64,000 bases of DNA from Methanosarcina flavescens (GTDB taxonomy: Archaea > Halobacteriota > Methanosarcinia > Methanosarcinales > Methanosarcinaceae). Position 1 is the first letter of the stretch. Every line of letters starts with the position of its first letter. The translations under genes were made by a program, and so were the position numbers. Positions 1 through 64,000 of the stretch are shown one piece after another. Location: contig NZ_CP032683.1 of the NCBI RefSeq assembly GCF_001304615.2, positions 3,038,001 through 3,102,000 of the forward strand, given 5' to 3'. The notes beneath the pieces are model-generated. The model was not told where the DNA came from, did not search any database, and saw nothing but the letters and a program-made list of their open reading frames with translations.

Positions 1-368
1 TGATAAGGAGCAAACTTAACAGCTACCTTTTCCTGAATCTGGTTCCGCTTCTACTGCTTGTCCCTCTAACCTTCACAAAAGACCCTGAAGTTTTGCTGCC
101 AGCCCTGCTGCTTTTCATCTCTATTTCCCTTTATATGGTTTCAATACTTATTTACCTGACAGGTCTTTCCCCTTCCATAAACCTCTACAACGGCAGGACT
201 TTTGCACTTTATACGCTGTCTGTAATGCCACTCTTGATGGTGAATATTATCCTGTCGATGTTCGGATTCTTTTATGTGTTTGTAAACCTCCTGCTTCTGC
301 CTCTTGCCTTCTACCTGCTCGGGAAAAGCTTCAGGAAATGGGATGGGATTGAAAGCCCGCGTTTTTGA
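1..368 (+). CDS. integral membrane protein, C-terminal part (cut by window edge)
   Basis: The reading frame is open from the left edge (codons in phase with base 3) to a TGA at 366-368, so this is the 3' end of a longer gene rather than a small protein starting at the internal ATG at 93. The roughly 121 visible residues are strongly hydrophobic, with about four membrane segments (LVPLLLLVPL, PALLLFISISLYMVSILIYL, FALYTLSVMPLLMVNIIL, FFYVFVNLLLLPLAFYLL) and a charged tail (KSFRKWDGIESPRF). It could be the end of a transporter permease or of an uncharacterised polytopic protein. No family motif is recognisable in the visible part. Function unknown. Confidence 0.7.
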   Translation, partial: IRSKLNSYLFLNLVPLLLLVPLTFTKDPEVLLPALLLFISISLYMVSILIYLTGLSPSINLYNGRTFALYTLSVMPLLMVNIILSMFGFFYVFVNLLLLPLAFYLLGKSFRKWDGIESPRF

Positions 369-459
369 CGATGCCTGCTGGTTGAATAGAGATCAATTAT
401 TTGCATAGCGCAGGGGCAAAGGATAGAACTTGCCGCGGATAAAAGCCTATTGAAAAAAT

Positions 460-1467
460 GGCTCTGTAGAAATCCTCTAAATTCTGTTTTTACCCAAAAA
501 TTATAAAAATAAAATTGTAAAAATGCTCCTTAATTTTTTTGTCCACACAAAAAACAAAGGAGCAATTGCTATTGTCATCAAATAAGTATATTAAATTTAT
601 TGATCTCAGTCTTAAAACGGTTCAGTCTTCCAGACTGAACCTTTACTCCTGCAAATATTCCAAACGTGTTTATACTCAACATCAGCTTCTTGTTCTTGTT
701 TTATTGAAGGAGTATATAAGTACAGACTACCGTGACTTTGTAGAACTTGTTGACCTCATGAACAATATAAAGGAAAAACTTGACCTTGATAAGGTTCCTC
801 ATTACACTACTCTTCAAAAGTTTGTGTCCAGAATTCCCTCTTCATTGTTTAACCTAATTTTGTCAAAAACTCTAAAACTATTTTACTCACATGGAGAAAA
901 AGTTCTCATTACGGCAATTGATGCAACAGGATTTACGAGTTCTTATGCAAGTCATTATTATTCTAAGAGAACAGGGAAGCTCCGAAGGAGCTTCCTTAAA
1001 ACTTCAATATCAGTAGACACTATTAAAAAAGTAATATTAGGATGGAAAATTAGCCAAAAAACAGATCATGATGTCAAGCATGCAAAGACTCTGATAAGAC
1101 AATCAAACAAGTCAAGAAAGTCTCAATGTTATGTGATGGATAAAGGATATGATTCCGAAGAAATTCATACTCTAATAAGAGAAGAGATAAAAGCAGATTC
1201 AATAGTACCTTTGAGAGAAAGAAAAAGAAAGAGAATAAACGGAAAATATAGAAAACAATTAAACAAAGACTTTGATAAGATCAAATACAATAGAAGGAAT
1301 ATAGTAGAGACAATAATATCTGTTGTAAAAAGAAAATTTGGAGAAACATTAAGAGCAAGAAAGGTTAGAAATCAAGTAAAAGAAGTAAAAGTTAAACTAA
1401 TAGTCTATAATATAAACAAAAAAGTAATACAATTATTATGGATTAAATTAAGGATTTCTACAGAGCC
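460..1467 (+). mobile_element. complete IS5-type insertion sequence (ISH1-like)
   Basis: Perfect 17-bp terminal inverted repeats (GGCTCTGTAGAAATCCT at 460-476 and its complement at 1451-1467) bound a 1008-bp element. An identical 8-bp target duplication, GAAAAAAT, lies outside each end (452-459 and 1468-1475). One transposase gene fills the element. An intact duplication and perfect ends indicate a recent insertion. The 8-bp duplication and the DDE transposase type suit the IS5 superfamily, ISH1-like group (from knowledge of the family, not searched). The element lies between a membrane-protein gene and decayed DNA, so no intact gene is visibly split. Confidence 0.9.
524..564 (+). promoter_or_regulatory. 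hairpin that would hide the transposase ribosome-binding site
   Basis: TGCTCCTT (524-531) pairs with AAGGAGCA (557-564). The stem continues inward through T-rich and A-rich arms with about two mismatches around the loop GTCCACAC. The 3' arm contains the AAGGAG ribosome-binding site of the transposase. A transcript entering from outside the element would fold this stem and hide the site, whereas a transcript starting inside the stem would not. IS10 and IS50 limit translation from read-through transcripts in this way; its use here is inferred. Confidence 0.55.
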
Positions 1468-1480
1468 GAAAAAATTATAA
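572..1480 (+). CDS. DDE transposase of the IS5-type element
   Basis: About 302 residues; cuts and joins the element ends. Visible catalytic acidic residues are Asp in ITAIDATGF, Asp in [11 protein letters not shown] and Glu in [17 protein letters not shown], the last being the usual IS4/IS5 YREK-like C-terminal block. The frame is open from a TTG at 539, but the only good ribosome-binding site (AAGGAG, 557-562) sits before TTG 572, giving MSSNKYIKF. The stop (TAA 1478-1480) lies 13 bp beyond the right inverted repeat, so the last four residues (PKKL) come from the repeat edge, target duplication and host DNA. The gene appears intact. Confidence 0.88.
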
Positions 1481-1990
1481 TCGATTTGTAACCTTTATGA
1501 ATCTGATTTTTTGACATAAAATATTCTGAGACTCTTTTGACACCTGTTTTCGCAATAGTTTTCTCTTACATTATTTTAGTAGATTGGTGATAATTATTGT
1601 TAATAGTAATCATTAATATCATTTTTAATAACATTAATAATAATTTAATAGTAAAGTTATTAATTATTATTTAATAGTAAAATTATTAATTGTTATTAAC
1701 AGTTCTTTTAACAACTGTTTTTAATATTGGCTTTGATATTCGCTTTTTAGGAGCTTTTTTGAGATTAAGTTGCGTAGACTTGAAGTGCCAAGGCTGGAAA
1801 TTGACAGGTCAAATTAGAGATTAACAAGTTGTTGAAAAATACAGAGTGAGTTAAGAATTAATGCATCTATTCTTTTATAGGAATATCAGACAATCAAATT
1901 TTTGGACAGGAAACTTATTTATAACTTCGTGACAGTATAATCAGATACTTATAGAAAATATCGGTACAGAGATGTTTCTATATAGCAAAA
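1481..1990. other. A+T-rich gap with direct repeat and stem-loop
   Basis: No gene seen. A 26-bp direct repeat, TTTAATAGTAAAGTTATTAA and similar, occurs twice head to tail at 1644-1669 and 1670-1695. It is followed by AACAGTT (1698-1704) and AACTGTT (1713-1719), a 7-bp stem next to a T-run, which could act as a terminator. The remainder is A+T-rich without a convincing reading frame. Confidence 0.5.
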
Positions 1991-2116
1991 TGTTCTACAA
2001 CAGCTGACGGTTCAAAGGCTGGGGCTGCCAGTGGAAAGCCGCAGGCAAAGACCCAAGCTGAGAAGCCGGCAAAGAAGAATGCCAAACCATCAAAAAAAGG
2101 AAAAAAAGGAAAGTGA
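1991..2116 (+). pseudogene. relic of a lysine/alanine-rich protein C-terminus
   Basis: This frame encodes about 41 residues rich in Lys, Ala, Pro and Gly, ending AKKNAKPSKKGKKGK and a TGA at 2114-2116. The composition matches a basic disordered tail of a real protein, but the frame is closed just upstream (TAG 1952-1954) with no plausible start. The antisense reading frame over the same DNA has no recognisable protein character. Interpreted as the surviving 3' end of a gene lost by deletion. The parent gene is not identified. Confidence 0.4.
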
Positions 2117-2163
2117 TTAATGTAAGTCAATTCCTCAAGCAGTAGCTTATCATCAACCGATAT

Positions 2164-2204
2164 CCGGAAAATACATGGAGCATACCCGGAAAATACATGG
2201 AGCA
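2164..2204. repeat. short tandem repeat
   Basis: The 19-bp unit CCGGAAAATACATGGAGCA occurs at 2164-2182 and 2186-2204 (period 22), with a weaker third match at about 2212-2224. No gene overlaps it. Function unknown. Confidence 0.55.
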
Positions 2205-2337
2205 CACCAAAAGATATGGAGCAATAAATTTTAACGCCTCTTATGTAGTACAAAATTTAAAAAATACTATGTGAAAGGTAATAAAATAGATAAGCTACTG
2301 CCTGATATACTTCCCTTAAACCCGAATTTTAAGTTAT

Positions 2338-3189
2338 TTATAACAGGTTTTTGGGCTGTTTATGTGCGGGCAACATAGGCAGCCTCATAGTATTGATAAG
2401 GATCTGGCTTTGAATATCTTTTGCCCTTTCAATCACGAGTTCTTTTCCTTTCTGCGTGAGAGCAAAAAGCGGGATTGCAGCCGCAACCTGCACAAGAGGT
2501 TTTGCAAGTTCCCGGATATATCTTGAAGCACAGCTGATTACAATATCCGAATTTTCCAGAATACCCTCAGCTTCTTCTTTGCTGACTCCTGTAACATGTA
2601 CAGCAATTATTATAAGGTCAAGCCCGAGTTCGGTTTCAAGCTTTCGCAACTCTTTTGCGGTTTCCGCAAAAGCCACGGTTACTGCAATCTTTCGGTACCC
2701 AAGTTCGGCAGCTTTCCTTGCTCCTCTAACAGGGTCAATAGCAGCAGTTGAAGGATCGAGTACGGTTCCGCCAAGTTTCTGGATTCCATCAATTATGCCA
2801 CCGATTGGCTCAGTTTCTATAAGGCCGGACATCCTGCCCCCTATACCCTGGACAAGTGCAGGGTTGCTGGCAATGACAGTGCCTGCCCCGTCACAGGCAG
2901 TTACGGTCGTATCAAGAAAACCACACCTGAGACCGGACATCACGATTTCCGACGCCCCGAAAGCCACATAGGTATCAAGCTCAAAGAGTTTGCGCCCTGG
3001 GGTGAACATTCCTACATCACGAATCCGGGACTCAATATTCTTTTTAACCTCTTCCCTGGTGATATTCTGGACTCCTCTCAGCTTGGCAAAAAGAGGGCAC
3101 CAATCGATTTCCGGTTCCCCAACTTCTACAACCCTGCCGTCTTTTACGACGACTCTTGCTTTTCCCAGCAGTTCCATTACATGAGGCAT
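2338..3189 (-). CDS. methanogenesis marker 8-like protein (DUF2099), copy 1
   Basis: About 283 residues, soluble, without signal peptide. The beginning MPHVMELLGKARVVV and blocks VGEPEIDWCPLFAKLRG, GFGASE-like FGASEIVMSG, DTTVTACDGAGTVI, GIGGRMSGLIETEPI and QKGKELVIERAKDI match the downstream paralogue almost position for position. I assign both to the methanogenesis-marker-8/DUF2099 family, present across methanogens with no settled biochemical role. Conserved Cys residues (DWCPLF, TACDGAG, ISCASRY) suggest metal or cofactor binding (inference). The frame is open 15 bases further to a GTG at 3204, but the ATG at 3189 aligns with the start of copy 2. Same orientation as copy 2, 158 bp downstream of it. 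Confidence 0.75.
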   Translation of the reverse strand: MPHVMELLGKARVVVKDGRVVEVGEPEIDWCPLFAKLRGVQNITREEVKKNIESRIRDVGMFTPGRKLFELDTYVAFGASEIVMSGLRCGFLDTTVTACDGAGTVIASNPALVQGIGGRMSGLIETEPIGGIIDGIQKLGGTVLDPSTAAIDPVRGARKAAELGYRKIAVTVAFAETAKELRKLETELGLDLIIIAVHVTGVSKEEAEGILENSDIVISCASRYIRELAKPLVQVAAAIPLFALTQKGKELVIERAKDIQSQILINTMRLPMLPAHKQPKNLL

Positions 3190-3347
3190 ATAAATACACT
3201 TCACTCTCGTATTATTTTAGAAAAAATTGTTTTATTAGATGAAAATATATCCTATTAAAAGGAAAATAAGATTAAAGAAATTGAATTCTAATAATTAGAT
3301 TAAAAGAAAAACTAAAAAGAAAATGGTGACAATTTTGAGAGCCGTTC

Positions 3348-4196
3348 TTATTTCAACTCTCTTGGCTGTTTGTTTTCAGGCAGCACCGGCAGAGGCATGG
3401 TGTTTATCAGAAGCGGGCTTTTGATATCCTTTGCCCTTTCTACTACAAGTTCCTTTCCTTTCTGGGTAAGGGCAAAAAGCGGGACTGCTGTTCCAACCTG
3501 GGCAAGTGGCTTTACGATATCCCGCACGTATTTTGAGGCGCAGCTAGTTGTGATGTCGGCGTTCTCAACAAGAACCCTGGCTTCTTCTTCGTTAAAACCT
3601 GTGGTATGCACACCAATTATTATAAGGTCAAGCTCGAGTTCGGATTCAAGCTCTCGTAACTCTTTTGCGGTTTCTGCGAAAGCCACGGTTACTGCGATTT
3701 TTTTGTATCCCAGTTCGGCTGCTTTCTTCACGCCTGCAACCGGGTCCATTTTTGCAGTCGAGGGGTCAAGCACAATCCCGCCGCGTTCTGAAATCCCGTT
3801 GATTATTCCGTCAATCGGCTCGGTTTCGACAAGCCCTGACATCCTGCCTCCCATGCCCTGAACAAGGATGGGGTTATTGGAGATAACTGTTCCTGCCCCT
3901 TCGCAGGCGGTCACGGTTGTATCAAGCAAACCCCTGATCAACCCTGTCATCATAACTTCCGACGCCCCGAACCCTACAAAGTCTTCAAGTTCCAGCCTGC
4001 GTTTATCCGTGAACATCCCGAAATCGGCTATCCTGAACTCCATATTTTTCCTGACTTCTTCCGGGGTTATCTTCTGGATTCCGCGTATCTTGGCAAAAAG
4101 GGGGCACCAATCGATTTCAGGTTCCCCTACTTCAATAACCTTCCCATCTTCTACGACTACTCTTGTTTTCCCAAGCAATTCTATTATATGAGGCAT
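3348..4196 (-). CDS. methanogenesis marker 8-like protein (DUF2099), copy 2
   Basis: 282 residues, the upstream member of the tandem pair. It starts at an ATG preceded by GGAG five bases upstream (rc GGAGTAGCCATG). It shares with copy 1 the N-terminal HIIELLGKTRVVV block, EIDWCPLFAKIRG, FGASEVMMTG, DTTVTACEGAGTVI, GMGGRMSGLVETEPID, VAFAETAKEL and FALTQKGKELV. The two differ mainly in the middle and in the C-terminal PLPVLPENKQP tail. No membrane segments. The family call is from recognised motifs; function is unknown. The better ribosome-binding site suggests this copy is the more efficiently translated one. Confidence 0.75.
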   Translation of the reverse strand: MPHIIELLGKTRVVVEDGKVIEVGEPEIDWCPLFAKIRGIQKITPEEVRKNMEFRIADFGMFTDKRRLELEDFVGFGASEVMMTGLIRGLLDTTVTACEGAGTVISNNPILVQGMGGRMSGLVETEPIDGIINGISERGGIVLDPSTAKMDPVAGVKKAAELGYKKIAVTVAFAETAKELRELESELELDLIIIGVHTTGFNEEEARVLVENADITTSCASKYVRDIVKPLAQVGTAVPLFALTQKGKELVVERAKDIKSPLLINTMPLPVLPENKQPRELK

Positions 4197-4452
4197 GGCT
4201 ACTCCTTCATATTAGCAAAATAACATTATTAAGGAACTGAGATCCGATAAAAATAGCATTTAAGGTTTGTGTCTATATATATAATAGCTTTTGGATTTAG
4301 GGTTTTGATTTGAGCCATGTCTGTTTAATATTTTAATTGATTCAACCTTATTTCTACTTTTTAGGTTTCCACCTGCTAAAGATAGTCTGAAAGCTTTTTG
4401 AAACTGGAGGGCAGCCTGGAGCTTGAGAATTGCTAGAGGTTGGATAATAGCT

Positions 4453-6276
4453 TTAGTTTTCATTGTCATCAGTTCCATCAAGCTCTTTCAATTTCTTCTC
4501 GCAAATACTAATTATCCTTGGATCTTCAATTGCTTTTCCAATAGATAGAGATTGCTTCAAAAATTCAATTGCTTTTCTGGGCTCCCCCAGATCACTGTAT
4601 GCTAACCCCAGATTTCCAAGGTGATTTCCTTCTCCTCTCCTGTCTCCTGTTTCTCTGGAAATCTTTAAAGCCTGTTCGTAATACTCAATCGCCTTTCTGG
4701 GCTCTCCCAGATCACTGTATGCTAACCCCAGATTTCCAAGGTGATTTCCTTCCCCTCTCCTGTCTCCTATTTCTCTGGAAATCTTTAAAGCCTGTTCATA
4801 ATATTCAATTGCTTTTCTGGGCTCGCCCAGATTACTGTATGCAGTCCCCAGATTTCCAAGAACAGCTCCATGAGTCTGTTTGTCTTTGAGAACTGGTTTG
4901 TCTTTGAAATGGTCATCAGGAAGTAATTTTTTGTAAATATCAATTAGTGTTCTTGGATTCTCCCAGAGATTCAGAAGAGATGGGAGATTGTATCTCCATA
5001 TGATATCGGCTGCAAAATCATACTCTCCAGCTTCGCAAGCGTGGTAATGGGCCTCGATTACTGGTTGAAGGTCTTCTTTCTTGGTGGGATTTTTTGGTAG
5101 TGGAAGAGAAAGGTAGTATTTTACTGCAAGCATATGTGCTTCTTTTTTGTCTTTGAGATCCCCATAGGAAAATTCCTGAATTAAGGGGTGTAGCCAGTAA
5201 CTTCCATTATGGTCGGTTTCGAGAAGGGACTTATCGACGAGTTTCTTAACAATGTCTATTGAGGTATTTTCTGTAAACATATCTTTGAGACCTTTCATAC
5301 TCACAAGCTCACGATAGACTGAAATGCGCTCAAGAAACTCTTTTTCATCTCCTGCTAATTTATCGAATAATCTTCTCGCCTTTTTGATAGTATCCTCTTT
5401 TTCTTTTTGATACATATTTAAATCGGCAAGTATGTCTTTTGCCCCAAATCTTTTTACAAGCTCCACAAGCAATTTCAAGGCAAGAAGATGACCGTCCACA
5501 CCTGTAGCCAGTTCTTCCAGCTTTTGAGGTTCTACTTCACCAAGCCCATTTCTAGCAAGGTAATCAACTGCAAAATCCGTTCTCAAACCATTGAGATGCT
5601 GTTTTTCTTCATCTTCCACCACATCTATCAGACTTTCCCCGTTTTCGAATATGGGCAGAACTCGACTTGTTATAATGACTTTTGCGTTGTGGGTATTGTG
5701 TCGCAAGGAAAAAAAGAGGAGTTCAATTTCTTTGTCAGTATAATTTTGGTCTGCAAGAATGGTGCTCAAATCATCGAAAATTAGCCAGATTTCGCTCCTT
5801 CTATGAAGTTCGCCGGTGAGTTTGTCAATATCAATTTTTCCGGGTTCTCTTCTCTCCGCTTTAAAAGATACAATTTCAGGAGCATTCATGTAAGCAGCCA
5901 GTTTCTCAAGAATATCACTCAGTTTTGCATCCTGATTATCATGGAAGCTGAACCAGAAAGGCTCAGGGACGTTTACAGGTCTGAGGTCTACAAGAGCTCT
6001 TGCTAGAGTGGACTTGCCGACACCACCAACTCCGCTGATTAGTAAAATTTGGTGACTTTCAAGGTATGTAAGGGCTTTTATTAATTCTTCTGAACGGTTT
6101 TCGCTAACGAACTCCTTCAATCGTCTTGGATACGGCGGTAGTGTTGAAGGATTATAGCGACTCAGGATTTCCTGATTTACCGTTTCTTGTCGCTTTTGGT
6201 CAAGGTACTCGATGATCTTGACAAATTCGTCACCTGAAGGCGTGTTGAAGTTGAAAAAAGTATTGTAGTTTCCCAC
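4453..6276 (-). CDS. STAND/NB-ARC-type NTPase with TPR repeats (NLR-like)
   Basis: 607 residues. Walker A GVGGVGKST at about 82-90, Walker B IWLIFDDL at about 163-170 and the sensor-like IITSR at about 201-205 define a STAND/AP-ATPase core. A winged-helix-like region follows (to about 390), then TPRs from about 466 to 590. Such proteins work as ligand-triggered switches in immunity and cell-death systems; the trigger here is unknown. The start is a GTG with no ribosome-binding site, and no other usable start lies before Walker A. The preceding gene ends with TAG only 18 bases upstream in the same reading frame, so translation is either coupled or reads through the amber codon. Two TPR units are nearly identical at DNA level (120-bp period). 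Confidence 0.85.
   Translation of the reverse strand: MGNYNTFFNFNTPSGDEFVKIIEYLDQKRQETVNQEILSRYNPSTLPPYPRRLKEFVSENRSEELIKALTYLESHQILLISGVGGVGKSTLARALVDLRPVNVPEPFWFSFHDNQDAKLSDILEKLAAYMNAPEIVSFKAERREPGKIDIDKLTGELHRRSEIWLIFDDLSTILADQNYTDKEIELLFFSLRHNTHNAKVIITSRVLPIFENGESLIDVVEDEEKQHLNGLRTDFAVDYLARNGLGEVEPQKLEELATGVDGHLLALKLLVELVKRFGAKDILADLNMYQKEKEDTIKKARRLFDKLAGDEKEFLERISVYRELVSMKGLKDMFTENTSIDIVKKLVDKSLLETDHNGSYWLHPLIQEFSYGDLKDKKEAHMLAVKYYLSLPLPKNPTKKEDLQPVIEAHYHACEAGEYDFAADIIWRYNLPSLLNLWENPRTLIDIYKKLLPDDHFKDKPVLKDKQTHGAVLGNLGTAYSNLGEPRKAIEYYEQALKISREIGDRRGEGNHLGNLGLAYSDLGEPRKAIEYYEQALKISRETGDRRGEGNHLGNLGLAYSDLGEPRKAIEFLKQSLSIGKAIEDPRIISICEKKLKELDGTDDNEN
4569..4860 (-). repeat. 120-bp tandem repeat encoding TPR units
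   Basis: Successive 40-codon units (GNLGLAYSDLGEPRKAIEYY and the following helix ALKISRETGDRRGEG) repeat with very few base changes between the two central copies; a third, upstream copy is slightly more diverged. The near-identity at synonymous sites indicates recent unit duplication or homogenisation, as seen in variable recognition arrays. Confidence 0.75.
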
Positions 6277-6294
6277 CGCGAGTTGATCAACATT

Positions 6295-6636
6295 CTATAT
6301 ATTGAAATTTATGATTAGTCGAATTTCCTTAACAAGGTCTGGATTCTCTCTTAGCAGTTTCAGGATCTCCTGCTTAAGCTCTTCTTTTGCTTTAGGATCA
6401 TCGGGGCTTTCAGAGACTTTTTTAAGCGCTTTTTCAAGGGATTCACCCATTTTAGGACTTATTTTGTCCAGCAAAGTCTTTGCTCTCTTCCAACTTTCGG
6501 AACCGAGTTTTTCAATGCCTTTTTCTAAAAGCATATCTTTGCTTTTATCTACTACAGCTTTGCCTCCCGCATAGATAAATGGCAGGGCTGGAGCGAGAAT
6601 ATTTGTTGCTTGCTGGGCTAAGAAAGCTAGATCCAT
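6295..6636 (-). CDS. small helical partner of the STAND NTPase (possible effector)
   Basis: 113 residues with a strong ribosome-binding site (GGAGGAG, three bases before ATG). The N-terminal third is hydrophobic and alanine-rich (LAFLAQQATNILAPALPFIY), followed by amphipathic charged helices (SWKRAKTLLDKI, SPDDPKAKEELKQEILKLL). The C-terminus is short and beta-prone (EIRLIINFNI). Small proteins of this build are encoded beside NLR-like genes in Methanosarcina and other prokaryotes, where HeLo-like (Bell) membrane-active effectors have been described; membership of that family is inferred, not shown. It ends at TAG, and the frame continues open through six codons straight into the NTPase. The partner begins with a related short stretch (FFNFN versus IINFN). 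Confidence 0.7.
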   Translation of the reverse strand: MDLAFLAQQATNILAPALPFIYAGGKAVVDKSKDMLLEKGIEKLGSESWKRAKTLLDKISPKMGESLEKALKKVSESPDDPKAKEELKQEILKLLRENPDLVKEIRLIINFNI

Positions 6637-7182
6637 AAACTCCTCCGAATTCTTTTTGACATTGGAGGCATTACAAAATAAATCTTGCTGTTTTGAGCGG
6701 ATGAAAAGAAGAAATTTTAGATCTTTGACTTTTCCAGATCACGATTAGATAAATTTACAAATTTCAACTTTTTTGCAAAATTTTCGTGAAGGCCGCTCTC
6801 CTTCGTCGAAAGTGGACGTATTCTGGTTCTGAAAGATGAATCCCTTGGTTCTGCCTTCTTGAATAAGGAAATAAATTAATTTAAAAGTGCTGCTGGAAAA
6901 AGAAGGTAGTAAGAATCCAATAAGGAAAAATATATAGACTGATAAAAATTAACTGCCCAAATTTAGTTAACTTACTCCAAAGGTTTCTAATATAAATAAG
7001 GATAATTATAACATTAGTAGCAAGGGTTTACACTTAATTTTTAGAAAAAAACAAAAGAATACTGTCTTGAAGATATTAAAGAGACTCTATCCTTTTAAAT
7101 TTAATTCTTCTTTTTTAAATGTAATCCTTTGCGGAAATAAGTATCTTTGCGGAAATAAGTATATATCTGGGGGATATGGTAC
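6637..7182. other. intergenic region between divergent genes, with repeats
   Basis: Promoter region for the STAND module (minus strand) and the secreted protein at 7183 (plus strand). It holds a 17-bp sequence at 6792-6808 that recurs in opposite orientation at 25295-25311. A perfect tandem 18-bp repeat, CTTTGCGGAAATAAGTAT, lies at 7127-7144 and 7145-7162, directly upstream of the ribosome-binding site of the 7183 gene. Several TATA-like stretches are present (for example AAATATATAG near 6927). Confidence 0.6.
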
Positions 7183-8679
7183 ATGAAAAATCATATACTG
7201 ATTATACTACTTGGCGTTTTGTTCACATTGTCAATGGGAACTGCCCTTGCACAGGATATGGAAGCAAATGACACAGAGGCTTTTCAACAGGCTTTAGAAC
7301 AGGATGGATTCACAGTACAGGAAGGTGAACTGGCTTACTTTGATTTACTCAGGTTATTGGAGGAAGGAGTATTGCCTTCTGCATACGGAAATAATCCTAC
7401 CACAAAATATGTGATATATTTTGTTCCACCGGCTCCAGGTTATGAAGTAGAGGAACAGATGTCTGAAATAGCCAGTACGCTTGGGGTGAGCGGGAACACA
7501 ACTCCATTCTGGAACCTCCGTCCTGATGAAGCCGTTGTTTTCGTAGGAAGAACACCACCGGAATGCAGATACTTCAGTTATGATAATATGTTAATGCACA
7601 GAACAATTGGGAATGAGAGAAGATGGATCTTTTCCAACTTAGTAGATACGATAAACAACCTTGTTATCAAAACCGAAGGAACGCCAGATGGAGCTTCCGG
7701 AGATCCTTTCAACCAGACTACAATAATAATCATTACTGCTGATAGAGGCATTGACCAGCGCATCCGGGATGCTGCCGAGTCTGCAGGATACTCAAACAAT
7801 ACAATTAACACCCAGGTGCTGCCCTCGGTCATGCTGAACATGGGTTTGGATAATGATTCCGATACATTTGCATCATTTCTCCGCCCAGCCTTATTCAATG
7901 ATACCCAGGCTGGTGACGATTACATTAATAACACACCTGCAACTATTTTCCGTATTACTCCCAACAATACAACAGAACTGGATCCATATGATTATCCGGA
8001 GTTAAGAATCCGCGGAACCGGACAAACAGAGTTTGAGCTTATGGATGATCTCGAAGAGCTAAGGGTTGCAATTCTCGAAAAATACAACAAGTCAAATGCA
8101 ACAGAGCTCCCGACCAGTCAGGGAGCCCCTGTAGGGAGTGATGCTATTCAGAGAGGAATCAATGGAGTAGGTCCTACCAACGATGCATGCTATCTATGGT
8201 CAGCAAACCAGACTATCTTTTCGCCGACACCTCCTTTCTTTGACACTTCGGAATACTATCCTTTCCTGCGAGACCCGGCAATTACTTTAGGTAATGATAC
8301 CGATGAATTCATAATTGTATATGGGGTCAACCATGTAGCTGCAGGAAAGGCGACGTACTCTAATTTTGCAATATACGGAGCTGATGTGTTTAACGGCGTT
8401 ATAGCAATCACAAATGAGGATTTCAATGGATCTGCTGAGGAATACCTCCCTGATAATCCCAATGCGAAATATCTTTATGTCTACAAGCTATCCAGAAACT
8501 GCAGTGAGGATGATCAATACTGCTACGAAGTTCCTTATGGTCAGGGAGTTCACGGTATAGAGCTGGATCAGCCGCTTTTCATTGGCTGGAGAGCCTACCT
8601 GGAAAACGCTACAAAAATCGGGCCAGCTTACTCAGAGATCGTGTACGATAGGGCTATAAAGTTTGATCCAGAAAGTTAA
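7183..8679 (+). CDS. secreted protein of unknown function
   Basis: 498 residues with a clear signal peptide (MKNHILIILLGVLFTLSMG, predicted cleavage after ALA before QDMEAND) and no later membrane segment, so probably released or loosely cell-associated. The mature protein is acidic and carries many Asn-X-Ser/Thr sites suited to archaeal N-glycosylation. Short stretches such as KYVIYFVPPAPGYEVEEQM and TIIIITADRGIDQRI suggest an alpha/beta fold, but no catalytic motif was recognised. The start is supported by GGGGGATATGGTAC just upstream of the ATG. It stands alone between the STAND module and the ligase gene. No function is proposed. Confidence 0.8.
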   Translation: MKNHILIILLGVLFTLSMGTALAQDMEANDTEAFQQALEQDGFTVQEGELAYFDLLRLLEEGVLPSAYGNNPTTKYVIYFVPPAPGYEVEEQMSEIASTLGVSGNTTPFWNLRPDEAVVFVGRTPPECRYFSYDNMLMHRTIGNERRWIFSNLVDTINNLVIKTEGTPDGASGDPFNQTTIIIITADRGIDQRIRDAAESAGYSNNTINTQVLPSVMLNMGLDNDSDTFASFLRPALFNDTQAGDDYINNTPATIFRITPNNTTELDPYDYPELRIRGTGQTEFELMDDLEELRVAILEKYNKSNATELPTSQGAPVGSDAIQRGINGVGPTNDACYLWSANQTIFSPTPPFFDTSEYYPFLRDPAITLGNDTDEFIIVYGVNHVAAGKATYSNFAIYGADVFNGVIAITNEDFNGSAEEYLPDNPNAKYLYVYKLSRNCSEDDQYCYEVPYGQGVHGIELDQPLFIGWRAYLENATKIGPAYSEIVYDRAIKFDPES

Positions 8680-9000
8680 GGTAAAATAAGGAAATGGAAC
8701 TGAATATAGGAACGTTAAGGCGAGTTTAAGCTCTGGTTGAGGCGTATTACCTCCAAAAAAATTTTTTCATTTTTTTATGTTTTACTATTTTTAGATTTCC
8801 ACTTTATAGTCAGGGATTTTTAGTTTCATCAAATACTTTGTGGTTGTCTGGGTTCTAGAAATCAGTGATTCAAAACTGTTGTTGTTTAAAAAAAGAAACT
8901 ATACATTGCTCAACGGAAGAAAAAAAAGTTGAAGGAATCAGAGAATAGAAATCCTCTAACCATTTAAGTTAGTAAACAATGACTCTAAACTGTGCAGAGT
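8680..9000. other. gap between convergent genes
   Basis: No gene seen. The stretch around 8755-8780 has A-run/T-run pairs (AAAAAAATTTTTTC) that could terminate transcription from either side. The rest is A+T-rich without recognisable structure. Confidence 0.4.
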
Positions 9001-10302
9001 TCAGAGCTGCGGGCGCCTGTCGATGATTCTCTTTGCCTTGCCTGCAGTTCTCTCGATGCTGCCTTTCTCAAGGAGTTCGACGTTTGTGCGGATGTTTAGG
9101 ACAGACTTGAGTTCACGCTGGACGTAGTCCTGGACGGCTTTGAGGTCTTTGAGTTCGCCGGTAAAGGCATTGTCTTCTAGCTCGACTTCGATTGTGAGTT
9201 CGTCGAGCATGTGTTTGTTGCGGTCAAGAATTAGCTGGAAGTGATCGCCCACCTGCGGAATCCGGGAGATGACGTCCTGGATCTGGGAGGGGAAAACATT
9301 GATTCCTCTCACGATCAGCATGTCGTCGGCCCTGCCCATGAGGCGGGAAATTTTTGTGGTGGTTCTGCCGCAGTCGCATTCGGATTCAAGAAGTTTTGTC
9401 ATGTCGCCTGTGCGGTACCTGATGTTGCAGAAGCCTTCCTTGTTGATGGAGGTGAGGACAAGTTCTCCTTTTTCGCCTTCTGAGACCTGCTCTCCGTTTT
9501 CATCAAGGACTTCAACAAGAAAATTATCGCTCCAGATGTGCAGCCCGTCCTGCTCCTGGCACTCAAAACCTATTCCAGGCCCGAACATCTCGGATAGTCC
9601 GTAGCAGTCATAGGCTTTGAGGTTGAGCCGCTTTTCAAGCTGTTTGCGCGTATTTTCCGACCAGGACTCACCACCGAAGATAGCGGCTTTCAATGAGAGT
9701 TTGTCTACAAGGTCGAGTTCTTCAGCCGTTTCGGCAAGGTAAAAGGCATACGAGGGCGTACAGTGCACAGCTGTTACCCCGAAGTCGACCATCATCTCTA
9801 GCTGCCGGGCGGTATTTCCGGTTGCAGCCGGCACGATCATTGCGCCCATCCTTTCAACGCCGTAGTGGAAACCCAGGCCTCCTGTAAAGAGCCCATAATT
9901 CATGGAGTTCTGGATTATATCGCCTGCAGAAAGCCCTATCATTGTGAGATCTCTGGCAATCAAATCCGACCAGGTCTCGATATCCTTTGCCGTATACCCT
10001 ACGACTGTGGGCTTCCCGCTTGTGCCGGACGAGGCGTGGATACGCACTATATCTTCTTTTCTGGCAGCAAAAAGCCCAAAAGGATAGTTTTCCCGAAGGT
10101 AGGCTTTTCGGGTAAAAGGCACTTTACGGATATCATCGAGAGTTTTAATATCCTCGGGAGTGACTCCAGCTTCCTTGAATTTCTGCCTGTAAAAAGGAAC
10201 ATTTTCATAGACCAGCTTTAAGCTCCGTTGAAGGCGTTTAAGCTGTAATTTCTTCATTTCTTCGGGATTCATTGTTTCGTATTTCGGCTGCCAGTACTTC
10301 AT
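9001..10302 (-). CDS. phenylacetate-CoA ligase / coenzyme F390 synthetase-like protein
   Basis: 433 residues, usual length for the PaaK family of adenylate-forming ligases, which activate an acid with ATP and transfer it to CoA, or in methanogens adenylylate F420 to F390. The phosphate-binding loop SSGTSGKPT is at 91-99. YGLSEMFGPG (acid/adenylate-binding block), YRTGDM and the hinge-region GRADDMLIVRGINVFPSQI are all present. The C-terminal lid domain (about 335-433) is complete. PaaK-family genes in methanogens are often annotated as F390 synthetases, but substrate cannot be read from sequence. No partner gene lies next to it. A 7-bp palindrome (10364-10383) lies in its upstream region near a TATA-like element. 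Confidence 0.88.
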   Translation of the reverse strand: MKYWQPKYETMNPEEMKKLQLKRLQRSLKLVYENVPFYRQKFKEAGVTPEDIKTLDDIRKVPFTRKAYLRENYPFGLFAARKEDIVRIHASSGTSGKPTVVGYTAKDIETWSDLIARDLTMIGLSAGDIIQNSMNYGLFTGGLGFHYGVERMGAMIVPAATGNTARQLEMMVDFGVTAVHCTPSYAFYLAETAEELDLVDKLSLKAAIFGGESWSENTRKQLEKRLNLKAYDCYGLSEMFGPGIGFECQEQDGLHIWSDNFLVEVLDENGEQVSEGEKGELVLTSINKEGFCNIRYRTGDMTKLLESECDCGRTTTKISRLMGRADDMLIVRGINVFPSQIQDVISRIPQVGDHFQLILDRNKHMLDELTIEVELEDNAFTGELKDLKAVQDYVQRELKSVLNIRTNVELLEKGSIERTAGKAKRIIDRRPQL

Positions 10303-10363
10303 TAACAGAACCTTCTTTTTTATTTGTGAAACCGTTCTCAGGTCATAAATTTTAATGTATAAG

Positions 10364-10383
10364 TGCCATGCCTCTACATGGCA
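10364..10383 (-). promoter_or_regulatory. perfect palindrome upstream of the PaaK-like gene
   Basis: TGCCATG (10364-10370) and CATGGCA (10377-10383) flank a 6-base spacer. On the minus strand it sits just downstream of a TATA-like TTTAATATAT (about 10387-10396), where transcription of the ligase gene would begin. It could be an operator or a small leader hairpin. Only the symmetry is observed; the function is inferred. Confidence 0.35.
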
Positions 10384-10490
10384 TGATATATTAAATAATC
10401 TAATCAGTAATATAAAATGTTTGGAAAAATCCTTCTGTACTGTAATCGTTACTAGATATAAACGTTGTTAAGGTGAAGAGGTTTTAAATT

Positions 10491-10622
10491 ATGGAGTTAG
10501 CAGATTTAAAAAAACCGAATTTTATTGGTTGCGTAGGATTCGGCAGTTTAGATCCCAGAAAAAAGCAACACTATTTTCTGAGAGTAATACACATCCTCTT
10601 TCTCAAAAGTAGTCTTAACTAA
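10491..10622 (+). CDS. possible 43-residue protein
   Basis: ATG at 10491 to TAA at 10620-10622, encoding MELADLKKPNFIGCVGFGSL and a basic/hydrophobic tail ending LFLKSSLN. A TATA-like GATATAAAC lies about 30 bases upstream, and GGTGAAGAGG just before the start could serve as ribosome-binding site. The composition is protein-like but no family is recognised. It could also be the relic of a longer gene. Low confidence. Confidence 0.3.
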   Translation: MELADLKKPNFIGCVGFGSLDPRKKQHYFLRVIHILFLKSSLN

Positions 10623-10697
10623 TAAACTAATTATACAATGTTTTGTAAAATCATAATATGAAAAAAACAAATAAAAAAGAAATTTAAGGTATTTTAA

Positions 10698-11027
10698 TTA
10701 ATACTTGAGCGGACTAGAACCATATCTTGTGCCAGTTCTTCTTTCGCCTTCTTCTCTTGCTTCAAATTCATGTACTTTTGCCTTAGATTCGTATACTTTT
10801 GATTTAAATCCTTCCACTTTTGCTTTAAGCCCCTCTGCTTTTGTTTTAAAGCCCTCTGCCTTTGTTTTAAAAACTTCTACTCTTGTTCTAGATCCTTCTG
10901 TATTTCTTTTAAATGAACTGCATAAACAGCAGCCTTCTTTACAGTGTGAGATGTGTATATGTTTTATAACACTGACAAGCCCTATTGCGGCTAAGATATA
11001 AACTACTACTTTCTTAAGTGTATTCAT
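10698..11027 (-). CDS. small membrane-anchored coiled-coil protein
   Basis: 109 residues. An N-terminal segment (KKVVVYILAAIGLVSVI) is hydrophobic and probably anchors the protein. A Cys-rich stretch follows (HCKEGCCLC), then about seven near-identical seven-residue units of the type FKTKAEG / LKAKVEG / FKSKVYE (about 48-95), which would form a charged amphipathic helix or coiled coil. The tail is Arg-rich. GGGGGATT before the ATG is a strong ribosome-binding site. Similar repeat helices occur in LEA-like and membrane-stress proteins, but no assignment is made. A truncated sister gene lies immediately upstream. Confidence 0.65.
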   Translation of the reverse strand: MNTLKKVVVYILAAIGLVSVIKHIHISHCKEGCCLCSSFKRNTEGSRTRVEVFKTKAEGFKTKAEGLKAKVEGFKSKVYESKAKVHEFEAREEGERRTGTRYGSSPLKY

Positions 11028-11320
11028 GGTAATCCCCCAAAATTATTATTGCATCTTTTGTTTATTAAGTTTATTCATAAAATGATAAAGTTCTTATGAG
11101 CCAGAGAAGGCTACTAACCATATATCAAGTCTTGATGTGTATACGTTTTACAACATAAACAAGCCCTATTGCGGCTAAGATACCAATTGCTATTTTCTTA
11201 AGTGTATCCATGTTAATCCCCCAAAACTATTATTGTATCTCATTGTTTATGAAGTTTATTCATAAAATGATAAAGTTCTTATGGGACAAAGAAAACTGCC
11301 AACTATACATCAAGATTTAC
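10930..11320. repeat. tandem duplication of promoter, start and membrane segment
   Basis: The stretch upstream of and including the first 28 codons of the 109-residue gene is repeated about 184 bp further along. The two copies share the A+T-rich block with TTTATTCATAAAATGATAAA, the CCCCCAAAA/CTATTATTG region and the ribosome-binding site. Shared upstream DNA implies shared regulation. Confidence 0.7.
11125..11211 (-). CDS. 28-residue membrane peptide, truncated sister of the 109-residue protein
   Basis: ATG at 11211 to TGA at 11125-11127. The sequence (MDTLKKIAIGILAAIGLVYV, then VKRIHIKT) matches the first 28 residues of the neighbouring protein (MNTLKKVVVYILAAIGLVSV, then IKHIHISH). The ribosome-binding site GGGGGATTAAC and the roughly 75 bases before it are also shared. 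A single membrane helix with a basic end. The intact start signals and in-frame stop suggest it is expressed as a very small membrane protein, although it arose as a partial duplicate. Confidence 0.55.
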   Translation of the reverse strand: MDTLKKIAIGILAAIGLVYVVKRIHIKT

Positions 11321-11431
11321 TGACTATTACCAGGTTGACATAAAAGCTAAAAATTAAAAAAGCAGTTATGACAGGACTCCGAAACAATTCAAAATCAGTC
11401 CTGTCACCTGCTCATAATTATCTTACATCAA

Positions 11432-12555
11432 TTATTTCTCTGGCTCCCTGAAACTTACTGAGTAAGTAAAACTATTGACATTTTTCGGGAGAATTGAAAG
11501 TTCCCAGGTTCCGATTGCTCCGGGTACTTCATAGGTTCCAGTGTATTGTTTGACGCTGTCATAGATTAGATCATCTTCCATTGCCCAGACTGGGTAATAG
11601 GACGTCTGAGCAGATACGCTGCCACCCTGAGTTTTTTCTACAAGGGTCAGATTAACAGGATTTGAATTGCATTTCAGGTTAATTTCAAAAGATGGTTCTT
11701 CCTTTTCCGGGGAGATGCGCACCATTGAGCTAGGGTCATCAATATCAGCCGAAACTTTAATCGTTATTGGGTCTACGGTTTTAGTGTTAAAGGTTTTTAC
11801 GAAAGGAACGGAAGGAGGTTCATTACACCAGCTTTTATGACTGAAGGCGCAGAAATCTCTATCAGGTCGCTACTGAAAGCGGGTTCAGGAACATGTTCGA
11901 TGTCCAGTATTTTCGGATCTATAGTTACATCTTTGCTTGCTAAATTTTTAATTTTTATCTTGTATACATATTCCTTTCCTGGATCAACATTATCGAAAAT
12001 GAAGGCTTTCTGAAACTCAAGCTTAGGCACTGTGATCTCGAGATCCAGTACATTAACATACTGGGATGTGCCGTATTCTTGAGGATACGTGTCATTTGTA
12101 AAGATTATCTTAGCATAATATACTCCGCTGTTTGCATCCTCAGGCACATTTACTTCAACCGCAAAGTTCTGTTTTATGCCCGGATCTGCAGTCACTTTTG
12201 TCGGGGATATTGTAATCCAGCTTTTGTTGAGGGAGTAGATACTGCCAGGCACAGTCATAACTTTCGGAGCTACATTGAGCTTTTTGTTACCTTCGTTCGT
12301 GAAACTGACATTGAAGGTCTCACTGCTTCCCGGCGTGAGATACACAGAATAATAGGTCGAGTTTATTGTGTGTAGGGTGTAACCTTCGTTGTCTGCTACC
12401 GGTTTAGAGATATTAGAATCTTCGCAAGTTCCGTTCTCGCAGGTTACATTTCCGGTAAGCTTATCAGGCTGAGCAAACGAAACCGGTATTAACACCAGGC
12501 AAAGTAGTAAACATAAGAATTGAAATGCTAATTTTAATGCAATATTTTTACCCAT
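11432..12555 (-). pseudogene. surface protein with COG1470-like repeats, frameshifted
   Basis: One gene read in two frames. The first frame (12555 to about 11820) has a signal peptide (LAFQFLCLLLCLVLIPVSFA) and Ig-like CARDB/COG1470 features (YLTPGSSETFNVSFTNEGNK, then NPVEVNVPEDA-type NSGVYYAKIIF), then runs off to a stop at 11797. The second frame, open from about 11870 to 11432, continues with NEPPSVPFVKTFNTKTVDP and a beta-rich domain ending SFTYSVSFREPEK. Restoring one A in GGTGTAATGAACC (near 11820) rejoins them as GVNEPPSVPF. GGAG eight bases before the ATG at 12555 decides the start. Either a real single-base loss or a sequencing error. Confidence 0.7.
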
Positions 12556-13300
12556 ACTTCTGACTCCTTTCATTTATTTATGAATAATATTCACCAGTAA
12601 TGTTCATGAGCAAGCCTGGAACTCGAAATGACCTCTCCAAGTCCCATTCCCATTTTGTAAGTAATTGATCGAGTCTCCAGATTCCGGGTTTCAATCGCGT
12701 ATTCCAAACCGATTGAATCACGAACTTTATAACTTCTATACATATAATTTTTATGAAAAATGTTTCTGGCAGTTAACACATAAATCAACTTTATAAAAAG
12801 TCAGAATTGAGATTAAGCAGTGCGCTAGAAATATTATTGGAGCAGAAATGAGTATAAACGTGGTAGTACACTATTGAATGAAACTTTACTTGTTGCTCCC
12901 TGCGGGATGAATTACTGCATTTGCATGGTTTACTTAAGGAAGAAAAATGAGTGGTCCGGCTGTAGATTGACGTTAACAAAAACCGGTTCATAGGATAATT
13001 CCGGATAAAAGGGAAGTTTTAAAGAATTAAGTTAGAACCGAAGCATTACTTTTGGAGAGTCAATCGAAAATTCGAAGCTATTTCCAAAAACAAAAAGGTA
13101 ATTTTATTAGTGAACCCATTCCAAAACCAAAAATATTTCTCAAATCAATAAGAATTCCCAGAACAAATTTCGTGACATAAACTCGGTTGGTTATTGGGGA
13201 TTTGATATCATGGGACTCAATTTTGAGTTTTAGGATCAACTCATAAATAAAAAATAGATAAAAAAATAGAAGTTATTAGTAGATTTTTAACTTTTTAAAT
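12556..13300. other. long intergenic region
   Basis: No convincing gene. Two minus-strand frames of about 65 codons (12591-12788 and 12791-12991) have no ribosome-binding site and no recognisable protein character. Nothing else was seen apart from A+T-rich promoter-like stretches. Confidence 0.45.
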
Positions 13301-13729
13301 CTACTTAATAACAATATTCTTATGGACCCACAGCTTACCAACACAACCTTCACACTTAATAGTCATACAACTGATGTAAAAACCAGTCTTTTTATACTTA
13401 TGTACCGGGTTTTTCAATGCTGGGGTTATTTTTGTTCCTTCGAGATGAGTCCCGTCACCAAAGTCCCATCTAATATACGTCACTTTACCTTTTGAGAGGT
13501 CCTTAAACTGCACTACTCGTGGATCACTACTTGAAGCGGCTACTGCTGTATAATCAATACGATTATTCCCACTGGATATACGGGCTGTTGCTGGAGGAGT
13601 CCCTGCGCCTAGGGGAGTGGGGGTTACGATACATTTTGCATAGACTCCTTCAGACAATAGAGTCAACATCAACAGCGTGGTGAGAACAATCGCTGTCATT
13701 CTCCATAAAGACTTTCTATTATTTTTCAT
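13301..13729 (-). CDS. secreted single-PKD-domain protein
   Basis: 142 residues. A signal peptide (RMTAIVLTTLLMLTLLSEGVYA) is followed by a short Thr/Pro linker and one PKD domain (about 55-142) with the hallmark YIRWDFGDGTHLEG and the closing strand pattern NPVHKYKKTGFYIS. PKD domains are Ig-like folds used in archaeal surface layers and secreted enzymes. Four Cys (CMTIKCEGC plus one near the N-terminus) may form disulfides. Clear ribosome-binding site AGGAGG before the ATG. It is a lone domain without an enzyme attached, so a structural or adhesive role is likely (inference). Confidence 0.8.
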   Translation of the reverse strand: MKNNRKSLWRMTAIVLTTLLMLTLLSEGVYAKCIVTPTPLGAGTPPATARISSGNNRIDYTAVAASSSDPRVVQFKDLSKGKVTYIRWDFGDGTHLEGTKITPALKNPVHKYKKTGFYISCMTIKCEGCVGKLWVHKNIVIK

Positions 13730-14175
13730 ATTTTCCTCCTATGTTTTTTAGTTTAACCAAGAGATTGGTAAGTAGAAACAACAGGAGAAATTATCATATA
13801 AACATACTTATTTTCAGAAAATAAAATAAAAGTCCTGATACAAATTTAAAGCTTTATAATGCTTTATTATCCTTTTTAAAAGATTAGAAAAAAGAAAAAT
13901 TCTTTGATACTGTTCTCAATCGTTACAGACTCAAAATTAGAGATTATGGGAAGGTCATGTAATAAAAAATCTTAAGAAAACTCTTTACTTTAAGTAATAA
14001 TCTATAAAACTTTCAAAATTTATTAGAGCAGCATCTATTTCTCAGGAATCTGGCTATAACTCGTTACGCAATATCGAGAGTCTTGCTCCTAGGCAGACCT
14101 TAACGTAGTATTTTAATAAGCCCTGGAAATCCAATAAATCAGGTCAGAACAAAATCTGCAGGTTGATAAAAGCTT
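13730..14175. other. intergenic region
   Basis: Divergent promoter region for the PKD gene and the protease-like gene. A+T-rich, with no gene, repeat or strong hairpin noticed. Confidence 0.4.
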
Positions 14176-14658
14176 ATGATAAAAGCAGGCAGTTCCTTTT
14201 TTCATAATGGAAAACATGGTACTATCGGTGCGGTTATCTCGCTCAAAGGAGTGTTTTATGCGGTTACAGTTTCACATATCTTCGAGGGAAAAAGAGACCG
14301 CCTGACCGTTGATGGAAAAACACTCGCTGTTACTAGAATTTTAGAAGACCATCACCTAGCCCTGATAGAGCTTCCTCCCGGTAGCGAGATTGAAATCACG
14401 GAATTTGGCAGCCCGGCTGAACTTGAACTGGCTAAGCTCATTAATGATACCCGTACTATCCATTACTGCAGGGTAGCTAATTCTGGGGCTTCATTGCTTT
14501 TCCTGGGTTTCCAGTGCCATGACATGCCGGCTCCGGAAGACAGCGGCTCTCCTATCGTACAGGAAGGGAAAGTAATAGGTATAATGACTTCGGCAACCCT
14601 GGACACCTGCATGGGGTTTGCGATCTCGTCTAAAATTCTCAGAAACCTGAAAATATAA
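14176..14658 (+). CDS. small trypsin-like serine protease-fold protein
   Basis: 160 residues, no signal peptide, about the size of a minimal chymotrypsin fold. The His block is VTVSHIFEGK and the Ser block is PEDSGSPIVQEGKVIGIMTS with the GDSG-like DSGSP. At the position of the catalytic Asp the sequence reads HHLALIEL where families usually have D-h-A-L-I, so the Asp seems replaced by His, unless the Asp two residues earlier (EDHH) serves. It could be a weakened protease or a binding protein. The predicted location is cytoplasmic. No operon partner. Confidence 0.7.
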   Translation: MIKAGSSFFHNGKHGTIGAVISLKGVFYAVTVSHIFEGKRDRLTVDGKTLAVTRILEDHHLALIELPPGSEIEITEFGSPAELELAKLINDTRTIHYCRVANSGASLLFLGFQCHDMPAPEDSGSPIVQEGKVIGIMTSATLDTCMGFAISSKILRNLKI

Positions 14659-14926
14659 CGGTGCTGCAGAATTGAGTCTCTGGAACCCCCAGTCCTGTAT
14701 AAAGGGCAGCTATCGTGCTTTCTACAATGCCTATTCTTCCGGGCAGGAAAAAGATTTTCCCAGAAGAAGAGGAAGCCAATACCCAACGACCAGGATTTCT
14801 GGCCCGACAGGATATCTGCAGCTATGAAGAAAGAAAAGGGTCAGCAGTTATACAGGGTTTTCTCAGACCAATATAATTGAGCAAAATATCACAGCCTTTA
14901 ATTATTATTAAGGAGAATTCTCTCTC

Positions 14927-15199
14927 ATGACAGAAGTTATATATCTACTTTTTCCTATTTCTTATGCCGTTCTTAATGCAGCCTCTTTTACACTGTATGG
15001 AATGGATAAATTCAAAGCGAAAAACGCAGGGTGGAGAATCTCTGAGCAGAACTTGCTGATTGCTTCTCTCTTCGGTCCGATAGGTGCACTGCTCGGGATG
15101 CAGCACTTCAGGCATAAGACCCAGAAGCCCATATTCAAAATTCTTGTACCTGCCTTTGCTGGAGTTCACCTCCTGCTTGTGCTCTGGATCAATCTGTGA
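14927..15199 (+). CDS. DUF1294 family membrane protein
   Basis: 90 residues with three hydrophobic segments: residues 4-22, the middle LLIASLFGPIGALLGM, and the C-terminal ILVPAFAGVHLLLVLWINL. The family-typical YGMDKFKAKNAGWRISE and MQHFRHKTQKPIF blocks are visible. DUF1294 proteins are small inner-membrane proteins of unknown function. The ATG is preceded by AAGGAG about ten bases upstream. The gene stands alone, upstream of the fumarase leader. Confidence 0.82.
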   Translation: MTEVIYLLFPISYAVLNAASFTLYGMDKFKAKNAGWRISEQNLLIASLFGPIGALLGMQHFRHKTQKPIFKILVPAFAGVHLLLVLWINL

Positions 15200-15321
15200 C
15201 AGTTCTTATAATTAAATAGCGAAGTCAAGTGGCGTCTATAACATTCGTAGCTTCCAGAACAAATCTTGACAACAGTATAGTTTATAAGTTAAAAAACATA
15301 ATCAGAGGATGTATTATGAGA

Positions 15322-15403
15322 GAGGTGACGGATTCGTCCCACCTCGGAGAAGGCGCGAGCTCTCCTTCGCCCTATTAAAAATACAGAATTCGCCTGCAAG
15401 GCG
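15322..15403 (+). promoter_or_regulatory. three-hairpin leader upstream of fumarase
   Basis: Three successive stems: GAGGTG/CACCTC (15322-15327 with 15340-15345, extended by ACG/CGT), GGAGA/TCTCC (15346-15350 with 15361-15365), and CGCC/GGCG (15391-15394 with 15400-15403). A TATA-like GTATAGTTTATAAG near 15275-15290 would start transcription at about 15305, giving a leader of roughly 150 bases. The clustering of G+C-rich stems in A+T-rich DNA suggests a structured 5' RNA. Its role (attenuation, ligand binding or stability) is unknown. Confidence 0.45.
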
Positions 15404-15462
15404 ATGGGAGATTTGAATCTGTTCTCTCATATCTGTTATATTAGATCTGTTTTGGTGATCTC

Positions 15463-16305
15463 TTGCCCTCAAAAATCAGCCGTGAAACCTTTATCCAGTC
15501 TATTGCAGACCTTTTGCGAAAAGCGGAAATCGAACTTCCTGAAGATGTGGTGGATGCACTCAGAAAAGCCGAAACCGCCGAAGAAAACTCTGTTGCAAAA
15601 TCCCAGCTCCAGGCAATCCTGAAGAATATTGAGATTGCAAAAAAGCATGGAGTTCCCATGTGCCAGGATACGGGTATAATGATCTTTTTTGCAGAGATTG
15701 GAAACGAATTTCAGCCAAGTTTTGACATCGAAGCTGCGATTCAGGAGGCTGTAATCCTTGCGACAGCTAAAATTCCACTCCGCCCGAATGCTGTAGATCC
15801 ATTGTCCCGGAAAAACAGCGGGAACAATACAGGGACTGGAATTCCGGATATTCACTGGAAGCTCGTTCCCGGAAATCATTTAAAAATTACTGTTGCTCCC
15901 AAAGGCGCAGGCTCGGAAAACATGAGCTCTTTGCGGATGTTTAACCCGACAGATACCGGGAATATCAAAAACTTTGTACTCGAGACCATAGTGAATGCCG
16001 GAGGGATGCCCTGCCCTCCTTTGACCATAGGAGTCGGAATTGGGGGTTCTTTTGATGCAGCAGCCAGGCTTGCAAAAGAAGCTCTGCTTGAGCCCCTTGA
16101 CACCCAGATGGAAGGATTGGAAAGAGAAATCCTTGAGGCTGTAAACGCGCTCGGGATAGGCTGTATGGGTTTGGGAGGTAGCATAACCGCCCTTGCAGTG
16201 CACGTGAAAACTGCTCATTGCCACACCGCATCCCTTCCGGTTGCAGTAAATATCCAGTGCTGGGCAAACCGGCATGCTTCGATTGTTTTTGGAGGGGAAG
16301 AATAA
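15463..16305 (+). CDS. fumA: fumarate hydratase class I, alpha subunit
   Basis: 280 residues, the N-terminal half of a two-subunit [4Fe-4S] fumarase (TtdA/FumA-N type), which interconverts fumarate and malate. The iron-sulfur cysteines are visible in VPMCQDTG, NAGGMPCPPLTIGVG and NALGIGCMGLGG. The start is TTG at 15463, decided by the strong GGTGATC ribosome-binding site complementary to the 16S 3' end, two bases before it. Its stop overlaps the ATG of the beta subunit (TAATG). In methanogens the enzyme belongs to the incomplete TCA pathway. It might be an L-tartrate dehydratase, but the context favours fumarase. Confidence 0.9.
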   Translation: MPSKISRETFIQSIADLLRKAEIELPEDVVDALRKAETAEENSVAKSQLQAILKNIEIAKKHGVPMCQDTGIMIFFAEIGNEFQPSFDIEAAIQEAVILATAKIPLRPNAVDPLSRKNSGNNTGTGIPDIHWKLVPGNHLKITVAPKGAGSENMSSLRMFNPTDTGNIKNFVLETIVNAGGMPCPPLTIGVGIGGSFDAAARLAKEALLEPLDTQMEGLEREILEAVNALGIGCMGLGGSITALAVHVKTAHCHTASLPVAVNIQCWANRHASIVFGGEE

Positions 16306-16880
16306 TGGAATATCACCTGAAAACCCCGCTGGAGATCGAAGATATAAAGAAACTCAACGCCGGAGACATCGTCTATATCTCGGGAGAAATCCTGACAGCC
16401 AGGGATGAAGCCCATGCAAGGATCCTTGAAATGGACGAAAAGCAAGAGAAACTTCCTTTCTCCCTTGAAGGGGCAGTAATCTATCATTGTGGCCCACTTA
16501 TGCAGCAAACCGAGAACGGCTGGAAAGTAATTTCGGCAGGCCCTACAACCAGCGGCAGAATGTCAAAAATGACGCCACCTCTCCTGAGATCTCACGGAAT
16601 TCGGGCAATTATTGGAAAAGGCGGTATGAAAGGCGTAACTGATGCCCTGAAGGGCAAATGTGTTTATCTGGCTTATACAGGCGGATGTGCAGCCCTTGCC
16701 GCAGAATTAATCAAGGAGGTAAAAGCAGTCCACTGGCTTGATCTTGGAATGCCTGAAGCTGCATGGGTGCTCAGTGTAGAAGAGTTCGGGCCGCTTATAG
16801 TAGGGATTGATGCAAAAGGAAAGGATATTTTCTCAGAGGTAAGGGAAAAAGCTCAAGAAAAGTTTGAAAAGCAGAAATAA
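16305..16880 (+). CDS. fumB: fumarate hydratase class I, beta subunit
   Basis: 191 residues, the C-terminal half of class I fumarase (TtdB/FumA-C type). Recognised by LKTPLEIEDIKKLNAGD, the GPTTSGRMSKMTPPLL substrate-binding block, IIGKGGM and the YTGGCAALAA block. GGAGGGG before the ATG at 16305 is the ribosome-binding site and lies inside the end of the alpha gene. The frame is open further upstream (to 16218), but that overlaps the alpha subunit. Translation is coupled through TAATG. Residues from both subunits form the active site in this family. Confidence 0.92.
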   Translation: MEYHLKTPLEIEDIKKLNAGDIVYISGEILTARDEAHARILEMDEKQEKLPFSLEGAVIYHCGPLMQQTENGWKVISAGPTTSGRMSKMTPPLLRSHGIRAIIGKGGMKGVTDALKGKCVYLAYTGGCAALAAELIKEVKAVHWLDLGMPEAAWVLSVEEFGPLIVGIDAKGKDIFSEVREKAQEKFEKQK

Positions 16881-16985
16881 ACTCAAAAATGCCTTTTCAC
16901 ATCTCAGCAGTCTGCCGGATTCGTGATATCAGGAAAAAGGGTTCTGTAAAGCTCTCAGACAAGAGATATCATACATCTAATGGGC

Positions 16986-17261
16986 TTAATAATAATCATT
17001 CTCAAGCTGCCTGAAGGCGATTACAAGGGATTCCATTTTCTGAACAATAATTCTGCCGAGTAGGGAAAGTTCGTATACCTTATCTTCATGAATTACAAGC
17101 CCATTTTCTTTTAGCTTTTTTAGCTGGGGCAGGATTGCAACGGAGTTCGTACCAAGCTCACTATTGATTTCCTCAATTGTCCGGGGTTTCTCTTTGAGAA
17201 GGAGAAGCAAATCGGTCCTTTTTTCGGAAGAGAGAAGAACTGTGATCAGAGAAGATCTCAT
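16986..17261 (-). CDS. winged-helix regulator, short form (ArsR/DUF1724-like N-terminus)
   Basis: About 91 residues from the ATG at 17261. MRSSLITVLLSSEKRTDLLL with EKPRTIEEINSELGTNSVAI and LPQLKKLKENGLV is a typical winged helix-turn-helix. This N-terminus resembles the large Methanosarcina family that carries a C-terminal DUF1724 domain, but here the protein stops after RQLENDYY, so the DUF1724 half is missing. It may be a natural short regulator or a remnant. The frame extends upstream to 17306 (15 more residues), which lacks a ribosome-binding site. It faces the MFS exporter in the same orientation, a common arrangement for local regulators (inference). Confidence 0.7.
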   Translation of the reverse strand: MRSSLITVLLSSEKRTDLLLLLKEKPRTIEEINSELGTNSVAILPQLKKLKENGLVIHEDKVYELSLLGRIIVQKMESLVIAFRQLENDYY

Positions 17262-17511
17262 CACTTCTACTGTAAAAAAGATAGATATATAATTTTTCAT
17301 TCTCATATAAAAATCTTTTAATAAATTAGCTTAAAATCTTTAACTGGCAGACAGACTCAGTTCTTTTAAATAAAACTGACACAAGAAAGGATAAATAAAT
17401 TCTACCCTCAACAAGAGAAGTGAAAAAGATAAAAAGCGTTTTTCCCTGAGATAGAGTTTAGGGAAATTGATCCAGACCTAAACCTCAGAATTTTCCGACC
17501 TATTGACTTTT

Positions 17512-19119
17512 TTACTGTTCTGTTTGCGGAGACATCAGAATCTCAGGCGGCAGGAAGATTGAGATGATTATGCCCAATACCGCGACAATTACAAGCCCCC
17601 AGAGGGAGGCTTTTATCCCCACAATGCGGGCGATTTCATTGATCCTCAAGACATCCTGTGAAAGCTCAGGAGGAGCATCTTTCAGGATAGCCATCAGTTC
17701 TTCATCACTCAAAAAGATGGCATTTTCCTTTACTGCAGATATCGCAGAGGGCTTAATATCCTCCGGAATAACAGCGTTGTCATCTATGAGGGCAGTGGCT
17801 CCTACTATCAGACCTCCAATGACGATGGAACCCATCAGGGCAGTTCCTATAGACATGCCTAGGTTCTGGGAAGCGCTCATAAGGGCAGCTGTCTCGCTCG
17901 TTCTTTCAGGAGCTACCTGCGAAAGTACTAAGTTCATTACCTGGGGCGCTATAAGCCCCCCACCTATACCTATTAAGGCAAACCCGGTCAACAGGCCAAG
18001 ACCTTTGACCTCCACATTGATGGTTGCTATAGCCAGAAAAAGCCCTGCAATAAGTATGAACAGCCCAGCCTGGATGATGCGCTTTGGGGCTATAAGGGCA
18101 GATAATCGGGATGCTGCAAGCGAAGCAATTAAAAGCGGTATGGAAAGGGGAAGGTAGAGAAAGCCAGTCTGCATCGCGTTAAGGCCCAGAGCGATCTGAA
18201 AGAAGAGAGCCATGCTGAACAGGAAACCTCCAAAAAGAAGGGTTTGGATCATCTGAGTAAAAACGCCTGAAGTAACCCCACGGTCCCTGAGCACATCGAC
18301 CCTTATGAGCGGCATCTTTCCTTGATTAATGACGTGACGTTCCCAGAGAGCAAAGCACAGCAGGATAATAACCCCTGCTAAAATAAATACCGGGGTCGGG
18401 GAAAGGTCGAAAGGGGAAATTTCAACCCCTCCTATGTAAAAGGGCTGACGTGCCTTCCACCAGCCATAGGTTCCTGCCAGTAACACGCCAAAAACAACAA
18501 GTCCTACCCCAAGTGCAGAAAGTATTGTGCCAACTATATCCAGCTTTGGTCTCTTTTCAGTCTCAAGGGGCGCATCCAGAATGTACCGGCTTAACAACAG
18601 GACAAGAACCACAATCACAACCTCTCCGGCAAAAGCATACCTCCAGGTGTACGCAGTTGTCAGCCAGCCTCCTATAATGGGTCCAAGGGCAATTGCGCCT
18701 GCAACAATTCCTCCTATTATGCCATAAGCAAGGGCACGATCCTTTCCGCTATAGTTTGAAGTCACGAGCGTCTGGATAGCAGGCATGACAAAGGTTGCCC
18801 CAAAACCTTCGAGGATTGACCAGCCTAAAAACAGTACAGCCATTGTCGGGCTGATTGAAGTCAGGAGAGAACCAGTACCGTAGATAATTAGTCCCATCCT
18901 GAATGCCTTTCTTCTGCCAATAATATCTCCGATCTTTCCCCTGGTGATCATAAATGATGCCATTACAAGGGCATAGAGGGTAATGGCAGCCTGGACAGTA
19001 GCAACATTTGTATTAAACTCCTCTATAAGTGCCGAAATTGAAACGTTCATAATTGTTGTGTCAATAACGAGTATGAACATCGCAAGCACGAGTGCAGCGA
19101 GTACGGTCTTTCTCTCTAT
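17512..19119 (-). CDS. MFS multidrug exporter, DHA2 (EmrB/QacA) type
   Basis: 525 residues from the first standard codon (GTG 19089), about 535 if the frame is taken back to ATA 19119. About 14 membrane segments. Motif VIDTTIMNVSISALIEEF is the DHA2 signature in helix 1, and RGKIGDIIGRRKAF is MFS motif A. The large extracellular loop precedes the last helix (about 430-490). It would expel drugs or metabolites using the proton or sodium gradient. The best ribosome-binding site, GGAGG at 19127-19131, lies seven bases before ATA and 37 before GTG. Starting at ATA adds DIERKTVLAAL-type residues, the usual N-terminus of the family. Neighbours are unrelated membrane proteins. Confidence 0.87.
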   Translation of the reverse strand: MERKTVLAALVLAMFILVIDTTIMNVSISALIEEFNTNVATVQAAITLYALVMASFMITRGKIGDIIGRRKAFRMGLIIYGTGSLLTSISPTMAVLFLGWSILEGFGATFVMPAIQTLVTSNYSGKDRALAYGIIGGIVAGAIALGPIIGGWLTTAYTWRYAFAGEVVIVVLVLLLSRYILDAPLETEKRPKLDIVGTILSALGVGLVVFGVLLAGTYGWWKARQPFYIGGVEISPFDLSPTPVFILAGVIILLCFALWERHVINQGKMPLIRVDVLRDRGVTSGVFTQMIQTLLFGGFLFSMALFFQIALGLNAMQTGFLYLPLSIPLLIASLAASRLSALIAPKRIIQAGLFILIAGLFLAIATINVEVKGLGLLTGFALIGIGGGLIAPQVMNLVLSQVAPERTSETAALMSASQNLGMSIGTALMGSIVIGGLIVGATALIDDNAVIPEDIKPSAISAVKENAIFLSDEELMAILKDAPPELSQDVLRINEIARIVGIKASLWGLVIVAVLGIIISIFLPPEILMSPQTEQ

Positions 19120-19275
19120 GTCACCGCCTCCTGTAAGTGAATATAAGGCACATAACCTGTGGCAAGAAGCTCAACTCTCCCGTTTACACCAGGCACTTCG
19201 GGGATAAGAACAGGAGGCGCGAACCTTTTTATGAATCTTAAAAATCGCAATCCATGCCACCTGTGTCTCCACCCC

Positions 19276-19659
19276 TTAATCTGTCCTGAATGCCTTTCTT
19301 ACCCCCGGCAGCATGATGTAGATGAGGACAAGAGTGTTCACGATAACTGTAAAGTTTACATCATACCATGAACCGCCTGTGACCAGCACCACAAAACTTA
19401 GGCAGAGATTGAATATCGTAATAATTGCTAGGAATATCCAGGCCTGTCTGTCCACCTGCCAGAGCATATAAGCAACCCAGGTCCATACGTAGGCGAGCAG
19501 ACCATACAATAGGGCATACCAGAGATTGAAAACACGGATTCCAACAGTCGTACCCAGATAAGGTAGAAAACCGAGAAACCGAAGCATTGTAATGGCATTT
19601 ATAAATGCCAGCAGTACAGCCATAAACATTATAATAGTAACACCAATAGGTCTGTCTAT
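19276..19659 (-). CDS. four-helix membrane protein, copy 2 of duplicated cassette
   Basis: About 128 residues if read from ATA 19659, 117 from the first ATG (19629). It aligns throughout with the protein at 19868-20248: FLGFLPYLG, FNLWYALLYGLLAYVWTWVAYMLW, FNLCLSFVVLVTGGSWYDVNF and the end MLPGVRKAFRTD. At the paralogue's ATG GAT AGA this copy reads ATA GAC AGA, with the GGAG ribosome-binding site in the same place eight bases before. Either ATA is used as start, or the start has mutated and translation begins at 19629. Predicted four membrane helices. Function unknown. Confidence 0.7.
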   Translation of the reverse strand: MDRPIGVTIIMFMAVLLAFINAITMLRFLGFLPYLGTTVGIRVFNLWYALLYGLLAYVWTWVAYMLWQVDRQAWIFLAIITIFNLCLSFVVLVTGGSWYDVNFTVIVNTLVLIYIMLPGVRKAFRTD

Positions 19660-19736
19660 TTCCCTATCTCCTTATATTTGTCCTGGAAAACTACTTTTCA
19701 GGTTGTCACTTTTAGCTTCACGATGACAGCTCTAAA

Positions 19737-19826
19737 TCAGCCGATAATAAGGAAAAAACCAAGTGCCCACGGAAAAATGAAGACTCCTACTAGAGAGCTG
19801 GTTAGCAGGAGCAGGCAGAGGGTTAT
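19737..19826 (-). pseudogene. relic of an HdeD-like gene C-terminus
   Basis: Thirty codons on the minus strand (ITLCLLLLLTSSLVGVFIFP, then WALGFFLIIG and TGA) align with the last membrane hairpin of the intact HdeD-like protein at 20311 (LTIILGLLLLVNFAAGVLVL, PWVFGLFLILGG). A stop lies just upstream. Its position between the two four-helix genes shows that a cassette of HdeD plus four-helix gene was duplicated, and this HdeD copy then decayed. Confidence 0.6.
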
Positions 19827-19867
19827 GGGACATCAGGGATTCCCAGCCTCCCTGATACAAACATGTT

Positions 19868-20248
19868 TTAGTCTGTCCCGAATGCCTCTCTAACTCCAGG
19901 CAGCATCATATAGATGAGGATAAGGGCGTTAATAATTATCGAGAAATTAACGTCAAGCCACGAACCGCCTGTGACCAGAATCACGAAATCCAGGCAAAGG
20001 TTAAATATCGCAATAACAGCCATAAACATCCAGCCCTGTGGATTTACCTCCCAGAGCATCTTAGCCACCCATGCCCATATGTAGGTCATCAGACCGTATA
20101 GCAGAACGTACCAGAGATTAAAAATACGTATATCCAGAGGCCCTATAAAGGGAAAAAAGCCAAGAAAACGAAGCGTTGCAATAGCGTTTAAAACTGCCAG
20201 CAATACAGCCAGGGCAGCTAGAATGGTAACACCAATAGGTCTATCCAT
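19868..20248 (-). CDS. four-helix membrane protein, copy 1 of duplicated cassette
   Basis: 126 residues with four predicted membrane helices: VTILAALAVLLAVLNAIATL, FNLWYVLLYGLMTYIWAWVA, GWMFMAVIAIFNLCLDFVIL and FSIIINALILIYMMLPG. It starts MDRPIGVTIL after GGAGACAGGAAT, and the C-terminus ends MLPGVREAFGTD. No known domain recognised. It lies 62 bp downstream of the HdeD-like gene in the same direction, probably one transcript. A diverged second copy lies at 19276. Confidence 0.78.
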   Translation of the reverse strand: MDRPIGVTILAALAVLLAVLNAIATLRFLGFFPFIGPLDIRIFNLWYVLLYGLMTYIWAWVAKMLWEVNPQGWMFMAVIAIFNLCLDFVILVTGGSWLDVNFSIIINALILIYMMLPGVREAFGTD

Positions 20249-20310
20249 ATTCCTGTCTCCTTATTTTCTCTTTGTCTCCTATATTTAACTTGAAAAATCC
20301 TCCATCAGGC

Positions 20311-20874
20311 TCACGTTCTAAATCCTTCAATAAGTGTCCCGATCCCTCCGAGAATAAGGAAGAGCCCAAATACCCACGGTAGAACAAGAACTCCTGCCGC
20401 AAAGTTGACTAGGAGAAGCAGGCCTAAAATTATGGTTAGGATGCCGATGATTCCTATACCCCTTCCTCCTCCTTTAAAGGAAAGGACAATTTTCACAACT
20501 CCGGTGATAACAGCCCATATCCCTATGAAAATAACGAATAAAGTAAGAACTACAGCGGAACTGTAGATAGGGTACATCAGTATAACTGCTCCTGCAATAA
20601 TGCTCAGGATGCCCGACAGCAGTTTCCATACTCTGTTCCCAGAGTATATCAGCCCTCCTATAACAGAAAGAATTCCTTCTGCCAGCCAGAAAATACCTAA
20701 AATCTGTATGAGAAAGATAGTGGTTTGACCAGGCCTGAATAAGAGAAATAAGCCTATAAGAATAGCAATAATACCTTCAAGCAAGACAATCCACCTGGGT
20801 AATTCAAGTGGTGCATAACCCATCTCGTCATCAGGACCGAACGATGTTTCCGCAACATCAACTGGTTGTTCCAT
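20311..20874 (-). CDS. HdeD/DUF308 family membrane protein
   Basis: About 187 residues. A polar N-terminus (MEQPVDVAETSFGPDDEMGY) is followed by six membrane helices in three repeated hairpins, as in HdeD (acid-resistance membrane protein) and DUF308. Typical blocks are WIVLLEGIIAILIGLFLLFRP, GIFWLAEGILSVIGG, LLSGILSIIAGAVIL and PWVFGLFLILGGIGTLIEGF. The frame also contains an ATG three codons upstream (20883), but GGGGAG sits nine bases before ATG 20874 and touches the other. Upstream are three 31-bp repeats of this same start region. Role in acid or membrane stress is by family only. Confidence 0.82.
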   Translation of the reverse strand: MEQPVDVAETSFGPDDEMGYAPLELPRWIVLLEGIIAILIGLFLLFRPGQTTIFLIQILGIFWLAEGILSVIGGLIYSGNRVWKLLSGILSIIAGAVILMYPIYSSAVVLTLFVIFIGIWAVITGVVKIVLSFKGGGRGIGIIGILTIILGLLLLVNFAAGVLVLPWVFGLFLILGGIGTLIEGFRT

Positions 20875-20880
20875 ATAGCT

Positions 20881-20973
20881 CATCTCCCCAAGTTATTTGT
20901 TCCATGTAGTTCATCTCCCCAGGTTATTTGTTCCATGTAGTTCATCTCCCCAGGTTATTTGTTCCATGTAGTT
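20881..20973 (-). repeat. three 31-bp repeats copying the HdeD translation start
   Basis: The unit CATCTCCCCAGGTTATTTGT plus TCCATGTAGTT occurs at 20881-20911 (one change), 20912-20942 and 20943-20973, with a partial copy ending at 20880. On the coding strand each unit carries GGGGAG, then ATGAACTACATGGAACAA, so it repeats the ribosome-binding site and first codons of the HdeD-like gene. As 31 is not a multiple of three, the repeats make short overlapping leader frames rather than a longer protein. Confidence 0.75.
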
Positions 20974-21470
20974 CATCTTCCAGGTTACTAGCTCTTCATA
21001 CCTTCTGCAGCCAGAATAAGGATTTGAGCACAACTAAGCATACATTCTATCCGTACACAGAATTTCATGTTAGGGATGACTTATTTCCATTCAGGAATGA
21101 CCAGAGTCAAATAGAGTATAGCCTTCCCCCTCCACAAAGTAGGCAATCTCTCATCCCTGTTTAATTCATCAATGAGGTTTACTGTAATTTATATAATCTA
21201 CCCTACCTTGAATAAACCACACCGAGATTTGCCGTTACAATTTTAAGATATTAGTTTCCATGTTAATCTCTTTGCACACCTGACTAAAGACGAAGCAGTG
21301 GCATAGATAGATATATATGGACAATTATATATAAATTAACTTATGATTAATTCTAAAAAACGTTCAGTTAAGGATAAATCTCTGATACATATATGCAAAG
21401 AAGCAGATACAAGAAAAATTGTAAATAAGGAAACCATTTAAGTAGAATTCCATATCTCAGAAGATCAAGC
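20974..21470. other. divergent promoter region
   Basis: Upstream DNA of the HdeD-like gene (minus) and tsr3 (plus). ATTATATATAAATTAACT near 21325-21342 is a good TATA candidate for tsr3, implying a leader of about 100 bases. No gene, repeat or strong hairpin beyond the 31-bp repeats was noticed. Confidence 0.4.
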
Positions 21471-21992
21471 ATGAAACCGACAAATCAACGGGATATTCCC
21501 CTTTATATCTACCATGCCAGGCAGTGTGACCCTAAAAAATGCACAGGAAGGAAACTGGCTCGCTTTGACCTTGCCCGCCTTTACGACAGGATACCAAGGC
21601 TGCCCAGGTCGGCGATCCTTCTGGATCCGACTGCTGAAAAAGCCCTTTCCCCAGCCGATGACCCAAGAAAAGGAATTATCGTGCTTGATTGTTCCTGGGA
21701 AGAGGTAGAGAGGATTTTTCCCGAGCTTGGGAAGCTGAACCTTGAGCATAGAGCCCTTCCCTACCTGCTCGCAGGCAATCCTGTGAATTTCGGAAGGCCC
21801 TTGAAACTTAATTCAGCTGAAGCCTTTGCAGCAGCTCTCTACATCCTGGGGTACAAAGAACAGGCTGAAAGAGTTCTCTCCAAGTTTAACTGGGGACATA
21901 GCTTTCTCGAGCTTAATAAGGAGCCGCTCGAAGAGTATGCAACCGCGAAGAATAGTGCTGAGATAGTGGAAATCCAGAGTCATTATATTTGA
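21471..21992 (+). CDS. tsr3: Tsr3: 16S rRNA aminocarboxypropyltransferase
   Basis: 173 residues, normal archaeal length. Tsr3 (DUF367, SPOUT-like fold) transfers the 3-amino-3-carboxypropyl group from S-adenosylmethionine to a modified uridine near the decoding site of the small-subunit rRNA. Visible family blocks are [55 protein letters not shown] and [15 protein letters not shown], followed by [11 protein letters not shown]. The start is the ATG at 21471 with only a weak upstream purine stretch. The stop (TGA) overlaps the reading frame of the following LOG-like gene. Confidence 0.93.
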
Positions 21993-22027
21993 TTACTTCT
22001 GAAGGACATCTGCCTGGTAGAGCAACG

Positions 22028-22519
22028 GTGAAAATAGTGACCAGAAAACAGATTGGAGTTATAGGTGCAGGAGCTTGCTGCAGCGAAACAAGGCTTCTTG
22101 CAGAAATGGTAGGGAGAGAAGTAGCAAAACGAGGGGCAGTTTTACTCTGTGGAGGCCTGGGAGGAGTTATGGAGGCTGCAGCATACGGAGCAAAGCAGGA
22201 AGGAGGGATAACTCTTGGAATTCTGCCCGGAACCCGGAGAGAAGAAGCAAATCCTTGGATAGATCTTGCGGTCGTCAGTGGAATGGGACATGCCAGAAAC
22301 GCGCTCATAGCTCAATCTTCGGATGCTTTGATCGCGGTCAGTGGGGAATATGGAACCCTTTCCGAGATAGCTTTCGGCCTGAAAATGGGAAAGCCTGTGG
22401 TCGTGCTTGAGCCAAACTGGGAAATCAAAGGTGTTCACAGGGCGAAAAGTCCTGAAGAGGCTGTAGAACTCGTTTTCAGGCTGATTGAAGGTAATGTAAA
22501 AGTTAAGAAGATTGCCTGA
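22028..22519 (+). CDS. TIGR00725/LOG-like Rossmann-fold protein
   Basis: About 163 residues from GTG 22028 (MKIVTRKQIGVIGAG). The frame runs back to a TTG at 21989 that overlaps the tsr3 stop, but that start lacks a ribosome-binding site and adds a non-conserved leader. Blocks GVIGAGACC, LLCGGLGGVMEAAAYGAKQ, GITLGILPGTRREEAN and SGEYGTLSEIAFGLKMGKPVV match the TIGR00725 branch of lysine-decarboxylase-like (LOG/MoCo carrier) proteins. These bind nucleotides; the physiological role in archaea is not established. Probably cotranscribed with tsr3. Confidence 0.83.
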   Translation: MKIVTRKQIGVIGAGACCSETRLLAEMVGREVAKRGAVLLCGGLGGVMEAAAYGAKQEGGITLGILPGTRREEANPWIDLAVVSGMGHARNALIAQSSDALIAVSGEYGTLSEIAFGLKMGKPVVVLEPNWEIKGVHRAKSPEEAVELVFRLIEGNVKVKKIA

Positions 22520-22573
22520 GAGAAATCTATGAGAGCTTAAGATATTAAAAGGGAATATCTGGAAAAGGGCCCG

Positions 22574-22703
22574 AGAGAGGCTATAGTGGAGAAATGATTT
22601 TCGCTCAAGCTTTTTTTAAAAGGCTTGTAATAAAGAGAAGAGAGGCTATAGTGGAGAAATGATTTTCGCTCAAGCCTTTTTTTAAAAGGCTTGTGATAAA
22701 GAG
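22574..22703 (+). terminator. 65-bp tandem duplication carrying two terminator-like hairpins
   Basis: Two head-to-tail copies (22574-22638 and 22639-22703) differ at about two positions. Each ends in a hairpin. The second is perfect: CAAGCCTTTT and AAAAGGCTTG around three T, at about 22671-22693. The first has a one-base deletion in the 5' arm. Located after the LOG-like gene and before topA, they probably end transcription of the tsr3 operon. Confidence 0.6.
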
Positions 22704-22876
22704 TTATGTGCCTAATTCTAATTATGGATGACAGTATATCTTGAGAGCCGATCCAAAAATTTATATTACAAAAGGAAACTTCATGAATTAGGAGGCAGGC
22801 TTTGTCTCAGACTGGCAGGAGTTTTGGGGTAAGCCAATTATTACTTAGAATACATAAAGTTATACCGGAGTTTTAG

Positions 22877-25171
22877 ATGCACCTTATCGTAACGGAAAAA
22901 AACATAGCAGCAAGGAGGATAGCTGCGATTCTGGCTCCAAAGAACCCGAAGAAGGATAGAGTCAGCGGAGTGGACGTATACCGGTACGAGGCCGTGTCCT
23001 CCGATGGGAAGAAGCAGGAGACTGCAGTAGTAGGATTGTCGGGCCATATTGTAGGGATAGATTTTCCCAAGGAGTACAATAACTGGCAGAAGGTGGATGC
23101 TAAAGCCCTTATTGATGCCGAGATCGTAACAACTCCTATTAACCGGAAGATTGTAACTGCCCTGAGAAGCCTGGGAAAAGAGGCAAGCAGGGTTACGATT
23201 GCCACTGACTACGACCGGGAAGGAGAACTGATAGGAGTCGAAGCACTCAATATTATAAAAAAGGTAAATCCAGATGTTCCTTTTGACCGGGTCCGCTACA
23301 GCGCAATAACCCCAAAAGCAATAGAAGCTGCTTTTTCAAACCCAACAGATGTAGATTTCAATCTCGCGGATGCAGGCCATTCAAGGCAGGTCATCGACCT
23401 TGTATGGGGTGCAGCCCTCACCCGTTACATTTCTCTTGCCGCAGGCAGGCTTGGGAAAATGTTCCTCTCGGTAGGCAGGGTACAGTCGCCTACGCTTTCT
23501 CTTATTGTTGACAGGGAAAAAGAAAGAAATATTTTTGTCCCGACTCCTTACTGGGAGATTCATGTCGAACTTCAAAATGCTGAAGGAGAGACTTTTTCAG
23601 CTCAGCACTCAACCCGCCGCTTTCTGGATAAAAAGGAGGCAGAAAAAGTCTTCAAGAAGCTAGGAAAACAGGCGAAATTAAAAGAAATTGAGAAAGGAAA
23701 AAAGACGGACCAGCCGCCGATTCCGTTCAATACAACAGGTTTCATAAGCGCAGCTAATTCAATAGGGCTCAGTCCCGCAAATGCAATGCGCATAGCCGAA
23801 TCCCTTTACACTAACGGTTATATCTCATACCCGAGAACTGACAATACGGTTTATCCTGATACCCTTGATCTGAAAGCCCAGATTGAGATTTTCAGGAAGG
23901 GGCCTTTTAAAGAGTACGCAAACGCCTTGCTTAAAAAAGCCGAACTTATCCCCACGCGAGGCAAGAAAGAGACTACTGACCATCCACCGATTTTTCCGGT
24001 TTCCCTTGCAAAAGAAGCCGACTTAAAAGAGGAAGAATGGAAGGTTTATGAGCTTGTAGTCAGGCGGTTTTTTGCAACTTTCGCCGGACCGAGCGAATGG
24101 GAAACCATGCGTTTGAAACTTGATATTCAGGGGGAGGAATTCAGAGCAAACGGGGCAAGGCTTGTAGAGCCGGGCTGGAGATGGTACTATCCTTACAATG
24201 CGCCTGAAGACAGGCTCTTCCCCAAACTCCACAAAGGCGATTCCCTGAAAGTTATAAAGAAAGAGATGCTGGACAAAGAAACCCAGCCGCCGGGCCGCTA
24301 CGGGCAGGGAAAACTTATTAATATTATGGAAGATCTGGGGCTTGGGACAAAAGCCACCAGGCACGAGATAATCAGCAAGCTTTATTCCAGGGCTTACATC
24401 CACGGAAATCCGGTACAGCCCACGAATACATCTTTTGCAGTAGTGGACACCCTTGAGAAATATTCCCCTACCATCACAAAGCCGGACATGACAAGGCTGC
24501 TTGAAGAAAACATGGACCGGATTGCCGAGGGCGAGATCAAAGAGGCTGAGGTGCTTGAGGAATCACGGGAGATGTTAAAGCAGGTCTTCTCGGAACTTGA
24601 CAAAAACCGGGACAAAATCGTGGAATCCCTCCAGGCAGGTCTCAGGGAAGACAAGATTATAGGCATCTGCTCAGGCTGCGGAAACGAACTTATGATCCGG
24701 CGTTCGAAAAGAGGAGGCCGTTTTATAGGCTGCAGCAACTATCCAAACTGTACCTTTTCCCTTCCCCTGCCAAAAAGCGGACAGATCGTGGTTATTGACA
24801 AGATGTGTGAAACCCATGGCTTGCATCACATCCGCATAATCAATTCAGGTAAACGTCCCTGGGATCTCGGCTGCCCGCAGTGCAATTTCATAGAATGGCA
24901 AAAAACCCAGGAGGAAGAGCAGGCTCAGCAGCCGAAAAAAGAGCGCCCGAAATCAATCAAGGATCTCGAAGGCGTGGGAAAAGCCACAGCCGGGAAACTG
25001 GAAGAAGCCGGAATTACAAGCGTGGAAGCCCTGGCAGAAGCCGATCCTGTAGAACTTGCAAAAACAATAAAGATCAGCGTAAAGAAGGTTAAAAACTGGC
25101 AGGTCTCGTGCAACAGTACAGTTGAACGCAACGGTACAGTTGAGGACAACGGCGCAGTTGAGGACGCATGA
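22877..25171 (+). CDS. topA: DNA topoisomerase I, type IA
   Basis: 764 residues. An N-terminal Toprim domain (HLIVTEKNIAARRIAAIL; acidic DYDREGE) is followed by the type IA core with the active-site Tyr in NGYISYPRTDN and the HSRQVIDLVWG block. Zinc-finger modules follow (CSGCGNELMIRRSKRGGRF, then GCSNYPNC; and a second set ending GCPQCNF), then a helix-hairpin-helix domain (KDLEGVGKATAGKLEEAGI, about 690-740). The enzyme relaxes negative supercoils. The C-terminal tail repeats NGTVEDNGAVED. GGAG six bases before the ATG sets the start. A terminator follows 10 bases after the stop. Confidence 0.95.
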   Translation: MHLIVTEKNIAARRIAAILAPKNPKKDRVSGVDVYRYEAVSSDGKKQETAVVGLSGHIVGIDFPKEYNNWQKVDAKALIDAEIVTTPINRKIVTALRSLGKEASRVTIATDYDREGELIGVEALNIIKKVNPDVPFDRVRYSAITPKAIEAAFSNPTDVDFNLADAGHSRQVIDLVWGAALTRYISLAAGRLGKMFLSVGRVQSPTLSLIVDREKERNIFVPTPYWEIHVELQNAEGETFSAQHSTRRFLDKKEAEKVFKKLGKQAKLKEIEKGKKTDQPPIPFNTTGFISAANSIGLSPANAMRIAESLYTNGYISYPRTDNTVYPDTLDLKAQIEIFRKGPFKEYANALLKKAELIPTRGKKETTDHPPIFPVSLAKEADLKEEEWKVYELVVRRFFATFAGPSEWETMRLKLDIQGEEFRANGARLVEPGWRWYYPYNAPEDRLFPKLHKGDSLKVIKKEMLDKETQPPGRYGQGKLINIMEDLGLGTKATRHEIISKLYSRAYIHGNPVQPTNTSFAVVDTLEKYSPTITKPDMTRLLEENMDRIAEGEIKEAEVLEESREMLKQVFSELDKNRDKIVESLQAGLREDKIIGICSGCGNELMIRRSKRGGRFIGCSNYPNCTFSLPLPKSGQIVVIDKMCETHGLHHIRIINSGKRPWDLGCPQCNFIEWQKTQEEEQAQQPKKERPKSIKDLEGVGKATAGKLEEAGITSVEALAEADPVELAKTIKISVKKVKNWQVSCNSTVERNGTVEDNGAVEDA

Positions 25172-25480
25172 AAATTGTCTTAACTGACGTCAGTTTTTTT
25201 ATTTTTGGCTGTTTTTATAGCCGGTTATAAATTTGAACCTTAATTCTTGATCCGTGCGACCTTATTCACCTTATCTGGTCGCTTTTGCCACGCTCGACGA
25301 AGGAGAGCGGCTTTTACCAGAAAAGATAGAAAACACAATAGAAAGGTTCCTTAGCTGGATAGATCATGTAAATGAGCGTTTCCAGATATGAAATCAGAGA
25401 AGTATCGTACCCAGGAGTTGTAATGTTAGCAGCAGGAAATTAAATCAAATTTTAAATCAATTTTTTGATTAACTCCTGAA
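25172..25480. other. gap between convergent genes with dispersed repeat
   Basis: Besides the terminator it contains CGACGAAGGAGAGCGGC at 25295-25311. The reverse complement of this sequence is at 6792-6808, and the similarity extends outwards (CCAC before; TT-AC and GAAAA after). No gene seen. Confidence 0.6.
25182..25203 (+). terminator. intrinsic-type terminator after topA
   Basis: A perfect 14-bp palindrome AACTGACGTCAGTT (25182-25195) runs directly into a T-run, 10 bases after the topA stop codon. Confidence 0.7.
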
Positions 25481-26605
25481 TTACTTATATCCTCTTTTTC
25501 TAAATATTAAAGCTATAGTTGTAATTGCAATAATTGCTAGCACAAAACCTCTAAACGGCAATTCTTGAGCTGGACTGTTTGCTGAACCGTTTATTGTATT
25601 ATTCTCTGGATCAACAACATGTATATTTTCTTTACCATTTGAATTTGCAATGTTACCAGTTAATATATTGTTCCTGCTTGAGTTATTAATGTTTATGCCA
25701 TATCCCATATTATTTGATGCATTATTGTGATCCAACCTATTATCACTCGATTCGACTAAATATATCCCGTTATTATTGTTAAAACTTGCAGTATTATTGT
25801 ATAGTGTGTTTTCTGCACTATACTCAAGATCTATACCACTCCAGTCATTTAATTTTACAACGTTGTTAATCAGAGAACTGCAGTTTGATTCGATAAGTAA
25901 AATTCCTGAAAAAGTGTTTGATATGGTATTATTTACGATTGTGTTGTTTTCACAATAAACCAAATCAATTCCAGATCTGGAATAATTGACAGTATTATTG
26001 CTTATTTCATTATTATTACTGAATGTGTATATAAATATACCTTGATGTTTGATCGCATTTATGAGGTTATTATCCACCTTATTTTTGCTGGAGTTCCAAA
26101 GGAAAATCCCACCAATGGTACTCATGTACGCACTATTATCGGTAAGTGTATTGTTGTATGAGTCAAGTAAAGAAATGCCATAACCGTTTGAAGAGAAATT
26201 ATTATTTTTTATGACACTGTTGTTTACACCCTCAAAATAAATTCCGGCTTTATCATCTCCATACTGGTCTGTTCCAGCACCGCTTATTCCAAAGCCGCTA
26301 ATGGTCACGTTATCTGCTATAATATTGAATACGTTATCTTCAGAGTTAGCGGCATGAATAATAGTATCAACCGGATTTTCAGAGAGAGAAGTAATTGTTA
26401 ATTCTTTATTTACATATACATTTTCCGTATAATTGCCTGGATAAACGAGAACTGTATCACCATTAGTTGCATTGTCAACAGCATCCTGTATGCTTTTATA
26501 ATTTGCTCCCTCAATATCGTCATCTACTGTGATTGTAACCGCTTCAGCGCATGAAATCGTTGCCACTATAAAAAATGTCATTAAAAAAGAAAGTATATTC
26601 CTCAT
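25481..26605 (-). CDS. surface-anchored parallel beta-helix (NosD-like) protein
   Basis: 374 residues. A signal peptide (MRNILSFLMTFFIVATISC, then AEA) is followed by a NosD/PbH1 entry segment (ITVDDDIEGANYKSIQDAVD, NGDTVLVYPGNYTENVYV) and about twelve repeats of the type NNTIVNNTISNTFSGILL, ladder-rich in Asn. The C-terminal LPFRGFVLAIIAITTIALIF with RKRGYK is a hydrophobic helix plus basic cluster resembling an archaeal sorting tail (PEF-like). It probably forms a right-handed beta-helix on the cell surface. Ribosome-binding site GGAG before the ATG. The A+T-rich repeats make low-complexity DNA. Ligand unknown. Confidence 0.82.
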   Translation of the reverse strand: MRNILSFLMTFFIVATISCAEAVTITVDDDIEGANYKSIQDAVDNATNGDTVLVYPGNYTENVYVNKELTITSLSENPVDTIIHAANSEDNVFNIIADNVTISGFGISGAGTDQYGDDKAGIYFEGVNNSVIKNNNFSSNGYGISLLDSYNNTLTDNSAYMSTIGGIFLWNSSKNKVDNNLINAIKHQGIFIYTFSNNNEISNNTVNYSRSGIDLVYCENNTIVNNTISNTFSGILLIESNCSSLINNVVKLNDWSGIDLEYSAENTLYNNTASFNNNNGIYLVESSDNRLDHNNASNNMGYGININNSSRNNILTGNIANSNGKENIHVVDPENNTINGSANSPAQELPFRGFVLAIIAITTIALIFRKRGYK

Positions 26606-26744
26606 TTATATCTCCTATCCAGTATGTGCATGTAATATATGCAGTCTACTAATAATGTAATTAAAACTTCGATGGGGTTTTAATTGGCTAAATAAAAATT
26701 AAGAGATAATTGTCATTATTGTGAGGCAATTATCTCGTCAAAAT

Positions 26745-28003
26745 TTATTGGAATCCAGCCACAGTAGTTTTAGTAGACTGAACATGTTGGATATTATTGC
26801 AAGTACTATTTCCGTGGACACCATCGTTAGAAGAGAACCTACATCTCATTACACTGTCAGTCACCCATCCACCAGTCATTGTGGAATAGACCTGTGTGCT
26901 GCCTTCCATCCATTTGAATGCTTCATTATGATTTGCAGCGAAATTATGTCCGAGCTCGTGTGCTATAAGAGCGGATTTTCCATTAGGAGTTGCATCGTAA
27001 GTCCCTGGTCCATCTACCATCTGAGCTATAGAATATGCTTTAGTTGAATCTCCAGTGTAGGTAGTAGACCTTCCGATAACATTGTCGGTTAAATCTTTTC
27101 CATAAAACAGTATTGCTAAGTCACTTCACTATTTGTTATATCACGATATGAAGGAATGTCAGATTTGAAAAAGTTTAGGATTTGTTATCCAGTTCCGGAT
27201 GAAAGGTAACCATATTTTTTATAATTTGTAATACGGAAAACTACGCTAGCAGGTGAATATGCATTTCCTGCGTCATTGATCCTGCTTAAAATCTCAGCTT
27301 GGGCAGTGGAATCACTCCCGTATATATTTTTAAAATCTTGATCATAAGCTGGAAGAATATCTATGTATGTTGTACTCAGTATTGTGTAAGAATCAGATTC
27401 TTTAATGTTAGATAAATCTTCCAGAGATGATTGTTCTTCAACCTCACAATAATTGATTATTTTGTCTTCACGTTTTTTTATATTGTCAGAACTGAAAACA
27501 ACAAGAATTACTTTTCCACCTACTGTTTTATTTGTTGCCTCAATAGCATAATAGGTACTTCCTACTTCAATATGTCCGATAAGAGCCTCATCCGACACAG
27601 CAAATCCTACATCACTGTTTTCTTCTCCAACAACTTTTCCTCTGTATGTATTGATTTTTGCTGCTGGTATAGCATAACTCCCAGTTTCGTTATCTATGAG
27701 AACTTTCGCATCATCATTTAGAATGTGAGTATTCTCAAGTTCCAAATCAAACTCTTTTCCGAGCAATTTCATCTTTACTCTACCATCTGTAACATCTTCC
27801 AAGAAGATATCTGGATTCGCAGTAACTGTTTCAAAGTTATCTAGTACTTCGGCAAAACGAAGGGAGGTTTTATCATAATTTACTTTTTCCAAAATATCCG
27901 AACTAGAATCAGTTGCTAGTGCTATTCCTGGCAAAATTAAGATACTCGCTAGTAGTGCTACAGCAAGCAAAGCGTATGTTCTAAACTTTATTCCTATTAT
28001 CAT
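26745..28003 (-). pseudogene. secreted zinc metalloprotease (metzincin-like), broken
   Basis: A signal peptide (TYALLAVALLASILILPGIA, then LA) and a propeptide-like region run to an in-frame TAA at 27185-27187 (after YLSSGTG). The same frame then continues with QILNFFKSDIPSYRDITNSE. It shifts near 27122 into the frame encoding DLAILFYGKDLTDNVIGRST and the zinc site HELGHNFAANHNEAF, which is the HExxHxxxxxH form of metzincins. The C-terminus ends TTVAGFQ. So one stop and one frameshift break a protein of about 420 residues. An intact form would be an extracellular M12-like protease. Confidence 0.78.
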
Positions 28004-28530
28004 TTATTTTTCCTCGTTCCTTTGCTCAAGAAGAAGAATTAGGCAAGCCTGAATACTTCAGAACTGAAATTATGCCTCCTGGCAAGTGGGGTTTTAATTT
28101 ACTTTGCAACTTTTTTAATTAATACATTGTATCTGTCCACAATCATTATAAATTTTATTACTATGTTCTGTTAATTACAGATTAAAAATAATTACATATT
28201 TGAGGAGAACTGAAATGGGTATTTAAATATCAGTTAGACATTTTGGACAAAAATAATTTATAGAAGAGTCAGTGTAACTTATTCAAGCCTGTACATTCTT
28301 TATATCCTTGCGAAGCCCTTCCTAGAGACTGAATGGAGATAGAAAAGTTACTGGACAATGATTTGGCTATTTCCTGTGCGAGCCTAGAAGAATAGAGCCG
28401 AGCAATTCATGGGACCCACGAAAACCTCCGGAAATCCCAAAGATTTGTATCCGGAGGCTCTAATATAGGCTCTGTAAGCTATGTAAACGACTTATAACTC
28501 ATGTTTTCTGATTCTAGGACAAAAGAAGAA
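28004..28530. other. intergenic region with a strong hairpin
   Basis: No gene seen. CCTCCGGA (28425-28432) and TCCGGAGG (28450-28457) form a perfect 8-bp stem, with AATC/GATT able to pair inside the loop. It is not followed by a T-run. It could be a structured RNA or the scar of a mobile sequence; not resolved. Confidence 0.45.
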
Positions 28531-28670
28531 ACTCCTGAATGCCTGCGCTCACAGAAGTATTTAACAATATTACAGCAAATATTATAGCAGATATAGTAAA
28601 ATCTTAATAAATTTTCAAGGTTTTATTCTGGAGCTTACCTTTAAAGGCGGATACAGGGAAGTCGGACGTT
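28531..28670 (+). repeat. duplicated 5' region of the beta-CASP gene, copy 1
   Basis: About 140 bp nearly matching 29233-29378, including the A+T-rich promoter stretch and the first 15 codons (ILELTFKGGYREVGR) of the beta-CASP gene. Here the frame hits TAG straight after the repeat ends (28670). About 560 bp of unrelated DNA separates the copies. Confidence 0.75.
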
Positions 28671-28744
28671 AGGTACAGTTTCTCACATATTCGCGGTTTT
28701 ACCTTTTCCGGCTTTACCGCCATAAGAAAAGGCTTTTTAGAGTA

Positions 28745-28957
28745 TCAGGCTCGTAAGTGAACCAGTTTTGCTCTTCCTTTCTCATCCGTGTAGTCCATGA
28801 ATTGTTGAATTGATGTGCTCAATGAAGGATCCCGTGGGATATTCTTAAATATCAGAAACTGATCGACAACTCTAATTCGGTTATCCCATTTTGTTATTTC
28901 GTTTGCATCATTTAACGCCCATTTACAGGTAATGACAAGAGATTTTCCAAACGTCAT
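28745..28957 (-). CDS. possible 70-residue protein of unknown function
   Basis: ATG 28957 to TAA within the DNA that separates the two copies of the beta-CASP 5' region. The sequence (beginning MTFGKSLVITCKWALNDANE, ending DEKGRAKLVHLRA) is mixed and protein-like, but no family is recognised and only AGGT directly before the ATG could act as ribosome-binding site. It may be a fragment of an inserted gene. Confidence 0.3.
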   Translation of the reverse strand: MTFGKSLVITCKWALNDANEITKWDNRIRVVDQFLIFKNIPRDPSLSTSIQQFMDYTDEKGRAKLVHLRA

Positions 28958-29232
28958 ACCTGGCTGTTTTTGTCATGCAGAATAATTTATGTGTAAATGA
29001 TTGGAGACAAAAAATATGCTTCAATCGGATATATCAGAACAGATATTGCACATCCTCCTGTCTTTAGAGTGACACTCCTTCATGTGGTCTTTTGCATACC
29101 CCAGGTCAACAAATACTGCTTCACAAAACATACACGGATAAAAAGCTTCCATGTAAAAAATTACGTTTTGATACTATATAAAAATATTGTTTAAGATATG
29201 AATTAGCAATATTGTAATGTTTAGACACCAAA

Positions 29233-29378
29233 AATTCCTGATTCCTGTGCTCACAGAAGAATTTAACAAATATTATAGCAAATATTATATCAGATATTAT
29301 AGTAAAATTTTAATAAACTTTAAGAAGGTCTTATTCTGGAGCTTACTTTTAAAGGCGGATGCAGGGAAGTCGGACGTT
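29233..29378 (+). repeat. 5' region of the beta-CASP gene, copy 2 (functional)
   Basis: Matches 28531-28670 with scattered differences and short indels. Contains the presumed promoter and the first 15 codons of the beta-CASP gene. Confidence 0.75.
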
Positions 29379-30577
29379 CGGGTTTTCTTGTGAATGGGGA
29401 GGTTCTGCTCGATTACGGGATAAAGGCAGGAGATATCCCGGAATATCCTCTCAACGGCATGGAACCGAAGGTTGTGCTTGTGTCACACGGGCACCTTGAC
29501 CACTGTGGGGCTGTGCCCAACCTGATGTACCAGAATCCCGATGTTTTCATGACCCCGCCGACGGCAGAATTTACTTTTCTTCTCGGCAGGGATACCCTGA
29601 AGCTTGCAGAGAACACGCTGTCAGGAGTATCCCCTTTTGATCCGGATGACCTCCAGAAGCTTGGCAGGCGGACACAAAAAGTAGACTATAACAAGCCTTT
29701 CAAAAGCCACGGATACAGGATTTGCTTTTACAATGCAGGACACATCCCTGGGGCATCCGGCATCTTCCTGGAATCCGAAGCTGGAGAGAGCCTGTTTTAT
29801 ACCGGGGATTTCAACCTTCAGGAAACAAGGCTAGTGCCCGGGGCGGCTGAGTTTCCCGAAGCTGATACGCTTATTCTTGAGAGCACGTATTACGGGGAGG
29901 AACATGTCCCGAGAAAGGAGACCGAAGCAAGATTTATAGAATCGGTACTGGATACTGTGGACAGGGGAGGTACTGCTCTTATTCCTGCTTTTGCAATAGG
30001 CAGGACACAGGAAATACTTATGCTGCTTGATGCCCACGGAATTCATGCGTATGTGGATGGCATGGGCAGGGATGTGTACAAGATCCTTAAAAAGTACCCC
30101 GAATATCTGAAAGATCCGGGGCGGCTTGACAGGGCATTCAGACGTGCTACTCCCGTAAATGACCAGCATCGGGACTCGATCCTTAAAGAACCCTCAGTCA
30201 TTGTTACCACGGCTGGGATGCTGAATGGCGGCCCGGTACTGTATTACCTGAGCCGGCTTTACAAAGATCCCAGATCAAAAGTCTTGCTTACAGGCTACCA
30301 GGTTGAGGGCACAAACGGCAGGCTGGCTCTTGAGCACGGGTTTATCGAGACCACATCAGATATTCTTACTCTGAAGCCCAGGGTAGAAAAGTATGACTTT
30401 TCCGCCCACAGCGGAGACAGCGAGCTCAAAAAGGTTGTGAAGGATTTTTGCAAAAAAGGCACTGAGAGAGTCTTTGTAATGCATGGGGATAGAACCGAAA
30501 TTTTTGCAGAATGGATTCTGGAAGAAATCGGTGTGGATGCGTATGCACCTGCAAACGGACATACTTTTAGCTTTTAA
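29333..30577 (+). CDS. beta-CASP metallo-beta-lactamase ribonuclease (archaeal CPSF/RNase J-like)
   Basis: About 414 residues. The N-terminal LTFKGGCREVGRSGFLVNG strand is conserved in the family and lies upstream of the first standard start (GTG 29390). The stop at 29321-29323 limits the start to the region around ATT 29333 or CTG 29336, so initiation must be non-standard. Motif 2 is SHGHLDHCGAVP (metal binding), motif 3 is NAGHIPGASG, and motif 4 is YTGDFNLQ. The beta-CASP part includes ESTYYGEE, PAFAIGRTQEIL, TAGMLNGGP and DFSAHSGDSEL, then VMHGD near the end. It probably processes or degrades RNA, like COG1236 proteins. Confidence 0.9.
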   Translation: MLELTFKGGCREVGRSGFLVNGEVLLDYGIKAGDIPEYPLNGMEPKVVLVSHGHLDHCGAVPNLMYQNPDVFMTPPTAEFTFLLGRDTLKLAENTLSGVSPFDPDDLQKLGRRTQKVDYNKPFKSHGYRICFYNAGHIPGASGIFLESEAGESLFYTGDFNLQETRLVPGAAEFPEADTLILESTYYGEEHVPRKETEARFIESVLDTVDRGGTALIPAFAIGRTQEILMLLDAHGIHAYVDGMGRDVYKILKKYPEYLKDPGRLDRAFRRATPVNDQHRDSILKEPSVIVTTAGMLNGGPVLYYLSRLYKDPRSKVLLTGYQVEGTNGRLALEHGFIETTSDILTLKPRVEKYDFSAHSGDSELKKVVKDFCKKGTERVFVMHGDRTEIFAEWILEEIGVDAYAPANGHTFSF

Positions 30578-30803
30578 GAAAAGCTAGTCTTCTCCTGAGA
30601 AGTTTCATCCCCTAAAAGTTTCAATAGCCTTTTTAGAAGCTTAAGGAGCTTTCTTTGTTTTTTATCCTCTTATCTTTTTATCCATATTGAAGATTTAATA
30701 GCCGCTTTTTGAGGCTTTCAGTAGTCGTTTTAACCTTTTAAAGCTCTGCTGGTTGTTAAAAACCTGCGAAATATTTAAACCCGGACAGTTCCAATACCTG
30801 AGC

Positions 30804-31349
30804 ATGATTCTCAATCCTGAATCCGAAGTGCTTGAAGAACTTGCAAAGAGCATCCTCCTGGCTGCACGGACTGCCCCCAAAGCCAAAGGAATAGACGATA
30901 TTGTAACTGCCCTGGTTGAGAAAGAAGACATTGAAGGGCTTGCCTCGGAAATGGAAAGGCTGGCAGATGAAAAAGGGTCAAGCTTTACTTTTCTGAAAAG
31001 AGATGCTGCAAATCTTCGAGATGCTAGGGCTGCAATTCTCATAGGGGTTAAAACCAGTGGTGCTGCAGGCCTGGATTGCGGAGCCTGTGGGTTTAAAACC
31101 TGTGCCGAGATGCTGGACCGGCAGAAAGTAGAAGTGGAGTTCAGGGGCCCTAACTGCATGCTCAAATATGTGGACCTTGGAATTGCAATCGGCGCAGCAG
31201 CTGCAAAAGCTAAAGACCTCTGTATCGACAACAGGGTTATGTATTCGATTGGCGCAGCTGCAAGGACAGCGTGCTTGATGGATGCAGATGTCGTTTTTGG
31301 AATTCCGCTCAGTATAACCGGGAAAAATATATTTTTTGATAGAAAATGA
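30804..31349 (+). CDS. DUF2148 ferredoxin-domain protein
   Basis: 181 residues from ATG 30804 (MILNPESEVLEELAKSILLA). The frame is open to an ATG at 30753, but a TATA-like AAATATTTAAA at about 30768-30778 lies between the two, which favours 30804 with a very short leader. The DUF2148 signature is the cysteine block GLDCGACGFKTCAEM plus GPNCMLKY and DLCIDN, likely binding an iron-sulfur cluster. The N-terminal half has the family's ARTAPKAKGIDDI. Related proteins are often annotated beside nitroreductases. The reaction is unknown. Single gene. Confidence 0.85.
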   Translation: MILNPESEVLEELAKSILLAARTAPKAKGIDDIVTALVEKEDIEGLASEMERLADEKGSSFTFLKRDAANLRDARAAILIGVKTSGAAGLDCGACGFKTCAEMLDRQKVEVEFRGPNCMLKYVDLGIAIGAAAAKAKDLCIDNRVMYSIGAAARTACLMDADVVFGIPLSITGKNIFFDRK

Positions 31350-31513
31350 GAGTTTTAGAGGCTTCTAAGATCTTATAAAGATGATTAAAGCCTTTTAGAA
31401 GATGTTTCAGAATTTAAGAAAAAGAGGGTACACTTTATAAAAAAGAAATTTTCTGGCCATGTATCCCATTTGTCTGGCCAGAGTTATTTCTCTAAATCTT
31501 TTAAGCTCAGCAG

Positions 31514-32671
31514 TTAGAACTGCAGCGTTTTCATCCTTTCGACAGCTTCTTTAATCCTCTCGACTGGTTTTGTAAGGGCAAACCTGATGTAGCCTTCGCC
31601 GGTGTCTCCAAACCCGACTCCAGGGGTTGCAACGATTCCGGCTTCTTCGAGAAGGAGTTTAGCAAAGCTCATTGAGGTAAAGCCCTTCGGGACAGGTGCC
31701 CATATGTAGAAAGTGGCTTTTGGCGGCTTTACTTCAAGCCCCATAGCTGTGAGCCCTTCGATAAGAGCATCACGCCTTTCCTGATAGATTTTGTTTGATT
31801 CTTCAACACAGGCCTGGGAGGAGCACAGAGCTGCAATGCCTGCTATCTGAATGGCATCAAAGACGCCTGAATCCACATTAGATTTGACCTTATCGAGCCC
31901 CTTTATAAGATCCTTATTTCCAACCGCAAACCCGAGCCTCCAGCCTGTCATATTATAGGTTTTGGAATGCGAATAGAGTTCCATACCAATATCTATTGCC
32001 CCGTCGGCAGCAAGGAAAGAGGGGGCTTCGTACCCATCATAAGTCATCTGGCAGTAAGCATTGTCGTGCACGGCAATAATGTCGTGCTTTTTACAGAACG
32101 CAACGACCTTTTCAAAGAACTGCATGTCCGCAGTTGCAGCCGTCGGGTTGTTTGGATAATTAAAGAAGAACAGCTTTGCCTTTTTAAGGACGTCCTCCGG
32201 GATCGAGTCCAAGTCAGGCAGGAAATCATTCTCGGCAGTCAGCGGCAATGGATACGGTTCTCCGCCGGCAAAAAGCGCCCCTATTTTGTAAACCGGATAC
32301 CCCGGATCGGTATAAAGTACAACATCCCCCGGATTGACAAAAGCGAGCGGAATATGTGCAACCGCTTCCTTTGATCCAATCAGGGAAAGCACTTCTGTGG
32401 CAGGGTCGAGCTCAATTCCTTTATATTTCTTACACCAGTCCGCTGCCGCTTTCCTGAAATTCTCCATCCCGGCATAAGAAGGATACTGGTGCGTTTTCGG
32501 ATCACAAACAGCCTCCCGCATAGCCTCTACAATATGCGGATGCGTCGGCATGTCAGGGTCTCCCACGCCAAGGTCGATCACGTCAACTCCCCTGGCAATT
32601 AATTCGTCCCTAGCCTCGTCTATAGCCGCAAAAAGGTATGGGGGTAATGCATTGATTCGGTCAGAGTACAT
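31514..32671 (-). CDS. dapL: LL-diaminopimelate aminotransferase
   Basis: About 385 residues of a PLP class I/II aminotransferase. It converts tetrahydrodipicolinate directly to LL-diaminopimelate in lysine synthesis. Key blocks are DLGVGDPDMPTHPHI, YPSYAGMENFRKA, YPNNPTAATA, DNAYCQMTYDG and the PLP-lysine motif SHSKTYNMTGWRLGFAVGN, followed by the Arg of GEGYIRFAL. ATG 32671 follows AGGTGAC by eight bases. The GTG at 32683 lies inside that ribosome-binding site and is unlikely. The enzyme type fits methanogens, which use the DapL route. No lysine-pathway neighbours here. Confidence 0.88.
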   Translation of the reverse strand: MYSDRINALPPYLFAAIDEARDELIARGVDVIDLGVGDPDMPTHPHIVEAMREAVCDPKTHQYPSYAGMENFRKAAADWCKKYKGIELDPATEVLSLIGSKEAVAHIPLAFVNPGDVVLYTDPGYPVYKIGALFAGGEPYPLPLTAENDFLPDLDSIPEDVLKKAKLFFFNYPNNPTAATADMQFFEKVVAFCKKHDIIAVHDNAYCQMTYDGYEAPSFLAADGAIDIGMELYSHSKTYNMTGWRLGFAVGNKDLIKGLDKVKSNVDSGVFDAIQIAGIAALCSSQACVEESNKIYQERRDALIEGLTAMGLEVKPPKATFYIWAPVPKGFTSMSFAKLLLEEAGIVATPGVGFGDTGEGYIRFALTKPVERIKEAVERMKTLQF

Positions 32672-32868
32672 TGATAAAGTCACCTAAAGATGATTGGCAT
32701 GAATAGTTTTCATAGTTACGGTAGTGGGAATATTAAAAGGTATGGGATAAAGGAATTATAAGCAGTCGAGTGATTTTTTATCTATGAGGATCAAATTAAT
32801 TCAAAATATTTAACTTCTAGTATTTTAATCTGTTTCTAGAAAAATTAGCTGTAAGATAAGTGAACTGG

Positions 32869-32940
32869 ATGGCCCGTATATTTGTGTCCTCTACATTTAA
32901 GGATCTGGAAGAGTGCCGTAGAATAGTTGGAATTTCTTGA
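32869..32940 (+). pseudogene. relic of a DUF4062 protein N-terminus
   Basis: ATG to TGA, 23 codons: MARIFVSSTFKDLEECRRIV then GIS. RIFVSSTFKDLEEER-type sequence is the highly recognisable start of DUF4062, a TIR-like domain found at the N-terminus of STAND NTPases and other conflict-system proteins. The remainder of the gene is gone; the following sequence belongs to the phosphatase promoter. This points to a lost defence-type gene. Confidence 0.55.
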
Positions 32941-33023
32941 GATAAAATTTGGGCTCTTTTCTTCCTCAGATGCTTCTAGCTTGACTAATTATATTTTATA
33001 TCTCCAAACCCAATACTTCTATC

Positions 33024-33545
33024 ATGTCTTCCTCATTACTTACTCCCCTCGCAATGCCCGTAATCGAAGGCATCCGAGTCCCCCTAAAATTCTACGTAGT
33101 GCTCAAAGAACCTGTACCTCTGGCTGGCATGTCTTATCCAGCCGTGAACACACCCTGGGAGAAAATAGGTGATGCAGGTTTCTCAGGCGTTGTCTGTCTC
33201 TGTGATTCTGAGGTATCTTATGACCCCTATCCTCTCAAAGTACTTTTTTCTGCGGAACTGGAAGACCTGCACTATGGTAATGCTCCGAATGATCCTGATA
33301 CGCTGGAATGGCTTGTCAGGAAAGCAGCTAGTGTTGTAAAAAGAGAAATGGAAGCAGGAAAAGGCATTGTCGTCCACTGCGTGGGCGGGATAGGCAGAAC
33401 TGGCACGGTGATTGGGTGTGTGCTCAGGGATCTTGGTTTTTCCGCGGATGAAGTAATAGATTACCTGGACAGGATAAACAAATCAAGGGGTTTCAGAGGA
33501 TGGCCGGAAACGGAATGGCAGGCTGAGATGGTACGAAGATATTGA
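33024..33545 (+). CDS. dual-specificity/tyrosine protein phosphatase
   Basis: 173 residues. The P-loop HCVGGIGRTGT fits the Cys-X5-Arg signature (catalytic Cys about 119, Arg about 125). An upstream general-acid region lies around YDPYPLKV to HYGNAPNDPD, and the C-terminal helix ends NKSRGFRGWPETEWQAEMVRRY. It would remove phosphate from phosphotyrosine or phosphoserine/threonine in the cytoplasm. A TATA-like TATATTTTATATC ends about 25 bases before the ATG, so the transcript may be leaderless. The ATG at 33054 is a shorter alternative. Substrate unknown. Confidence 0.85.
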   Translation: MSSSLLTPLAMPVIEGIRVPLKFYVVLKEPVPLAGMSYPAVNTPWEKIGDAGFSGVVCLCDSEVSYDPYPLKVLFSAELEDLHYGNAPNDPDTLEWLVRKAASVVKREMEAGKGIVVHCVGGIGRTGTVIGCVLRDLGFSADEVIDYLDRINKSRGFRGWPETEWQAEMVRRY

Positions 33546-33592
33546 TCTTATTCTAATAATATTCTATTCAGATGTCACTCAACCTTTTTTAC

Positions 33593-33805
33593 TCAGGCAT
33601 TGTAGGCATCATAAAGCTGCCAGACCCATATAATCAGCCATATTAAATATCCAATCCCGAAAATATGCAAAGCGCTGGTAACGATAAAGGCTATCCAGAT
33701 ACCCAACGCCTTGAGCAGATTTCCCTTTACAAGCTGACCAAGCCCAGGGACGAAAAAAGAAAATAAAGCTGGAATTCCGTGTGTTTTCTTGCAGTAATAG
33801 TTCAT
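33593..33805 (-). CDS. small two-helix membrane protein (TM2-like), copy A
   Basis: 70 residues: MNYYCKKTHGIPALFSFFVP, then GLGQLVKGNLLKALGIWIAF and a second helix FGIGYLIWLIIWVWQLYDAY. The GLGQLVKG turn between hydrophobic helices resembles TM2-type small membrane proteins. Paralogous to the 34006 gene over its full length. Function unknown. Confidence 0.75.
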   Translation of the reverse strand: MNYYCKKTHGIPALFSFFVPGLGQLVKGNLLKALGIWIAFIVTSALHIFGIGYLIWLIIWVWQLYDAYNA

Positions 33806-33829
33806 AAAGCTTACCTTTTTAAACGCTTA

Positions 33830-33925
33830 ATAATAGTGAAATATAAGTAATTTGATAAGTAATTTGAGCAATTTAAGTAATTCAATAGTTTAAGTAATTT
33901 AAGTAACTTGAGTAATTAACTTAGA
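33830..33925. repeat. short degenerate TAAGTAATTT repeats
   Basis: Around eight imperfect copies of a 9- to 11-base unit (TAAGTAATTTG, CAATTTAAGTAATT, TTTAAGTAACTTG) lie upstream of copy A of the small membrane protein. Low-complexity DNA, probably from slippage. Confidence 0.5.
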
Positions 33926-34005
33926 AAAATCACTCTCCTTTAAAAAGATCCTGTAAAACGATTTTCTTGACCTGTTAACTTGTTTCCTCATGCATTACCT
34001 GTTTT

Positions 34006-34218
34006 TCATGCATTATAGGCATCGTATACTTGTGCAATCCACACAACGAGGCCCATTAGTAATCCAATTCCTACAATGCTCATAAATGCACAGACTATCA
34101 GGGCTCCCCAGATGCCAACAGCCTTGGCTACATCGCCCTTTACTAGCTGTCCCAGACCCGGGACGAAAAAAGAAAATAGGGCGGGAACACCGTGTTTTTG
34201 CTTGCAGTGATTATTCAT
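34006..34218 (-). CDS. small two-helix membrane protein (TM2-like), copy B
   Basis: 70 residues, MNNHCKQKHGVPALFSFFVP, then GLGQLVKGDVAKAVGIWGAL and the second helix IVGIGLLMGLVVWIAQVYDA. It aligns with copy A without gaps. The 200 bp between the copies holds many TAAGTAATT-like short repeats. Each copy has its own upstream region, so the two may be separately expressed. Function unknown. Confidence 0.75.
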   Translation of the reverse strand: MNNHCKQKHGVPALFSFFVPGLGQLVKGDVAKAVGIWGALIVCAFMSIVGIGLLMGLVVWIAQVYDAYNA

Positions 34219-34507
34219 GTAATCACCTATATTTTCGCCTCTATTATAATAATTAAAATAATACTTATTAAACAGAGCATATAAATAGCTTGACCTGCAG
34301 GCTTTTGCTTTCTAACTTTTTGAAAAATATATCCCGAAATTAATATATATTATACTATTAAACTACGGGATATATTTTAACTGCAATCCAAAAAAGGAAC
34401 CAATGTTTAAATTAGCTTTTCAGGCGAACTTTCCTGGAAAATATTGTTTTCCAACCTGCCAGCGGTATGGTTGTTGTTCTAATTTACAGGTTATATGGAG
34501 TATGGTT

Positions 34508-35932
34508 ATGGATAAAGAGGACAGTAAAAAATCAATGTGGGATCATGTAAAATCCATGTGGTCCTCATTGCCAGAAGCTATAAGATTAATTGCTACAATT
34601 CTGAGCATAGCCATTGCTCTTAAGGCGCTTTTCCCCGTAGCTGCGCTAGAAATCAGCGGTTTTAACGCAGACCCAGAAATTATTGAGCCTGGTGGATCTT
34701 CAGTTTTGAGCTGGGAAGTATCAGGAGCGGACAATATCACAATAGAGCCTGGTATAGGTCCTGTAAGTTCGAATGGGTCACTTTCTGTATCTCCTTCCGA
34801 AACTACAGCTTATAAATTGACAGCTACCGATAAGGGAAAGGAAAAAGTGGCTATGTGTACGGTCACGGTTAGTAATGGCTCGGAAGAGCCCTTAATCATT
34901 AGCTCATTTGATTCAAATCCCAATTCCATCAAACAGGGCGAAAGTGCATTCCTGAACTGGCACGTTACCGGGGTTTCAAAAGTTACCATAGAGCCTGATA
35001 TCGGAGTTACTGAACCTACAGGAACACTGAACGTAACCCCGGCCATTACCACTACATACAAGCTTACAGCCTCTAACGGTGATAAAGAAGATGTTGCTTA
35101 CTGTACCATTGCTGTTGAAGGAAACGCTTTATCCTCCGAGAATGTCCCTTCGTCAGAGCTTCCATCTTCAGAGGAAAGCCTGACCCCTCAGAAAGATACA
35201 GCGCCTCAGGAAAATTCGGCATCTGAGGAAAGTCCAGCGCCTGGAGAGAACCCGTCACCAGAGAATCCAGCTCCAGGAGAGAACTCTGTTCCTCAGAAAA
35301 ATGCAGGATCTCAGGAAAATCGGGAATTTCAAGAAAATCTGCCATCCATAGACTCTTTTAATGCGGTTCCAGATGCTATTAGGCAGGGAGAAAATTCAGT
35401 TCTAACATGGAGTGTATCCGGGGCTTCGAAAGTCTCGATATATCCCGAAATAGGAACCGTAGGTCTCACTGGAAGCCAGCGTATCTCCCCTGGTGAAACC
35501 ACGACTTATACCCTGACAGCCACAAATGAGTTAGGGAGTGTGGATGCAACCAGAGTCGTATCTGTACAGGAGGCTTTTGCACCTGCTTCTGAGGAACAGG
35601 TTTCTACGCCCTCTCCTGAGTTCATTTCAAAACCAGAGCAACTTTCGCCTGCTGATGGTACCATATTTGATGATTCCACATCTAGGATTACATTGAAATG
35701 GAGACCTGTTCCAGGTGCGGCAAGTTATACGGTAGAAATCGATGAATATGATCCGGGTTCCGGTTTATGGCTTTCGGAATCAACCGGCTCTAGGATAGAA
35801 TCCGGCATGACAGGAACGAGCTATTCATTTGAGCCTCAGGTTAAGGCACGAGGGCGCTGGCGTGTATGGACTGTCGGTTCTGATGGTCAGGAAAGTGAGA
35901 AGAGCAGCTGGTGGAATTTCAACTACAAATGA
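34508..35932 (+). CDS. membrane-anchored surface protein with Ig-like repeats
   Basis: About 474 residues from ATG 34508 (GGAG seven bases upstream; the frame is open earlier to 34403 without support). A short charged N-terminus precedes one membrane segment (RLIATILSIAIALKALFPVA). Three repeats of about 80 residues follow, with the pattern FNADPEIIEPGGSSVLSWEV...TTAYKLTA (first about 45-125, second 130-210, third 300-370). A Pro/Glu/Ser linker with repeated ENPAPGEN-type words separates repeats two and three. The C-terminal domain (LSPADGTIFDDSTSRITLKW, then RPVPGAASYTVEIDEYD) resembles fibronectin-type modules. Likely an extracellular adhesion or structural protein. Confidence 0.78.
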   Translation: MDKEDSKKSMWDHVKSMWSSLPEAIRLIATILSIAIALKALFPVAALEISGFNADPEIIEPGGSSVLSWEVSGADNITIEPGIGPVSSNGSLSVSPSETTAYKLTATDKGKEKVAMCTVTVSNGSEEPLIISSFDSNPNSIKQGESAFLNWHVTGVSKVTIEPDIGVTEPTGTLNVTPAITTTYKLTASNGDKEDVAYCTIAVEGNALSSENVPSSELPSSEESLTPQKDTAPQENSASEESPAPGENPSPENPAPGENSVPQKNAGSQENREFQENLPSIDSFNAVPDAIRQGENSVLTWSVSGASKVSIYPEIGTVGLTGSQRISPGETTTYTLTATNELGSVDATRVVSVQEAFAPASEEQVSTPSPEFISKPEQLSPADGTIFDDSTSRITLKWRPVPGAASYTVEIDEYDPGSGLWLSESTGSRIESGMTGTSYSFEPQVKARGRWRVWTVGSDGQESEKSSWWNFNYK

Positions 35933-36077
35933 ACCCCCGATGTAGAGCAATATTAAAAGATTTTACCCAGTTTGGTTATATAACCTATGCTAAATATATA
36001 ACCTGCGAGATGCCGGAAATTTAGATACATAATTCCAGTAAGAAAAAAACATAAGTAAGTAGAAGACCTACCAGGAT

Positions 36078-37271
36078 ATGATTTGCAGAAAACAACCCTT
36101 AAATTCTCCAGAATGGGACCCCCCTGCCCCTTCAACAGTCTATATCAAAATAAAAAATATTCCATACGAAACATTCAAAACGCGGCTGAATGAGGGGCTG
36201 GTTACCACTGAGCTTGACCAGATCAGGTACCGGCTGGAAAGGCGGATTTACTGCTGTGGGATCTGTTCCAAGCATGTTAACGGATACTGTGTTATTACAA
36301 ACAGGAAAGTTAAGCCCGAATGGATTTGCAAGGCTTTTATGCCGAAAGAGGAATTTATATACCTTGATGCTAGACCTGACTCTGAAGAATCCCCGGATTT
36401 CAGGTATCTCTCGGAAATCAGGCTTTGGAAAAATCACCCTGAAGATGAAATTCCGGGAGAAAACTGCCAGGAACGCGCAGAGAGTCTCTATGAGGAAGGA
36501 GTGGTTCTTTACAGGCAGGGCAGGCTCAGGCTCGCACTTGAGGCTTTCGATACGACTCTTTCCGAAAATCCCAGGCATTTTCCAGCCCTTTTTCATAAAG
36601 GAAATACCCTATTGAAACTCAAACGCTATGAAGAGGCTCTTGAAACATTTGAGAGAGCTTCACTGATAAATCAGAATCATCCGGGTCTCTGGACCAATAA
36701 AGGATTTGTATCCTTGAAGCTCGAACGTTTCAGGCAGGCATTTGAAGCTTTCGAGAAATCTATCTTCCTGAACCCGGTACAGAAAAACGCCTGGAAAGGA
36801 AAAGACGCCGTGCTTGCCCGGATGCGCCAGTGCGAAGAAGAGTTGAGGGAATTTGAAAAAGCTCTGGAAAAGAATCCTGAGGATGCAGGCATCTGGTTCG
36901 AGAAAGGCAAACTGCATTTAAAGCTCGGAGAGCTTGAGAAATCCGGGGAGGCTTTTTAGAAAGCCCTTGAGGAGAAACCCGGGAATGCAGAGGCCTGGCA
37001 TCTCAGGGGAAAAGTATTTTTCGAAACCGGTTCGGAAAAAGCAGCCCTGCACGCATTTGAAAAAGCAACCCGACAAAAACCGGATTTTCCAGATGCCTGG
37101 TATGAAAAAGGAAGGGTTTTTCTTAAGCTTGACAATCCGAAGGGTGCGGAAAACGCTTTTAAGATCGCAGCTGCTCTGTGGGAGAGCAAGGGAGCCAAAG
37201 CAAAGGCTGAAACAGCCCTCGTGAAGGCTAAAAGCCTGGCTTTGGGGAAAGGTGAATTTTCCAGGAATTGA
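36078..37271 (+). CDS. Cys-rich TPR protein with an in-frame UAG codon (possible pyrrolysine)
   Basis: 293 codons run to a TAG at 36957-36959. The same frame then continues for 103 more codons to TGA 37269-37271 without loss of protein character. The N-terminal part (about 35-90) has a Cys cluster (RRIYCCGICSKHVNGYC, KPEWICKAF) suited to metal binding. TPR units follow from about 130. TAG falls in a TPR helix (SGEAF, TAG, KALEEKPGNAEAWHLRGKV) where neighbouring units have Glu (EAFEK), and two further TPRs lie beyond it (ALHAFEKATRQKPDFPDAWY). In Methanosarcina UAG can be read as pyrrolysine, giving a 397-residue protein. Alternatives are a truncated 293-residue product or a nonsense mutation. 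Confidence 0.75.
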
Positions 37272-37411
37272 AAAGTAAAAAGAATACTCATCTCATAGAT
37301 TTTGTTTCTGCCTCTTTTAGATAAAGGATTTCAAATAAACAAAATTAAAGGAAGAAATTACCCCCTTAATTCACAAAGACAAAAATAACGCATTAAATTA
37401 ACAAAATATTA

Positions 37412-38286
37412 TTACCCATTAACTGATTTTTTATTCACTGATTCTCCGTCAACTAGAAGCGTTTTGTTTGACTGTAATCTATAAGTTCTTATCCCAAGTC
37501 CGATTAACAAATAAAGAATTGTAGTGACAATTCCAATGATTGGGGAAATAAGAATCTCTTTTCCTGCTACAACATTAATAAAACCTGATATAATTAAAGG
37601 ATTTATTAGCGAATCCTCTACCATATGTAACACAACGCCCGACCAGATCGATTTTGTTACCCTGTAAAGCTCAATAAACATCACTGCCCAGCATACCATT
37701 GTTATAATCATGAAAACGGTAATTGTAGCTCGGCTGCCCGGTAATACTGTCTGGAGATCGGTTTCAGGTAAAAAGACAAGATAGTATGGAAGATGCCAGA
37801 TTCCCCAAGTACCGCCAACAATGAGATATATTTTCCAATCATTAAGATTTAATTTTAATAGTTGAGAAGTTAGATAACTATGTAAAGGGGCACCGTCAAA
37901 AATATTTTTAATAAAATTAAATAATAGGGTACTGGAAAAAACTATGGTTAGAGTCCTGAGGTCGAAGGTTGATAAGTCAATCCACTTTGCTGTAACTCCG
38001 ATTATCAGAACAAATGCTGTTACAACAGGAAAAATCAAAGCAGCAATCAAGTACCATTTTATGTTTCCTTTGATATTAGGCTTGAAACCGAAATCTTTCC
38101 AGCTGTCTTAGAGAATATAGTGATTACAACTGCAATCAACATAGGCGATACCAACCATATCCCCATGCCAGGAGAATCACCATCTGGTTGCTCGGGAAGA
38201 GTAGAGTCTACAAGAACACCTATCCAACCACTGAGAAGAACAAGAATAATAAATATGACGGTATTACGAAAAACTTTTCTATCCAA
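37412..38286 (-). pseudogene. CPBP-family intramembrane protease, frameshifted and active site lost
   Basis: Two overlapping frames encode one polytopic protein. The first starts at TTG 38286 (GGGGAG six bases before; MDRKVFRNTVIFIILVLLSG) and ends at 38059. The second continues from KDFGFKPNIKGNIKWYLIAA to VNKKSVNG at 37412. Adding one A to GGAAAGATTTCGG near 38090 restores the frame. The CPBP blocks WGIWHLPYYLVFL and SIWSGVVLHMVED are present, but where the catalytic Glu-Glu and Arg normally stand (NIFEE...WRGYL in relatives) it reads NIFDGAPLHSYL. So the gene seems inactive in two ways. Confidence 0.75.
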
Positions 38287-38307
38287 ATAAATCTCCCCAT
38301 TAAGCAA

Positions 38308-38812
38308 GTTTAAAATTTTTATTGCGAAACATTTCCCAATTAAAACTTAATTGCACTAATATCCGCGTTCTCTCATTCTACCAAGCTCACTAAACGGATT
38401 TTTCGTGTTTTTCATATTAGCAGCAGTTACAATAACATTAGCCAGCTTAATGCAAGTGCTTTTACCCGAGGGAATATAATTTTTTCTATTGTATATCCAA
38501 TAAAATTATGTTGATTTTTAGTACGACAATTTTTTTAGAACGTTATAGGCATAGTTAACTTAGCTACAAATATTATTAAGTTCTAATACCTCTGATTAAT
38601 AATATTTATATTGTTTATCAATCGGGCAAAACTTTCGAAATGCTCGTACAGAGAACAGTATAAGAATAAAAATGAAGTTATAACCAGTTAAAAAGAGGAA
38701 ATTCTTGCTTAATGATTGAACAAGGAGGCTTTGCACCACAATGAAAAAAAGAGGCTTTAGACCTGATAAAAAGGAAAAAATTAGTATTGTCTTCGTTAAA
38801 GAGGTCTGACAA
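38308..38812. other. divergent intergenic region
   Basis: Promoter region between the broken CPBP gene (minus) and the deacetylase gene (plus). A+T-rich. The minus-strand frame of 100 codons at 38596-38898 overlaps the start of the deacetylase gene and looks like chance. Nothing else seen. Confidence 0.4.
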
Positions 38813-41722
38813 ATGGGATACCACAGTTTTAAAACATATGTAAAAACATGTGTAAAATATGTATTATTTTTTATATTTTTAATAAATCTGGTTAGCACTG
38901 CACATGCAGATACAGGCCGACTTGTACATTATAACTGGACTGAAGATAATGGAAATACCATAATTGACAATTCGGGGCACGGAAATGATGGTATAAACAA
39001 CGGCACTACAACCTTTATTCTATCAACAGGGGGGACAGCCAGACATTTCAACGGACAAAGCAGAATAACAATACCCAACAATGATCAACTGGCATTTACT
39101 GATCCGCATATTACATTTGGGGTATTCTTCCGTTATAATTCCAGCAACCCGGCTCGCAATACATATCTGGTTTCCAAAGGAAATACTGCGTTCAGGATCA
39201 GCATTGACCATACAAATTCCATGCTGACATACAGTGTTTATGCCGATGGTCATCCTATTCACGCCTCAAGTGGGACCCGTATACAGCCCAACAAAGATTA
39301 TGAAGCTATTGTCACATATAATGGGTCTCATGCTCAATTATACATCAATGGACTTGCTAACGGGCGAGGGGTAGATTATGCAGCAGAGGCTTTAGGTCCG
39401 AGCTATATAACCGAGAACTGGACAATAGGATCCTCCTCCGACAATACATACGGGCTAAACGGGACAGTATATGCTTTTCATTTATATAACCGAACACTAA
39501 ATTCGTCCGAGATATTAGATTTATACGCAAATGACCTCCGCAGTATACAGCATTTAAGACCAGGAGGCATTGCTCTATCCTGGGACGATTCAGGGCATAT
39601 TCAATCCTGTTATCGATATTTAGATATTTTCCAGAAGTATAATGCCACGTGCACGATTAATGTAAATGCAGTAAGTACCCGGGCTGAGGCTGCCCGTGAG
39701 TTAGAAGAACTGGAAGCACTGTATTCAGCAGGATGGGAAGTAGCTCTGCACGGGTACAATCATAAAGACTCAGTTAGGTTTTTAAGTAATAATACTCCTG
39801 CAACATGGCTAGATCAGGAGATATTCCCTAATATTGTAGAAATTACCCGTTATGGCTATCCGATTTATACCTTCGCATATCCTTATTCAAGCAGAAATGC
39901 AGTTACTGATGCAACAATAGCTCCTTATTTCCGGACGTTAAGGACGAGAACCCCTACATTAGTAAACGGCAATATAAATGAAACAACAGGCGCTTACTAT
40001 AATTGGGACGATACCCAGCTTCTGTATGGCGTCGAGATTGACGACCAGGCTGTTGGTGCCAACCTGCAGTCTATAGAAAACGGAATCGACTATGCAATAA
40101 AAACCGGAAGCGTGCTGGTACTGTTTGGACATGCGATTACTCCTAATGTCACCGGACCATACCAGATCTCAACAGCAAGGCTGGAATCAATCCTGAACTA
40201 TACCAGTCAAAATGGCGGAGTATTTTATCATATGGGAGATCTTGGGAACTCATCCTGGAAACAGGTGCCCAGGTTTTCGAATGTGACTGCAAATTTCACT
40301 GTTTCTGCAAATAGTATATTTGCCGGGGAAAATGTGACGTTTACAGATTACAGTATAAACCATACAACCGGACTTCTTGATTTTGGGGATGATTCGCCTG
40401 CAAGCAGTGTTACAAATATTACTCACACATATATATCACCCGGTATTTACACGGCTAATCTAATGGTATCAAATGATGTTTCCACGGATTTCATGCTCAA
40501 GAAAATCACGGTTGTACAGGCTGCTGCTCCGGTTCCGGATTTCACCAGTGATTGCACAACCGGACCCAGACCTTTGACTGTGACTTTCAATGATGCATCA
40601 ACCGGACTTCCAGCAACCTGGTCATGGGATTTCGGGGACGGGAATAAGTCAGCATCCCAGAACCCAACTCATGAGTATTCGAAAGCCGGAAACTACTCAG
40701 TTACATTGACCGCAGCAAACAGCATAGGATCAAACTCTATAAAGAAAGTAGATTACATAACAGTATTGCCACAGCCCCCTTCATCTGATTTCTGCTCAAA
40801 TGTAACGAACGGAGTTATTCCGTTAACGGTTCAGTTTAATGACACCAGTACAGGATCTCCGGCTGCATGGAAATGGGACTTTGGAGACGGAAATGTTTCA
40901 TCCGAGCAAAATCCAGTACATACGTATTTTTCAGCAGGAACCTATAACGTTAACCTGACAGTGAACAATATCGATAGAAGCTCTTCAAAAACAGCTACAA
41001 TAACCGCGTTTGGAAGTGATAGTTCAGGCGGAGGAAGAAGCAGTAGCGGCGGAGGTGGGGGTGGTTCCCCTGAACCTGCAAAGAATATAAAAGTAAAGGA
41101 ACTTTCCCAGGCTTACGTTGCAGGCGGAAAGCCTGTAAGGTTTGAGTTCCCAAAGAACGTTACTGCTATTGTTTATTTAAGCTTTGATGCAAAGAAGACG
41201 GCTGGCAGGACAACTGCTATTGTTGAGATGTTGAGAGATAAATCCACACTTACACCCTACATACCCGAAGGCGAAGTCTGTGATTACCTTAATATCTGGG
41301 TAGGAAATGGTGGATATGGAAGTGATGAAGAAAATCTAGAAAATGCAGTCATATGTTTCAAAGTTGACAAATCCTGGATTCAGGAGAAAGGCGTTGACAA
41401 AACTTCAATTACCCTTAACAGGTACGATGACAAAAAATGGAGTGAACTTCCAGCTACCTTGCTCAGAGAAGATAACAGATACCTGTATTTCACAACCGAG
41501 ACCCCTGGATTTTCACCTTTTGCAATAACAGGCAAGCTCACAGCAAAAGAGAATTTGTTTGAAATTCTGCCTGAGCCTGAAACGGAAAATCCAGAATATC
41601 ACACACCGAATATAGCAGCAGATGTTGGACACGCTCCTGGGAAGAAGGAAAAAATCACAGGCATTCCTGGATTTGAATGGACTTACTGTATTATTGGGCT
41701 GCTTGCAGGATTTGGTGTATGA
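38813..41722 (+). CDS. multidomain surface protein: LamG, polysaccharide deacetylase, PKD x3, PGF-pre-PGF
   Basis: 969 residues, start set by GAGGT before the ATG. In order: signal peptide (YVLFFIFLINLVSTAHA); LamG/concanavalin-like domain (about 50-235); NodB-type deacetylase (about 245-475; metal site LSWDDSG and HGYNHKD); three PKD domains (about 485-735, with LLDFGDDSPAS, WSWDFGDGNKS, WKWDFGDGNVS); a Gly/Ser linker; a PGF-pre-PGF domain (about 765-905, ending FTTETPGFSPFAITG); and a C-terminal IPGFEWTYCIIGLLAGFGV. The tail starts like a PGF-CTERM anchor but stops before the usual basic end; a shifted frame would give RKQIK. Probably acts on cell-wall or extracellular amino-sugar polymers. 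Confidence 0.87.
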   Translation: MGYHSFKTYVKTCVKYVLFFIFLINLVSTAHADTGRLVHYNWTEDNGNTIIDNSGHGNDGINNGTTTFILSTGGTARHFNGQSRITIPNNDQLAFTDPHITFGVFFRYNSSNPARNTYLVSKGNTAFRISIDHTNSMLTYSVYADGHPIHASSGTRIQPNKDYEAIVTYNGSHAQLYINGLANGRGVDYAAEALGPSYITENWTIGSSSDNTYGLNGTVYAFHLYNRTLNSSEILDLYANDLRSIQHLRPGGIALSWDDSGHIQSCYRYLDIFQKYNATCTINVNAVSTRAEAARELEELEALYSAGWEVALHGYNHKDSVRFLSNNTPATWLDQEIFPNIVEITRYGYPIYTFAYPYSSRNAVTDATIAPYFRTLRTRTPTLVNGNINETTGAYYNWDDTQLLYGVEIDDQAVGANLQSIENGIDYAIKTGSVLVLFGHAITPNVTGPYQISTARLESILNYTSQNGGVFYHMGDLGNSSWKQVPRFSNVTANFTVSANSIFAGENVTFTDYSINHTTGLLDFGDDSPASSVTNITHTYISPGIYTANLMVSNDVSTDFMLKKITVVQAAAPVPDFTSDCTTGPRPLTVTFNDASTGLPATWSWDFGDGNKSASQNPTHEYSKAGNYSVTLTAANSIGSNSIKKVDYITVLPQPPSSDFCSNVTNGVIPLTVQFNDTSTGSPAAWKWDFGDGNVSSEQNPVHTYFSAGTYNVNLTVNNIDRSSSKTATITAFGSDSSGGGRSSSGGGGGGSPEPAKNIKVKELSQAYVAGGKPVRFEFPKNVTAIVYLSFDAKKTAGRTTAIVEMLRDKSTLTPYIPEGEVCDYLNIWVGNGGYGSDEENLENAVICFKVDKSWIQEKGVDKTSITLNRYDDKKWSELPATLLREDNRYLYFTTETPGFSPFAITGKLTAKENLFEILPEPETENPEYHTPNIAADVGHAPGKKEKITGIPGFEWTYCIIGLLAGFGV

Positions 41723-42116
41723 GAAAGCAAATAAAATGAAACAGTTTGAATTAGATTGCAAGGATAATTAATCCTGCTGTCTAATTTTACTATTTAACTA
41801 ATCATTTTTAAGTTATTTAAGCTTGTCAGAGTCCTGTTTTCAAAATCTGCTTAAGAAATTTATCATTTCTGGTTTTATTACTGTATCAGACAAAGAGATG
41901 TTTTCTCGGAAGAAAATCTCACTTCTGAGGTTAGTTCAGCGGCAATAGATAGTGTTGCTTAGTTCAGTATTGTTTAATTCTTTATTTATTGAGCTTGCCT
42001 GCAAAATGAAGTGAAGCCAACACACAAAAAAATGACTTATTGGCTTGAGCCCTTTCAACTCATGGCAAGATTGTGCTTCATATCTAATCCGAGGCGACAA
42101 CCATCAAGCAACCGTA
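41723..42116. other. gap between convergent genes
   Basis: No gene seen; two plus-strand frames at 42011-42233 overlap the nuclease gene antisense and look like chance. The base composition changes from A+T-rich to G+C-rich near 42050, which may mark the edge of acquired DNA. Confidence 0.4.
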
Positions 42117-44009
42117 TCAGAGCATTATGTCCGCAGCAGAGTGAATCCTCCGGATATTGCTCATCTGACTTCTCAGACCCTTTCCGGCTGCTGCCCGTGC
42201 CATAGGATCGGCATCCGCAGGCAAATCGAATGATATGCCAGTAAGTGACTCAACCAGCGCTATCGGCGCTTGCCATGTCTTGAACTCATCGTCGAAGAAC
42301 TCCATGCTCTCCAGATAATTCTTCTGCGTGCGCAGGTAGGCAGTGGCGCTGAGCTTTCCATTTTTATTGACGAATGCCACCACTTTCCAGAAGTCGGCAG
42401 GCAGGAGGTACTCATTGCGGTAAATCATATCATCTTCACGGAAGACGGGACCGGTGAATACTGATATCTTCGCATCGGCATTATCTGCGGTCTTCAGTAT
42501 GTAATCTTCTACTTCGAGCCAATCACGCTGGTTGAGGCGCCCATGCTGAGGCGCGCAGTTCGTAAAATGGAACGTATCCTCTCCAGCTTCCTTGGCATTT
42601 GGTCCCCAGCAGGGATCCAGCCTGCGAACCAGATGTCCACGGTCAAGTGGATTGCCTTCATACAATTTGGGTCCAGCCTGATACTTCAGGTCAAGACGAG
42701 GATCAAAATACCATTTGTCGCGACCGCGTTTGATATTCTCCAGTTTCTTGCCGTCAATATTTACCGCGGTGTAGAATGCCAGCCTTCGATCAACATTCAT
42801 CACAATTGAGAAGTGCAGGTAGGTAAGAATCTCGCTCCCGTCCTTGAGTTTTGCGACTTTGGACCGGAGATTATCAGCCAACCTTGGAAGGGGCAGATGG
42901 TGCAAAGAACCAAGGAAATCGGGGTCGTAACCATCTGCCAGGCGGTAATGTTCCACGGGCAGTTCTCCCAGCTCCGTTGCTATGCTGGGAATGGGTTCTG
43001 GGGCGGTTATGATCGCAGGTCCAACTGGACCAGTGCCATGGCTGCGAAGCCTGCGCAAAGCTTCAGCCACCATTGGCTCGTTCTCGCTGCGTGATTCCAG
43101 TGCCTGGAAAATGCGGCTGATGCGCACGCCCTCATTGGCCACCCAGGCTATGGTGCTGGGATCATCAATGCCTTCTCGATAGAGGTGACCATCTATCTTG
43201 AGGATGTTTCCCTGGGCATCTCTCATCGGCACTCCTGAGTGGTGCAGGCCCACAACCAGCCACTGATCATTGAATATGGGAGAGCCTGAGGCTCCGGGTT
43301 GAGTGTCAGTTACATAGTGCAGCCAGCTATCGAAGATATCTACAACCTCGTTCTCCCGCAGGCAGCATTGCTTGAGACCACCCTCAGGATGCTGAATGAT
43401 GGAGACATATTCGCCGATTTGGACCTTGCCTGTGGCCTCCACGAGGCGCAGTAACCCATAATCGGTAAGCTCTGTCCCTTCTGTGGAAACTGGAGCCACG
43501 GATACAAGTGTGAAGTCCATTTCCGGATCGGTGACGAAAATTTCGTCGGGTCGCAGGTCGAAGGATTTGGATACCTTTCGTCGACCGTTTATATCCTGTT
43601 CAAATTCGAACTCGGCAAAACTCTTCCTTGCCAGCTCTGCTGTATAGAGTACATGGTTATTCGTCAGAAGCAGATTTGGGCCGACAAGAAAGCCAGTGCC
43701 ATAACCCTCTGGTCTGCCTAAGGGATTCACGACCTGAATCCTGCAAACTGGTCTGGCAGCGAGCAATCCAAGTTCTAGATAGGAGATGCCGACAAGATCG
43801 CTCTTTCCCATTATCCTCTCCAGGGCAAGTCCATCATCTGGTTTAAGAAAGATCAGGCGCTTCTCTATGGGTTGTGCCTCTTTCAAGGGCCTGATGATTT
43901 CACGTCTGAATCTCTTGCGCGGTCCCTCCGCTTCAGCAGCTTTCTGCCGGCTATAATACCTTTCAGAGGCTTTTCTCTGTTGGTCTTCTTTTCGGGCATT
44001 TTTAAACAT
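42117..44009 (-). CDS. trypsin-like peptidase fused to a DNA/RNA non-specific endonuclease
   Basis: About 630 residues from ATG 44009 (GGGGGA four bases upstream; a TTG at 44021 lies before that site). No signal peptide; the first 50 residues are highly charged (EDQQRKASERYYSRQKAAEA). The peptidase domain (about 85-300) shows LLLTNNHVLY (His), DPEMDFTLVSV (Asp) and TQPGASGSPIFNDQWLVVGL (Ser). The nuclease domain (about 370-600) shows NPLDRGHLVRR with the catalytic His and FTNCAPQHGRLNQRDW with the metal-ligand Asn, as in the NUC/EndA family. The gene is visibly richer in G+C than its neighbours. The fusion suggests a nuclease toxin controlled by proteolysis (inference). Confidence 0.88.
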   Translation of the reverse strand: MFKNARKEDQQRKASERYYSRQKAAEAEGPRKRFRREIIRPLKEAQPIEKRLIFLKPDDGLALERIMGKSDLVGISYLELGLLAARPVCRIQVVNPLGRPEGYGTGFLVGPNLLLTNNHVLYTAELARKSFAEFEFEQDINGRRKVSKSFDLRPDEIFVTDPEMDFTLVSVAPVSTEGTELTDYGLLRLVEATGKVQIGEYVSIIQHPEGGLKQCCLRENEVVDIFDSWLHYVTDTQPGASGSPIFNDQWLVVGLHHSGVPMRDAQGNILKIDGHLYREGIDDPSTIAWVANEGVRISRIFQALESRSENEPMVAEALRRLRSHGTGPVGPAIITAPEPIPSIATELGELPVEHYRLADGYDPDFLGSLHHLPLPRLADNLRSKVAKLKDGSEILTYLHFSIVMNVDRRLAFYTAVNIDGKKLENIKRGRDKWYFDPRLDLKYQAGPKLYEGNPLDRGHLVRRLDPCWGPNAKEAGEDTFHFTNCAPQHGRLNQRDWLEVEDYILKTADNADAKISVFTGPVFREDDMIYRNEYLLPADFWKVVAFVNKNGKLSATAYLRTQKNYLESMEFFDDEFKTWQAPIALVESLTGISFDLPADADPMARAAAGKGLRSQMSNIRRIHSAADIML

Positions 44010-44021
44010 ATTTTCCCCCAA

Positions 44022-44758
44022 TCATATCCCACAATTTAAAATAATTATAATTTTAAGGAGCCGATTTTGAATCTAAGATGATCTGTTAATATAATCTGAG
44101 TATTAAATTACTTATTACATGATATATTATCTAAATTATATTACCATTGCCATATTTAAATAAAATATTATAAACCATGAATATAATTATTTCGAGATAT
44201 AGATAAGTATAAAAGATTTGTTTCTTTTAGGCTATTGTCTAGATATGTGTTCCCAGAATGGGAACTGCACTACCTTTCATATACCCAGAAACCTCTATAT
44301 GCCCCAGATCAGGAATGCAGAAAAAAAATAGTTGAATAGTTATAAAGGAAGTATGAGGTAGAGTAATCATTTTACTATTTTAATTATTATGATAGGTCTT
44401 TAGGAATACATTTGGTCATCTGGCTATGAATTATTGCCTGGTTTCAGCACGAGTTTCTAAAAAATTGTAATATCAATAAGTTTGAAAAGTGCTTATTGAA
44501 GCCATCTTTGTCGTAAAAAACAGTCACTGAACTCGCCTGATCTTTAGAGAAACCCTCGCAAATTCAAACCGAACAATCCTTAGGAGGAGTACTTTTACCT
44601 TCCCCTTCTTACGGGCTGTCTGGCTTCCGTTCGGCGGCTGAAATAAAAGTTTGATTTAATTAATCCCTCGAAAACTGTCAGATCCCTACCTTTTGAAATT
44701 ATGTGGTACCTACCTTTGAAACTATACGGTACTTACCTTTTGAAACTATAGGGTACGT
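44022..44758. other. long intergenic region with a terminal repeat
   Basis: Upstream region of the trypsin-nuclease gene and downstream region of the glucan phosphorylase. Three imperfect 24-bp repeats (CTACCTTTTGAAATTATGTGGTAC-like) lie at about 44686-44756, immediately after the phosphorylase stop. A minus-strand stretch at about 44600-44660 encodes a short basic tail (RRTEARQPVRRGR) that might be a gene relic; support is weak. No intact gene. Confidence 0.45.
44686..44756. repeat. three ~24-bp repeats after the phosphorylase gene
   Basis: Units at about 44686-44709, 44710-44732 and 44733-44756 share TACCTTTTGAAA-TAT--GGTAC, each differing at one to four positions or by one base in length. 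They end two bases before the stop codon of the gene on the minus strand. Possible role in transcript ending or simple expansion. Confidence 0.6.
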
Positions 44759-46435
44759 TTACAAATATGCATGTGTCACATAACGCCGCATCATCCTGTG
44801 GCTATTGAAGTAATAAGCTATCATGGCTATGGAATTATTTATCAGTCTAACCCAATCATCCCTGCGTTCGTAATACATGGGAACTATGATGTAATACAGC
44901 TTATTGTAAAGGTCGCTAAGTTCGGCTGCTCTTGCTTCTTCTTCGGAAAGCTTTTCATCGGGCTGTGGGCCCATTGCCCAGCCTGTCACACCTTCTATCC
45001 AGCCTTCTATCCACCAGCCGTCAAGTACACTGAAATTTACAACACCATTATGGGCAGCCTTCATACCACTTGTGCCGGAAGCTTCGTAGGGGCGGGTTGG
45101 GGTGTTCAGCCAGAGATCGACTCCGGAAACCATTTTTGCGGCAAGATCCATATTGTAGTTTTCTAGAAAGGCAATTTTTATGTCTTCTCTCAGGATTTCC
45201 ATGCTTTTGAAGATCTCGCGGATAATCTGCTTCCCTGCCTCGTCACGAGGATGGGCCTTGCCTGCAAAAATAAGCTGAATTTTGCCTCGTTGGTTTATTT
45301 TCCTGAGCATATCAAGATCGGATAGGACAAGGGTCGCACGCTTATATGCAGTCATGCGCCGTGCAAAGCCGATCGTCAGAGCCTTATAGTCCATACCCAC
45401 GCCTGTCCTCCGGTTAACCTCATCAATAAGGGCTTTTTTTGCGTTCCAGTGAGCTTCCCATATCTCACTGTCTGGGATTCCGTCTACCCTCACCAGAAGT
45501 TCAGGCTCATTTGCCCAGCCGGGCAGATAGCGGTCATATAATTTCCTGAAATAAGGAGAAGTCCAGGTATATGAGTGGATGCCGTTTGTGATCGCCTGGA
45601 TCTGGTAGCCAGGGAAGAGTTCTTTTGAGACACGGCTGTGCCTTTTCGTAACTCCATTGATATAGTTCGACAGGTTAAGAGCAAAAAGACTTGTGTTGAA
45701 ACGATCTGCTCCTCCAAATCTTCTGAGGATATCCACATCATTTTTATCTTGAATAAGTTCTTCTACAAGCCCGTAATCAAATTTGTCGTGCCCGGCTTCT
45801 ACAGGAGTATGCGTGGTAAAAATGCATAGTTCCTTAACCTTCACAGGGTCCGTGCCATTGCGCTTCAGGAGTTCCAGGGCAAGCAAGCTAGAATGTCCTT
45901 CATTCATATGGTACTTCCGGACTGTGAAACCCAGGGTCTCAAGCATCCGTACTCCCCCTATACCGAGTACTATTTCTTGCTTTAGCCTGTAGCGCTGGTC
46001 TCCCCCATAAAGAAAGTCCGTAATTCTACGGTCTTCCCATTCGTTTCCCTCGACATCAGTATCAAGGAATATTATGGGTACGCAGCCTCCTGTAAGGCTT
46101 TTGCAATTATACAGCCAGGCTTTAATTTTAACGTCCCGGTTCTGGATTTTAACGCTAACCTCTTCTGCCAGAAGCGTCATGAAACGGGCAGGGTTCCACT
46201 CTTCGGTATGTTCTATCTGATTTCCAAACGGATCAAGAATCTGCCTGAAATAACCTTTATTGCTAACCAGCGTTACTGCTACCAGCGGAATGTTCAGGTC
46301 TGCGGCCGAGCGAATAGTATCTCCTGCAAGTACACCTAATCCTCCCGCATAAGTCGGAATTTCACTGCTAAGCCCTATTTCCATAGAAAAATAAGCAATC
46401 TTCTGTCCTTTCAACACTCCTTGAAGATCGTCCAT
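44759..46435 (-). CDS. glgP: alpha-glucan phosphorylase, short archaeal/bacterial form (GT35)
   Basis: 558 residues, the compact class of glucan phosphorylases that release glucose-1-phosphate from glycogen or maltodextrin. Blocks include AYFSMEIGLSSEIPTYAGGL (N-terminal hallmark), YHMNEGHSSLLALELL, TTHTPVEAGHDKF, GVTKRHSRVSKELFPG and ITNGIHSYTW. The PLP-binding region is PTRPYEASGTSGMKAAHNG, whose Lys would carry the cofactor. About 100 residues of C-terminal helix follow. Consistent with glycogen storage in Methanosarcina. No other glycogen gene lies within view. Confidence 0.9.
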   Translation of the reverse strand: MDDLQGVLKGQKIAYFSMEIGLSSEIPTYAGGLGVLAGDTIRSAADLNIPLVAVTLVSNKGYFRQILDPFGNQIEHTEEWNPARFMTLLAEEVSVKIQNRDVKIKAWLYNCKSLTGGCVPIIFLDTDVEGNEWEDRRITDFLYGGDQRYRLKQEIVLGIGGVRMLETLGFTVRKYHMNEGHSSLLALELLKRNGTDPVKVKELCIFTTHTPVEAGHDKFDYGLVEELIQDKNDVDILRRFGGADRFNTSLFALNLSNYINGVTKRHSRVSKELFPGYQIQAITNGIHSYTWTSPYFRKLYDRYLPGWANEPELLVRVDGIPDSEIWEAHWNAKKALIDEVNRRTGVGMDYKALTIGFARRMTAYKRATLVLSDLDMLRKINQRGKIQLIFAGKAHPRDEAGKQIIREIFKSMEILREDIKIAFLENYNMDLAAKMVSGVDLWLNTPTRPYEASGTSGMKAAHNGVVNFSVLDGWWIEGWIEGVTGWAMGPQPDEKLSEEEARAAELSDLYNKLYYIIVPMYYERRDDWVRLINNSIAMIAYYFNSHRMMRRYVTHAYL

Positions 46436-46703
46436 ATATTCAAACTCCGCTCTTAATTTTTATAAGTTTATCTAAAAATATCATCGGTTACATTAAGATA
46501 ATCCCAAATGTACTACTATAAAAAGTTTTAAGTTTTGCCAATTAAACCGAAAGCTTCTTAAAATATTCATAACATACCATAGTAACTTATAATATATGAA
46601 AACTGTGATAAATATTACAATGAATGAAGCTTATTACAATATTTGATAAAAAGAAATATAAAAATTATCTACGGTTATTTATGTTACTCTTATTTTTTGT
46701 TTA

Positions 46704-47518
46704 ATGCGTATGCCCCTGATAAACCTGTACTTTCTTACCTTCGAGACTCTGGCTTTAGTTTTCTTTCTGGTCTGTCTGCAAAATGCATGTCAACGAGGTT
46801 TCTGGGTAGCCTGGCAACTTCTTGCCGGGTGTTCTTCGGCTTGCTTCTGGAATGGGCTACAATCCAGCAGCTCAATGCTTACGAATACGGAAGCTTTCTG
46901 GTAATGCTCGGGTCTGTCCCTGTAGTCATTGGGGTGGCATGGGGAACTATTATTTATAGCGTTCGCTCCTTTTCCGATAAAACCAACCTTCCAGAATGGG
47001 CACAACCTGTGCTCGATGGTCTGACGGCCCTGAACATCGACCTATCCGTGGACGCAATAGCCATCCGCCTGGGCATGTGGGATTGGGGAGGAGGTCTTGA
47101 TTATCAGTACTTCGGCGTTCCTTACAATAACTTCTGGGCATGGTTCTGGGTTGTGTTCTCATTTTCAGCAAGCCTTCGATTGCTATCAAAGCTCCCTAGC
47201 TTCTGGGGACGCTGGTTCTTCCCTGCAGGAGCTATTTTCTGCGGCACCACGGGTGTGCTTATTACCAACGAGCTAATTACCAACATTCCCAATGAATTGA
47301 TACATTATGCTACTATCATTGCAGTTTTAGGAAGCGCTCTGCTATTGATTTTAGTATTACGCCCAGAAGTCTCGACTCAGCCCCAGGCTACATTTGTCTT
47401 TCTTGTGCCTCTCGGATTTCATGCTTATTTCCTGATAGCAGGATTAGTCTCAAGCGCTATCCTAGACCCACCTTTTCTGCTAGTGGTAAGTATAGTTATG
47501 TGCATAATAGCGCTTTGA
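46704..47518 (+). pseudogene. CruF-like carotenoid biosynthesis membrane protein (DUF422), frameshifted
   Basis: The natural start is ATG 46704 (MRMPLINLYFLTFETLALVF, then FLVCLQNA), but this frame fails after WQLLAG near 46828. The rest is in another frame: GLLLEWATIQQLNAYEYGSF through DALSVDAIAIRLGMWDWGGG-type sequence and YQYFGVPYNNFWAWFWVVFS, typical of the DUF422/CruF family. Restoring one G in GCCGGGTGTTC gives LLAGVFFGLLLEW and a protein of about 271 residues with seven or so membrane segments. So it is either a genuine one-base loss or an error in the sequence. The family hydrates carotenoid ends. Confidence 0.72.
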
Positions 47519-47890
47519 CTTCATCGAAATGCCCTAAATAACTGGTATCGGTCGAATGCTATGGTTCCTGAAGATACAGGCAGTAGCAGGAAAGGAATAT
47601 AATACTTTTAAAAAGACCTGATAATTATATTTTTACTTTTTAAAAACCAGTAAATTCCAATTTTATTTATATATTTTTCTTTAATTGTCTATTTTTGTCA
47701 CAGATTCCTTCTCATATCTTCTCTTGCTAGATTTTAGCTTCCAAGCCTCTGCATTCTGATCCTTTTAAAAACTCAAATCACAAACTTTTTAATTTATTGC
47801 GTACTTCTATGTTTGAGAAGCAAAAAATGTAAATATGCGAAACTTTCTCAGGGCTTCCTTTGAAAAGTTTTTTAAAATACGGAGAATAAA
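47519..47890. other. intergenic region
   Basis: A+T-rich promoter-like DNA before the PAS/GAF gene. No gene, repeat or strong hairpin noticed. Confidence 0.4.
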
Positions 47891-48880
47891 ATGTCTAAAG
47901 CGTTTTCGAACTCGGCCAGGAATGGGAATGGCAGGCAAAAAGCCTGTAAATACCTTAACGAGGTAGCTTTAAGCAATGCTCTGGAAATGGCAAAGGAGCT
48001 GATATCAGTAATCAATAAGGTTCCTGTGACAGTTTTCCTCTGGAGACCGGAGAAGTACTGGCCTGCCGAGTTTGTATCAGAAAATATAAAGCAATTTGGA
48101 TACGCTGTAGAAGAATTTACATCCGGAAAACTCCTTTATGGCAATATTGTACATCCTGATGATCTGGGAAGGGTTGAAAGAGAACTCTTAAGAAGGATTG
48201 ATGAGGATTATGTGGATTTTTCCCAGGAGTACCGCATCCTGACAAAATCAGGAGAAGTACGCTGGGTTGATGAAAGAACGTTTATTGAAGCTGATGAGAA
48301 TGGGGTTGTAAAGTACCTTAAGGGAATAATTCTGGATATTACTGAGCGAAAGAGAAAAGAAAAACTGCTCTACATTCAGAGAGACCTTGGCATTGCCCTC
48401 AGTACTTCCAGCTCCCTGAACGAGACCCTTGAGAAACTGCTGGACTCCTGCCTTCAAATAGATGAAATCAATGCCGGAGGCGTTTATCTAATAGACGAAA
48501 AAACTGGAGATATGGCGCTTGCTGTTCACCGCGGGCTTTCACCTAATTTTGTTGAGTATGGCTCCCATTATAGTGCGAATTCGCCGAACACCAGACTTGT
48601 TATGATAGGGCAGCCTGTTTACAAACAGCATATAGACCTTCTTCTTACCTCGAGAGATGATGCACTAAGGCATGAAAACCTCAGGGCTGCCGCAATTATC
48701 CCGATAAGATCAGGAGAAAAAATTATCGCAGCTTTTTATCTTGCCTCAAGCCTCGAATACGAGTTTCCGGATAGCGTGCGCACTGTTATCGAAACCATTG
48801 CGATCCAATTTGGAGCCTTTATCTCCCGTATCCGCCTTGAAGAGAAACTGAAAGAATGTATAAAGGAGAAAAAGTTTTAA
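47891..48880 (+). CDS. PAS-GAF sensory protein without output domain
   Basis: 329 residues. A PAS domain with its PAC motif (about 45-155; HPDDLGRVERELLRRI, EYRILTKSGEVRWVDERTFI, KGIILDITERKRKE) precedes a GAF domain (about 160-315; GVYLIDEKTGDMALAVHRGL, IIPIRSGEKIIAAFYLASSL). The protein ends with a coiled helix (LEEKLKECIKEKKF), where histidine kinases would continue with HisKA. The stop (TAA) is not followed by kinase sequence, so this is a stand-alone sensor or a truncated kinase. Soluble. GGAG before the ATG. Heme or other ligand cannot be told from sequence. Confidence 0.83.
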   Translation: MSKAFSNSARNGNGRQKACKYLNEVALSNALEMAKELISVINKVPVTVFLWRPEKYWPAEFVSENIKQFGYAVEEFTSGKLLYGNIVHPDDLGRVERELLRRIDEDYVDFSQEYRILTKSGEVRWVDERTFIEADENGVVKYLKGIILDITERKRKEKLLYIQRDLGIALSTSSSLNETLEKLLDSCLQIDEINAGGVYLIDEKTGDMALAVHRGLSPNFVEYGSHYSANSPNTRLVMIGQPVYKQHIDLLLTSRDDALRHENLRAAAIIPIRSGEKIIAAFYLASSLEYEFPDSVRTVIETIAIQFGAFISRIRLEEKLKECIKEKKF

Positions 48881-49335
48881 AGAAGAACACTATTTAACCG
48901 TTCAGCTTTTTCGAAAGACATTAGCCTTATTTGATAAATCTTAATCTTTTTAATAACAGCTATCCTTTTTAATTGACATTTAATTCTCTTTTAATTATCC
49001 TTGATTCTTTTTTGAAGCATGCCCCAAAAGGAATAATGGTCTACTTAATTGAATAAAACAAAGAAACTTAAAAATATAACTGATATAAGCATAGAGATTA
49101 TCAGGTAATTTCCTTCAGTCGGAGTTCACTATTTTCCTGTTTTATCCACTAGAGAATTACGAAGTTATAATTATTGATATTCCTGCTGACTGAAGATATA
49201 AGTAAAATTTATAAATTTTGTCCCTATAAATTGTATGGGGGGAAAGACAGAATAGTATAATTTTCCCTTTTATAGTACAGGACTAAAGAACCAGGACAAC
49301 TGGAAAAATTGCTTCATGGATTGGTAAATATATCA
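48881..49335. other. intergenic region with promoter candidates
   Basis: No gene seen. AATTTATAAATTTT (about 49207) and CCCTATAAATTG (about 49223) are TATA-like and would start a long leader for the flavin-barrel gene at 49441. Confidence 0.4.
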
Positions 49336-49408
49336 CGGGTCAGGTAGTATTGCTCGGAATTGTAGCAGCCTGGCAAACCCGGTGTAAAGAACCCAATCAA
49401 ACGGGGTT
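49336..49408 (+). promoter_or_regulatory. two-hairpin 5' leader before the flavin split-barrel gene
   Basis: CGGGT (49336-49340) with ACCCG (49377-49381), nested CAGG/CCTG (49341-49344 with 49369-49372) and GCT/AGC, make one long interrupted stem. AACCC (49390-49394) and GGGTT (49404-49408) make a second. The ribosome-binding site GGTGGGG follows at 49431-49437. Structured RNA is suggested by nested pairing in otherwise A+T-rich DNA. Ligand or function unknown. Confidence 0.4.
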
Positions 49409-49440
49409 TCATTGAAAGTTATAAAATTTTGGTGGGGATT

Positions 49441-49881
49441 ATGGCAGAAGATCTTAAAGATAAGATTTATGAATACCTTTCAAACCATTACTACCTGAAC
49501 CTTGCAACAGTAAGCCCGCAGGGCAGGCCAATGGCTCATACAATGGCATACATATCCGAAGGCGCGGTTGTATATGTGACAACCAACAAAAACACCCGAA
49601 AAGTCCAGAATATTATGCAGAATCCTTATGTGGCATATACCGTAGATGAGGATGACCCCGATTGGTTTGATATACAGGCTCTTCAGGTTGAAGGCAAGGC
49701 ATCAATAATTACGAATGAAGAAGAATTGCGAGAAATCGGGGAAATCTTGGCAGCCAAATTTCCGGTTGCTGCAGACATGCCACCAGACCCGGATAGTATC
49801 ATGATAAAAATCGAGCCAGAAGTCATATATTACCTGGATTACAGCGTTGAGTTCGGGCACAGAGAGCAGGTTAATCTCTGA
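49441..49881 (+). CDS. pyridoxamine 5'-phosphate oxidase-like flavin split-barrel protein
   Basis: 146 residues from ATG 49441, decided by GGTGGGG four bases upstream (the frame is open to TTG 49429). The PPOX-like fold is shown by LNLATVSPQGRPMAHTMAYI, VVYVTTNKNTRKVQNIMQNP, VAYTVDEDDPDW and IQALQVEGKASII. Members bind FMN or F420 and reduce or oxidise small substrates; those in methanogens are mostly uncharacterised. Not enough is visible to choose the cofactor. Single gene behind a structured leader. Confidence 0.85.
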   Translation: MAEDLKDKIYEYLSNHYYLNLATVSPQGRPMAHTMAYISEGAVVYVTTNKNTRKVQNIMQNPYVAYTVDEDDPDWFDIQALQVEGKASIITNEEELREIGEILAAKFPVAADMPPDPDSIMIKIEPEVIYYLDYSVEFGHREQVNL

Positions 49882-50141
49882 GACCCATGTTTAATTTCGC
49901 AAAAAAACTGTTCAAAATAATCGTTAATACCCTAATAAGATCATTTTACGTTCTTGCAGGAGGCACTAAAATACCTCCTGCGCAACTGTCTTAGTATTTG
50001 TGAATAGCAGAGAGGAATAAGAAGCTGACCGGTAAACAGAATAGAAGCTGGTCGGCAGGGTGAAAATTTGAAAATGGAGTAAAAAAAGATGAAAGGAGCA
50101 AAAATGTATGTCGTTTTGTTTCCAATCCCGGCTTCTTATTT

Positions 50142-50852
50142 TCAGATTCCTTCAGGAATCATTACCTGATCAATTCCGTGGATAACTCCATTTTCTGCAG
50201 TGATGTCAAGCTCTACAATGGTTGCACTTTCTATCATTATTCCGTCAGCAGTGGCATTCACAGCGATCTCTCCGGTCCCCAGGGAAGTAAGAGAATTCAT
50301 GTTTTCAAGAGCATGAGCCCTGTATTCCCCACTGACTGCATGATAGGTCAGTAAACGGTTTAATTTCTCCCTGTCATTACGAAGGTCATCAAGCATGCCT
50401 TCTGGAAGGCTATCAAAAGCTATGTCAGTAGGAGCGAAAACCGTGTAGTAACCTCCTTTATTAAGTGTATCCTCAAGCCCTGCATCCCTCACAAGTGAAG
50501 CAAATGTAGTATATCCCACTCCTTCTGCAGCCTGAATAATTGTTTGATTATTTCCCTGAGCCCGGTCTTCAGCAAAGGTTTCATTGTCCTGTTCGGGCTC
50601 CCCTTCGCCCGGAATTGTGACTTCTCCCCCTCCAGTAAGGAAGTCTTCTTCGTGACTGGATATTAACCCTTCTCCCTTAGCTTCAACTTCTGGTTCCGTG
50701 ACTTCTTCCATTGCAGCAGGGGTTGCACCTTCTGCCGGAGCTACGCCTTCCTCCACGAGACCGGTCTCATTGTCCTGAGCATCTTCTGAACAGCCGGAAA
50801 TAAATAGCATTCCTGCTAAAAGTAAAACTGCAAGAATTCCAGATTTCCTAAT
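50142..50852 (-). CDS. FAS1 (fasciclin) domain lipoprotein
   Basis: About 236 residues if read from ATT 50852 (MRKSGILAVLLLAGMLFISG, then C), or 241 from TTG 50867. The run GGGGGG, a strong ribosome-binding site, lies between the two, eight bases before ATT and after TTG, which favours ATT. The lipobox LFISGC predicts a lipid-anchored surface protein. An acidic Glu/Pro-rich linker (about 25-95) precedes one FAS1 domain (about 100-236; TIIQAAEGVGYTTFASLVRD, YTVFAPTDIAFDSLPEGMLD, LLTYHAVSGEY, NGVIHGIDQVMIPE). FAS1 domains mediate adhesion. Confidence 0.85.
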   Translation of the reverse strand: MRKSGILAVLLLAGMLFISGCSEDAQDNETGLVEEGVAPAEGATPAAMEEVTEPEVEAKGEGLISSHEEDFLTGGGEVTIPGEGEPEQDNETFAEDRAQGNNQTIIQAAEGVGYTTFASLVRDAGLEDTLNKGGYYTVFAPTDIAFDSLPEGMLDDLRNDREKLNRLLTYHAVSGEYRAHALENMNSLTSLGTGEIAVNATADGIMIESATIVELDITAENGVIHGIDQVMIPEGI

Positions 50853-50867
50853 ATCTCTTCCCCCCAA

Positions 50868-51477
50868 ATATATATTTAAAAGATATACTTATGATGAAAT
50901 TTTTATATTTCATTATATTTTCTTTTTATATAATCTTATCTGTTTTTGCAGGAAAGCATCTGTAAAAGTGAAGATAGTAGAGCCACCGAAGATTAATTTT
51001 CATGCAGCCCGATAAGGCTAACATTCTGTCATTGAGATATTAAAAGCCTTAAATACGTTCAGAAAACCCTGCTTATCGGGTCACAGTTCGGAGCGGCTAA
51101 TCTGAAGGAAATTTATAAATTGAAATGCCGATTTACCTGTACCTTTTACAAAAAGTAGCATTTGTTATTCATTGATTGGTTACAAAATTTTTTAAAAGAT
51201 TATGATTACATGCGGCGTTTTCTCAGAATCTCAAAAAAGTTCATCTGGATCCCTTATATTACGCAAAACCTCAAAGTTTTCCCTGCTTTACTTAAAGAAT
51301 TGTAATTGCCTGTTTCCTGAGAGTTACTAAAATACACAAATCCGACCTTCAATACACAATTCTGACGCTTAAATATATAAATCTGTACTGCACAAATTAA
51401 TTATAGCCTGCAGATAATATCTTAATGAGCACGCGTAAGTATCTGGACACGAGAAGAATATTGCCGGAAGTGTCGAA
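50868..51477. other. intergenic region with a long inverted repeat
   Basis: No gene seen. CCCGATAAG (51008-51016) and CTTATCGGG (51072-51080) are perfect 9-base complements 55 bases apart, with AAGGCT/AGCCTT able to pair inside. It could be a small structured RNA or an attenuator upstream of the 51478 gene. Not established. Confidence 0.4.
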
Positions 51478-51717
51478 ATGGTGGAAAATAAGGAAAAGCC
51501 TCCTGTTTTTTGTGAAAAGTACTGTATAGTCTGCAAGGGTGCAAGAGAGGGAAATAAACTTTGCAAAGCTATCCAGAATATCGAATTGAAAATCTTCGGG
51601 AAAAACGGCTGCATCTGGGGAGCAGCAAGGACAAGGTATTACGGAGTCACTCCTGATAAAAAACTCCCTGGAAATTCAAGAAAAAACAAACAAAAGCAGA
51701 CCGGCAAAAAGAAATAA
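51478..51717 (+). CDS. small Cys-containing basic protein
   Basis: 79 residues. Five Cys in the first half (FCEKYCIVCKGAREGNKLCK and NGCIWGAARTRYYG) could bind zinc or an iron-sulfur cluster. The tail is lysine-rich (NSRKNKQKQTGKKK). GGAAGTG lies upstream of the ATG. Codon use is like that of real genes here. No family recognised. It precedes the DUF1638 gene by 94 bp in the same direction. Confidence 0.6.
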   Translation: MVENKEKPPVFCEKYCIVCKGAREGNKLCKAIQNIELKIFGKNGCIWGAARTRYYGVTPDKKLPGNSRKNKQKQTGKKK

Positions 51718-51811
51718 GGAATCAGAAATAAATGCAATACTGTAATGAACTACAAATATAATTCCATAATATACAATAGGTTATAGCAGCAATTTTCAGA
51801 ATATCCTGAAT

Positions 51812-52663
51812 ATGCCTGTACTGAGTATAGTTGCCTGCGGAATGCTCGAAGATGAGCTTGTACATGTATTATCAAAAGATCGAGAGTTAAAGCAGTTAAT
51901 TGTCGTGGAAAACCGGAATAGCTCAGGTTTTCTTCGTAAGCTCAGAGCAAGGAACTGCACTCCAAGGCAGGTTTTCCTTGACCGTGTCCCAATGATCCTT
52001 CAGGGTCAATTCAGCCCTGGTTTTGGAATTTCTGCAAAGCTTTTTTCATGTTTTCCGTTTTTAGAAAAGCTTTGCAGGAAAAGGAAACTCGGGGAAGAAA
52101 TAAGCGTTGTTGTGAATCTGCTAAGCCTGGACCTTCATACTGACCTTGAGGTTTTGAAGACAGAGGTGCACAGGAATATTCGTGAGATGGCTCCTTTCTC
52201 GGATAGGATCCTGGTTTTTTACGGCACCTGTGGGCATGCACTTGGAGAACTGGAAGAAGACCTGGCAGATCTCCAATGTCCTCTTTTTTTCCTCAAAGAC
52301 AAAAATGGGGAAACCGTAGAAGACTGCATCAGTTTGGCACTCGGAGGAAATGAGGCTTATGCCAGAACAATGGCAGAATTCAGGGAAATGGGAACAATTT
52401 ACCTGACTCCTATGTGGGCCTCAAGCTGGAAGCGGCTGGAGAAGGAGACCAGGAACCGGGATTTTAACAAACATTACCTGAAGAATCCACTCTATTGCCT
52501 GGCTGCAAAAATTGACAGTGGGATTTTGAATGATCCGGAATTTGATATAAATGTTAAAGAATTTGCCTGCACTTTTGACATGAGAGTTGTAAATCTCAAA
52601 GGAAATGTAGAGATTACCGAACAGTCTTATCTGAACGCCCGGAATGGTATAGCTGGAAAATAG
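51812..52663 (+). CDS. DUF1638 protein
   Basis: 283 residues, soluble. MPVLSIVACGMLEDELVHVL at the N-terminus, LVFYGTCGHALGELEEDL in the middle and YLTPMWASSWKR are recognised DUF1638 blocks. The conserved Cys and His (CG, YGTCGHAL) suggest metal or corrinoid-linked function. In Methanosarcina such proteins are encoded near methyltransferase genes, but none is here. It ends in TAG directly followed by TAA (52661-52666), so unlike the two amber codons discussed elsewhere, read-through would add one residue at most. No clear ribosome-binding site. Confidence 0.8.
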   Translation: MPVLSIVACGMLEDELVHVLSKDRELKQLIVVENRNSSGFLRKLRARNCTPRQVFLDRVPMILQGQFSPGFGISAKLFSCFPFLEKLCRKRKLGEEISVVVNLLSLDLHTDLEVLKTEVHRNIREMAPFSDRILVFYGTCGHALGELEEDLADLQCPLFFLKDKNGETVEDCISLALGGNEAYARTMAEFREMGTIYLTPMWASSWKRLEKETRNRDFNKHYLKNPLYCLAAKIDSGILNDPEFDINVKEFACTFDMRVVNLKGNVEITEQSYLNARNGIAGK

Positions 52664-52863
52664 TAACGAAGCTGATTTATATTGAAAACCTGTTTAAATT
52701 CAAATTAGCTCTTTTGAAGGAGTAGCAGGGTAAAAATAAGAGGAACAGGCTTTAATTGGTCTCAAGTTGCCTGAAGTGACTGCTAAAATTTATATACTTA
52801 TTCATCTTTTTAATATACTAATATATTACTTTCGAACTCTTTCTAGTATCTAGACTCTTTGGG

Positions 52864-55053
52864 GTGTCCAGAATAGATATCAGTAAAAAGGTTCTTTTAG
52901 TAACCCTTTTAATTTTTGCTGTTCTTACAGCTGCCTTTACTCTCACCTATAGCATGCAGCGTTCTAACTTTCTGGAACTTGAACAGGTGGACACACTGGA
53001 GAATGTAGAGAGAATACAGAATGCGATTTCAACTGAACAGAGATACATTGATCGTACGGCACATGATTGGGCATGCTGGGATGATACATATAAATTTATC
53101 AAAGACAGGAATCTGGAATATATATATAAAAACCTACAAGACCAGACCCTTGCAGGAATCAAGCTTCATGTGACACTTTTTGTAAACGAATCCGGAGATG
53201 TGGTTTACGCAAAATCAATAGATGCTAATACCTCAAAAAGAACCAAGTTTCCGGAGGAGCTTCTTAGCCTGGTAGAAGACGGAACTCTTCTCACAAGGAC
53301 AGAAAATGAAACCATAAGCGGTTTTGTATTACTCGAAGAAAGCCCTATGTTTATTGCCTGTCATCCAATCCTTACGTCAAATTCAAAGGGACCTGTGAGA
53401 GGCACTTTGATTTTCGGAAAATATTTTGATGAGGCACTTCTGGCTTCTTTCGAAGATGCTACCTGTTATTCCCTTACAATGTACAGAACTTATGAAGAAT
53501 TGCCTGCTGACGTCAGATCACAGATTAAAAGCTTTTCGGATTTTCCAGATAGACCCATCATTATACCTGAAAACGATGAGAGAATAGCAGGTTTCTTCGA
53601 ATTAGAAGATATTTCAGGCAAGCCTGCCCTTATTATTAAAGCAGATTTCCCCAGAAGGCTCTATTCAAATGGCGAGAGAATCCTGGATAATATGTATTTT
53701 TTCCTTTTACTAACCGGACTTATGACAGGCATAGGAGTTAAATTTGCACTTGACAGGCTGTTCGTCTCAAGAATAATACAAATTGACGATTTCGTTACTC
53801 GGATCAGGTCGGATAAGGATTTTTCCAGAAACCTGCATCTTAAAGACAATGATGAGCTCTATCGCCTTTCAAAAGAGATTAACGGGATGTTAAATGAAAT
53901 TAATCTTGCAGAACAGGAATTAAAAGCGCAGGAACGGGAAAAAAAAGTCCTTCTTGACTCCCTAAATGAACTGGTTATTTTCATAAATCCTCAACATAAG
54001 ATCATCTGGGCAAATAAAGCTGCCCTTGAATATATGAACACGGAACTTCAAAAGGCAGTTGGAATGTCCCTTAAGGATATTTCCGGTACAAGTAGCCCGT
54101 TGTCCGACTCCCTGGAGCTTGAGCAAATTTTCGTAGAAGGCAAAAAAAAATCAGTAGAATTTACTTCTATGGACAGCAGGGTCTGGTTGGTTCAGGCGAC
54201 CCCTGTAACCGAAGATAACGGAAAAATAATAGGAGTCCTCGAAACCTGTAGAGATATTACGGAAAATAAAGCTGCAGAGACACTCCTTAAGGAAAAGCAA
54301 ATCGCAGAAGCTGCAAACCGTACCAAGAGTGAGTTCCTAGCAAATATGAGCCACGAACTGAGAACTCCGCTTAATTCGATAATAGGATTCGCTGACCTGC
54401 TGTATGAACAGGTATACGGTGAATTGAATGAAAGGCAACTAAAATCTGTAGGGAATATCTCTAAGAGCGGAAAACATCTTCTTAGTCTGATAAATAGCAT
54501 CCTGGATCTTTCAAAAGTAGAAGCAGGAAAGATGGAGCTGAATTATAAACAGTTTGAGCTCGCAAGCAAGATTAACACAATAAAAAGCCTTGTGTCTCCC
54601 ATAGCCGATAAAAAAAATATTCAAATTGAAATCGATATAGATAGCGACCTTGCCACCATCTGTGCAGATGAAGCCAGATTCGCTCAGGTAATGTATAACC
54701 TCGTGGATAACGCTATAAAATTCTCCTATGAAAACGGGCATATAAAAATAGGAGCGAGAAGAAAAGGGGAAATGGTGGAAATAACAGTCTGCGACACAGG
54801 AATTGGCGTTAAACCAGAAGATCAGAGCAAACTTTTCAAGCCCTTCAGCCAGGTTGATTCCTTTTTGTCTAAAAAATACGAGGGGACCGGACTGGGACTT
54901 TCGCTGGTTAAGCAGATTGTCAAGTTACATGGCGGGTATGTATGGTTCAGGAGCAATCCTGGAGAGGGAAGCACCTTTGCTTTCGCAATTCCTATAGAAG
55001 GCAAGAGAGACTGTAGTGGAAAAATACGGATTAATAAAAACAGGATCGAATGA
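52864..55053 (+). CDS. membrane sensor histidine kinase: CHASE4-HAMP-PAS-HisKA-HATPase
   Basis: 729 residues from GTG 52864. First membrane helix at about 10-28, extracellular CHASE4 domain (about 35-265; TAHDWACWDDTYKFIKDRNL is characteristic), second helix (about 275-292), HAMP, and a PAS domain (about 355-470; KIIGVLETCRDITENKAAE). HisKA has the phosphorylated His in NMSHELRTPLNSIIGFADLL. The HATPase has NLVDNAIKFS, CDTGIGVKPED and GTGLGLSLVKQIV. It would sense an external ligand and phosphorylate a response regulator, which is not encoded nearby. The PAS/GAF protein at 47891 is the closest sensory gene but is not in an operon with it. Confidence 0.92.
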   Translation: MSRIDISKKVLLVTLLIFAVLTAAFTLTYSMQRSNFLELEQVDTLENVERIQNAISTEQRYIDRTAHDWACWDDTYKFIKDRNLEYIYKNLQDQTLAGIKLHVTLFVNESGDVVYAKSIDANTSKRTKFPEELLSLVEDGTLLTRTENETISGFVLLEESPMFIACHPILTSNSKGPVRGTLIFGKYFDEALLASFEDATCYSLTMYRTYEELPADVRSQIKSFSDFPDRPIIIPENDERIAGFFELEDISGKPALIIKADFPRRLYSNGERILDNMYFFLLLTGLMTGIGVKFALDRLFVSRIIQIDDFVTRIRSDKDFSRNLHLKDNDELYRLSKEINGMLNEINLAEQELKAQEREKKVLLDSLNELVIFINPQHKIIWANKAALEYMNTELQKAVGMSLKDISGTSSPLSDSLELEQIFVEGKKKSVEFTSMDSRVWLVQATPVTEDNGKIIGVLETCRDITENKAAETLLKEKQIAEAANRTKSEFLANMSHELRTPLNSIIGFADLLYEQVYGELNERQLKSVGNISKSGKHLLSLINSILDLSKVEAGKMELNYKQFELASKINTIKSLVSPIADKKNIQIEIDIDSDLATICADEARFAQVMYNLVDNAIKFSYENGHIKIGARRKGEMVEITVCDTGIGVKPEDQSKLFKPFSQVDSFLSKKYEGTGLGLSLVKQIVKLHGGYVWFRSNPGEGSTFAFAIPIEGKRDCSGKIRINKNRIE

Positions 55054-55199
55054 CTGAACGTATAAGCGGACTAGAATAAAAGGCAGGAAAGATGCAGGTT
55101 AAAATAGAAGGTAACTGGAAAAACTGAAACTGTTTATCTTTTTGCCAGCAGGTGAGTTATGTCCTGCAGGTGCTTGAACTCAATTTTTCCAGCATAAAG

Positions 55200-55856
55200 T
55201 TAAAAAACAGGCTCTTCAACTTTCTGACCAAAATCAATACACAGGCTGGATGTCTCTATCTCGGATTTCTGCAAACTCAGCAGTTCTTCCAGCGAAAAAA
55301 TTGCATATTTATTTTTCCCTCGCCTGCATTTTTCCAGTTGATCGTAATCAAAACTGAGATTATCATAGCTAGTTACATGCCTTAACCATTCTATCGGAAT
55401 TTCAAGATCTAATAAAAGCGGTATAGCAGTTTCAAAATAAAGCCTACATGCCTTTTTTTTCGATAATTTACACCAGTTATCTATCATAAAATTTATATTG
55501 TCGTCTTTAATCGTAAAAACTACAGGATAGATCTTACACAATATCGGCTTAAAATCCCGGCACTCGCATACATCGTCTTCATTTAAGAACGGGCATAGCT
55601 TTCCTAATTTTAATACCTGTATTTGAGTTCCATCATCCATTTTAAGCATATCCAGGTAGCGAATTCTGAAATCCGCTATGCTTATACCCATTTTCTTTGC
55701 CATATACTCTTCCTCACCGGGCAGCAATGTACCGATTTTATTATGTTCGCAGGCTCCCCCGCATTCCCTGCAGATATTAAAAGTTATTTGGTTGCTACCG
55801 CTAAACGTTTTATGGAAGTTCTCATAAATTTGCATGGGTATATTCTTGAAAATCAA
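55200..55856 (-). CDS. YkgJ-type cysteine-cluster protein
   Basis: 218 residues from TTG 55856, supported by GAGG eight bases upstream; ATG 55835 has none. Cys motifs ICRECGGACEH, KLCPFLNEDDVCECRDFKPI and LCKIYPVVF match the YkgJ/UPF0153 pattern, thought to bind zinc or iron. Relatives in methanogens sit near motility or methyl-transfer genes, but the role is not settled. Convergent with the histidine kinase gene. Confidence 0.83.
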   Translation of the reverse strand: MIFKNIPMQIYENFHKTFSGSNQITFNICRECGGACEHNKIGTLLPGEEEYMAKKMGISIADFRIRYLDMLKMDDGTQIQVLKLGKLCPFLNEDDVCECRDFKPILCKIYPVVFTIKDDNINFMIDNWCKLSKKKACRLYFETAIPLLLDLEIPIEWLRHVTSYDNLSFDYDQLEKCRRGKNKYAIFSLEELLSLQKSEIETSSLCIDFGQKVEEPVF

Positions 55857-56502
55857 CCTGAAAACCTCTATCGTTCAAGCTAGGTACATAAAATAATTTT
55901 TCGCAAGTGATATTTACATTTATGCCCAGTTTATGCTTCATTTGCCAGGACTAAAAAGTAAGAACTATTCAGGCTTTGGAGTAAAGGCACATTTGATTCC
56001 CACCTTCGAAAGATGTATATACTATTAAATTTTTTAGACGTTTATCTTGCTTTTCAAAATTTGAGCTATATAAAAAACTGATTTATCCTGGCTGAACATC
56101 GTTTACATTTTTAGTGGATAACCAGGGAACAAAGTTATCGCAAACTTAAACACTTTTTATGATGTCTTTCAAAAAACTCAGGATTGGAATAAGGTTTGCT
56201 GACATTTCTACATGACTCAAGAGGACAGGCTTGCAGAATAATACGGAAAAAGATAGCAATATATTTGAGAGTGATAAATATCCAGAATTTCTGCAAACAG
56301 GAACTGATTCCCACAGATCCTTATAGCCTCATATCAGATCCTTATAGCCTCCTCATACCAGATCCTTATGCTTCTATCAGGTGTAGCCAAATTCAGGAAC
56401 TGACGCGGTTAAAAAATAAATCCTGAGGAAACAACTCAGATTCTCAATCCCCAGGCTCGAGCTTTTTCTCTAATATTAAGCTAATAGGTTATCAGTTAAA
56501 GG
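55857..56502. other. intergenic region with short repeats
   Basis: No convincing gene. The frame at 56196-56426 is made largely of a repeated unit, CAGATCCTTATAGCCTC, at 56313-56333, 56334-56357 and 56358-56376 (21- to 24-base spacing), and is not protein-like. Confidence 0.5.
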
Positions 56503-57741
56503 TTATTCATACCTCAGGGCATCTACAGGTTTCAGCCTGGAAGCCCTGTAAGCCGGAACAGCTCCGGAGACAATGCCTATAACAATGGCAAGGACAAGGC
56601 CGAAGAGCATAAGGTGAAGTGAGAGCGAGATGCCTGAGTCCCCTCCGGATCTCATCATGGTCATGCCAAGTATAGGAAATAGAGTTGAGATAAAAGCTCC
56701 AAGCATAACTCCAAAAATCCCTCCGACAAAACCGACCATTGCAGAGTTAAAGACAAAGATCATAAGGATGTCGCGGTTTTTCGCCCCTATCGCTTTCATA
56801 GTACCGATCTCTTTTGTTTTCTCGAGGACGGAGGTAAACATCGTATTTGCAATTCCCACAGCTCCCACAATCAGTGATACCGCAGCAATAGCTCCCAGGA
56901 AAAGTGTCATGGAGGACGTCATTTCGGTAACGGACTCAGCCATGGATTTTGACGCAGTTACGGAAAAGTCCATTTCATCTTCCCGCATAACATGCCTCGA
57001 AACCATGAGCTTATCTGTAATATCTTCCATTACAGTATCCACAAGGTCTTCACTCTGTGCTTTTACCATGATTGTATCAAAAACGCCTTTTTCTGCATCC
57101 TCGATAAGGTTTACTGCTCCATCGATAGGCATGTAAATATTGCTGTCCCCAAAACCGCCTTCCTCGGTCAGAATACCGATAACACGTACGGACTTACCAT
57201 TTACTGTTATTACCTGATTGACCCCTATGTCCCTGCCATAAACTCCGCTGGCAACATCGTTCCCTATAACTGCCACATACCTGTCAGTCGGCTCAAGCAA
57301 TCTTCCTGACTGCGTTTCCAGAGTAGTCATGTATTTCCAGATCTGAGGATCCACACCCGTAATCGAGAGTGTAGCATTCTCTCCTGCATAATCCACTTCT
57401 TCACTGCCTGAAATCTCCCCCGCTATATACTGTATCCCCTCTATACCCTGAAGTGCATCAAGATCATCTTCTGTCAATTCGGAATCCATAGCTGAATCGC
57501 CTCCTCCAGGATGCCCGGGCATATTTGACATCGCTCTGGTGTATCCCGGACTTATAGCTATTTTTGTCAGATCCATCTCGGAAAGCCTGCTCTGAACCTG
57601 TTCCTCCATAGCATCCCCCAGGGAAAGAATGCCTACAACAGCCCCGACCCCTATAACAATCCCTACAATGGTCAGCCAGCTTCGCAGTTTACTGTGCAGA
57701 AGCATATTCAGAGCCATCTTCACGTAAGTAGAGTTTCGCAT
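56503..57741 (-). CDS. ABC transporter permease, MacB/FtsX type
   Basis: 412 residues: one N-terminal helix (LRSWLTIVGIVIGVGAVVGI), a large extracellular MacB-like periplasmic-core domain (about 45-270; VIGNDVASGVYGRDIGVNQV), and three C-terminal helices with the FtsX pattern (FLGAIAAVSLIVGAVGIANT, KTKEIGTMKAIGAKNRDILM, PAYRASRLKPVDALRYE). AAGGA precedes the ATG. It is the last gene of a three-gene operon with the COG1361 protein and the ATPase. MacB-type systems move lipoproteins, peptides or signals by mechanotransmission rather than by a transmembrane channel. Substrate unknown. Confidence 0.9.
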   Translation of the reverse strand: MRNSTYVKMALNMLLHSKLRSWLTIVGIVIGVGAVVGILSLGDAMEEQVQSRLSEMDLTKIAISPGYTRAMSNMPGHPGGGDSAMDSELTEDDLDALQGIEGIQYIAGEISGSEEVDYAGENATLSITGVDPQIWKYMTTLETQSGRLLEPTDRYVAVIGNDVASGVYGRDIGVNQVITVNGKSVRVIGILTEEGGFGDSNIYMPIDGAVNLIEDAEKGVFDTIMVKAQSEDLVDTVMEDITDKLMVSRHVMREDEMDFSVTASKSMAESVTEMTSSMTLFLGAIAAVSLIVGAVGIANTMFTSVLEKTKEIGTMKAIGAKNRDILMIFVFNSAMVGFVGGIFGVMLGAFISTLFPILGMTMMRSGGDSGISLSLHLMLFGLVLAIVIGIVSGAVPAYRASRLKPVDALRYE

Positions 57742-57776
57742 ACGGAATCCTTCCTTTCTCTATCAGATAGCTGCAT

Positions 57777-59159
57777 TTAGTCTCTCGTTGTCCCGGAGTC
57801 GTATTTCTGGTCCCCAATTCCTTTATTTCTGGATTTTTTCTCACCCTTTGCCTGTTTTTTCTCGCGGTATATAAATAGCCCAGTTACTGCAACCAATATT
57901 AACACGAAATAGGGTGTGTATGAACCGAGGCTACTACTGCGTGCTCGCGGGCCAGTTTCAGTGGCAGTACCCTCAGGTGCAGACATCTGGACTGCGACAG
58001 CCTTATCAACCGTTATTCTTTCCCCTTTTGCATCGGTATACTCAATCTGGACTTTTAGCGGAGGCGAAGCGGTTGAAGCCGAACTTTCATTGTCTTCTAC
58101 TGCATCCCCACGTGCTTTTGCAATGCCCGGCGATTCTCCCTCATCTGTAGCCTGTGCGCTCGCAACATTAAAAGATGCAATTGTATAATCTCCCTTCTCA
58201 AGGTTTCCAACAATCGATGAAGAGCTCCCTGTTACCCTGAAGCCTTCCTGTTCTGGAACGGATACTTTCACGGAATATGCCATATTATTGCCCACGTTTG
58301 CTACTGAGAGGGAAATCTCTCCCTGATCGCTTTCCGAGAAAGAAACATCGAAATCGGTTTCCCCGCCTACAAAGAGCCCTGCAGTTGTCTGGATACTTTT
58401 TGCATTCGACTCATAATCTTCAAAGCTGAGATTCACATCTAGGGTATAAAGTCCAGGATTAGCGTTTACGTCTGCCATGACTGAGTAAGCAACCGTTACG
58501 GAATCCTCAGGCTCTAGGTATTTGACGTACTTCGTGTTATCCGAATACACCGGCAGGATAACGCCTTTGGGATCTTTCCAGGAGATTACCATATTTTTCA
58601 GGGGTGAACTTCCGGTGTTCGTTATTATGAATTCCAGAGGTTCTTCCTTTGCTAGATCAATATTTGCCGTGTTTATGGTAACGATCTGTGCATACTCTTT
58701 GCCCCTTACCTCGAGCTGGATGGTCTTTGTGGTTTTAACTGATTTTGACGAGGATCCGTCCTCTCTGGCAGTTGTGACGATATTGAGGTCATATGTGCCT
58801 TCGGAAGCATTGGAATCGGTCATGAGCTTGAATTTAAGAACGGCTGCATCATTATCTTCCTGCCGTGCATTCAGGTAGGAGACCTCCTTTTCAAGTGGTT
58901 CCCCGGAAACTTTACTGAAAGGGTATTGAGGCTCGATTGCAACATTAATATTCTTCAGGTCATTACTTCCTATGTTCTGTAAGCTGATAGTAAGTTCGAC
59001 CGGTTCCCCTGGGCGTGCTGCATCGGGATTCTGATTAGTTACATTTGCCTGAACGGATGAAGAATCTATCAGTCCGCTTGCAGCAAAAGTTGTTCCCGCT
59101 CCCAGCACCAGCACTGAAGAATATATAATCAGGAGCGTTAACAAAGAAAAATTTTTCAT
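57777..59159 (-). CDS. COG1361 surface protein with C-terminal membrane anchor
   Basis: About 460 residues from ATG 59159; GGAGG lies eight bases upstream, inside the end of the ATPase gene. The frame extends to 59177 but that start lies before the ribosome-binding site. Signal peptide (SLLTLLIIYSSVLVLGAGTT, then FAA), four Ig-like COG1361 repeats (NPDAARPGEPVELTISLQNI, LAKEEPLEFIITNTGSSPLK and similar), then a membrane helix (YTPYFVLILVAVTGLFIYRE) and a basic tail. Encoded between the ATPase and permease of a MacB-type system; such partners are common in Methanosarcina and may act as the external adaptor (inference). Confidence 0.85.
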   Translation of the reverse strand: MKNFSLLTLLIIYSSVLVLGAGTTFAASGLIDSSSVQANVTNQNPDAARPGEPVELTISLQNIGSNDLKNINVAIEPQYPFSKVSGEPLEKEVSYLNARQEDNDAAVLKFKLMTDSNASEGTYDLNIVTTAREDGSSSKSVKTTKTIQLEVRGKEYAQIVTINTANIDLAKEEPLEFIITNTGSSPLKNMVISWKDPKGVILPVYSDNTKYVKYLEPEDSVTVAYSVMADVNANPGLYTLDVNLSFEDYESNAKSIQTTAGLFVGGETDFDVSFSESDQGEISLSVANVGNNMAYSVKVSVPEQEGFRVTGSSSSIVGNLEKGDYTIASFNVASAQATDEGESPGIAKARGDAVEDNESSASTASPPLKVQIEYTDAKGERITVDKAVAVQMSAPEGTATETGPRARSSSLGSYTPYFVLILVAVTGLFIYREKKQAKGEKKSRNKGIGDQKYDSGTTRD

Positions 59160-59160
59160 A

Positions 59161-60126
59161 TTATTTCCTCCCTTCATCTAGTATGCATTCCTCGACTTTT
59201 TCTATCCGGCCATCCCTGATGTACACAATTCTTGTAGCGTATTTTATAAGTTCCAGGTCATGGGTCACAATGATAACCGTCTTGCCTTCTTTCTTGTTCA
59301 AACTGTTCAGAAATTCCAGGATGTAATTCCCAGTCTTGCTGTCAAGGTTTCCTGTAGGTTCATCAGCCAGGATTACAGGCGGGTTCACAGCCAACGAGCG
59401 AGCTATTGCAACCCTCTGCCTCTGCCCGCCTGAAAGCTGGGAAGGCAGGTTATGTTTTTTATCTGAGAGCCCTACAATCTCAAGCAGGTACGCAGCTTTT
59501 TTTTGGGCTGTATGTGGGTCTTCTTCCTGGAATTCCAGAGGCAGCAGCACGTTTTCCAGAGTGTTCAGAGTGGGAATAAGGTTGAAACTCTGGAAAATGA
59601 AACCTATCATCTGCCCTCTGATTCTGGCAAGTTCGGATTCCTCAAGTTCCGAGATATCACCTGAGTTCAGGAAAACTGTGCCTCTCGATGGCAAATCCAG
59701 GCAGCCTATCAGATTCATAAGTGTGCTTTTTCCACTTCCGCTCGGACCAAGGACTACGAGGAACTCCCCCTCATAAATCTCAAGATTTATTCCCCTGAGG
59801 GCTGCAAAATCGGACTCTCCCATCTGGTAGATTTTCCATACATCATTCAGTTTGATAAGTGGAACTTTCCTGTTCCCAGAGACATTCTCTGCATCCAGAC
59901 TTTTGACAGAAGCGTTATTGACAAAAGCATTATTGACAAAAGCATTATTGACAAAAGCACTGTCTGAACTGCTGTAAGGATTGTTTTTTAGAGTCTCCCC
60001 CGAGTCGTCCATCTCAGAATCAATATCAGATTCACCGTAGAAATCTGCAGCTTTCTCAAGCGAATTCAGAAGATTTGAGGCATTTAATTTCGTTTTAAAT
60101 GCCCCTATGATTTCTGTAAGTGTCAT
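59161..60126 (-). CDS. ABC transporter ATPase, LolD/MacB type, with unusual N-terminal extension
   Basis: 321 residues. The ATPase domain starts at about 89 ([20 protein letters not shown]); Walker A is GPSGSGKST, the signature is [15 protein letters not shown], Walker B is [13 protein letters not shown] and the His switch is VTHD. The first 88 residues are extra for this family: an amphipathic start ([20 protein letters not shown]), an acidic part and repeated NNAFV units encoded by 15-bp DNA repeats (59903-59961). GGAG before the ATG supports the long start. First gene of the operon, overlapping the ribosome-binding region of the COG1361 gene. Confidence 0.92.
59903..59961 (-). repeat. 15-bp in-frame repeat in the ATPase N-terminus
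   Basis: Four head-to-tail units of the type TTGACAAAAGCATTA encode FVNNA steps. The first and last differ by a few bases and the two central ones are identical. Fifteen is a multiple of three, so gain or loss of units keeps the frame. Confidence 0.75.
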
Positions 60127-60808
60127 TATACTCCTCTAAATCATGTCCCGTCTCATCAGGGCAGCTTTAATAATTCGGTCTTCTGTTCATACTTTGCCTG
60201 AATCTCCAGTTTAAAAGCCCCTTACGATTTTAGCCTGAAACGCTTTTACTGTAATATTCCGCGTTTTTGAGGCACCTGCAAATGCAGATGCCCCTTGTTG
60301 TGGTGTGTAGGTTTTTTGGCTGCTTCTTTTATTCATGCCAGTTTTTCAGGAGAAGGCAGTCAACCCTTTCATTGACATTTAATAATAAAAGGATACTTAA
60401 CCGCAAAAAGAGAGATTAAGAGATATATTTGTCAATGAAGCTTTTTCAGGAGTTTTAACTCCGTTTCATTCTTTAAATGCTCTCTAAAATATTATTAAAT
60501 CCCTTCTAAAGGGTTGTATCATGTTAAATCGTAAATCCGCCTTTCCAAGATCGTAAAGTCGGTTTGTTCCTTGTGCCAGTTTTTCAGTTAAGCAACTATG
60601 AGGCAGTTTGATCTTAACCTGGTTCACATTTTAATCCGGCCAAAAGCAGGAATATTAACGAAAATAGATATATTAAAAAAAACTGTCAGGGCTGGAAAAA
60701 AGTAGATACGGCAATACAGGAAAGTAAACACACTAATAGAGAAAAGAAGTCGGTTATTTGAAAATTCGTGGGCTTCTAAAAGGCTGAAAAAAGTATCTTA
60801 CCTGAGTT
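60127..60808. other. intergenic region upstream of the ABC operon
   Basis: No gene seen. GGCACCTGC (60271-60279) and GCAGATGCC (60284-60292) form a stem with one mismatched pair and a four-base loop in the presumed leader of the operon. TGCCAGTTTTTCAG occurs twice (near 60338 and 60572), a possible shared regulatory site. Otherwise A+T-rich. Confidence 0.45.
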
Positions 60809-62185
60809 TTAACGCTCCTCATCTCTCAGGATTATAACGTTTCCTCGTCCCCGCTTGAATTTCTCAATCAGTTCTCTTCTTTCCAGGTCTGCAAGCATGA
60901 GGCTGACCTTTCCTTCGGAGTATTTCAACCTGCTGCGCAGGTCTTTCTGGGTAATCCTGCCACCTTGACCTCGGATTATGTCCATGACCTCCTGAAGGTC
61001 TGTGGGAAGCGGAAGCTTCTTTCTGGAAGCAGAAATTTCATTTTCAGAGATTACTGAAGGCTTATCCCCAGTTTCCTCAAAGGACATCGCCTGTTTTTCT
61101 CCCTGAGGTTCAGATCTTACAGGTTCGGTTTCATTTACCCTAGACCCCACTTTAACTTCTGCTTGTTCTGCCGTCGCCTTCTTTTCCGGTATTTCGGGTA
61201 ATAATTCTTTTACTGGTGACTTTACCGGTTCTCTTATTGGTTCTTTTTCCAGTTCTTTTTCCAGTTCTTTTTCCAGTTCTTTTAATGGCTCCTTCGGAGA
61301 TTGCATTACCGGATCACTCACAGGCTCTTCTACAGGATCTGCTACCGATTCTGTTGCAGATATTTTTTCTGAGAGTTTTACCTTAGGTTCCTGTGCTTGG
61401 CAATCCTGTCTTATTCCTGACTCCAGGTCTTCAGGAGTAGCTTCTATTCTTCTATCTACACTTTTATGTGAAAGCTCTGTTCTTTTAGCGGGAGCTTTTG
61501 CCGTGAGTTCGACCTTAGCGGGCTTGGAGAGATTTTTGGTCGCATGTCTTTTTCCGGTTATATATTCCCTTTCCTCAGGCTTATTTTCCTCTATCTTCTT
61601 ATCCTTTCTAGCAAATTTGTAACCTGCTATAAGCAGGAAAAAAAGTAAAAGAGCTGTCAGCAGATAATTCATACTCAAAGAGCCGGCTCCTCTGGCTGGA
61701 TCAGTATTGCTTGAATTACCTTTACCAGAACCTGTTACGTGACCTGTGGCTATTTCGGTTACAGGGCTTATATTATTCGAGGACGAGTTTACCGCGCCAT
61801 TGTTCAGGCTCCTTGAAAATCCGTCTACTCCGGAACTGTCCATGAGTTCATCAGAATAGATCGGAAGAAGCAGGAGGTCAAATACATACGTTCCATCATC
61901 TTTAACTTTAACTGTCTCTTCTGCCGAATAAAGAAGGGTGCTGTTTTGATAATACCTGGCTTTAATAGTGTAATCCCCTGGCACCAGATCAAAAGAATAC
62001 ATGCCATACCTTGCCACCATAGACTGCGAGGGAGTGGAATTTACCTCAACCACGGCATTCTCAAGAGGCTCGAAGGTATCCCAGCCGTATACTGCACCGT
62101 GGATTGTAGCCGTGCTGTCCGCTAAGGCAGGTCCAACTAAAGCAAGTACAGCAGCGATACAAACAATAAAGAGCCTCAGATTCAT
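60809..62185 (-). CDS. membrane-anchored winged-helix regulator with external sensor domain
   Basis: About 458 residues from ATG 62185 (TTG 62194 is an alternative). Order: signal peptide or first helix (LRLFIVCIAAVLALVGPALA), an extracellular carboxypeptidase-regulatory-like beta domain (about 25-115; ATIHGAVYGWDTFEPLENAV, LVPGDYTIKARYYQ), a Ser/Asn linker, one membrane helix (about 170-195; YLLTALLLFFLLIAGYKFAR), and a long charged region with KELEKELEKEL repeats. A C-terminal winged helix follows (about 390-460; LQEVMDIIRGQGGRITQKDL, LMLADLERRELIEKFKRGRG). This build couples an outside signal to DNA binding without phosphorylation. It lies upstream of the ABC operon. Confidence 0.85.
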   Translation of the reverse strand: MNLRLFIVCIAAVLALVGPALADSTATIHGAVYGWDTFEPLENAVVEVNSTPSQSMVARYGMYSFDLVPGDYTIKARYYQNSTLLYSAEETVKVKDDGTYVFDLLLLPIYSDELMDSSGVDGFSRSLNNGAVNSSSNNISPVTEIATGHVTGSGKGNSSNTDPARGAGSLSMNYLLTALLLFFLLIAGYKFARKDKKIEENKPEEREYITGKRHATKNLSKPAKVELTAKAPAKRTELSHKSVDRRIEATPEDLESGIRQDCQAQEPKVKLSEKISATESVADPVEEPVSDPVMQSPKEPLKELEKELEKELEKEPIREPVKSPVKELLPEIPEKKATAEQAEVKVGSRVNETEPVRSEPQGEKQAMSFEETGDKPSVISENEISASRKKLPLPTDLQEVMDIIRGQGGRITQKDLRSRLKYSEGKVSLMLADLERRELIEKFKRGRGNVIILRDEER

Positions 62186-62348
62186 TTCAGGCAAACCCAG
62201 ACTTGCATTTTTAATTTTCTATCTTTCCAGGCCTTTTTAATATTCTTTTTCGAGGTTTATGGGCTCTCCGGAAGAAAGCATCTCCTGTTTTCTATTTCCA
62301 AATAAGTTCTGTTGGTGTCCGTAATATTACCTCTTTACCTGTGCCCGA

Positions 62349-63437
62349 TTATTGTGTCATTATCTCCCTATCTGGTCCGCGTCCAGTATCGTTATCTTTC
62401 CTATCGGCCCCATATCCTTTAATATCGTCCTCTCCCTCTCTACCGCGTTCTCCGTGATCCGTTTCTTCTTCAAAGAGAGGTCTCGCCCAGATCTCTTCCC
62501 TTACCGCCCCCTCTTCCTCCTGAATGCTATATGTGCCGTTACCCTGGAAAGCTGCATAACCCTCGCCATCTGCAGTGAGGGTAATGTTTTCATTGCTTAA
62601 CATTACAGTCTTATGAGAGCCGGAGACCTTTACATCGGCAGAATTGATATTATACAGGAGCACCTTATCATGCATATCGGTTTTCTCCTCAAATGTGTAA
62701 TCCCCTTCGATATCAATTTCTGAGTCTCTGGAAAGATCCCCTATTGCCATGTTTCCTTTTTCCAGATGCATGTTAAGGGTGAAACTGCCCATGAGGATAG
62801 CTTTTCCTTCTCCTGCTGCACTGAGCTTGGATGTGCTGTTGAGTTCCTCACTCCCAGGCATCAGCAATTGTATCTCATCGAAAATATTTTTGAGAACATA
62901 ATTAGCCTTAATCATGCTTTCCTGCGACCTTATCAAATACCCCCTTTCCATGTCTTCGGATGAACCATTGCATCCATCAGAACTCTTGACTGAGCTATTA
63001 TTTTCATCACTTGCGGCTGCGTCTGCGAGGGCTTGATATTGCTTTGCTTCTTCTACAAGAAGGTTGTATTCTTCAAGCAATGCTTCAAGTCTGGTAACAT
63101 CTTCCCCCTCGGCTTTATATCGTTCAATTACGTTTTTGAGCCGCACTGAGATGATTTCTGCCTTCTGGATATTGCTATCAAGAAGGGATGCCGCATCTCT
63201 CAGCTTATGGACGGACTCATAGCCTGGGTGAGGTCCGCCTGGAGGGATATCATGTGGATGTAAACCCAGCATTCCAGGTTCCTCACGGTCCAGAAGCCCT
63301 GTATAAGGGCAAAATATAGCCCTGTAAAGCTCTTCTGAAGCTCTGGAAGCAGGATACTGGTCCTCTGCATCAACACAGCCTGAGATCACGATAATCCCTG
63401 CAAGCATAAGGAGCAGGGACAGAAATTTGGTTTTCAT
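62349..63437 (-). CDS. secreted lipoprotein of unknown function
   Basis: About 362 residues from ATG 63437 (GTG 63446 is also in frame). Signal peptide MKTKFLSLLLMLAGIIVISG followed by C (lipobox). The mature part has a helical region (about 80-200; KAEIISVRLKNVIERYKAEG, ARLEALLEEYNLLVEEAKQY-like heptads), then a beta-rich half (about 225-320; MGSFTLNMHLEKGNMAIGDL). The C-terminus is extremely charged (ERGREGEDDIKGYGADRKDN). No enzyme motif. It lies 155 bp upstream of the membrane regulator in the same direction and could be its extracellular partner (inference). Confidence 0.75.
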   Translation of the reverse strand: MKTKFLSLLLMLAGIIVISGCVDAEDQYPASRASEELYRAIFCPYTGLLDREEPGMLGLHPHDIPPGGPHPGYESVHKLRDAASLLDSNIQKAEIISVRLKNVIERYKAEGEDVTRLEALLEEYNLLVEEAKQYQALADAAASDENNSSVKSSDGCNGSSEDMERGYLIRSQESMIKANYVLKNIFDEIQLLMPGSEELNSTSKLSAAGEGKAILMGSFTLNMHLEKGNMAIGDLSRDSEIDIEGDYTFEEKTDMHDKVLLYNINSADVKVSGSHKTVMLSNENITLTADGEGYAAFQGNGTYSIQEEEGAVREEIWARPLFEEETDHGERGREGEDDIKGYGADRKDNDTGRGPDREIMTQ

Positions 63438-64000
63438 ACTGAGCACGTCCCGTGGAGAGAAATGATTGCTGGACTGTACTTTTTATTCAGGTCCTTATAT
63501 TTAATGTTGGTTATTTTCAAAGTTTTCTCGGAGTCAATGGAATCTTCCTGTAGACTTTGAATCCGTAATTATTTTGAAAAAGCTTTCAGAGATATCAACT
63601 TGGTGTTGAATATTGTACGCATAATTTCTTCAATACTTTACCTGGTTTACTGTGCAGTAGAGTAATCTATTCTGGAACATGTTATCAATGGATGATACTG
63701 CTCGATATGTTGCTAACTGGAGATGCTATATTTGGATTTAAAAATAAAAGAATACTTATTCTCTCAGTAAGATTAGTGGATTGAGTTTATCATTCAGAGT
63801 TAAAGAGAGATTGTTTTTGAATTTAACCCTTTATAGCCTGTAATTTTCGGTTTTTAAATATTTACTCCCATCTTAACAGTCCCCAATGGATAACTTTATC
63901 TTATTTTTGAACAATCTTCTCAATTTAAACAAGTCTGTTCTTAATTCTAAGTTATAGAGGATAGAAGAATATTTTAGAAAACAGGAGAAGGGCTCAAAAG
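63438..64000. other. right-hand end of the window, no gene seen
   Basis: About 560 A+T-rich bases upstream of the lipoprotein gene. No reading frame of note, no tRNA and no strong hairpin was recognised. A promoter for the lipoprotein gene is expected here but no clear TATA element stands out. Confidence 0.4.

Follow-up and report, generated by a model that had tools for sequence, protein, structure and literature searches.

Organization of the locus

The window analyzed here is a 64,000-nucleotide stretch of DNA, spanning positions 3038001-3102000 of a single closed contig of 3,283,688 bases (3.28 Mb) from a Methanosarcina genome, referred to below as the host. Within it lies a TPR gene of 397 codons that carries a single in-frame TAG, with neither a frameshift nor a second stop. 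Translation of 36078-37271 (+) yields 293 codons, the TAG, 103 sense codons, and a closing TGA:

36078..36956, + strand: codons 1-293; Cys-containing N-terminal domain (about residues 1-130, no Pfam match), then TPR repeats
36957..36959, + strand: in-frame TAG, codon 294, in the second helix of one TPR (residues 286-299); GAG in the nearest relative
36960..37268, + strand: codons 295-397, the rest of the TPR helices; codons 295-381 lack an in-frame start
37269..37271, + strand: TGA closing the read-through frame, at 397 aa as in the protein of the nearest relative

Matches to PF00515 and PF07719, well above the curated Pfam cut-off, identify the product as a TPR protein, and in the profile search its repeats extend beyond the TAG. 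Where the interrupted repeat reads AF-TAG-K, its sister repeats have AFEK. The first-pass annotation had described a TPR frame that runs beyond the TAG to a TGA without a frameshift or second stop, with Glu at the equivalent position of sister repeats; translation, profile matches, and the repeat comparison bear out both points. The 103-codon extension shares 96% amino acid identity with the nearest orthologue over its entire length and is not a product of chance. Codons 295-381 contain no in-frame ATG, GTG, or TTG, and the 3′ part could therefore be made only by readthrough.

The predicted structure consists of paired helices with a mean pLDDT of 73.6 and values over 90 for most positions from 150 to 370. 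Residue 294 falls within the helix that spans residues 286-299 and is the second of its TPR, and a stop at this codon would, in the model, cost part of that helix and every later one. Only the TPR part is recognized by profiles: the N-terminal 130 residues match no Pfam or NCBIfam model but contain conserved cysteines at positions 59, 60, 63, 71, and 84. The gene product probably acts as a TPR adaptor and carries a metal-binding head.

Neighboring genes encode PKD/polysaccharide deacetylase-like, phosphatase-like, and CAAX-protease-like proteins, and the upstream neighbor (34403-35932) stays adjacent to the TPR gene in several relatives. No link to methylamine genes was found in this neighborhood. 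A search of viral contigs for the amber site gave no match.

Pyrrolysine machinery of the host

The host genome encodes pylS and one tRNA-Pyl gene, the latter identified about 0.8 kb upstream of the pylS match by 20 bases identical to the tRNA-Pyl anticodon region. It also carries three methylamine methyltransferase genes with one TAG each (two mtbB and one mtmB) and a single aRF1 above the family cut-off. UAG is therefore readable in this organism either as pyrrolysine or by the sole release factor. The nearest relative, G103 (3,127,379 bases; about 93.4% identity in aligned DNA), likewise has pylS.

A downstream RNA structure, PYLIS, has been reported for mtmB, although incorporation does not require it. 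The 114 nucleotides from the TAG of the TPR gene fold with ordinary energy (z = -0.65), and by this energy measure no unusual downstream structure is present.

Codon 294 among orthologues

Close orthologues of the TPR gene from named genomes belong to Methanosarcina, which gives the genus of the host, and the orthologue is retained in nearly all of that genus. The homologue set comprised matches at E below 1e-40 in 33 other genomes of the family, mostly full-length orthologues, and none of these terminates at the TAG position. An alignment of homologues at this codon had been proposed at first pass, and in it none of the 29 sequences with codon 294 aligned ends there. None of those 29 genomes has TAG at the codon either. 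It is GAA in 18, AAA in eight, and GAG, AGA, and GGA in one each, the GAG belonging to the nearest relative; one further orthologue fragment has Gln. Since codon 294 is a sense codon elsewhere and GAG in the nearest relative, the amber arose by one G-to-T step, GAG to TAG, private to the host lineage. Position 294 is a variable TPR position at which E, K, R, G, and Q are tolerated and charge is unconserved.

An orthologue from another genus, in a genome that has pylS (G009), gained an amber independently, by a CAG-to-TAG change at codon 286. Its frame is intact, and dN/dS after the amber is 0.10-0.17. In L027, a sequence from a metagenome assembly, the frame is disrupted toward the C-terminus ahead of the stops, which were left out.

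These observations bear on the idea that the amber is a selected pyrrolysine switch, in which the balance between truncated and full-length protein would signal how much pyrrolysine is available (methylamine growth), or in which pyrrolysine acts in the TPR surface. The frame kept after the TAG, and an amber at a distance of eight codons in a second genus's copy of the gene, would both suit such a role. Against it stand the absence of TAG at codon 294 from every other genome, the different codon used in the second genus, the lack of special RNA structure downstream, and neighboring genes without a methylamine link. A switch is accordingly a very unlikely explanation. More generally, a conserved, functional pyrrolysine is disfavored by the sequence comparison, in which no relative shares the site and no methylamine-gene link lies nearby.

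Selection after the amber

Relative to the nearest orthologue (L004), the region after the TAG has dN 0.021, dS 0.181, and dN/dS 0.117, an average over the whole split, while the region before the TAG has dN 0.032, dS 0.176, and dN/dS 0.180. The median dN/dS in a comparison set of 508 uninterrupted genes is 0.167. The selection test that had been suggested for the downstream part thus shows non-neutral evolution since the split from the nearest relative. This outcome and that of the homologue alignment both favor readthrough.

Changes on the host branch, polarized with outgroups, point the same way. Five nonsynonymous and six synonymous changes fall after the TAG (p = 0.034 against a 3:1 neutral ratio), and codons 295-380 alone hold one nonsynonymous and six synonymous changes (p = 0.001 against the same ratio), the variable tail from codon 381 having been excluded post hoc with the data already seen. 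Many branch assignments depend on one outgroup. A branch model with a variable neutral fraction disfavors neutral time beyond about 30% of the branch. Old decay is thereby ruled out, and a nonsense mutation young enough to fall within roughly the final 30% of the branch would be compatible with these substitutions.

The first-pass annotation had called the arrangement unlike ordinary decay. This holds for long decay, which the dN/dS bound opposes, but a fresh nonsense mutation looks identical, with one stop and the frame otherwise whole. A recent nonsense mutation would mean that the gene in effect now ends at codon 293, that decay is beginning, and that any readthrough is irrelevant. The TAG is found in one genome only and lies one step from GAG, as such a mutation would, and as much as about 30% of the branch could have passed neutrally with no trace to be seen. 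Maintenance of the orthologue in nearly all of the genus speaks against loss, as does the behavior of UAG in Methanosarcina, where it is not a clean stop: the foreign reporter uidA, given an amber codon and expressed in M. acetivorans, yielded 20-30% full-length product that contained pyrrolysine (PMC2933860). Recent nonsense is thus a possible but rather unlikely account of the locus, and the distribution of internal stops in other host genes bears on it further.

Other interrupted genes in the host

About 1.2 Mb of the host (about 37% of the genome) was scanned against 1.14 Mb of G103, covering 615 orthologues. Among these, a single internal stop in a real host gene was a TAG in six cases, a TAA in two, and a TGA in none. 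The amber-interrupted genes are the TPR gene and the following five:

4453..6636, - strand: STAND/NACHT-type ATPase with C-terminal TPRs; TAG 6297-6295, 613 open codons, TAA
host genome 363695: NikR, single amber, rest intact
host genome 2820845: catalase-like gene (catalase family), single amber, rest intact
host genome 355450: sodium:alanine symporter, single amber, rest intact
host genome 3218842 (L069, from about L069:18842): HD/Ppx-like gene (HD/Ppx-GppA-like), single amber, rest intact

The STAND ATPase amber is a GAG-to-TAG change; G103 lacks this amber, although its copy is shortened at the C-terminus by a TAA. The mid-gene ambers of the symporter, catalase, and NikR genes occur in the host only, among the matches listed genus-wide, and the single stops seen in these genes in other genomes are probably terminal stops for the most part. 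Of the two host TAA genes, one encodes a protein that resembles a PAS-type sensor kinase by sequence, and the product of the other is 198 aa long and matches no Pfam family.

Two genes with a single TAA in an intact frame favor recent nonsense at the TPR locus as well, since they imply that fresh nonsense changes beyond pyrrolysine rescue do occur in this genome. The preponderance of six TAG over two TAA and no TGA counts against it. Mutation opportunity and spectrum predict a TAG share of 42%, and six of eight gives p = 0.06; the excess is suggestive and falls short of significance.

In the same sample, G103 yielded no convincing amber-interrupted gene and one TAA, at the C-terminus of the STAND gene. 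The sampled stretches thus hold six amber genes in the host versus none in G103, despite the presence of pylS and one aRF1 in each. A release-factor difference was considered as an explanation and rejected, as one aRF1 exceeds the cut-off in each genome. Four of the 12 initial interrupted frames (G103 379542, 1254269, 320904, and 1166372) were dropped on inspection as shadow frames or misplaced starts, and reverse-direction amber hits also appear to be shadow frames.

Two genes in the window end in apparently genuine amber stops. A PKD protein (13301-13303) has a TAA one codon later, and the DUF1638 protein (stops at 52661-52666) has a TAA at once. The latter gene (51812-52663; PF07796) had been cited at first pass as the window's only other amber and as an example of a protected stop; it does end in TAG-TAA, but the unprotected TAG of the STAND ATPase is a further amber in the window.

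An error in the assembly, with TTTTG read as TTTTT, would also create the codon, and the changed base directly follows a T run. The genome is nonetheless a single closed contig, and the other five host ambers lie away from long homopolymers, which makes a base-calling error the most improbable of the explanations considered.

Comparison with known amber-containing genes

MtmB, MtbB, and MttB share with the TPR gene a single in-frame UAG and an intact downstream frame, and MtmB and MtbB also occur in the host. Unlike the TPR gene, whose amber is private and at a variable position, they have an amber that is conserved across species, and a catalytic role is ascribed to their pyrrolysine (PMC2933860). 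A closer parallel is Thg1, the tRNA-His guanylyltransferase of M. acetivorans, which is reported to have a species-specific in-frame UAG and a dispensable pyrrolysine (PMC2933860). Thg1 resembles the TPR gene in lying outside methylamine metabolism, in having an in-frame amber absent from relatives, and in keeping its full frame intact. It differs in that its pyrrolysine was physically detected, whereas the TPR case is known from DNA sequence. The Thg1 amber has been interpreted as neutral (PMC2933860, PMC3639795).

Amber-readthrough genes have been predicted in Methanosarcina before, through read-through similarity and iORF surveys, and some were ascribed to drift (PMC1242214, PMC3639795). 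Like the TPR gene, they show homology running through an in-frame UAG; unlike it, they come from other genomes, and the main texts of these surveys mention no TPR protein (PMC1242214, PMC3639795).

Origin and consequences of the amber

The best explanation, with a probability of roughly 0.6, is that the amber was gained near-neutrally in a lineage where UAG means both stop and pyrrolysine, and that pyrrolysine is tolerated at codon 294 without a special task. A one-base G-to-T change in the host lineage would have turned the glutamate codon GAG into UAG. Because charged tRNA-Pyl would be present in the cell and UAG serves as more than a stop, ribosomes at codon 294 would have two outcomes: termination, giving a 293-aa product that ends within a TPR helix, or insertion of pyrrolysine, giving the complete 397-aa TPR protein. 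Because position 294 is a variable helix position, pyrrolysine would be tolerated there and the change would be nearly neutral. Most likely, some full-length protein carries pyrrolysine at codon 294, by chance and not by need. The sequence data show a single-step origin, an intact and constrained downstream frame, and pyl machinery in the genome, while incorporation, its efficiency, and near-neutrality are inferred. The type of event is one already described, a chance amber gain in a pyrrolysine-using methanogen.

The first-pass reading of a pyrrolysine-containing protein outside methylamine metabolism is therefore upheld in part: pylS, pylT, and the constrained intact frame agree with it, but a selected pyrrolysine is unsupported and the amber is confined to the host lineage. 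A counterpoint to near-neutral gain is that G103 has pylS yet no amber-interrupted gene in the sample, where general tolerance of UAG predicts otherwise. The TAG may also be so recent that selection has had no time to act on it.

A broader and decidedly doubtful proposal is that the host lineage is drifting toward UAG as a general sense codon, with pyrrolysine found proteome-wide outside methylamine metabolism. If so, single ambers would have arisen in many unrelated genes since the split, six in 1.2 Mb and perhaps fifteen genome-wide. Automatic annotation probably labels such genes as truncated or as pseudogenes. The TPR gene and its five companions are concrete candidates for pyrrolysine acquired by drift and not by need, and a set of ambers with intact-frame relatives would let the freedom of UAG translation and proteome-wide code ambiguity be measured in Methanosarcina.
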